Positions 1-35,148 of a DNA stretch of 35,148 nt are shown here, in pieces. Numbering within the stretch: position 1 is the first letter of the stretch; each line of letters begins with the position of its first letter. Both the position numbers and the translations under genes were made by a program. This DNA is from Oscillospiraceae bacterium. Lineage in GTDB: Bacteria > Bacillota > Clostridia > Oscillospirales > UBA929. The stretch spans positions 1-35,148 of the forward strand of contig WRAI01000024.1 of the NCBI GenBank assembly GCA_009780275.1. Reading direction: 5' to 3'. The notes beneath the pieces were generated by a model. The model saw nothing but the letters and a program-made list of their open reading frames with translations, had not been told where the DNA came from and ran no database searches.

Positions 1-3000
1 CCGAATTCACCGCCTTGCAGAATGCCCAGCTGTGCTAACGCCATGATTGACGCATAGTGCGGGTGGCCGCCAGGCACGTCGGGGAACGTCACATTTGCCA
101 GCTCGCCGTCAAATCCAGCGATAATCTCGGCCAATGTATTGCCCGTATACGCCATCATAAAGTTTGCCAGCAATTCAGCGATGTACCAGCGCGGCGCGCC
201 TTCGCGGTAGAGTACGCCAACTGGCAGATGTGCGCCGATGATACCGGCATCTTGCGCCCGTGTCACGTAAGGAACCGCCCAACTATTGGGGGTGTCACGG
301 TAAGGGTCAAACTTGTCGCATTCATCTTGCGGGCTGCCGCAAATGGGGCAGTATTCAACATCGGTTTCTCTTTCGCCTACGAACAAACGGTTAACCGTCA
401 ACACATCCTCTATCGGCGTTGCGCCAACAATGGCAAATGCTATGCCATGAACTGCCAATTCTCCATTGTCAATCAAATTCAGAACCGTTTGTGCATGGTC
501 GCGATATACTTCATGACTAACTGCATTTGCTTCAATCAACTCACGCAGCGTAAAGCCGCCGATATGTACGCCGGGGCCAAAATCAGTCGCCGTACCCGGC
601 TGTTCGCCGATGCTTGGTCCGACAATAAATGGTGTCATCGACAATTGCGGCAAGAAACTCACGCTTGCGCTGTTTCCGCCGGCTGTAACAGGCGCAAAAT
701 ACAGCGTCATGTTCGCTGTCGCACCGCTTGTCAGCGCGACATCAAAGTAAATCTTGTCTTCGTCAACATCCAACACGAGCGGGTTTTCCAACGAATAGAC
801 CACCGATGGCCAAGCAATGCCCGCGCTGCTCCGCCGCTGAATGGTGAGCACGCCGTCGTCAAGCTCCGTCACCGTTAAGCTCGTTGCCTGGTTGATAGGT
901 GCGGTGTGTCCCGAGGCGCTTGTCTTTTGATCAAAAATCCTGCTGTCAAGGTTGCTCGGCAGCAAGTTGTGCGCATAGTCGTCGGGCAGTATCGGCCAGC
1001 CGGGTTCAATCGGACGATCCGGATCTTGCCCGGTGTGAATGTCGGCCGAAACGTTGATAGCGACGGGAGTGCCCGGCAAGAGAAATACATTACCGCCAAC
1101 GCGTGCCCGACCGCGCGGAATAATCACCGCCGTGCCTTCCGCAACACCGCGAATGCCGCCAAATTCATTAACGGCAATAAACTCACCGCCACTGATAATG
1201 ACTGGCGCAAAGTCATACGTCACCGCCGTAACGTTATGGCGGTTGACCGTTTCGCCCGCAAGGTACACCAACTGACCTGTTTCAATGTTTTGCACATTCT
1301 CATTGGTACTAAACGCTACCGAAATATTGGACAAACGATGTGCGTGGCTGTTGGTCAGACCGGCAACACCGGCAACATAGTCGCGACTGACGCTGGGGAG
1401 GTCGCGATATGTCCACGGAATAAAAGGCAAACCGCGATGGCTCATGGCTTGTGTCAATGCACGTCCGCCGCCCATCATGCCGGCCTGATTGCTGTTGTTA
1501 ATCATATTCTGCGGCGCAAATTCACGAATTGCCGATTCGGCGTTGGTAAACGTGCCGCTCAATCCGCCTACTGTGCTTTCCGGCAGATATTCACGTATCA
1601 TCTCAATCTTGTTGGCATTGTGATTGAATGTGATAACGACAAATCTGTTGCGTAAATTAACACCGTACTCGTCATAGAAATCATCTAACATCTCGCTGAG
1701 TAATCTGATGATATTGGCAGTGCGCCCGGGGTTGGCTGACGTGCCCATACTCCAAGCATCCTTAATCTCGGCAAGGAAGATAACATCCTCAAACTCCGCC
1801 AATGCCTGCAAGTATTCCCACATGGTGGGGATTCGTACGTGCGTAAAGTCGGCCGGGTTCCACTCAACCGAGTGCGCGTAGTCGCCCGGCTGGTTAGGCA
1901 CAAGTTCGCGCACCTCTGCCAACGTCAACTCCCAAATGTTAGGGTTATTGGGACAGCAAGGCGTAGCACCACCGGCATTGGCATTTTCACAGCAAGGCCC
2001 AGTCAAAACGCCGATGCGGTTGTCATGGAAAATGACCAACTCTTCATCAAGCGTGATCATAATATCGAATTCCACAGCATTGGCACCGTCAAGAGCTGCT
2101 TGTATCGCGCCCTCTACGGTATTTTGCGGAATTTTTGAAGGCGAGCCGCGGTGCGCTGCATTAACCGGCGTACGTATCATTGTCGGCAGATTGCCGTCGA
2201 AAGATTCATACACTTCATAGAGTCGCGCTACGTTATCAGTGACAAATCCATTTGGTCCGTTAATGAGCTGCCTATACAACGCGTCGGTAGCAGCAGGCGC
2301 ATCCACCCAAACGCTAAACACACGCGCTTGCAGATAGAAGATATCCTCTTCCAACACCTCACCGGCATTGTATATGTATAGAATACGTCCCAAATTGGGG
2401 TTGGCATCAAGCACCCACGCATCCAACACATCTCTGTCAATGCCACCTGAACCGTCAACGGCTAATGCACCTTGCAAATGCCTAATCGCCAAGCGCAAAT
2501 GGCGTAATACAACAGGATCGCTGCTCATCAAAACACCGTCGCGAATATCGCTCTCTTCATAGAACTCAATAAACTCGGCGGCAATCGCCATGGTTTCAAT
2601 GCGGAACACGGGAATGACCCTGCCTCTCATAGCATTCAACACAAAGGCCAGCGAAGCACCGCCGGCATTGGCCACTGAAAGCCCGGGCGCAATATCCAAA
2701 ATCGCCGAAGCGGGGCGGCCGCTATCCATCGCGGCAAGCGTCAAGGGGTTCTGTGTCACATCTGCCACAATCGTCGGCGCGTTGACAATGCTGGTCACAG
2801 GTGTTTGCACGTTTTCGATAAACGGGAAAATCACCATGCCAATCGTCGGATCAGGGTACGTAAAGTTGCGTGTACCGTCAAACGGCGTTTCAGCGGCGTT
2901 CAAGCTGCCGTTGTTGTAAACCACGCGGATATTGGTCACATTAAACGTGTTTTGATCACCTTTAAAGCCCAACATACCACCCGTGTTGGCATGCCCAAAC

Positions 3001-3851
3001 GGCGTGAAGTGCCAATCGGTGTTGCGGATGTTGTTGAAATATCCGCGGATAGTGTTGCCGAACAAGTCAAGGCGATAGCGGTTGGTTTGGTTCAAAGCGT
3101 TGGTAACAGGCGCACCGCCAATAGGCGTAATTGCGCCGCTATCTACGCCTAGCCAAGTTGTACCATTATTGCCATTAATGCCGCGTGTTCCACCACCGGC
3201 ACCGCGTGTCAGCCAATGATAGTATGGCGCGATTGTGCCTGACGTCGCATTAAATGTCATGGCAACATAACGTGTGTTGTTAACCTCTTGTGTGACTGTC
3301 ATATCAGCACCGAATCGCACATTTGGGAACGCTTCTAAGAACACGGGCAGCATGACTGGCCGTGCAATTGACAGCACACCGGCAATTGAACCCGAGGTAA
3401 CTGTCAGCCTATTATTGGCCACCGTCCCGGCAATCGGGCCTTGCCCTTGCGTCCAGCTGGTAGGCAAATCATCCATGCCCGAAAAGTTGGTCTCAAAGAG
3501 CACAAATTCAGTTTCATCAGCATCTTTGACAACAAGCAGGATATCAAGACCGCCCACTTGCAGCCTATGTACGCCGCGCGTCAATCCGACGATTGTCAGG
3601 CCGCTGATAGTTGCAGACGAGCCATCAATAAATGCAGCATCTGCCAAGTCGGCCGCCGTTGCCGGCATGCCGTCGGCAAGAATGCCCAAACCAAGCAGCG
3701 TTGGGGCTGCAGCCGGACTGTCAACTAAAACATATCCTGTCGGATGGGTCAGCGTCGGCGTTGCCGTCGCTACCGGCACAATGCCCATCAGGCCAATCAG
3801 CATTACCAGGGCCAAAACCAGGGAAATTGCGCGTTTGCTTGTACGTTTCAT
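1..3851 (-). CDS. Secreted SLH-anchored glycerophosphodiester phosphodiesterase (3' end cut by window)
   Basis: The frame is open from an ATG at 3851 to the window edge (about 1283 codons, no stop). An AGGAGG site lies 11 bases upstream. The protein opens with a typical signal peptide (MKRTSKRAISLVLALVML). A lectin-like beta region follows at about residues 80-330. Residues about 345-555 look like a glycerophosphodiesterase (GDPD) barrel lacking the catalytic signature. A complete GDPD barrel follows: HRG with His567, VEFD with Glu594 and Asp596, and FHD with His609. Known GDPDs hydrolyse glycerophosphodiesters to glycerol-3-phosphate and an alcohol; teichoic acid or lipid head groups are plausible outside a Gram-positive cell. 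A CCE...CC cysteine insert sits just after His609. Further beta-rich regions lead to a CxxC...C motif near residue 1170. From about 1190 the sequence resembles SLH modules (TFPDVPGGHPHYASI), which bind cell-wall polymer. It has its own promoter and is separated from ctpA by a terminator. Confidence 0.88.
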   Translation of the reverse strand, partial: MKRTSKRAISLVLALVMLIGLMGIVPVATATPTLTHPTGYVLVDSPAAAPTLLGLGILADGMPATAADLADAAFIDGSSATISGLTIVGLTRGVHRLQVGGLDILLVVKDADETEFVLFETNFSGMDDLPTSWTQGQGPIAGTVANNRLTVTSGSIAGVLSIARPVMLPVFLEAFPNVRFGADMTVTQEVNNTRYVAMTFNATSGTIAPYYHWLTRGAGGGTRGINGNNGTTWLGVDSGAITPIGGAPVTNALNQTNRYRLDLFGNTIRGYFNNIRNTDWHFTPFGHANTGGMLGFKGDQNTFNVTNIRVVYNNGSLNAAETPFDGTRNFTYPDPTIGMVIFPFIENVQTPVTSIVNAPTIVADVTQNPLTLAAMDSGRPASAILDIAPGLSVANAGGASLAFVLNAMRGRVIPVFRIETMAIAAEFIEFYEESDIRDGVLMSSDPVVLRHLRLAIRHLQGALAVDGSGGIDRDVLDAWVLDANPNLGRILYIYNAGEVLEEDIFYLQARVFSVWVDAPAATDALYRQLINGPNGFVTDNVARLYEVYESFDGNLPTMIRTPVNAAHRGSPSKIPQNTVEGAIQAALDGANAVEFDIMITLDEELVIFHDNRIGVLTGPCCENANAGGATPCCPNNPNIWELTLAEVRELVPNQPGDYAHSVEWNPADFTHVRIPTMWEYLQALAEFEDVIFLAEIKDAWSMGTSANPGRTANIIRLLSEMLDDFYDEYGVNLRNRFVVITFNHNANKIEMIREYLPESTVGGLSGTFTNAESAIREFAPQNMINNSNQAGMMGGGRALTQAMSHRGLPFIPWTYRDLPSVSRDYVAGVAGLTNSHAHRLSNISVAFSTNENVQNIETGQLVYLAGETVNRHNVTAVTYDFAPVIISGGEFIAVNEFGGIRGVAEGTAVIIPRGRARVGGNVFLLPGTPVAINVSADIHTGQDPDRPIEPGWPILPDDYAHNLLPSNLDSRIFDQKTSASGHTAPINQATSLTVTELDDGVLTIQRRSSAGIAWPSVVYSLENPLVLDVDEDKIYFDVALTSGATANMTLYFAPVTAGGNSASVSFLPQLSMTPFIVGPSIGEQPGTATDFGPGVHIGGFTLRELIEANAVSHEVYRDHAQTVLNLIDNGELAVHGIAFAIVGATPIEDVLTVNRLFVGERETDVEYCPICGSPQDECDKFDPYRDTPNSWAVPYVTRAQDAGIIGAHLPVGVLYREGAPRWYIAELLANFMMAYTGNTLAEIIAGFDGELANVTFPDVPGGHPHYASIMALAQLGILQGGEF

Positions 3852-3895
3852 AGCTCTATTTTCCTCCTATTATTTGAGCAATTTTAATTGGCATC

Positions 3896-3925
3896 ATTGT
3901 ATCATGCCTGGCGACAAGTTGTCAA
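3896..3925 (-). promoter_or_regulatory. Sigma-A-type promoter of the SLH phosphodiesterase gene
   Basis: On the minus strand TTGACA (3925-3920) and TACAAT (3901-3896) are separated by 18 bases, about 45 bases upstream of the start codon. An 11-base inverted repeat, GACAA-G-TTGTC at 3912-3922, overlaps the -35 box and could be an operator. Confidence 0.65.
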
Positions 3926-3956
3926 TGGGAATTTTTATCTATCATCTATCAAAATA

Positions 3957-4016
3957 GAAAAAGCACCCTTAATCGATGCAGAGGGCGGGTTTTTATACCC
4001 GCCCATGAGCTTTTTT
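3957..4016 (-). terminator. Terminator after ctpA (A/T-flanked, possibly bidirectional)
   Basis: The inverted repeat GGGCGGGT (3983-3990) / ACCCGCCC (3997-4004) has a six-base loop. It lies within an outer repeat AAAAAGC / GCTTTTT whose T-rich tails face both ways. It sits about 95 bases past the ctpA stop and would end the fts operon. The remaining bases between ctpA and the promoter at 3925 show no gene. Confidence 0.7.
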
Positions 4017-4097
4017 ATATGTATGAGCCGTTTGACAGATAATTGGTGACACACCATCCCTACTAACGCAATTAAATCAGCGTATGCCATGTCTTGT

Positions 4098-5339
4098 TTA
4101 TTCTCCGCCGGGCTCCCCCATCAATTCGCCCATTCTTGCCAACGCCGCCAACAGTTGCGTATCGTCTTCTAATGCCACATTAGGCAGCATCGCCGCGCGC
4201 CGCGCGTCCATTGCAATAACATTGTCTGGCTGCACGCCGCCAGTCTCCGCAAGCGACACCTGTCCTATCGGCGTTAAGTATTCACTCACCGACAAGATAA
4301 GTGCCGATCCGTCGCCAAACTCAAATTGCTGCTGTGCCAAGCTCTTACCCATTGTATGCTCGCCGATAACTGTAGCACGATGATGTTCCTGCAGCGCTGC
4401 GGCAAAAAATTCGGCAGCGCTGAGCGATTGTCCGTTGGTCAACACGATAAACGGCAATCCGCCCGCAAAAGGCTCGGTATCCTCATCAAGCGTCTCGGGC
4501 AACGACTGCAATTCGCCATCTCTGTCACGAATGTAGATCACGCGTTGTCCCGGAAGCAAGAGCTCAAGCATTTCTGTCATGACTTCCAACATGCCGCCGC
4601 CGTTGTTGCGAACATCAAAGACAATGCCCCCCACATTGGCGCGAAGCATACGGTCTACGGCGTTTTGAAAATCGGTAAATGCGCCGTGATTAAAACTGTG
4701 GATGCGAATGTAGCCGACATTTTCCTCGGTGTATATCGTAGACGTAACCGGCGATAAAATCACCGTGCTGCGTGTCAATGTTGCTTCGCGCTCATCTTCG
4801 CCCTCGCGCAGAAGTGATAATTCCACTACCTCACCTTCATCGCCGCGCAAGCGTTCCACAGCATCATAAAAACCGTCCATCTCAGCAAAACCCACGCCAT
4901 CTACTGCCACAATAACATCAAGCGGGCGTATATCGGCCTCACTTGCCGGAGAGTTATTATGTACACGTGTCACCAGCGCGCCGCGCCCTTCAATATCAAA
5001 ACGAATTTCCAGTCCAAGTTGCAAGGCAAGCTCGCCTTGATTAAAATATGCGCTAAATTCAGCCGGCGTCAAAAACCGTGACCACGGGTCACCCAGCGCA
5101 TCCACCATGCCACCAATGGCACCATCAATCAAGCCTTCATCATCTTGCTCGCCGATGTAGTTATCGCGAATCTCATCTCTCACGCTGATAAACTGTTGAA
5201 ATTCATTGCGCAATTCGCCTGCCTCGGCGAATTGATCGCGCAAATCGGCCGTAACAAATAGGTATGTAAACACAAATGTGGTTACGCAAGCCACCAGCAT
5301 CAATGCGACAACCGTGGCAATATCATAGCGTTTTTTCAC
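4098..5339 (-). CDS. S41 family C-terminal processing peptidase (CtpA/CtpB type)
   Basis: 413 aa. The start is GTG at 5339, with AGGAGG ten bases upstream; no ATG is better placed. One N-terminal membrane segment (residues 8-30) anchors it with the rest outside. A PDZ domain spans about 105-180 and the S41 protease core about 200-370. The Ser-Lys dyad is present: Ser307 in SLSAAE, Lys332 in MGKSLAQ exactly 25 residues later, and Gln336. These match the spacing known for Tsp and CtpB. Such proteases cut exported substrates; relatives process sporulation signals or wall hydrolases. It is the last gene of the regulator-ftsE-ftsX-M23-S41 operon, 42 bases after the M23 gene, so control of wall-hydrolase turnover is a reasonable inference. 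Family assignment is firm; the substrate is unknown. Confidence 0.95.
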   Translation of the reverse strand: MKKRYDIATVVALMLVACVTTFVFTYLFVTADLRDQFAEAGELRNEFQQFISVRDEIRDNYIGEQDDEGLIDGAIGGMVDALGDPWSRFLTPAEFSAYFNQGELALQLGLEIRFDIEGRGALVTRVHNNSPASEADIRPLDVIVAVDGVGFAEMDGFYDAVERLRGDEGEVVELSLLREGEDEREATLTRSTVILSPVTSTIYTEENVGYIRIHSFNHGAFTDFQNAVDRMLRANVGGIVFDVRNNGGGMLEVMTEMLELLLPGQRVIYIRDRDGELQSLPETLDEDTEPFAGGLPFIVLTNGQSLSAAEFFAAALQEHHRATVIGEHTMGKSLAQQQFEFGDGSALILSVSEYLTPIGQVSLAETGGVQPDNVIAMDARRAAMLPNVALEDDTQLLAALARMGELMGEPGGE

Positions 5340-5381
5340 AGAAATTTTGCCTCCTTGTGTAATAGGGACACCCCTATAAAT

Positions 5382-6725
5382 TTATCGCGAGAAAAATTGC
5401 ATCGGATCCACCGGCGAGCCATTAATCCATGTCTCGAAATGCAAATGCGGTCCTGTTGACGCACCGGTACTACCCACCGTTCCGATGGTCTGCCCTTGCG
5501 TCACACGTGCACCCACAGCCACATCCCTGCGCGCCAAATGCGCGTACTTGGTGAATCGGCCGCCGCCATGATTTATCAATACGTAATTGCCCCAAGCACC
5601 TCTGTTTCTCGATTCTGCCACTACACCATCTAACATGGCAAACACAGGCTGTCCCGAAATGCCGGCCTGCGCAATGTCGACGCCGGTATGCCATCTGCGC
5701 CCACCAAAGACAGGATGAATGCGCCAACCAAAGGGGCTGGTCACGCGAGTAAACTGCGCCGGCAATGGCCATCTAAAATCGCCTGTTGCCACAAAGGGCG
5801 GTGGCGGCAATGTCGGAGGAGGTGGTGGTGTACGATTTGCCGCAGCGGCCGCTTCTCTGGCAAGCCGCGCCTCTTCTTCCAAACGGCGGCGTTCTGCCTC
5901 AACGCGGCGGCGTTCTTCTTCCTCTCGTCGTATCAGCTCTTGAATGCGACGTTGTAACTCCCCTTCCAAAGCCTCTTCCTCAGCGATCAAACGACGATGC
6001 TCCGCCTCAGCTTCAGCCTGATTTGCAGCTATCTCGGCAACAAGCACCTCTTGCCGCTCATGCGCCTCTTCCAACTCGCCTTGCCGTATTTGTTTTTCAG
6101 CAACGTTCTCTTCCAATTCACGCTGCACATCTTCAAGGTATCGCTTATTTTCTTCCACTTCAGCTGTCGCCACTGCCAAGTCGTCCATGACGCGTTGATC
6201 AAAGCTCATCAATGCCCGCATATCGTGCGCTCGTGTCAGCATTTCAGACAGCGAGTTTGCTTGCAGCAATACGCCCAAATGCGAAGCCCTGCCCATGTTG
6301 TCCATGGCGCGCAAGCGCTCCAAAAACAACTGATAGTATTCGACTTCGCGCAATTGAGCCGCTTCCAGTTCTTTTTGCCGTTGTTCAATTTCCAACGTGA
6401 ACTCGCCAATCAAGTCTTGCAGTGTATCAATTTCGTCGCCAATGATGTTAATGCGCCGTTCAATGGCATTCATTTCTTGCACTGCTGTAGCATGTTGCCC
6501 CCGCAAGCTAGAGATTTCATTCTCAACTTGCCGACGGTCATTGGCAAGCTGTTCCTGCCGCCCCCGCAACTCTTCAATGCGCGACGTTGTGCCTCGCGGT
6601 TGCGACGTGCTTGTCTCTGTTGCCGACGCGTCGAGAATAAATGGCAGCACCAATGACGCCAATATCGCCAACGCCAAAATAATGGCAATAGTCATAGCAA
6701 CAACGCGTTTTACATTTTTGTTCAT
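5382..6725 (-). CDS. Coiled-coil M23 metallopeptidase, EnvC-like partner of FtsEX
   Basis: 447 aa from the ATG at 6725, chosen because AGGAGG lies nine bases upstream. An upstream in-frame extension to 6770 has no such site. A membrane or signal segment (residues 5-32) leads into a long Glu/Arg/Gln-rich coiled coil (about 45-295). A Pro-rich linker (TPPPPPTLPPPP) and a C-terminal M23/LytM domain (about 320-447) follow. The zinc ligands are intact: His346 and Asp350 in HTGVD, and His429 in HLHFET, with His396 in the active site. M23 enzymes cut peptidoglycan cross-bridges. The arrangement, a coiled coil plus M23 directly after ftsX, matches the FtsEX-driven hydrolase systems (EnvC, CwlO, PcsB). 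Unlike EnvC, whose LytM domain is degenerate, this domain should be catalytic. The gap to ftsX (94 bases) holds an imperfect palindrome. Confidence 0.93.
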   Translation of the reverse strand: MNKNVKRVVAMTIAIILALAILASLVLPFILDASATETSTSQPRGTTSRIEELRGRQEQLANDRRQVENEISSLRGQHATAVQEMNAIERRINIIGDEIDTLQDLIGEFTLEIEQRQKELEAAQLREVEYYQLFLERLRAMDNMGRASHLGVLLQANSLSEMLTRAHDMRALMSFDQRVMDDLAVATAEVEENKRYLEDVQRELEENVAEKQIRQGELEEAHERQEVLVAEIAANQAEAEAEHRRLIAEEEALEGELQRRIQELIRREEEERRRVEAERRRLEEEARLAREAAAAANRTPPPPPTLPPPPFVATGDFRWPLPAQFTRVTSPFGWRIHPVFGGRRWHTGVDIAQAGISGQPVFAMLDGVVAESRNRGAWGNYVLINHGGGRFTKYAHLARRDVAVGARVTQGQTIGTVGSTGASTGPHLHFETWINGSPVDPMQFFSR

Positions 6726-6747
6726 AAGAAGCAGCCTCCTGTATTTT

Positions 6748-6811
6748 GTGAGGGCGACCATCCCGATCATCCTCCGAAATAGCGCATGTATGCGACCAAG
6801 GTCGCCTCTAC
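6748..6811. repeat. REP-like imperfect palindrome between ftsX and the M23 gene
   Basis: The arms GTGAGGGCGACC (6748-6759) and GGTCGCCTCTAC (6800-6811) are near-complementary. Inside them lies a perfect small repeat GCGACC-AA-GGTCGC (6792-6805). It occupies most of the intercistronic gap. It could be a mobile-type intergenic repeat or an mRNA stem that sets relative expression of the two genes. Confidence 0.45.
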
Positions 6812-6819
6812 ACCGCCAA

Positions 6820-7701
6820 TTACGTCTTCAAAAACCGTCGTATTGTCACCACACTGCCCAACGAGCCGGCCAGCAATCCACCCAACACAAACGCACCGAA
6901 TACTTCGGTGTTGACCTCAGAAAACGCGACCGCCGAAAAGTCCATCCAATCAAATGTAGCGCGACCAACCAATGCGTTATACGTCAAAGCCTGTAATGCA
7001 AAAGCAAGTAATCCGCCCGTGATGCCGAGCAACGCGCCTTCAATAAAGAAAGGTACACGGATAAACCGCCGCGTCGCACCCACGACGCGCATGATGGCAA
7101 TTTCTTCTCGCCGTTCATACGTCGCCAGCTTGATGGTGTTGGACACAATCAGCACCGACACTGTACCTAGTAAGAAAATCAAAGCCCAACTGACAACATT
7201 TGCCACATTGTGCATCGCCGAAAGCGTTTCGCGTATCTGTGCGTCATTCCGCACGTCTTCTACGCCTTCAATGGCCATGATTTGCGCAACGGTGTCTTCT
7301 TGCAATTCAATATCCATCAAAGTGACAATGGCACGGTGCTGAAACGGATTGTCACCCTCTTGCAGACCCGCCGCCAGCGCCGGAAAGTCAATTCTCCACT
7401 GCTCCAAATGCTCAGACGCACTGGTAAACTCATTGGTGCGGATATTGTCTATACGATTGATGCCGGCATGAATGTGCCGCGCATCTTCTTCGCTCATACC
7501 ATAATCCATCATAACCGCAATTTCATCGACTTGACCCAGCGTGACAATAAAACGGTCAATGTTGTGCGCCACCAATGTAAAACTGCCCATAACCACAAGA
7601 CAAGCCGCGATAATCGTCACAGCGGCGAAACTGATAAATGGATGCAAAAATGCTCCCCGCACGCCCTCACGGAATAGATATTTCACTTCATGTTTACGCA
7701 T
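6820..7701 (-). CDS. ftsX: FtsX, cell-division ABC transporter-like permease
   Basis: 293 aa from ATG at 7701. The ATG shares the eight bases ATGCGTAA with the end of ftsE, so the two are translationally coupled; a GGTGG-type site precedes it. The topology is classic FtsX: TM1 at about residues 22-48, then a large extracellular loop (about 50-160). TM2-TM4 follow, ending near the C-terminus (VFGAFVLGGLLAGSLGS). The loop is the part that engages the hydrolase in known systems. FtsX does not transport a solute; with FtsE it passes ATP-driven conformational change to a peptidoglycan hydrolase. The next gene encodes the probable partner. A longer in-frame start at 7749 would run deep into ftsE and is not favoured. 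Confidence 0.95.
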   Translation of the reverse strand: MRKHEVKYLFREGVRGAFLHPFISFAAVTIIAACLVVMGSFTLVAHNIDRFIVTLGQVDEIAVMMDYGMSEEDARHIHAGINRIDNIRTNEFTSASEHLEQWRIDFPALAAGLQEGDNPFQHRAIVTLMDIELQEDTVAQIMAIEGVEDVRNDAQIRETLSAMHNVANVVSWALIFLLGTVSVLIVSNTIKLATYERREEIAIMRVVGATRRFIRVPFFIEGALLGITGGLLAFALQALTYNALVGRATFDWMDFSAVAFSEVNTEVFGAFVLGGLLAGSLGSVVTIRRFLKT

Positions 7702-8371
7702 AATATCCACCCGTCTTATCACTGACAATTTTGCCCGAGTCAATAGCAATCACGCGCTTAGTAAAGTGATTGACAAGTTCGCGCTCGTGCGTCACGGCCA
7801 ATACCGTCGTGCCCAGGGCATTGATGCGCTCGAGCAATGTCATAATTTCCAATGAACGAACAGGGTCAAGGTTACCCGTCGGCTCGTCAGCGATAATACA
7901 CTTGGGGTTATTAATTAATGCCCGTGCAATGGCAACGCGCTGTTGTTCACCGCCGCTGAGTTGATCGGGCTTACGATGACCTTTATTGGTCAACCCTACC
8001 AAGTCCAGCACATACGGCACACGTTGCCTGATTTCCTTTGGCGACGCGCCCACAATGCGCATGGCAAACGCCAAGTTTTCGTAAACGCTCTTCTTGTCAA
8101 TCAATCGAAAGTCTTGAAAGATAACGCCCAGTGTGCGCCGCAAATTAGGCACATCGCGCTCTTTCAGAGTGGCAATATTGTAACCGTTGACGCTGACGCG
8201 CCCCTCAGTTGGGCGCACTTCAGCAAAGAGCATTTTAATAAGCGTCGATTTTCCGGAGCCACTTGCGCCAACCATAAAGGCAAATTCACCGTCGTCAATC
8301 CGAAGGGAAACGCCTTTCAGCGCTCGCGCACCATTGGCATACGTTTTATGAACATCAATTAGTCGTATCAT
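7694..8371 (-). CDS. ftsE: FtsE, cell-division ATP-binding protein
   Basis: 225 aa, the usual FtsE length. Motifs: Walker [10 protein letters not shown] (residues about 36-44), signature [15 protein letters not shown], Walker [11 protein letters not shown]-loop NLDP, and switch His in VTHE. The start codon ATG at 8371 shares one base with the TAA of the upstream regulator, and its own stop overlaps the ftsX start. Three genes are therefore translationally linked. Sequence alone separates FtsE from LolD/MacB-type ATPases less well than context does; the following FtsX settles it. Confidence 0.96.
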
Positions 8372-9432
8372 TATGAACGTCGTCCCTCTGCTTCCAAGTA
8401 TTTATGCACCATATATGCTACTTTAAAGACAACGGCGTCTTCAAAATCCCGCAAATCAAGCCCGGTTGTTCGTTTCATTCTATCAAGCCGATAAACCAAT
8501 GTATTTCGATGCACAAACAACTGTCGCGCCGTTTCGCTGATATTGAGATTATTTTCAAAGAGTTTCTGAATGGTGAGCAAAATCTCTTGGTCAATCTTAT
8601 CCATACTGCCTTGCTTAAACACCTCTTTGAGAAACATTTCGCATAGCGAAACAGGCAGTTGATAAATCAAACGGCTAATGCCCAAGTGCGCATAGTGCAA
8701 AATACTCCTGTCAGTCTCAAACACCTTACCAACTTCAAGAGCAACCCGCGCCTCATTGAATGATTTCGCCAAATCTTTAATATGCATGGCCGGCGCACCA
8801 ACACCAATGTTAGTCTTTATATACAGTTCCGCACCCATGGTCTCTTCGATGGCTGCTGCGAGCTTGTTTAGATTTTGCGTGTCTACATCCTCACGCACTT
8901 CCTTTACCAATGCAATTTCATCACCACTCAACCCGACAACAAAATCATGATTGCGCTCAGGGAACAGGCTTTGCAGCATATCAGCAGCCATCGGCTCATT
9001 GCGGTCAAGTTGACGAATAAGCATGACTACACGCGGCTTATCGCAATTAATCTGCAGTTCACGCGCCCGCGCGTAGAGTTCATCCGGCATAACATTGCCT
9101 TGTAAAATATTTTTAACAAATGTCGCCTTGTCATGCCGTTCATCATAAAGTGCCTTGGCACTATTGAGCGCAATACCCGCCATTACACACAGTGTGTACG
9201 CTTCTTCATCCTCACCTGCTGCGAATACCGTGTATTCCGGCATGGCGTGTTGCCGCTCCAACGGCCGATACGTATAGCCGCCAGCGCATATTTTATCTTC
9301 AACAACATCCCGCTGCTCACCAATCCTCGCCGAATCGGTGCATGACACCACCATGCCATCATTGTCAAGAACACCCAACAGCCGCGGCGTGGCAGCTTTC
9401 ATTTGTTCGACAACGCCTTGAAATATACGCAC
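8371..9432 (-). CDS. CdaR/PucR-type transcriptional regulator (C-terminal HTH)
   Basis: 353 aa. The start is GTG at 9432 with GGAGG seven bases upstream. The C-terminal 60 residues carry the PucR-type helix-turn-helix: NLNISETARQLFVHRNTLVY followed by a DLRDFEDAVVF helix. Upstream are a GGDEF-like middle region seen in the CdaR family and an N-terminal putative sensor domain (about 1-130) starting with LLGVLDNDGMVVSCTD. Family members bind DNA in response to small acids or purines, but the ligand cannot be read here. It is the first gene of the ftsEX-M23-S41 operon and overlaps ftsE by one base. It may regulate this operon or simply share the transcript. Confidence 0.88.
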   Translation of the reverse strand: MRIFQGVVEQMKAATPRLLGVLDNDGMVVSCTDSARIGEQRDVVEDKICAGGYTYRPLERQHAMPEYTVFAAGEDEEAYTLCVMAGIALNSAKALYDERHDKATFVKNILQGNVMPDELYARARELQINCDKPRVVMLIRQLDRNEPMAADMLQSLFPERNHDFVVGLSGDEIALVKEVREDVDTQNLNKLAAAIEETMGAELYIKTNIGVGAPAMHIKDLAKSFNEARVALEVGKVFETDRSILHYAHLGISRLIYQLPVSLCEMFLKEVFKQGSMDKIDQEILLTIQKLFENNLNISETARQLFVHRNTLVYRLDRMKRTTGLDLRDFEDAVVFKVAYMVHKYLEAEGRRS

Positions 9433-9444
9433 GCGACGACCTCC

Positions 9445-9473
9445 ATTCTACACCATTTTTATCGTTTTGACAA
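9445..9473 (-). promoter_or_regulatory. Candidate promoter of the regulator-ftsEX operon
   Basis: Minus strand TTGTCA (9473-9468) and TAGAAT (9450-9445) are 17 bases apart. The -10 box abuts the GGAGG ribosome site (9444-9440), so transcription would start about at or after that site and leave almost no leader. Either the mRNA is leaderless or the match is fortuitous. Confidence 0.4.
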
Positions 9474-9517
9474 GCCTTTAATAAAAATTGGCAACTCATT
9501 ATGTAAATCCAACTGAG

Positions 9518-9553
9518 GAAAATAAACCGACCGAAATCGGTCGGTTTATTTTC
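9518..9553 (-). terminator. Strong terminator after the NlpC/P60 gene
   Basis: A perfect 17-base inverted repeat (9518-9534 with 9537-9553) has core CCGACCGA/TCGGTCGG and A/T-rich outer ends that give a T-rich 3' arm. It starts 15 bases past the NlpC/P60 stop. By symmetry it could also stop readthrough from the other side. Confidence 0.8.
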
Positions 9554-9567
9554 TTTACAAAACTATG

Positions 9568-10758
9568 TTAGTTAAAAATCCTCCGCGCTGTCAAGAACCA
9601 GCGATCATAATACCCCGATGCCATGCTCGAAATTCTTACATTTTGTCCGGGGCGAGGCGAGTGGATAAACTGCGCACCGCCGATATAAATGCCAACATGT
9701 GTCGCACCTGTTGTGGAACGTGTTTCATCGCGCCAGAACACAATGTCACCGGGCTGCATATTGGCGCGCGCCACTGGCGTACCATTGGCAAGCTGTGCCG
9801 TGGCCGTACGGAACAATGTACGGCCAAAATGACCATGGATATAGAATACCAACCCGGAACAGTCAAACCCGGCAGCTGGCGACGCGCCGCCCCAGCGGTA
9901 TGGTGTTCCAATTAGCTGCCGCGCCTTATTAACAACAGCTTGTCCCATGTTTGAGGTTTGCCCGGTGCCGAGAATCTCGTTGCGCACGGCATCCGCGTTC
10001 GCCACGTCGGTCAGTCGAATATAGCGATGGAAAACAAAGCCGGTACGGCCGTTAAACCTAACATTCACCCAATCGCCTTGCCTACCAAGCACCTCCACAA
10101 TTGTGCCGCGGGCAAGCATTTGGAAAATAGATGAGTTTAAACCGGCTTGTGCACGAAAGTTAACATTGTTCGTGGTAATCACGCCGCGATTTTGCGTCGT
10201 CTGTGTTGTTGCGTTGTTATTATTGGTTGCCGTGGTAGTCGCTGCAGCCCCGCCAACTGTAGTGGGTACATTACTCAGTCGTATGTAACGCGGAAACATA
10301 TAGCCGGTTCTCCCATTATGGCGAACCCTGTACCAGCCGCCGCGCACACCGACAACATCGACATTGGTGTTTCGGGCTAACAGTCCTTGCGAAGCACTCG
10401 TAGTGTTTGGCTGTGCGCGAAGATTAACCGCACTGCCCGTCACAACGCCGCGCCCGAGGTTGACTTCCTTATCAGTATGTACTGTCAGCCAATTTCGATG
10501 TGCGAAGCCGACAGAATCTCTACGTTGCACCCGTGCCCAATCGGCAGGTGCCGTTGTACCGTCATTAATCAGCACCACCAGCGAATTCTGTGGCATGGTA
10601 GACAAAACGCGGTGATTAGTTCCTGCGCCAGCGCGATGATTCAACGGCGCGTTCACCGTAGCGACACTAACTGTAGCCGCCGACGCGCTTGCTGCCAATG
10701 TCATCATAAGCAGCGTCGCCGCTGCGCTTGCAATGAAAAGTTTTTTGAAGTGTCGCAT
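9568..10758 (-). CDS. Secreted SH3-domain NlpC/P60 peptidoglycan endopeptidase
   Basis: 396 aa from ATG at 10758 (AGAGG seven bases upstream). A signal peptide ends near ASASA (residues 22-27). Three bacterial SH3 domains follow at about 30-93, 105-162 and 192-250; the second and third share the N(F/L)RAQ...GRTG(Y/F)(M/V)F..RYIRL pattern. A Thr/Asn-rich linker (about 168-190) separates them. The C-terminal NlpC/P60 domain (about 272-396) has the full triad: Cys300 in FDCSG, His354 in THVGIYIG and His366 in FIHSP. Enzymes of this class cut the D-Glu to diamino-acid bond in stem peptides, and SH3 domains bind wall peptides. It lies 52 bases after the 118-aa gene and may share its transcript. 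Which cellular process it serves is not shown. Confidence 0.95.
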   Translation of the reverse strand: MRHFKKLFIASAAATLLMMTLAASASAATVSVATVNAPLNHRAGAGTNHRVLSTMPQNSLVVLINDGTTAPADWARVQRRDSVGFAHRNWLTVHTDKEVNLGRGVVTGSAVNLRAQPNTTSASQGLLARNTNVDVVGVRGGWYRVRHNGRTGYMFPRYIRLSNVPTTVGGAAATTTATNNNNATTQTTQNRGVITTNNVNFRAQAGLNSSIFQMLARGTIVEVLGRQGDWVNVRFNGRTGFVFHRYIRLTDVANADAVRNEILGTGQTSNMGQAVVNKARQLIGTPYRWGGASPAAGFDCSGLVFYIHGHFGRTLFRTATAQLANGTPVARANMQPGDIVFWRDETRSTTGATHVGIYIGGAQFIHSPRPGQNVRISSMASGYYDRWFLTARRIFN

Positions 10759-10810
10759 AAATTACCTCTTTTGTATTTTTACTGCTTTCACGGTCGTACA
10801 ATACACACCC

Positions 10811-11167
10811 TTACATCTTGCCCGATAAGGCTCTGTCCAGCCAAATACTGGCGATATCAAGGGCAGCGTACAGACCATTTTTCTCGCTTTTACGCACCAC
10901 GCGGTCTTTGCTCTTAACATTTGGGTCTGTGCGTTGCAACTCCACACTAATACGCTTCGCCATTTGCAACGGCTTAGCGTCTGCCGACGCCGTTTTCGGC
11001 TCCACTTCTTCCGTTTCGAGGATTTGCATCATCACGATATACTTTTCGCCCATACTGCCGTAGTAAATCAAACTATCCTTTCGCATAACGGGATGTCCAC
11101 GGTAGATAAGTTGTTTCGGGTTTTTCGCCGCCGTTTTTTTTGCCGACGCAGCCGCTGCCTCTGTCAT
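10811..11167 (-). CDS. Unknown 118-aa soluble protein, probably conserved in Clostridia
   Basis: 118 aa from ATG at 11167, with GGAGG six bases upstream. An Ala/Lys-rich N-terminal tail (1-18) is followed by a compact region beginning LIYRGHPVMRKDSLIYYG and YIVMMQILE. The C-terminal half has DRVVRKSEKNGLYAALDIAS and IWLDRALSG. There is no signal peptide, membrane segment, cysteine or nucleotide-binding motif. I recall similar unnamed clostridial proteins, but that is memory, not a search. It has a good promoter 200 bases upstream and the NlpC/P60 gene downstream. The charged and hydrophobic pattern looks like a genuine folded protein. No function is assigned. Confidence 0.82.
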   Translation of the reverse strand: MTEAAAASAKKTAAKNPKQLIYRGHPVMRKDSLIYYGSMGEKYIVMMQILETEEVEPKTASADAKPLQMAKRISVELQRTDPNVKSKDRVVRKSEKNGLYAALDIASIWLDRALSGKM

Positions 11168-11368
11168 AATTTTCCTCCCTGTCTGCGTTTCTGCCTGTCG
11201 TGTCGCAACGCCGCCTCATCAACAAATTTCACTCACTTCAACTTACGCACCGTTAGCTTGCTCTTAGCGTTTTGTTTAGGACAAAAGCCAACCATTTTCA
11301 ACTCTGCGAAAATTTCCGGGATTTCATTTTGCCAGGCGGCTACTCAGCACCACTTTATTTGTAACCGA

Positions 11369-11397
11369 ATTGTAACACTTTCCGTCTGATTTGTCAA
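11369..11397 (-). promoter_or_regulatory. Promoter of the 118-aa / NlpC-P60 unit
   Basis: Minus strand TTGACA (11397-11392) and TACAAT (11374-11369) are exactly 17 bases apart, a near-consensus vegetative promoter. The predicted leader before the 118-aa gene is about 195 bases. Confidence 0.75.
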
Positions 11398-11497
11398 CAC
11401 TTTTCTGAAAATTTCTCCAAATTTATTTTCCAAACATCTCTTTTCCCCTTTACACATGCTGCCCTGCAAGGATTTCACAGTTTATCCCGAAGCACGA

Positions 11498-11531
11498 AAA
11501 AAGCCCATAATGGTTACACCACAGGCTTTTT
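11498..11531 (-). terminator. Terminator after ireB
   Basis: AAAAAGCC / GGCTTTTT arms (11498-11505 and 11524-11531) are reinforced by an inner TGGT/ACCA pairing, with a run of T on the minus strand after the stem. It lies about 45 bases past the ireB stop and would close an adhE-pheT-ireB transcript. Confidence 0.75.
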
Positions 11532-11576
11532 AAGCGTAAGTATTATGTTACGTTAAGACGACGCTCGCCTGTAACG

Positions 11577-11816
11577 CTATCCAATATACTTTCGCACCAA
11601 TTCACGCAACAATTCATCACGGTCTAGTCGCCCAATGAGTATGCGTGCATTGCGATGATTTGTGACATAAGTCGGATCTTCACTCAGCAAGTATCCAACA
11701 ATTTGGTCAATCGGGTTGTAGCCTTTTTCCTCCAACGCCCTGCTTACTTCAACCAACACAGCGCGCATTTCGGCCTTTTGCTCATCGGCAAGGTTGTACT
11801 TTCTTGTGACGTCCAT
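11577..11816 (-). CDS. ireB: IreB family regulatory protein (UPF0297/YrzL)
   Basis: 79 aa from ATG at 11816 (MDVTRKYNL), preceded by AAAGG; this gives the family's usual length of 80-90. A longer in-frame start at 11852 adds a basic tail not typical of the family. The diagnostic core [20 protein letters not shown] and the ending [12 protein letters not shown] match IreB. In enterococci IreB is a small phosphoprotein substrate of the Ser/Thr kinase IreK and affects cephalosporin tolerance. Elsewhere the gene usually sits between alaS and ruvX; here it follows pheT by 63 bases with no terminator in between. Identity is good, the role in this organism is inferred. Confidence 0.9.
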
Positions 11817-11879
11817 GTATCCTTTCCCCCTATTATTTCTACTGCGGGGCACTCAATGTGCATCCCCTATAATGTCATT

Positions 11880-14243
11880 TTATCGCCTTACAGCAAGTTC
11901 CTTACATCCCACCAGCACATGTTCAATCACTGCATCGGCGTCCTCATCCCTCAACGTGCGGTCGGGCGCGCGCAATGTTAAGCTAAACGCCAAACTCTTC
12001 ATGCCATCGGGAATCTGGCTGCCCTCGTACACATCAAATAACGCCAAGTCGACCAGCAATTCACCCGCCGATGCCATAATCGAATTGTGTAACTGCTCAT
12101 GCGTCACACCGCATTTACACACCAACGCCAAATCCCGCACAATCGCCGGATATCGCGGCAATGCTGCAAACTTTTTCTCCGGTAATGCCGCTTGCCAAAA
12201 CGCATCCATATCCAATTCTGCCAAGAAACAATCTTGCGTAAGGTCGTTTTTATTTTTCAATGCCGGGTGCAACTGCCCCATCACGCCAAACTCAACACCG
12301 TCGCAAGCAATCGTGGCACACCGCCCGGGATGGAACGTATTACAATCACTTTTCGCCGTATATGTCAATGCCGGCAGATTAAACGCCAGCGCCAACGCGT
12401 CAATCGCGCCTTTCAGAGTGAAGAAATCACGCTCATGGCCATAGCAACCCAATGCCAAGTAATTCTTTTCAGCAGGCAAAACATCGGCATCTTTAATGTA
12501 CACCTTATCAAAGACAAACGCCGCACAGTCGCCCAACGATAAATTGTCGTTGCGGCGCAAGACATCCAGCAGTGACGGTAAGTGAGTGGTTTTCATCAAT
12601 GCCGTATCCTCGCCCAGTGGGTTAAGCAGTCGTATCGCATCACGCTTTGGCGAATTTTCCGGCAAACCGATTTGGTCAAAGGCATTGCTGCCATAGAACG
12701 AAAACGACAGCGTTTCGGTATATCCCAGTCCACGGCACAAATTGTTGAGCTTGCGGACATTTTGTTGTTTTTCCGTCAATCGCCCGACAGCACCCGACTT
12801 ATTCAGCGTGCGCGGAATGGCATTGTAGTCGTGCAAGCGCGCCACTTCTTCGGCCAAATCAGCTGTAATGGCAACATCTTTGCGCCAGCTTGGAATGGCA
12901 ACGGTGTCGCCCTCAACACCAAACCCCAACGCACGCAGCGCCTTGACGATCACATCGCGGCTGTAATCGGTGCCCAGCAGCGCGTTAATCGCATTGCAGT
13001 CAAGTGTCATGTTGCGCAACGATATGTCCGCCGTACACACATCAACACAATCACCAACAACTTCACCGCATGCTAGCTGCTCAATCAATTGGCATGCACG
13101 GTCTAACGCACTCAATGCATTGTTGGCATCCAGCCCTTTTTCAAAGCGCGACGAGGCATCTGTCCGCATATTCAAGGCCTGTGCCGTACGGCGCACACTT
13201 TCACCGTTAAACGTTGCCGACTCCAGCACAATTGTACGTGTGACGTCAGTGATTTCGCTATTCGCACCGCCCATCACGCCGGCAACGCCGATTGGTTTTT
13301 GGCTGTCGGCAATGACCAGCATGCTGCTTAACAGTTTGTGTTGCTTGCCGTCCAAGGTTTCCAACGTTTCGCCGTCACGCGCTGTACGGACAACAATTTC
13401 GCCGCCCTGCACACAAACATAGTCAAACGCATGCATGGGCTGTCCGTATTCCAACATCACATAGTTTGTAATATCAACAATATTATTAATCGGGCGCAAA
13501 CCACTGGCGCGCAAACGATCGCGCAACCATTTCGGTGATGGTTCGACTTTAATGTTTTTCACCACACGCCCACAGTAACGTGAACATAACGCACTATCTT
13601 CAACAGCAACCGCAAACGGTAAATCCCCCGCAGCAACTCCGAATTCCGAATTCCGACCTCCAAATTTTAATTCCCGTCCAAACGTCGCGGCAACCTCACG
13701 CGCCAAACCACGCACACTCAAACAATCGGGGCGATTATTGGTGACTTCAAACTCCACTGTCGTGTCATTCAAACCCAGAATTTCGGCAATCTCCACGCCA
13801 ATCTTCGGCTCATTTTGTAAAATTAAAATGCCGTCAAGATCAGCATACGGCACATCTTCATGCTCCAGTCCCAACTCTTGGAACGAGCAGAACATACCTT
13901 CACTCACTACGCCGCGTAATTTTCCGTGTTTGATAACTGTGCCGTCCGCCAGCACCGCGCCGTCCAACGCGACAGGCACATACGCCCCGTCAAACACATT
14001 GGTTGCCGCCGTGACAATGGTCAACGGCTTGCCGGCATCAACACGGCAAATGTTCAGCCTATCGGCGTCAGGGTGCTTTTCAACTTTCAAAATCTTGCCG
14101 ACAACGATATTTCGCAGACTATCCGCCTGCGCCGCAATCATTTCGACCTTAGTCCCCGACAGCGTCATGCCTTGCGCAAAATCTTTAATAGATACGTCGC
14201 CAACATCAACAAAATCAGCCAGCCAGTTCATGGATAGTTTCAT
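11880..14243 (-). CDS. pheT: Phenylalanine-tRNA ligase beta subunit
   Basis: 787 aa, full length for bacterial PheT. The start ATG at 14243 has AGGAG seven bases upstream. Domains in order: N-terminal segment, tRNA-binding OB fold (about 42-150, IVVGKILKVEKHPDADRLNICRV), B3/4 editing domain (about 205-375), B5 (about 400-470), the catalytic-like core, and the C-terminal anticodon-binding FDX-ACB domain (from LPRYPAIVRDLALV, about 693-787). With PheS it charges tRNA-Phe and clears mischarged Tyr. No pheS lies beside it; the upstream gene is adhE, 57 bases away, with no obvious T-box, promoter or terminator between. A small linker between the OB and B3/4 domains is encoded by a short tandem repeat. 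Confidence 0.97.
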   Translation of the reverse strand: MKLSMNWLADFVDVGDVSIKDFAQGMTLSGTKVEMIAAQADSLRNIVVGKILKVEKHPDADRLNICRVDAGKPLTIVTAATNVFDGAYVPVALDGAVLADGTVIKHGKLRGVVSEGMFCSFQELGLEHEDVPYADLDGILILQNEPKIGVEIAEILGLNDTTVEFEVTNNRPDCLSVRGLAREVAATFGRELKFGGRNSEFGVAAGDLPFAVAVEDSALCSRYCGRVVKNIKVEPSPKWLRDRLRASGLRPINNIVDITNYVMLEYGQPMHAFDYVCVQGGEIVVRTARDGETLETLDGKQHKLLSSMLVIADSQKPIGVAGVMGGANSEITDVTRTIVLESATFNGESVRRTAQALNMRTDASSRFEKGLDANNALSALDRACQLIEQLACGEVVGDCVDVCTADISLRNMTLDCNAINALLGTDYSRDVIVKALRALGFGVEGDTVAIPSWRKDVAITADLAEEVARLHDYNAIPRTLNKSGAVGRLTEKQQNVRKLNNLCRGLGYTETLSFSFYGSNAFDQIGLPENSPKRDAIRLLNPLGEDTALMKTTHLPSLLDVLRRNDNLSLGDCAAFVFDKVYIKDADVLPAEKNYLALGCYGHERDFFTLKGAIDALALAFNLPALTYTAKSDCNTFHPGRCATIACDGVEFGVMGQLHPALKNKNDLTQDCFLAELDMDAFWQAALPEKKFAALPRYPAIVRDLALVCKCGVTHEQLHNSIMASAGELLVDLALFDVYEGSQIPDGMKSLAFSLTLRAPDRTLRDEDADAVIEHVLVGCKELAVRR
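13638..13656. repeat. Short tandem repeat inside pheT
   Basis: The 7-base unit TCCGAAT occurs 2.7 times (13638-13656). It encodes part of a GGRNSEFG stretch in the linker ahead of the B3/4 domain. It looks like a local expansion or a tiny inserted repeat tolerated in a loop. Confidence 0.55.
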
Positions 14244-14300
14244 GAAAAATCTCCTGTGCTACAATCGTAGGGAGTTTCACGCACGGCGCGAACGGGAAAG

Positions 14301-16901
14301 TTACCCACGATAAACCTCTAAATACATCTCCCGCATTTCTTCCATCAGCGGATAGCGCGGGTTTGCGCCCGTGCATTGGTCGTCAAATGCCTGCTCAACC
14401 ATTTCGTCCAGCACGGCCATGAATTCGTCTTCTTTTATATCGTAATCTTTGACAGCGCGTTTGATGCCGAGCAGGTCGTTCAGCTCGTAAATCTTGGCTA
14501 TCAGTTTTTCAACTTTATCAGCGTCATCCTTGCCGCCCAAACCGAGGAAATCGGCAATTTCGGCATACCGCTCAATGGCTTTGGGGTATTTATACTGCGA
14601 GAACGCACCCATCTTCTTGGGATTGTCGGTGGCGTTGAAGCGAATGACATGCGGAATCAACACCGCGTTTGCCACACCGTGCGGCAAATGAAAAAATGCC
14701 CCCAACTTATGCGCCATCGAATGGCAAATGCCCAAGAAAGCGTTGGCAAACGCCATACCGGCAATGGTCGAGGCATTCGCCATTTTTTCACGCGCCTCTA
14801 CATTTTTCACGTCGGTATAAGCAATGGGCAGATATTTGAAAATATTTTTCATCGCCGTCAACGCCAAGCCATCAGTGTAATCGGTCGCTAACATTGAAGC
14901 ATAGGCTTCCAGCGCATGGGTCAACGCGTCAATGCCTGACGCCGCCGTCAAACCTTTGGGTGCACCCATAATGCCGCAATCGATGTCGATAATCGCCATC
15001 GTCGGCATAAGCTCATAGTCAGCAATGGGATATTTGATGCCTGTTTGCTCATCCGTAATAACAGCAAACGGCGTGACTTCGCTGCCCGTACCCGCTGAGG
15101 TGGGAATCGCAATAAATTTCGCTTTGTTGCCCATTTTGGGAAAAGTATACACACGCTTGCGAATGTCCATAAACCGCATGGCAACATCTTGGAAATCGAG
15201 GTCGGGATGTTCGTACAACGCCCACATAATTTTGCCCGCATCCATCGCCGAGCCGCCGCCCAACGCGATAATACAGTCGGGTTGGAAGTCAATCATCGCC
15301 TTTGCGCCCGCCTTTGCCGACGCCAATGTCGGGTCAGGCTGTACGTCAAAGAATGTATGATGGCGAATGCCCATTTCATCGAGCTTGTCGGTCACACACT
15401 TAGTATAATTGTTTTGATAGAGGAACTCATCGGTCACCAACATGACTTTCTTGACGTCATACACATCTTTCAACTCCGCCAATGCCACAGGCAGTGACCC
15501 ACGCTTGAAGTACACCTTTTCAGGCGACCTAAACCACAACATATTCTCTCTCCTCTCGGCGACTGTTTTGATGTTGAGTAAGTGCCGTACACCCACGTTT
15601 TCCGACACCGAATTGCCGCCCCATGAGCCGCAACCCAACGTCAATGACGGAGCCAGTTTAAAGTTATATAAATCGCCGATGCCGCCGTGCGATGATGGCG
15701 TGTTAACGACAATACGGCAGGTTTTCATAGCATTTTCGTAGGCAGTCAATGCCTCTTTTTCGCAGGTGTCGATATAAATCGCTGCGGTATGCCCGTAGCC
15801 GCCCTCTTTAACCAGCGTATCGGCTTTGGCAACCCCATCCTCAAATGACGTATACTTATACATAGCAAGCACAGGCGACAATTTTTCGTGCGCGAATTCT
15901 TCGCTCACGTCCACGCTCTCGACTTCGCCGACGAGAATCTTGGTATCTTTCGGCACCTTGACTCCTGCCAGCTCGGCAATCGTTTCAGCTTTCTGTCCCA
16001 CGATTTTGGCATTGAGCGCGCCGTCGACCACAATGACTTTGCGTACTTTCTCAATTTCATCTGGTTTGAGCATATAGCAACCGCGCAAGACAAATTCCTG
16101 CTTAACTGCCTCATATATATCAGTATCAATGATGACAGATTGCTCGGATGCGCAAATCATGCCATTGTCAAATGTCTTGGACAAAATAATCGAGTTAACC
16201 GCCATCGGCACATCAGCTGACTTGTGAATCAACGCCGGCACATTGCCCGCGCCTACGCCGACTGCCGGCTTGCCCGACGAATACGCCGCCTTAACCATGC
16301 CCGGGCCACCCGTCGCCAAAATCATATCAGCATTGCGCATAACCTCGTTGGACAGTTCCAATGACGGCTTATCGATATACCCAATAAATCCCTCAGGTGC
16401 GCCTGCCGCGACTGCCGCTTCATATACAATTTTCGCCGCCTCCGACGTGCACATTTTGGCACGCGGATGGGGCGAAAAGATAATACCGTTACGCGTTTTA
16501 ATCGCCATCAACGCCTTAAAAATGGCCGTCGAAGTCGGATTCGTCGTCGGCACAACCGCGGCAATCACGCCGACAGGTTCGGCAATACGACGAATGCCAA
16601 ACGCCGCATCCTCTTCAATCACGCCACAGGTTTTCTCGTTTTTGTACTTGTTATAAATATATTCCGCCGCATAGTGATTCTTAATAACCTTGTCTTCAAC
16701 AATACCCATGCCGGTTTCCTCAACCGCCATCTTGGCAAGCGGAATACGATGCTTGTTCGCCGCCAATGCCGCCGCCTTGAAAATCTCGTCAACCTTCTCC
16801 TGTGAAAAGGTCGCAAAAATCTGTTGTGCTCTGCGGATTTCGTCCATTTTGGCGATGAGTTGTTCCAACGTTTCAACCGTCTTGTATGTGTGCGTTTCCA
16901 T
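14301..16901 (-). CDS. adhE: Bifunctional acetaldehyde-CoA / alcohol dehydrogenase AdhE
   Basis: 866 aa from ATG at 16901, with AGGAGG four bases upstream; a longer in-frame start at 16931 lacks this. The N-terminal half is a CoA-acylating aldehyde dehydrogenase with Cys250 in NGMICASEQ and the cofactor region VGVGAGNVPA. The C-terminal half is an iron-dependent alcohol dehydrogenase, with GGGSAMDAGK for NAD and metal-ligand histidines in HSMAHKLGAFFHLPHG and downstream VLIPHVIRFN. AdhE reduces acetyl-CoA to ethanol by way of acetaldehyde, reoxidising two NADH, and forms spirosomes in known cases. It has its own promoter with an inverted repeat over the -10 box. It probably starts a transcript running into pheT and ireB. 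The presence of hydE nearby fits a fermentative anaerobe. Confidence 0.97.
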   Translation of the reverse strand: METHTYKTVETLEQLIAKMDEIRRAQQIFATFSQEKVDEIFKAAALAANKHRIPLAKMAVEETGMGIVEDKVIKNHYAAEYIYNKYKNEKTCGVIEEDAAFGIRRIAEPVGVIAAVVPTTNPTSTAIFKALMAIKTRNGIIFSPHPRAKMCTSEAAKIVYEAAVAAGAPEGFIGYIDKPSLELSNEVMRNADMILATGGPGMVKAAYSSGKPAVGVGAGNVPALIHKSADVPMAVNSIILSKTFDNGMICASEQSVIIDTDIYEAVKQEFVLRGCYMLKPDEIEKVRKVIVVDGALNAKIVGQKAETIAELAGVKVPKDTKILVGEVESVDVSEEFAHEKLSPVLAMYKYTSFEDGVAKADTLVKEGGYGHTAAIYIDTCEKEALTAYENAMKTCRIVVNTPSSHGGIGDLYNFKLAPSLTLGCGSWGGNSVSENVGVRHLLNIKTVAERRENMLWFRSPEKVYFKRGSLPVALAELKDVYDVKKVMLVTDEFLYQNNYTKCVTDKLDEMGIRHHTFFDVQPDPTLASAKAGAKAMIDFQPDCIIALGGGSAMDAGKIMWALYEHPDLDFQDVAMRFMDIRKRVYTFPKMGNKAKFIAIPTSAGTGSEVTPFAVITDEQTGIKYPIADYELMPTMAIIDIDCGIMGAPKGLTAASGIDALTHALEAYASMLATDYTDGLALTAMKNIFKYLPIAYTDVKNVEAREKMANASTIAGMAFANAFLGICHSMAHKLGAFFHLPHGVANAVLIPHVIRFNATDNPKKMGAFSQYKYPKAIERYAEIADFLGLGGKDDADKVEKLIAKIYELNDLLGIKRAVKDYDIKEDEFMAVLDEMVEQAFDDQCTGANPRYPLMEEMREMYLEVYRG

Positions 16902-16932
16902 AAACCCTCCTGCGGAATTGGTGAAAATCAAA

Positions 16933-16953
16933 TGGTATCTCTTATATATACCA
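16933..16953. promoter_or_regulatory. Inverted repeat over the adhE -10 box, candidate operator
   Basis: TGGTAT (16933-16938) and ATACCA (16948-16953) form a 6-9-6 inverted repeat covering the -10 hexamer. It is not a Rex-type TTGTGA/TCACAA site. The binding protein is unknown. Confidence 0.4.
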
Positions 16954-16974
16954 CAGGCGCAAGGAATTTGTCAA
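16945..16974 (-). promoter_or_regulatory. adhE promoter
   Basis: Minus strand TTGACA (16974-16969) and TATATA (16950-16945) are 18 bases apart, about 44 bases upstream of the adhE start. Confidence 0.65.
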
Positions 16975-16993
16975 GTAGTGACGACTTGGAAAA

Positions 16994-17146
16994 TTACGCC
17001 ACACCTTCAGCATATTCCAACACGTCGGCAACGGTGCATTCTTAGAAGATAAACACAGCGCTCCAACCGTCTTGGTCATAATTGCTTCGCCATGTTTCAT
17101 TATACATAAGACATTTAACGGCAGCCTGTGTTGACGTATTTACCAT
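16994..17146 (-). pseudogene. Possible small broken gene between hydE and adhE
   Basis: ATG at 17146 opens 34 codons (MVNTSTQAAVKCLMYNET, then YDQDGWSAVFIF) to a TAA at 17044-17042. The same frame then runs 15 more codons (ECTVADVLEYAEGVA) to a second TAA at 16996. Both parts look protein-like, and a single CAA-to-TAA change would join them into a 50-residue protein. The start lies in a perfect 16-base palindrome (17138-17153). No good ribosome site is seen. It may be a decayed gene, two tiny peptides or chance. Confidence 0.3.
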
Positions 17147-17153
17147 GGTAAAT
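17138..17153. repeat. Perfect 16-base palindrome downstream of hydE
   Basis: ATTTACCATGGTAAAT is fully self-complementary. It lies 15 bases past the hydE stop and contains the possible start codon of the micro-gene. Its core TACCATGGTA resembles the ATACCA/TGGTAT arms over the adhE promoter, so one regulator could bind both. Confidence 0.45.
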
Positions 17154-17167
17154 GGGATATAGTTTAT

Positions 17168-18202
17168 CTACACCCGCCGCACATCTCCCCGCGCTGTCAC
17201 AACCTCATACCCCGCCGACTTGACGCGCGTTTCGAGCCGTGTGCGGCTTTCTGCCGCCTCTTCGCCGGTAGCAATTTTGTTGTCGTACAGTGCATATTGC
17301 TTGCGCACCCTGCGCGGCGACAAATTGGGCATAACAACATTCGCGCCAGCTCGCAACCCCAATTCACGCCCGTTTCTGTCAAGTGTACCAAGTGCCGTTG
17401 TGGCAGGAATCAACGCGTGCGGAAACATCATCCGCAACACTGAAATCAGTCGTAGCGTCAACGCCAAATCACCGTTTGGGAAATCGCACATCGGCGTATC
17501 TTTATGCGACAAAAACGGCCCGATGCCAATCATATCGGGTTGCAATTCTTGCAAGAACCGTAGGTCTTCAATAATATTTTCAAGCGTCTGATACGGTGAC
17601 CCAACCATAAAACCCGATCCAACTTGAAAGCCGATGTCTTTGAGATAACATAGACACTTTTTACGAGTGTCCGGTTGCATGTCCTTGGGATGCAGTTGCG
17701 CATAGTGTGCGCAATTTGCCGTTTCGTGCCGCAATAAATATCTATCCGCACCCGCATTAAACAGCGCTTGATAACTCCCCCGCGACCGTTCGCCCAACGA
17801 CAACGTAATGGCGCAATCACCGTGTTCTCGCTTAATGACAGTAATCAACTCGCACATGACATCATCGGTAAAATACGGGTCGTCGCCGCTCTGCATTACA
17901 AAAGTACGAAACCCCAAGCGATAACCCTCTTTGCAACACGCTAAAATTTCCTCTTGCGTCAGCCGATAGCGTTCCAGCTCACCGTTGCCACATCGAATAC
18001 CGCAGTAATAGCAATCATGCTGACAGTAATTGCTGATTTCAATCAACCCACGAATATAGACATCTCGACCATAGTGCCGTTGACGAATCGTGTCAGCGGC
18101 GGCAAAGAGGTCTTGATCATAGCTATTTGTAGAAAGTAAAGCTTTTAGTTGGTTATTGGGCAAGTTTCGATTACCATATAGTTGCTCCACTAAATTCTCC
18201 AT
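17168..18202 (-). CDS. hydE: [FeFe] hydrogenase H-cluster maturation radical SAM enzyme HydE
   Basis: 344 aa from ATG at 18202, whose A is the last base of the mnmA TGA. A TTG three bases earlier is less likely. The radical-SAM cluster motif is CQHDCYYC (Cys60, Cys64, Cys67), in the HydE context ISNYCQHDCYYCGIR. Family hallmarks are GFRTFVMQSGDDPYF, ADRYLLRHETA, GFMVGSPYQT, MIGIGPFLSH, PATTALGT and GANVVMPNLSP, in the family's order. HydE acts with HydF and HydG to build the diiron site of [FeFe] hydrogenase. Neither HydF, HydG nor a hydrogenase lies in the window, so these must be elsewhere. The overlap with mnmA suggests coupled translation. PylB or BioB are less good fits. Confidence 0.94.
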   Translation of the reverse strand: MENLVEQLYGNRNLPNNQLKALLSTNSYDQDLFAAADTIRQRHYGRDVYIRGLIEISNYCQHDCYYCGIRCGNGELERYRLTQEEILACCKEGYRLGFRTFVMQSGDDPYFTDDVMCELITVIKREHGDCAITLSLGERSRGSYQALFNAGADRYLLRHETANCAHYAQLHPKDMQPDTRKKCLCYLKDIGFQVGSGFMVGSPYQTLENIIEDLRFLQELQPDMIGIGPFLSHKDTPMCDFPNGDLALTLRLISVLRMMFPHALIPATTALGTLDRNGRELGLRAGANVVMPNLSPRRVRKQYALYDNKIATGEEAAESRTRLETRVKSAGYEVVTARGDVRRV

Positions 18203-19260
18203 CAAACAATCACGCCTCCCCCCACAACAAAATCACCATCATACAACACAATTGCCTGCCCTGCCGCCACCGCGCGTTGCGGTTCGTCAAAGCGGATATG
18301 CACGATTTCATCGCCGACATCCACAATCGTCGCGGACTGTTCAGTGTGCGCATAGCGGATTTTCGCCTTGATGCACATATTTGGCACAGGAGGCATAATC
18401 CAGTTAAACTCAACGGCTCGCACGTCCCGCGCGTATAACTCCTCATTGCGGCACAACGTCACAGTATTTGCCGCAGCGTCTTTCGAACCAACATACATCG
18501 GCTGCGGAAACGATAGCCCTAAACCCTTTCGCTGGCCGATGGTGTAGCGTATCACACCCTTGTGCCTACCCAGCACGTTTCCCTGGCTGTCGATAAAATC
18601 GCCGCAGGGATACATCTTGCCGGTATGTTGCTCTATAAAGGCAGCATAATCACCGTCCGGCACAAAGCAAATATCTTGGCTCTCGCGCTTTTTGGCATTT
18701 GTAAAGCCCTGCTTGACGGCAATTTCGCGCACTTCTGGTTTGTGCAATCCACCCAGCGCAAATTGCGTCATAGCCAGCTGTTCTTGCGTCATATTGTACA
18801 GCACATAACTTTGGTCTTTTGACAGGTCAACGGCTTTTTTTAGCAGATAACGACCGCCGGCACGCTCAATTTGCGCGTAATGCCCGGTGACAATACAGTC
18901 AATATCAAGTTGCTTGGCGCGCCATAGCAGTTTCTCAAATTTCATATAGCGGTTACAGTCGATACACGGATTGGGCGTCCGCGCCTGTTGATATGCCTCA
19001 ATAAAGCGACCGATAACCTGCGCTCTAAAATCGTCAGTAAAGTTAAAAACATGATACTCCATGCCCAACGCATAAGCGACGCTGCGGGCATCTTCCACAT
19101 CGCGCAAGCTACAACAGGTCTTGGTGTTATCAAGCCCAATATCTTGGTTGTCGAATAGCCGCATAGTCACACCTGTACATTGATAGCCGGCACGCAACGT
19201 CAGATAGGCGGCAACCGCGCTATCTACGCCGCCGCTCATGGCAATAAGGGCTTTTTTCAT
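18202..19260 (-). CDS. mnmA: tRNA-specific 2-thiouridylase MnmA
   Basis: 352 aa from ATG at 19260, with AAGGAG seven bases upstream. An in-frame extension to 19386 would run across the promoter and is rejected. The PP-loop SGGVDS is at residues 9-14. The two catalytic cysteines are Cys99 (NPCIDCN) and Cys198 (SQDICFVPDGDY). MnmA adenylates and thiolates U34 of Lys, Glu and Gln tRNAs. The C-terminal beta-barrel (from about 215, LGRHKGVIRYTIGQRKGL) is complete. It is the first gene of a two-gene unit with hydE. No cysteine desulfurase gene lies alongside, which is common for MnmA elsewhere. Confidence 0.97.
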   Translation of the reverse strand: MKKALIAMSGGVDSAVAAYLTLRAGYQCTGVTMRLFDNQDIGLDNTKTCCSLRDVEDARSVAYALGMEYHVFNFTDDFRAQVIGRFIEAYQQARTPNPCIDCNRYMKFEKLLWRAKQLDIDCIVTGHYAQIERAGGRYLLKKAVDLSKDQSYVLYNMTQEQLAMTQFALGGLHKPEVREIAVKQGFTNAKKRESQDICFVPDGDYAAFIEQHTGKMYPCGDFIDSQGNVLGRHKGVIRYTIGQRKGLGLSFPQPMYVGSKDAAANTVTLCRNEELYARDVRAVEFNWIMPPVPNMCIKAKIRYAHTEQSATIVDVGDEIVHIRFDEPQRAVAAGQAIVLYDGDFVVGGGVIV

Positions 19261-19315
19261 GGGGTTTCTCCTTGGAAGGTTAGAAATCTGTATAACTATT
19301 CTGAATCCACCGGGT

Positions 19316-19344
19316 ATTATAATATAAAACACCCATATGTACAA
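19316..19344 (-). promoter_or_regulatory. mnmA-hydE promoter
   Basis: Minus strand TTGTAC (19344-19339) and TATAAT (19321-19316) are 17 bases apart. The -10 box is consensus and lies about 55 bases upstream of mnmA. Confidence 0.7.
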
Positions 19345-19357
19345 GCCCAAAATTTCG

Positions 19358-19400
19358 CGATATGCGCCTTTTATCGTGAACGACAAAAAGGCGCATATCG
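19358..19400 (-). terminator. Hairpin after the DUF454 gene, probable terminator
   Basis: The 15-base arms CGATATGCGCCTTTT (19358-19372) and AAAAGGCGCATATCG (19386-19400) are perfect complements with a 13-base loop. The hairpin starts 12 bases past the DUF454 stop. The T tract after it on the minus strand is short (AAATTTTG), so termination efficiency is uncertain. Confidence 0.6.
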
Positions 19401-19411
19401 TTAAGATTTTG

Positions 19412-19783
19412 TTATTTTCGTCTTGCTCTAATCAGCACAATATGCACCGTGACACAAATGCCAACAAGAGACAATAGTGTGTACGCCCATATAGCTTGCA
19501 AAATAAACATAGAAATCGCCAGCGAAAGCCAAACGACAGCAATGCTAACCGCTTTTAATCGCTTGGAAACGCCTTGCTTGGTGCGATAATGCTCAATATA
19601 CGGACCAAAATATTTTGTGCGTTTCAACCACGCGTATATGCGTGGGCTGCTTTTAGAAAAGCATATCGCCGCCAAAATAACAAAAGGTGTCGTCGGCAAG
19701 CCGGGCAGAACTATCCCTATCGCACCCAAACTTAAGCAGAAAAATCCCAGGCACAACAGCAGCAATATTTTAATTTTTGGCAT
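19412..19783 (-). CDS. DUF454/YbaN family membrane protein
   Basis: 123 aa, the usual size. The start ATG at 19783 has GGGAG four bases upstream. The N-terminal hydrophobic segment has the family signature GAIGIVLPGLPTTPFVILAA, followed by FSKSSPRIYAWL. Two more hydrophobic segments (about 80-95 and 98-116) and a basic tail RARRK follow, so three or four membrane spans are likely. Function in the family is unknown. It lies 18 bases downstream of katG and should be co-transcribed with it; a hairpin follows. Confidence 0.92.
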   Translation of the reverse strand: MPKIKILLLLCLGFFCLSLGAIGIVLPGLPTTPFVILAAICFSKSSPRIYAWLKRTKYFGPYIEHYRTKQGVSKRLKAVSIAVVWLSLAISMFILQAIWAYTLLSLVGICVTVHIVLIRARRK

Positions 19784-19801
19784 CTAACTCCCCAATGGCG
19801 G

Positions 19802-22049
<2,248 letters not shown>

Positions 22050-22097
22050 GGAATTGTCAAATATTGTTATTTTGTTTTTTCAAACGTTTTTGTGGGA

Positions 22098-22126
22098 TTG
22101 ACAGTTGGGTCGATGTATCGTATAAT
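22098..22126 (+). promoter_or_regulatory. Promoter of the amino-acid ABC transporter operon
   Basis: Consensus TTGACA (22098-22103) and TATAAT (22121-22126) are spaced exactly 17 bases apart, about 55 bases ahead of the lipoprotein start. This is one of the strongest promoters in the window. Confidence 0.85.
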
Positions 22127-22181
22127 GACTTGTTCTGTGAAACATATGCATATATTCTATTTAAAAAGGAGAAATCATCTT

Positions 22182-22934
22182 ATGAAACGAATTCTTTGCA
22201 CAGTCTTAGCAGTTCTTATGCTATCCATCATGCTGGTCGCTTGCAACGGTGAAGGCGGCGGAAGTGACGGCCGTCCCACATTGACTATGGCCACCAATGC
22301 CGAATTCCCGCCCTTTGAGTTTATTAATGACGCCGGCCAATATGACGGCTTTGACGTTGAGTTAGCGCGTGCCATTGCCGACTACCTTGACATGAGGCTT
22401 GTTATCGACAACATGGCCTTTGACGCAGTTCTTGTAGCAGTTGAAACGGGTGTCGCCGATGTAGCCATCGCGGCGATTACTATTACGCCGGAGCGCGCTC
22501 AAAGCGTGGCATTTACTATGCCGTATTTTGAAACAGACCTGGTCGCGATTGTCATGGAGGGCAGCGACATCACTTCAACCGAGCAATTGGCAGAAGCTCG
22601 CATTGTCGTGCAACTTGGCACAACAAGCGACCTTTGGGCTGACCTCAACCTGCCGAATGCAAGTATTACCCGTCTGCAAAGCCCGCCGGATACAATCCCT
22701 GAGCTGAGAACCGGCCGTGCCGATGCCATTATCATTGACCGCGAAGTTGCTAATCAATTTATTTCGGATGCTTCTGACTTGGTTGTTCTTGACGAAGAAC
22801 TTGGCCGTGAAGTGTATGGCATGGCTATTGCGCTTGATAACACCGAGTTGCTTGACAAAATCAACGGCGCGCTGGAATCACTGAAAACATCGGGTGAATA
22901 CGACAGAATTTTTGACAACTGGTTCGGCGCGTAA
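22182..22934 (+). CDS. Polar amino-acid ABC transporter substrate-binding lipoprotein
   Basis: 250 aa from ATG at 22182, with AAGGAG ten bases upstream. A longer in-frame start at 22092 would begin upstream of the promoter and is rejected. The signal peptide ends in the lipobox LVAC with Cys21, so it is a membrane-tethered lipoprotein. The rest is a family 3 solute-binding domain: TLTMATNAEFPPFEF, YDGFDVELARAIAD, VADVAIAAITITPERA and a C-terminal EYDRIFDNWFG. Such proteins capture polar amino acids such as glutamine, cystine or arginine; the exact ligand is not readable. Its stop codon overlaps the permease start by one base (TAATG). Confidence 0.96.
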   Translation: MKRILCTVLAVLMLSIMLVACNGEGGGSDGRPTLTMATNAEFPPFEFINDAGQYDGFDVELARAIADYLDMRLVIDNMAFDAVLVAVETGVADVAIAAITITPERAQSVAFTMPYFETDLVAIVMEGSDITSTEQLAEARIVVQLGTTSDLWADLNLPNASITRLQSPPDTIPELRTGRADAIIIDREVANQFISDASDLVVLDEELGREVYGMAIALDNTELLDKINGALESLKTSGEYDRIFDNWFGA

Positions 22935-23665
22935 TGTATTCTTTTTTCCTTACCTCAGTCCCTCCGCCCACCGGTTGGGAGGAGGGACTGAGATTTGATT
23001 TTTGGCGGAACTTTATCTATGCCGACCGCTATATGATGCTGGTAAATGGTTTGTTATATACTATGCAAATCACGCTAACGGCTGCTTTTATTGGTATCGC
23101 GCTCGGCTTTTTTATTGCGCTGATGAAAATCTCAAAGTTTGCGCCGTTGCGTGCCATAGCAACAACATACATCGCTGTTATTCGCGGTACGCCTATGTTC
23201 GTACAATTGTTGATTTGGTGGTTTGTCATATTTCCGATGTTTGCGCCCCAAGTCGATCGAATGTGGGTGGCGATTATCGCGTTTGGCGTCAATTCAGGCG
23301 CATATGTTGCCGAAATATTCCGTGCCGGGATTTTATCCGTCGACAAAGGACAAACCGAGGCAGGGCGCTCGGTCGGATTAAGCTCAACGCAAACCATGCG
23401 CCTGATTATTCTGCCACAAGCTATTAAGAACTCATTGCCGGCACTATGCAATGAATTTATTTCGTTGTTCAAAGAAACCTCTATCGCCGGGGCAGTGATT
23501 GGCGTGCGAGAGCTTACATTGGCCAGCAATGTCATTCGCTCACGCACATTTGATGCGTTCATGCCGCTAATTGCCGTCGCGCTTATCTATTTGGTGGTTG
23601 TCTTAATTTTAACCTGGTTGATGACCAGGCTTGAAAGGAGGTTACGTAAGAGTGATTCGCGTTGA
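22934..23665 (+). CDS. Amino-acid ABC transporter permease (HisM/GlnP type)
   Basis: 243 aa, ATG at 22934 sharing one base with the preceding stop. Membrane segments lie at about residues 38-62, 77-100, 108-125 and 210-233. The cytoplasmic EAA loop [22 protein letters not shown] couples it to the ATPase. The [10 protein letters not shown] motif is typical of the polar amino-acid family. The start of the ATPase gene lies inside its 3' end, so the two are translationally coupled. Confidence 0.96.
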
Positions 23666-24380
23666 AAGTTTGTGCAAATCCTTTGGCGACCTCCTTGTGC
23701 TCGACGGTATAAACGAAACCATCAGCGAGGGCGAGAAGGTCGTTGTCATTGGTCCGTCGGGCAGCGGCAAGTCTACCTTTTTGCGTTGCCTCAACTTGCT
23801 GGAAAAACCAACGTCTGGGCATATTTTTATTGAGGATGAGGAAATTACGGCAAAAAAATGCAACATCAATGCCATCCGTTGCAAAATGGGCATGGTATTC
23901 CAGCATTTTAACCTGTTCCCGCACAAGACGGTGCTTGAAAATCTGACGTTAGCGCCTCGCCACACCAAACGCATGAACAAAGCCGATGCCCAAGAATTTG
24001 GCATGCAGTTGTTAGAGCGTGTCGGGCTGACCGATAAAGCGAAATCCTACCCTGCGCAGTTGTCGGGTGGGCAAAAGCAGCGCGTTGCGATTGCGCGATC
24101 GTTGGCCATGCGTCCAAAAATCATGCTGTTTGACGAGCCGACATCGGCACTCGACCCTGAGATGGTGGGAGAAGTTTTGGATGTTATGCGCGGACTCGCC
24201 GATGAGGGCATGACAATGGTGGTTGTCACGCACGAAATGCATTTTGCCCGCGATGTCGGCAGTCGTGTACTCTTTATGTGCGATGGTGTCATTGCCGAAC
24301 AAGGCCTGCCTGAAGAGATATTTACCAATCCGCAGAATCAAAGAACTAAACAGTTTTTGAATAGTATTTTGCGGATATGA
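23652..24380 (+). CDS. Amino-acid ABC transporter ATP-binding protein (GlnQ/HisP type)
   Basis: 242 aa from GTG at 23652, chosen because AAAGGAGG lies ten bases upstream; a TTG at 23631 would place the ribosome site inside the gene. The start lies within the last codons of the permease gene. Motifs: Walker [11 protein letters not shown]-loop [11 protein letters not shown], signature [15 protein letters not shown], Walker [15 protein letters not shown], and switch VVTHEM. It powers import of the amino acid. Its stop overlaps the next start (ATGA). Confidence 0.96.
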
Positions 24381-25336
24381 GACAGCATTTGCTGCGTTTT
24401 ATAAAAAGAAGAAAACACATTGGCATCACCATATTTACTATTGCAATTCTCATTTTAGCCATTTTAATTTTGATTCCCACGTTTGTCATGTCTATGTTCT
24501 TAGGTGAAAGGATCGAACAGAAGCAGCGAGATTCTATGGAGTTCGGCATAGAGTCTGAGCAAATTTCTCTTTTCACGGAGGATGACTTGGCGTTAGCTGC
24601 ATGGAGGACATATACACAAAACGAGATTCTCAATGGGACAGTTATTATTGTTTCCGGCCTGCAAGAGCCTTCAGTAACGGCCTTTTTTGGTTATGCGAAC
24701 ATGTTCGCTGAGCATGGCTGGGATTCTCTTTTGATCGAAAAGCGGGCAAGAAGTCTTAGCGAAGGCGACAGCATTGGCTTTGGTACGACAGAGTGGCGAG
24801 ATGTAAAAGCTGGCGTTGATTTCCTCGCTGCTGACATGCGGGTGGGTGATTTTCCTATCATAGCACTAGGTACGTCTGCCGGTGGGGCGACTGCAATCAT
24901 AGCAGGCGGAGAAGTGCCTCGAATAGACGGTGTGATTGCCATTTCTGCCTATGCAGACTTTGTTGGTTTGTATGTGGACAGCTTACCAACGTTCGGCCTC
25001 CCTAGATTTGTCGGTGTTCTTACTACGCCTTTTATATACCTAAACATGTGGCTTCGTTTGGGGTTTGACGCTATTTCATATACGCCGATAAACGGCATTG
25101 TGAAGCTCGGTGAACGTCCCATTCTCCTCATGCATTCGACAAATGACCGGCAAGTACGATTCTCTCATTTCGAACAATTATATCAAACGGCAAAAGATGC
25201 CGACGTTGCTGTGACCGCCTTTGTGCGGGAAGGTAACTGGCACTTTGTTTGCTATGACCACTACACTGATACCCCTGTCCGAGATGCGGCATTCACTGAG
25301 GCCGTCCTTGCATTTCTCGGACAATTTACGAGGTGA
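24377..25336 (+). CDS. Membrane-anchored alpha/beta hydrolase
   Basis: 319 aa, ATG at 24377 overlapping the ATPase stop by four bases. The N-terminal part is basic (RFIKRRKH) and then has one membrane segment (residues about 16-40). The catalytic domain is probably outside. The alpha/beta hydrolase triad is Ser167 in GTSAGG, Asp257 in HSTNDRQV and His289 in GNWHF. The pattern [16 protein letters not shown] matches the RxxGxSxG loop region of bem46-like hydrolases. Substrate unknown; an ester, thioester or peptide are all possible. Translational coupling with an amino-acid importer and an EamA exporter suggests a link to handling an amino-acid derivative, but that is inference. Confidence 0.9.
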
Positions 25337-25341
25337 ACACA

Positions 25342-26235
25342 ATGAAAACCACCGGCACTGTCGCGACGATTTTTATCTTCCTCGCGGCGGCCATTTGGGG
25401 CGTATCCTTCGTCACACAGAGGGTCGCCGGACTGCATATGGGCCCATTTACATACAACGGTGTCCGGTTCGCGCTGGGCGCCTTGTCTTTGTGGCCGGCT
25501 ATCCGCTTACTTGAACGAAAATCTAACTACGAAACACGCAAAGTCACTTGGCTGGCGGGACTTGCCGCGGGCGGTGTTTTATTCATTGCCGCCAACTTGC
25601 AACAGTTTGGCATCGTGTTGAGTGACTCGCCCAGCTCGGCCAGCGAGGCCGGATTTATCACCGGAATGTATATTATCTTTGTACCGATTTTAGGGCTTGC
25701 ATTGGGGCGCAAAACCACACCGTTAATTTGGATCAGTGCCTTGATGGCGTTTGGCGGTCTGGCACTTATTGGCATTGGTCCGGGCGCGAGCATACAAGCC
25801 AGTGACTTACTGTTGGTCGTCTGCGCGGTGTTTTGGGCGGTTCATATCCTTCTCATTGACAGATTTGCACAAAGAATCGACCCCATTCGCTTTGCCGCAA
25901 CCCAATTTCTCATGTGTGCCATACTCTGCTTGGTTTGTGCATTTATCTTCGAAGACATCAGTGTGCAAGGGCTGTGGAACGGGCTGCCTGTTCTGCTGTT
26001 TGGCGGCATTGTAGCGTCCGGCTTGGCATATACCTTGCAGGTTTTAGGGCAACGCGGTGTACCGCCGGCGCGGGCGGCGGTTATCTTCTCACTCGAAGCA
26101 GTGTTTGCCGCACTGGCAGAGGCAGTATTTTTAGGCGACCTTATGACACCGCAAAAATACCTCGGCGGCGCAGTCATTGTCGTTAGCATTATATTGGCAC
26201 AATATCGGAGAAGTAAGCCGGCGCCGACTGCTTAG
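25342..26235 (+). CDS. EamA/DMT family transporter (RhaT-like)
   Basis: 297 aa from ATG at 25342, six bases after GAGGTG. A GTG at 25333 in the same frame is possible but would lack a ribosome site. Ten hydrophobic segments form two EamA repeats: the first opens FLAAAIWGVSFVTQRV and the second QASDLLLVVCAVFWAVHILLID. A typical signature near the end is PPARAAVIFSLEAVFAALAEAVFLG. DMT carriers usually export amino acids or metabolites. It ends the transporter operon and is followed by a terminator. The substrate is unknown. Confidence 0.94.
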   Translation: MKTTGTVATIFIFLAAAIWGVSFVTQRVAGLHMGPFTYNGVRFALGALSLWPAIRLLERKSNYETRKVTWLAGLAAGGVLFIAANLQQFGIVLSDSPSSASEAGFITGMYIIFVPILGLALGRKTTPLIWISALMAFGGLALIGIGPGASIQASDLLLVVCAVFWAVHILLIDRFAQRIDPIRFAATQFLMCAILCLVCAFIFEDISVQGLWNGLPVLLFGGIVASGLAYTLQVLGQRGVPPARAAVIFSLEAVFAALAEAVFLGDLMTPQKYLGGAVIVVSIILAQYRRSKPAPTA

Positions 26236-26264
26236 ACACGCTTTGGCAGTTTATAAAAAGCAAG

Positions 26265-26296
26265 AAGGCGATTGAGAACAAGTCAATCGTCTTTTT
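26265..26296 (+). terminator. Terminator after the EamA gene
   Basis: AAGGCGATTGA (26265-26275) pairs with TCAATCGTCTT (26283-26293), with one G-T wobble and a seven-base loop, and runs into TTTTT. It separates the transporter operon from the promoter at 26316. Confidence 0.8.
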
Positions 26297-26315
26297 GTGT
26301 TGTAGGTTGGCATAC

Positions 26316-26344
26316 TTGACAGCTACAGCCAACTCCCATATAAT
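26316..26344 (+). promoter_or_regulatory. Promoter of the GH26-like gene
   Basis: Consensus TTGACA (26316-26321) and TATAAT (26339-26344) are 17 bases apart, about 46 bases ahead of the start codon. Confidence 0.85.
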
Positions 26345-26390
26345 TACAATAAGAATGATAAAGTTACGCACGCGATGGAAGGAGAAATAT

Positions 26391-28769
26391 ATGAAAAAAA
26401 TAAAACCAAAGCACTTGATTTTTATCTTAATTCCGATAATACTGGTGGTCGGCGCGCTAGTAGTTACATATCACAGAGCCCCGTCAACAATTGCTTCCGC
26501 GCTTTGGCAACCGGAATTTTCGGACGGTATTTTTACCGGTCCGGAAGTTGTCACTGCCTTTGACGCTTATCGCAACCGTACACTGACTCATACCAGACCC
26601 AGTGCCATAGGTGACGACGATGTGAAATTGGTCTTTCACACCGATGATTATGCCCGATTTGTCAACAAGGCCGACGGATATGCAGTCACTCTGCCCAAAC
26701 CGTTTACGCCTGATTTCCGTTGGAGCGCCATACGTTCACGGTTTACGGGCAACGACTTTATCCTCAACATAACGCTGGAAACAGGAAACCCTTACGGCAA
26801 CAACGCAAACAGCTGGGAAATATATCGTTACGAATGGCTGGAAATGTACCTTGTCAGTGACGAATTCTTGGAAAACAACAACTTGTCGCGCACGCGCCAC
26901 AGTGTTGATACCGAAAGCATGCCGGGTTATACAATCTATTTATACACAATGCAGATTAACGACCGTCCCAATATTGAGTTCAGATACTATAATATTGCCG
27001 CGATACGCCAAAACGGCGAGTATGTCCGTTTTGTTTTACTGCACCACAAGTCAACCGTGCCCGACAACGATAGGTTTGACAGCATTCTCCAATCTTTCCG
27101 TTCATTCGAACCGTCAGGCACAGCGCAAAACGATCCTACACCCTTTATTCCGATTGTCAATGAAAATTGGAGCGAGGAGACCAGGTCATATTACGAGCTT
27201 CTGCGCAATCAAGACACCGTGGATTGGGGCTTCTTTACCAATGTGCTGATTGATACCCCATTTGAATATGAGTATCGGCTCCATCAATTGAGAGCACGTC
27301 AAGACTTTTTGCAGAATGCTTTTGAGCATACCTTTCAAATTATGCCCACTTATGTACATGTAGGCGGCGGCGGTCAGCGTCACGGCTTCCCCACCCGCAT
27401 GGCAACGGAGGTTGCCGGTGGTAACGGATTTAACGGTCGGCCGGTCATTCAAGTGAGTTATCAATTTACCATAAGCAACAACGATCCCAGCTTGTTTCAC
27501 GGCTATACACCGGTATTTAATATACTGAATGGCGATTATGATGACAATTTCCGCCTGCTGGCACAGGAGATAAAGGCATATGGCTACCCTGTGCTCTTCC
27601 GCCTAAATAATGAAATGGACTCCGACTGGGTCAGTTACAGTGCCATTAAGAGCCTGCTGTGTACCGATATTTTTGCCTGGGGCTGGGCGCACTTGTACAA
27701 TATTTTTGAAGAAGAAGGCGTTGATAACGCCATATGGGTGTTTGAGACCGCGGGCCCGGACGCTATTCCTAACAGCAGTTGGGGGCACGGCTTTAACTAT
27801 CTGCCCCACGACATGAGCATGATGCACATTCTCAGCGTTATCTCTTACGAAATGGGCAACAACGCTTCGTATATGCTCAGCGCTGGCACATTCGCCAACC
27901 GCTTTCAACGGGTATATGAGCGCACTATGCCGTATTTCTCAGAATTCCCATGGGCAATTGGCGAGTTTGCTTGCGGTTCGGGCGGCGAGTGGAATGACAC
28001 CGAACGCTTCCGTAATGCAAGCCATCAGGCCATTTGGGTCGAGGAAATGTTTGACGTTTTCAACAACCCGGATCACCCCGCCCATGAATATATCAGAAGA
28101 ATCAAATTTGCCGTTTGGTTCTCCTCCAACGACGTTGCCTACCACAATGGGGTGCGACTTGTGACAAACCAGCTCCGCATTGAACCGCACTTGGAGTTGA
28201 CACTTGAATCATTCAGAAGAGGATTCGCCGCCGGTCAGTCCGCACCATTTTCACCCATTATCCGCGAAGAGCTGCCCGTCACCGGCGATTACCTCAGGCT
28301 GCGCGGTATTGATGAGTGGAGCAGTCATTCAGGCGGTCACCCCGGACATGATAACGGAATTACAATTACAGAAAATCCCGATGGCGGGCTGATTTTTACG
28401 TCAAGCGGCACTCACGGCTGGCCCAATATTGTGACTTGGTCGGCCAATCCGAAAACTATACCACAAGCCGAATGGGGCAACTATACTCTCCATTATGATT
28501 TCACGGTCAGTGCCGGGCGCGAAGCGTCTATTCTGTTAATCTCAAACGGTCGTGATGATATTCGATTGACCGAACACTTCCTCCCCCGCTCCAGAAGGAA
28601 CCTGTATCACGATATGCCAAGCGGTACATATCAAGGCAGTATTAGGCTGGATGAGTTGCTGGCTATGTTTAATTATGCCGAGGATATGTTTGAAGTTGCC
28701 GGTATACGGATATTTGCTGTCGGAGGTGCCGATACTGTTGTTACCGTTCGCGAAATGCGTATTGAGTAA
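26391..28769 (+). CDS. Membrane-anchored clan GH-A glycoside hydrolase, GH26-like
   Basis: 792 aa from ATG at 26391 (AAGGAG six bases upstream). An in-frame start at 26295 would precede the promoter. Residues about 8-27 form an uncleaved signal or membrane anchor with no lipobox. An N-terminal region (about 60-245) resembles a beta-sandwich module. The barrel domain (about 270-620) has FRLNNEMDSDW with Glu408 as probable acid/base and AIGEFACGSG with Glu525 as probable nucleophile, which fits the two-glutamate layout of clan GH-A and GH26 mannanases. IKFAVWFSSNDVAY closes the barrel. The C-terminal 150 residues look like a beta-rich carbohydrate-binding region. It would act on an extracellular polysaccharide; beta-mannan is a guess. 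Monocistronic, between strong terminators. Confidence 0.78.
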   Translation: MKKIKPKHLIFILIPIILVVGALVVTYHRAPSTIASALWQPEFSDGIFTGPEVVTAFDAYRNRTLTHTRPSAIGDDDVKLVFHTDDYARFVNKADGYAVTLPKPFTPDFRWSAIRSRFTGNDFILNITLETGNPYGNNANSWEIYRYEWLEMYLVSDEFLENNNLSRTRHSVDTESMPGYTIYLYTMQINDRPNIEFRYYNIAAIRQNGEYVRFVLLHHKSTVPDNDRFDSILQSFRSFEPSGTAQNDPTPFIPIVNENWSEETRSYYELLRNQDTVDWGFFTNVLIDTPFEYEYRLHQLRARQDFLQNAFEHTFQIMPTYVHVGGGGQRHGFPTRMATEVAGGNGFNGRPVIQVSYQFTISNNDPSLFHGYTPVFNILNGDYDDNFRLLAQEIKAYGYPVLFRLNNEMDSDWVSYSAIKSLLCTDIFAWGWAHLYNIFEEEGVDNAIWVFETAGPDAIPNSSWGHGFNYLPHDMSMMHILSVISYEMGNNASYMLSAGTFANRFQRVYERTMPYFSEFPWAIGEFACGSGGEWNDTERFRNASHQAIWVEEMFDVFNNPDHPAHEYIRRIKFAVWFSSNDVAYHNGVRLVTNQLRIEPHLELTLESFRRGFAAGQSAPFSPIIREELPVTGDYLRLRGIDEWSSHSGGHPGHDNGITITENPDGGLIFTSSGTHGWPNIVTWSANPKTIPQAEWGNYTLHYDFTVSAGREASILLISNGRDDIRLTEHFLPRSRRNLYHDMPSGTYQGSIRLDELLAMFNYAEDMFEVAGIRIFAVGGADTVVTVREMRIE

Positions 28770-28780
28770 AAGATAATAAT

Positions 28781-28826
28781 CTACAACCCCCATGAGAGAA
28801 CATGGGGGCTGCACATGTAGTTTTTT
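28781..28826 (+). terminator. Terminator after the GH26-like gene
   Basis: CCCCCATG (28787-28794) pairs with CATGGGGG (28801-28808). An outer CTACA/TGTAG pairing extends it, followed by six T. It begins 12 bases past the stop codon. Confidence 0.85.
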
Positions 28827-28851
28827 GATGCACTCAAGTTCGTCAGTGCCG

Positions 28852-28883
28852 AAAAAACAGCCTGTTTATAACAGGCTGTTTTT
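28852..28883. terminator. Second, symmetric terminator hairpin
   Basis: AAAACAGCCTGTT (28854-28866) and AACAGGCTGTTTT (28870-28882) form a 13-base perfect stem with a three-base loop and A/T tails on both sides. It should work in both directions and backs up the preceding terminator, isolating the pilus locus. Confidence 0.8.
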
Positions 28884-29096
28884 CTTATTCCATTCTACCA
28901 TAACCTCGTGAAAACGTACATAGCCTGCTGTTTTCCCTTTAGACAGTTAGCTATCCCGCGTCCAGTCGTGAGCACAAAAAACAGAGGATCTATATAGATT
29001 TTTTCAATCGTGCAGTGGCGTATTGTAACCACTGGTCATCGCACTCAGCACCGGGCTTAGCGTGTGGAATTATCAACCTTTTGGGAAAGAACCAGT

Positions 29097-29126
29097 TTGT
29101 CGCTTATGCTAGTAATTTAATATATT
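29097..29126 (+). promoter_or_regulatory. Candidate promoter of the pilus locus
   Basis: TTGTCG (29097-29102) and TATATT (29121-29126) are 18 bases apart, about 110 bases upstream of the first pilus gene. This is a weaker match than the other promoters, which would fit phase-variable or activator-dependent expression. Confidence 0.4.
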
Positions 29127-29234
29127 GTTATTAATACCCCTGTTTTTTTATGCTCTCGTTCGAATACTAAAAATAACTAAGGATAACATGAGGCTGGCAA
29201 TTTCAGAAGTGCATCGCTAAAGGAAGTGTTAATT

Positions 29235-32200
29235 ATGAGACAAGCGTTTATAAAAGGGATATCGTGCATTACCATTGTCGTAATGTTGATTACTCTGAAT
29301 TTTAATTTTTTAAGTACAAACGCGGCGAGCGGAAGTGCAAGCCTGCATATGAATGGCGGCACCGGATATAATTTTGATTTTGTCTTTCTTTTGCAAAACG
29401 GCACGGAGCAGATAATCAGGATACCTGGAGGCGGAACCGTGCCGGCAATCTATCCCAACGGAACAACCCTTCAATTAGGGGATCAGCTTCTTTATGTCCT
29501 AATCTCCGACTCAAACGGAAATCCGATGGGCACGATTCTGTCCGACGCAATAGGAAGCAGAAGCAGTAAAAATGCCACGCTCCAAGCCGATGGTTCAATG
29601 GGTTCAGGCGGTGTCATGGTCGGAAATTCCGGCACAATCAATTTTTGGTTTAACGGATTTTTGAGCGGGCAAGCAAGTACGTCATATATAATGGCAAATA
29701 AAATATGGCTGAACGCTGACGGCTCAACGGATACAAATCCGCCGTCCCAATTTAATTTTGTATTGAACGGCACAACAAATTCGGGGAATACGGTTGATAA
29801 TATTTCGATACTCCCCGGCGTGCAGGTTTTGGTTCAGGACGGAACATATACAATAACCGAGCCGGACATCCCCGGCTATCGGCTGGTAAGCATTACCTCA
29901 AACACCATGCAGACAAGCGTTTCGGACAAATCAGCTTCCGCAGTAACGGCAAGCGGAAATTATTCTGCGACATTTACAAATCAAGATATACCCAATAATG
30001 CACTGATCACCCTTTACGGACAAAAAATAAGCAACGGTGCCCCGCTAACGCCCGGCCTTTTTAACTTCACAGTCAAAGATGAAAATGGGGTGGTGGTTGC
30101 CACGGCGACAAACACGGCTGACAGCTATGTTCCATCAACCAACACGGGATACGGATCTATCATTTTTACGCCGATTGAATATACCGCAGCGGACGTGGGC
30201 CAGCATACATATACTGTTGAGGAAGTTGGAACAAACGACAGCTTATGGATTTACAGCGTTGTCCAGTATACGGTATGGGTAAATGTCTCCTTAAATGGTA
30301 ATCAAGTTACCGCAACCACTACATATCCCGCAGGAGGCATCATCTTCCGCAATTTTTACACAGCCACAGGCTCATTTATTCCCGAAGGGACCAAAACAGT
30401 TGCCAATGGCATATTGCAAACAGGTCAATTTACGTTTGCTATCGAGAATGAAAACGGCACGGTGGTCTCCACAGGCACAAACGCGGCAGACGGTACCATT
30501 ATGTTTTCTCCTATCAATTATAACAGCACCGGTATAGGGCAGCATACATACACCGTTTATGAAACCAGTCCTTATGGTGTGAACGGCTGGATTACCTCGG
30601 GTGCAAGATTTACGATAAATGTGGATGTAGAGGACGACCCAAACAATCCCGGAACATTGATCGTTACACCGACCTATCCAAGCCCGATTGTATTTCAAAA
30701 TGTATATTTAGCACGAGGAACACTGTCTTTATCTGCGCAGAAAATAATCAACGGCGGAACTATGTCTGCAGGGCAGTTCCAGTTTGCCGTTTTGGATGAA
30801 TTTGGAACGACGATTGCCACAGGCTCCAACAACGCAAACGGAACCATCGTATTTAGCACTATACGATATATGTCGGGTGATGAGGGCGTTCATATATATA
30901 CGATTGTAGAGACGACGCCGTCGAGCGGAGGCTGGACGACGAGCAATGTTTCTTATACAGTTCCGGTGATTGTTACCGATAACGGTAACGGAACAATGAC
31001 GGTAAGGTCATTTGAGTTAAATACAAGCGACTTTTTATTTATAAACACATACAATGCGGTCGGGGATATTGTATTGAATGCAAATAAAATTATCAGAGGC
31101 GGAACGCTCTCGGACGGCCAGTTCGATTTTGCCGTCCTGGATGAAAATGATGTAACGGTCGCTATCGGGACAAATGATGCAGCCGGCAATATTGAATTTA
31201 CACCGATCAACTATACGCTTAATGACGTCGGAACGCATAACTACACGGTTTTTGAGACAAGTCTGAGCGGAAGCGGCTGGACAACAAGTAACGTCGTTTT
31301 TAATGTGACGGTGGAGGTTACGGATAATGGAGACGGCACGATCACCGCAACTCCATTTTACCCCGACGGAGGCATTGTGTTCGTCAATATCTATGAATCC
31401 TCCGGCTCAATCGCTTTGACTGCCAATAAAACAACGGTCAACAAATCCTTGACCGCCGGTCAGTTCAGTTTTGCCGTCCTGGATGAAAATGATATCGTTG
31501 TGGCCACAGGCACCAATGATGCGACCGGCTACATTCTGTTTTCGGCAATCCCCTATACCGTTGATGATGTGGGCGTGCATAACTATACAATCATTGAAAC
31601 AAGCCTATCCGAGAACGGCTGGACGGTCGACTCTACGCGGTTTAATGTAACCGTGACAGTTACCGAAAACGCCGACGGCACGATTACGGCAACGCCGGAT
31701 TATTCCGACGAGGATATAGAATTCGTAAATACATATGCCACCGCCATGGATTTTACTTTTAAAAAAACCGATAGCTATGGAAACTCACTTGTCGGGGTTA
31801 CGTTTGAGCTATACACCTGCACAGAAGCTGGCACCGCGGGCCATATACACTCAGAGCTTGCCACAAACGACCCCAGTTGCTGCTGGGATGTCAACAATCC
31901 ACTACTCATGGTAACGAGTGATTCGAATGGAATCGTTATGTTTAATGAGCTTGCAACGGGAGATTATATGCTGGCGGAAACGCAGACACTGACTGGCTTA
32001 CAATTGCCCTTTGGACAATGGCTGATTGGTGTGGATGTAGACGCATGGGAGATAACCATTACCGCGCGGGGAGACGATCTGCCGCCCGCATTTAATATTG
32101 AAGCCGACGGCAGTTACGCCCTTACAAACTACCCCATATTGGCTCTACCGTCTGTCGGAAGCTTGGAAAGCATATGGCATATTCTGCTTGGCACTGCATT

Positions 32201-32273
32201 AGTCATATTTGCGGGATTCCTCTGGTTAGAATCATACCGCAAAAAACGAAAATATTTTCAGGATAATCTATAA
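29235..32273 (+). CDS. Sortase-anchored ancillary pilin/adhesin with five isopeptide repeats
   Basis: 1012 aa from ATG at 29235 (AGGAAG eight bases upstream; an in-frame GTG at 29226 overlaps that site). A signal peptide (1-33) is followed by a unique N-terminal region and a Cna-B-like domain (about 150-254). Five tandem Spy0128-type pilin domains start near residues 256, 377, 494, 609 and 722. Each has a Lys near its start (such as LNANKI), a central ETS/EEV Glu and a closing FxNxY Asn, the set that forms Lys-Asn isopeptide bonds. A last SpaA-like domain (about 837-965) has a cysteine insert (YTCTEAG ... SCCW). The C-terminus has LPSVG (971-975), a hydrophobic segment and a basic tail. Its size and position suggest a tip or ancillary pilin. 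The ligand is unknown. Confidence 0.9.
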   Translation: MRQAFIKGISCITIVVMLITLNFNFLSTNAASGSASLHMNGGTGYNFDFVFLLQNGTEQIIRIPGGGTVPAIYPNGTTLQLGDQLLYVLISDSNGNPMGTILSDAIGSRSSKNATLQADGSMGSGGVMVGNSGTINFWFNGFLSGQASTSYIMANKIWLNADGSTDTNPPSQFNFVLNGTTNSGNTVDNISILPGVQVLVQDGTYTITEPDIPGYRLVSITSNTMQTSVSDKSASAVTASGNYSATFTNQDIPNNALITLYGQKISNGAPLTPGLFNFTVKDENGVVVATATNTADSYVPSTNTGYGSIIFTPIEYTAADVGQHTYTVEEVGTNDSLWIYSVVQYTVWVNVSLNGNQVTATTTYPAGGIIFRNFYTATGSFIPEGTKTVANGILQTGQFTFAIENENGTVVSTGTNAADGTIMFSPINYNSTGIGQHTYTVYETSPYGVNGWITSGARFTINVDVEDDPNNPGTLIVTPTYPSPIVFQNVYLARGTLSLSAQKIINGGTMSAGQFQFAVLDEFGTTIATGSNNANGTIVFSTIRYMSGDEGVHIYTIVETTPSSGGWTTSNVSYTVPVIVTDNGNGTMTVRSFELNTSDFLFINTYNAVGDIVLNANKIIRGGTLSDGQFDFAVLDENDVTVAIGTNDAAGNIEFTPINYTLNDVGTHNYTVFETSLSGSGWTTSNVVFNVTVEVTDNGDGTITATPFYPDGGIVFVNIYESSGSIALTANKTTVNKSLTAGQFSFAVLDENDIVVATGTNDATGYILFSAIPYTVDDVGVHNYTIIETSLSENGWTVDSTRFNVTVTVTENADGTITATPDYSDEDIEFVNTYATAMDFTFKKTDSYGNSLVGVTFELYTCTEAGTAGHIHSELATNDPSCCWDVNNPLLMVTSDSNGIVMFNELATGDYMLAETQTLTGLQLPFGQWLIGVDVDAWEITITARGDDLPPAFNIEADGSYALTNYPILALPSVGSLESIWHILLGTALVIFAGFLWLESYRKKRKYFQDNL
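30001..31737 (+). repeat. Five tandem isopeptide-domain repeats within the adhesin gene
   Basis: Units of about 340-360 bases start near 30001, 30367, 30718, 31063 and 31402. Repeats 3 to 5 are closest, sharing GQF.FAVLDE and SGWTTSN-like motifs. They are diverged at DNA level, so they are older duplications rather than a fresh expansion. Confidence 0.85.
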
Positions 32274-32322
32274 AATAAGATATTCTGTTAAATAAATATA
32301 AAAAAGAAATGGGGAAAAAATC

Positions 32323-33879
32323 ATGAAAAAGCACTTAAAGGCATTATCCATTCTGACAGCTGCAATATTAGGGGTATCGATATTTATTCCCTTGGCTGCT
32401 GTCGCCAACAACACCTCTCTGCCCCCTGCCACCGGAAATCTTATCATTCAAAAATATGCTATGGATGACCCGACAGGAGCAGGGATACCGAACGACGGCA
32501 ATCCTGCCACAAACATTCCTAGCGACGCAGTTCCGCTTGAAGGCATTACGTTCGACATCTATTGGATAGAAATTGACGACCCGAGTGTACTTCCCGCAAA
32601 TGACGGGAACTTCACCATTGACACCTTGTTCACGACACTAACGTCGGGCGGCACAGATTTCGCTCTGACCTACGTTAATGAGGTAACCACAGCAGCCGAC
32701 GGCACGGCGGTAATAAACGATTTGCCACAAGGCTACTACCTTGTAGTTGAGCAAACGAGTGGCCTTGTCGCCGTAACTATGGATCCGTTTATCGTAGCTG
32801 TTCCAATGACAAACGCAACGGGAGACGGATGGATAACCGACGTTTATATGTATCCGAAAAACGAGGGAATAAGCATTTCCAAAGATGTAGACAAGTCGGC
32901 AGTTTTCGTGGGCGAAACAGTAACATGGTCGATCGCAGCTTCGATTCCAAACGAAATTGCGAGCTTTGATTCTTTCAGCATCACAGACATTTTAGATCCC
33001 GCTTTGACCTTTGTCCCGGGTTCGGTAATCGTTACCGGACTGCCAAACAAGGTTGTCACCAGCGGTACTGTAATTCCGCAAAGCACAAACTATACTGTGG
33101 ACGAACCCTCGACGACAAACAGTAATACCCTTACGGTAGACTTTACCAATCCTGACGGGCTTGACGCACTAGCAGCGTATAAATATGCACTGATCACTTT
33201 TGAAACTACTGTAAATGATAAAATTTTAAGCAATCCAAATTATACGGTTGAAAACAATGCGACACTGGATTTTATAAATAACACGGGAAATCCGGTTTCG
33301 AAAAACAGCAACATAGTGAAAATACATACCGGTGCGATAGAAATTATTAAAGTAGATTCAGAAACGGGAAATGGCCTGAACGTCAACGGCGCCGAATTTC
33401 AAATCGCCTCCTCTGAGGCTAACGCCCAAAACGGCAATTATCTGAGAATAGCGGTCGATGGCAGCATAATTGATTTTGGAGAACCGGGATATGCTACAGC
33501 AGGTGAATGGATAGCGATAACTTCAGGCGGAACGCTGTCAACCCCCGCGACGGCGATTTTTGAAGGCCTCAAAGACTATACCCAAGACGCATCAGGCGTT
33601 AGAACCTATCTATCATACTGGTTAGTGGAAACAAAGGCTCCCAACGGATATAATCTTCTCGCAAATCCGATACAAGTTGATTTCACTGTGCTGAACTCAA
33701 CGGAAGCAATCGGCTATACAGTAACGGTAACCGTTAATAATACCTCAACATTCACACTGCCGCGAACAGGAAATCTTGGAACCATTTTGTTAGCAGCAGG
33801 CGGCGGGGCATTGATTGCGGTTTCTGCAGCTCTAATTTTCAACTCCCGTAAAAAGAAGAGAGCAATCGTTTCGTCATAA
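32323..33879 (+). CDS. Major pilin subunit, SpaH/EbpB type, LPRTG-anchored
   Basis: 518 aa from ATG at 32323; a GGGG-type site lies eight bases upstream. A signal peptide (1-28) is followed by an N-terminal domain ending in the pilin motif VYMYPKN with Lys179, the residue joined to the next subunit in sortase pili. A middle domain (about 185-340, ISISKDVDKSAVFVGE onwards) resembles the isopeptide pilin fold. A C-terminal SpaA domain (about 345-475) has the E-box YWLVETKAPNGYN with Glu436. LPRTG (479-483), a hydrophobic stretch and RKKKR complete the sorting signal. With a class C sortase immediately downstream it should form the pilus shaft. Confidence 0.95.
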   Translation: MKKHLKALSILTAAILGVSIFIPLAAVANNTSLPPATGNLIIQKYAMDDPTGAGIPNDGNPATNIPSDAVPLEGITFDIYWIEIDDPSVLPANDGNFTIDTLFTTLTSGGTDFALTYVNEVTTAADGTAVINDLPQGYYLVVEQTSGLVAVTMDPFIVAVPMTNATGDGWITDVYMYPKNEGISISKDVDKSAVFVGETVTWSIAASIPNEIASFDSFSITDILDPALTFVPGSVIVTGLPNKVVTSGTVIPQSTNYTVDEPSTTNSNTLTVDFTNPDGLDALAAYKYALITFETTVNDKILSNPNYTVENNATLDFINNTGNPVSKNSNIVKIHTGAIEIIKVDSETGNGLNVNGAEFQIASSEANAQNGNYLRIAVDGSIIDFGEPGYATAGEWIAITSGGTLSTPATAIFEGLKDYTQDASGVRTYLSYWLVETKAPNGYNLLANPIQVDFTVLNSTEAIGYTVTVTVNNTSTFTLPRTGNLGTILLAAGGGALIAVSAALIFNSRKKKRAIVSS

Positions 33880-33910
33880 AAAATAAGAGAACAAATGAAA
33901 GGGGCAAGGC

Positions 33911-34756
33911 ATGAAACGGATATTATTGATTATTCTGATCGCGGCTTCCGGTATATGCTTGCTATTCTATCCGGTTGCATCGAATTACATTTTCATGCTT
34001 AATGCCTCAAGGGCGACACAGGAGTACGAAAGGATCATAGACGCTGCAGATAAAGAAGAGTTAGAAAACCTTTTAAGCAAAGCCATCGAATATAACGAAG
34101 AGCTTGAAGGCAATCTCGTACACGACCCATTTTTGCAAGGCAGCGGCATGGTTATGGCGAAAAATCATCTAAATGTACTGGATATCAATGGAAACGGCAT
34201 GATGGGATATATAATCATCCCAAAGATAAATCTTGAATTGCCGATTTTTCAGGGAACATCTCAGGAAATTTTGCGGAACGGCATAGGCCACTTGGAGGGG
34301 TCGTCCCTTCCGATTGGAGGGGAAACTACTCACAGCATATTGAGTGGACATACAGGAATGTCAAGCGCTAGACTATTTACAGACCTGCCGAAACTGGCAA
34401 TAGGCGATGAATTTTATCTGTATGTTTTGAACATGACATTGGCGTACAGAGTCGATCAAATTAAAGTTGTAGAGCCGGAAGATGTCGAGCTTTTCAGAAG
34501 GATCAGCGGTGAGGACTACTGTTCCCTTATCACCTGTACGCCATACGGCGTTTACAATCTGCGACTTGTTGTGCGAGGGACAAGAGTTATATATGATTCA
34601 GAGATGCATATAGCCCAAATGGAAAGCAATGAATCTATATGGGGGAATATTTTTGACAAGAACATGTTAGTCGGCGTGGTAACGGGAATTTTGGTATGGA
34701 CGATTCTTGTTGTGATAAACATAATTAAACGAAGAATCGTAAAACAGAAAGGTTAA
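33911..34756 (+). CDS. Class C (pilin-polymerising) sortase
   Basis: 281 aa, ATG at 33911 with AAAGGGG upstream, 31 bases after the major pilin. Membrane segments lie at residues 5-27 and about 250-272, the two-anchor topology of class C. Catalytic residues are His147 in LSGHTG, Cys209 in LITCTPYG and Arg218 in NLRLVVRG. The lid motif DPF (72-74), which covers the active site in class C sortases, is present. It links the LPRTG threonine of one pilin to the YPK lysine of the next. No second sortase for wall attachment is in the window, so a housekeeping enzyme elsewhere is needed. Confidence 0.96.
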   Translation: MKRILLIILIAASGICLLFYPVASNYIFMLNASRATQEYERIIDAADKEELENLLSKAIEYNEELEGNLVHDPFLQGSGMVMAKNHLNVLDINGNGMMGYIIIPKINLELPIFQGTSQEILRNGIGHLEGSSLPIGGETTHSILSGHTGMSSARLFTDLPKLAIGDEFYLYVLNMTLAYRVDQIKVVEPEDVELFRRISGEDYCSLITCTPYGVYNLRLVVRGTRVIYDSEMHIAQMESNESIWGNIFDKNMLVGVVTGILVWTILVVINIIKRRIVKQKG

Positions 34757-34768
34757 AAGTTGTTGTGC

Positions 34769-34806
34769 AAGCCCTCAATGCTGTCAGGTGTTGAGGGCTT
34801 CTTTCT
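34769..34806 (+). terminator. Terminator of the pilus operon
   Basis: AAGCCCTCAA (34769-34778) and TTGAGGGCTT (34791-34800) form a perfect 10-base stem with a 12-base loop, followed by a T-rich tail (CTTTCTT). It starts 13 bases past the sortase stop. Confidence 0.85.
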
Positions 34807-34866
34807 TATGATAAAAATTCATATTTCGCACTTATCACCTCACCCGAAAAATTGTGCAATAATATC

Positions 34867-34965
34867 TTACATTGCCCTATCAAAAAATCCTGACGTATAT
34901 GCAGTGACTATTTCTCTTACACTATTTAGCGCAACTACTCCTGACCTCGTAAAGTAAAGTATTCT
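34867..34965 (-). pseudogene. Possible gene remnant between RHS fragment and pilus locus
   Basis: An open stretch of 32 codons without a start codon reads RILYFTRSGVVALNSVRE then IVTAYTSGFFDRAM and ends in TAA at 34869. The AYTSGFFDRAM ending loosely recalls C-terminal helices of some alpha/beta hydrolases. A stop at 34968 precedes it. The rest of 34807-35014 shows nothing else. It is probably debris of a disrupted gene. Confidence 0.25.
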
Positions 34966-35014
34966 TCATTCGATTGTTAAATAGCAAATCCTGCATTTAC
35001 TATATTTTGCACCA

Positions 35015-35148
35015 TTATGCCACAATGTTGTTGTTGTCAACCAAATGGGTTACATCGCCTTGCAGGTTGAGGATATACCAATAGCTTGTCACGCGCGTGC
35101 CATTGTCATAATATAGGCTGTAGGGACGGCCAAGTTCATCGTAGACAA
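35015..35148 (-). CDS. C-terminal end of an RHS/YD-repeat protein (enters from right edge)
   Basis: 43 codons from the window edge to TAA at 35017. The translation contains YDELGRPYSLYYDNGTRVTS and NLQGDVTHLVDNNNIVA. This is the YD-repeat pattern (YDxxGR, YDNGT, N.QGDV..L.D..) found near the end of RHS cores. Normally the sequence continues with a Y.YD.WG-like segment and a variable C-terminal domain; here it stops directly after the D..N.V element. The protein is either truncated or a decayed copy. RHS proteins are large secreted or surface shells, often delivering toxins. Only the tail is visible. Confidence 0.72.
   Translation of the reverse strand, partial: VYDELGRPYSLYYDNGTRVTSYWYILNLQGDVTHLVDNNNIVA

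Follow-up and report, generated by a model that had tools for sequence, protein, structure and literature searches.

Enzymes of the GDPD family bear their ligands at the ends of barrel strands 1–3 and draw their catalytic residues from the HRG, ExD, HD and ExK motifs. GlpQ consists of a single such barrel without CBM or SLH parts, and the plant SHV3/GDPDL proteins, which are GDPD-like and located at the cell surface, have two GDPD domains in tandem. Bacterial proteins held at the surface by SLH repeats, for their part, belong with a pyruvylated-polymer system. As described in PMC7086022, GlpQ strips wall teichoic acid, acting as an exolytic sn-glycerol-3-phosphodiesterase, and PMC6726743 describes GPI anchoring and cell-wall roles for the SHV3/GDPDL proteins, with glycerophosphodiester hydrolysis for one member. 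Here we present a clostridial surface protein in which a degenerate GDPD barrel stands directly ahead of an intact one. Among the papers listed in searches of the open-licence PMC literature, none concerned this dead-plus-live architecture, one search having a B. cereus transcriptome paper as its sole match, and, as far as searched, the architecture is a variant without a name within an otherwise known enzyme type.

The gene lies on the reverse strand at positions 3–3851 of the window, by which we mean the whole 35,148-nucleotide stretch that was analyzed, and codes for 1283 residues, its C-terminus being cut by the contig end at which the window begins. From the N-terminus onward, the parts, all on the reverse strand, are: a signal peptide recognized by eye, a CBM66-like beta-sandwich (residues 121–315; positions 2907–3491), the degenerate GDPD-fold barrel (residues approximately 345–556; positions 2184–2819), the intact GDPD barrel (residues 563–835; positions 1347–2165), a conserved stretch that appears Ig-like by eye (residues approximately 845–940; positions 1032–1319) and the first part of an SLH domain (residues 1255–1281; positions 9–89). 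The stretch behind the live barrel was delimited by an alignment with a relative from another genus that extends to residue 940, and a cysteine cluster, CPICGSPQDEC (residues 1168–1178; positions 318–350, reverse strand), precedes the SLH domain. On the same strand, an AGGAGG ribosome-binding site (positions 3863–3868) stands before the ATG at 3851, and ahead of it lies the gene's own promoter-like site, TTGACA-18-TACAAT (positions 3896–3925), which matches 11 of 12 consensus letters and is a match to consensus only. Between this gene and the upstream S41-protease gene, a GGGCGGG/CCCGCCC hairpin is visible by eye (positions 3983–4004, reverse strand); a terminator scan near the gene start returned in its place two weaker terminator-like sites at 4056–4044 and 3979–3963. 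Because of its own promoter-like site and the hairpin before it, the gene is probably separate from the ftsE-ftsX-M23-S41 operon, and we rejected its membership therein.

Family models pass over the first barrel. In the window protein Pfam detects GDPD (PF03009) at residues 567–831, with 77.7 bits against a gathering score of 23.6, and the cut SLH domain, and returns no significant family on residues 330–560; the NCBIfam matches lie only from residue 561 onward, and in a phmmer search of the PDB all the best stretches begin at residue 555 or later. The AF2 model of residues 330–562, made from a 17-row alignment (pLDDT 81.9, pTM 0.81), is a complete (beta/alpha)8 barrel in which eight strands (residues 360–364, 382–388, 413–417, 440–443, 460–466, 490–494, 513–517 and 535–538) and eight helices strictly alternate; the AF2 alignments drew on 16 of 19 two-barrel loci, leaving out L055 as truncated, L063 as mis-placed, and also L062. 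A reading of the DNA made from its letters alone (hereinafter the sequence-only reading) had proposed a TIM barrel at residues 345–555, which the prediction upholds, and had correctly located VWVDAP (514–519) and NGFVTDN (534–540). Foldseek against the PDB places GDPDs best for the model (1v8e, E 7e-7, TM about 0.6), and in a second structure comparison GDPD or GDPD-like chains take ranks 1–28, with Z of 14.7–17.8, mostly 16–17.8, over 177–197 aligned residues, where "GDPD-like" is our own label for phage spike domains, LyPls-PLD and 7ww4/7wwc. On the profile level, hhalign joins the first barrel to a set of plain GDPDs (26 of the 28 loci L067–L094) with a probability of 98.8% and a score of 85.7, as against a maximum score of 12.1 and a maximum probability of 1.1 in column-shuffled controls, of which 29 of 30 gave scores; when first-barrel and GDPD alignments were combined in three further ways, the probabilities were 98.0–98.6. 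Because the structure ranking is led by GDPDs and the profile score lies far above the shuffles, the first barrel is a degenerate GDPD barrel, more than merely a TIM barrel: it has both the GDPD-type (beta/alpha)8 fold and sequence homology to GDPDs, without a PF03009 match.

The two barrels part company at the active site. The second carries H567, R568, E594, D596, H609, E695 and K697. With the barrels matched through strand order and their profile alignment, 38 of 39 two-barrel proteins keep all seven residues in the second barrel, and the first shows no conservation of them. The sole exception, L042, has AAQDKDR in their place and seems dead in both barrels. The 39-row set derives from 45 distinct ORFs, seven of which were dropped (two copies of the window protein, three plain GDPDs, a stand-alone barrel and one truncated ORF); five of the 39 are cut at the locus edge, and ten come from loci fetched with patterns around the live-site motif, which favors intact sites, the count without them being 28 of 29. 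Among five two-barrel proteins added later, three keep the catalytic set and two, from the genus g202, have HRDDHEG. In the first barrel the ends of strands 1–3 vary widely among the 39 proteins. HRG or HCG occurs somewhere in the dead barrel of one of them, and in no alignment column does His appear more than 7 times among the 39 sequences, which led us to reject a displaced catalytic set. Fold, profile homology and catalytic-residue alignment thus bear out the sequence-only reading of a dead barrel lacking the HRG and HD signatures ahead of an intact one, in which it had pointed to His567, Glu594, Asp596 and His609.

The two-barrel architecture is sparse but wide. This genome has two places matching PF03009, both of them two-barrel genes. 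Across the taxonomic order to which the window belongs, the first barrel is present in 22 of 295 genomes, and 24 of its 25 occurrences precede a GDPD-fold barrel (one of these being L042), the remaining one being a stand-alone protein. Matches spanning both barrels (model start at or below 30, end at or above 484) occur in at least 19 of 391 genomes of a class-level sample, and two-barrel proteins in 3 of 398 genomes of a phylum-level sample at E 1e-65, our own genome being included in both. Named holders comprise Eubacteriales and Clostridia MAGs, Clostridium sp. MSJ-8, Paenibacillus cellulosilyticus, P. alkalitolerans and Salipaludibacillus neizhouensis, and relatives are also found on two Acinetobacter plasmids, one of which was examined; a contig search with the window protein as the single query found no relative. 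Given that two-barrel proteins are rare and single GDPD barrels common in the class-level sample, GDPD activity generally needs no first barrel.

The predicted model of the front sandwich aligns with the CBM66 structure 4azz at Z 17.8 (rmsd 2.5, 162 residues), a narrow lead of about one Z over other sandwiches, the next being galactocerebrosidase at Z 16.7, in a region of low to middling pLDDT. PF06439 matches the front domain in 17 of the 39 two-barrel relatives, though not in the window protein itself, where Pfam gave no match at E up to 1. The anchors differ among the 39 relatives: SLH occurs in two and dockerin in 14, and others show, by eye, C-terminal TM or lipobox anchors. The lectin-like front proposed by the sequence-only reading is supported as a CBM66-like fold, and its SLH anchor remains a putative one, seen as a single, cut SLH domain where the contig ends; the SLH region recurs at 14 other loci of the same genome, which also encodes one PF04230 protein and has no Omp85 match.

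What the first barrel does is best approached through its pattern of conservation. The dead barrel has diverged the faster of the two: its mean identity is 23.9% versus 36.6% for the live one, and it is the lower in 728 of 741 pairs (L042 included). Measured over 38 sequences with L042 excluded, conservation in the dead barrel is 1.56 bits at the mouth, 1.91 at the bottom and 2.32 in the middle, as against 2.85, 2.26 and 2.57 bits, respectively, in the live barrel; strand by strand, the mouth falls below the bottom in six of eight dead-barrel strands and above it in seven of eight live-barrel strands. The same holds in four subclusters of overlapping membership, in each of which the dead mouth is the lowest zone and the live mouth exceeds the live bottom, with the live core slightly above the mouth in one of them. 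By strand order, the best-conserved positions of the dead barrel (P414, D438, R453, position 460, W515 and G532) map to the core or to the region beneath the strands. Since the dead mouth is the least conserved zone, where a shared ligand pocket predicts the reverse, a structural and positioning role is favored, the structural one being among the two that the sequence-only reading had offered, and substrate binding by the dead barrel, the other, gained no positive evidence.

We lean toward a surface-anchored, glycerophosphodiesterase-type enzyme that works on a phosphodiester-bearing wall polymer with its second barrel, the first being structural. In such a protein, the first barrel, a GDPD barrel that has lost its catalytic residues, would have been kept as a rigid module for structure and positioning, set between the enzyme and the sugar-binding-like sandwich; the second would cleave phosphodiester bonds, either in an extracellular glycopolymer or in glycerophosphodiester fragments. 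Against this account count the confidence values of the full-length model as regards contacts between the barrels (pLDDT 72.9, pTM 0.66), the rarity of two-barrel proteins beside common single GDPD barrels, a stand-alone dead barrel in the same genome and the 82% conserved S443 at the mouth end of strand 4.

An unlikely, if conceivable, alternative is that the former active site persists as a subsite that grips the phosphodiester polymer and passes it on to its live neighbor. The dead barrel adjoins both the live barrel and the CBM-like sandwich, is homologous to GDPDs and retains at the mouth end of its strand 4 a residue, S443, that is 82% conserved. These points have to be set against a mouth that is on average the least conserved zone, both in the 38 sequences and in the four subclusters, an observation that concerns the mouth and not the outer surface.

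A paralogous locus of the same genome brings in a further possibility. There, a two-barrel gene and a gene for a stand-alone dead barrel (328 residues from its ATG, with a C-terminal TM by eye) overlap by 8 nt, and genes for MoxR, DUF58 and a TgpA-like transglutaminase follow, each overlapping the next. A dead barrel that stands alone is more readily reconciled with a function of its own than with mere spacing, and the overlap and the genes that follow would agree with a pseudoenzyme that regulates the live enzyme or its partners and, in the paralogue operon, also occurs by itself as a protein anchored in the membrane. However, the stand-alone copy was seen in one genome only and is absent from six other loci of five genomes, and we consider such regulation decidedly improbable. 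With the same strong reservation, one might picture the dead barrel as an independent pseudoenzyme module, fused before surface GDPDs and also produced as a translationally coupled membrane protein with the MoxR-DUF58-transglutaminase set, which would control or chaperone a live phosphodiesterase on phosphodiester-decorated wall polymers. As a general partner of two-barrel genes the MoxR operon was rejected, not being among their checked neighbors in four other genomes. Finally, an unrelated TIM barrel with a different catalytic site of its own is highly improbable and was rejected on the structure ranking and profile comparison: although N-acetylneuraminate lyase stands at rank 6 of the Foldseek list (E 1.7e-5) and pyruvate kinase follows the 28 GDPD and GDPD-like chains at Z 14.2, level with the lowest-ranked GDPD (3mz2, Z 14.7) and 3.6 below the best, the mouth has no conserved residue set, and a live-barrel HMM matches the first barrels of four relatives at 15–24 bits and, at 12 and 8 bits, those of a further two.

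Returning to the structural first barrel and catalytic second barrel, the gene content of the genome offers a candidate substrate. Phosphodiester-decorated wall glycopolymers are plausible in this role because one cluster of this genome combines a LytR-CpsA-Psr (LCP) protein, Bac_transf, LicD, a cytidylyltransferase-like protein, a glycosyltransferase and a flippase. The cytidylyltransferase-like protein matches TIGR01518 with 99.1 bits, below the cut-off of 165.4; the genome further has a single, partial match to CDP-glycerol glycerophosphotransferase (38 bits) and one protein of the sulfatase family (PF00884). In the genus g202, a two-barrel protein, with its live residues altered to HRDDHEG, is encoded within a similar cluster, flanked by LicD on one side and on the other by a cytidylyltransferase-like gene, whose product scores 88.8 bits with a heptose adenylyltransferase model and 87.5 bits with the glycerol-3-phosphate cytidylyltransferase model. 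For the teichoic-type polymers suggested by the sequence-only reading, these two gene contexts give indirect support. A sure identification of these genes as glycerol-3-phosphate cytidylyltransferases was rejected, all matches being below the TIGR01518 cut-off; it is further undercut by the like score of the heptose adenylyltransferase model in g202 and by a control in which TIGR01518 matched in 12 of 14 genomes, two of them above the cut-off.

These results define a recurrent and here nameless domain, a dead GDPD barrel missed by Pfam and NCBIfam in the window protein, that is reused by surface phosphodiesterases with differing anchors. Since a single chain bears the same fold twice, once dead and once live, the two-barrel proteins offer a natural pair in which to study the role of an enzyme domain that has been retired, and they point to phosphodiester chemistry on the glycopolymers of little-studied Clostridia-like bacteria.

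Set beside the known systems, the second barrel is alike to the GDPD/GlpQ family (PF03009; B. subtilis GlpQ 5t9b and T. tengcongensis 2pz0) in its family match and full catalytic set, with a fold match to 2pz0 at Z 27.6; the first barrel shares the fold of this family at Z 17.8 and differs from it in having neither the catalytic positions nor any Pfam match. With the plant SHV3/GDPDL proteins the window protein has in common a surface location and tandem GDPD domains, a likeness in described architecture, whereas those proteins are of plants and GPI-anchored. The front sandwich has the fold of CBM66 (B. subtilis, 4azz/4b1m) and PF06439 at the above-mentioned Z, at only 13–14% identity to CBM66. 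Lastly, the barrel of 7ww4/7wwc, deposited as a multidomain beta-1,3(4)-glucanase, matches the dead-barrel model at Z 16.3 and the live-barrel region of the full model at Z 24.2–24.6, and it is set inside a multidomain carbohydrate-active protein.

Certain proteins pairing a catalytically dead GDPD-fold barrel with a following GDPD barrel are altered in the latter: In the protein of locus L042 (G056:C15), the second barrel also appears dead, with AAQDKDR at the seven catalytic positions, and dockerin-like repeats are recognizable by eye at the C-terminal end. In genus g202 (loci L105 and L107), the live site is changed to HRDDHEG, no signal sequence is evident in the two-barrel protein, and its gene is enclosed by a cluster of LicD, cytidylyltransferase-like, flippase and glycosyltransferase genes. 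The window protein, which bears a signal sequence, displays two cysteine motifs, namely a CC...CC insertion inside the live barrel (window 1953-1994, aa 620-633) and a CPICG...C cluster ahead of the SLH region (window 318-350, aa 1168-1178).

A 22 kb Acinetobacter indicus plasmid, pB18-5 (L046), also encodes a two-barrel GDPD, with a lipobox discernible by eye; its neighbors are IS4, ISNCY and a RelE/ParE toxin gene, which suggests transfer into a Gram-negative host.

The genome bearing the window features a further run of overlapping genes (contig C16, L102:3994-11547) coding for a two-barrel GDPD, a stand-alone dead barrel with a TM segment read by eye, MoxR, DUF58 and a TgpA-like transglutaminase. 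Elsewhere in this genome, a single ORF (contig C9, L110:3140-5224) is an unusual fusion, in which a match to YidC (60KD_IMP) is joined to a partial match to the CDP-glycerol glycerophosphotransferase family. Finally, the window codes for a 1015-aa protein (29226-32273) with FctA (Spy0128-like isopeptide) domains in five stretches plus SpaA, whose domain composition predicts a pilin- or adhesin-like protein.
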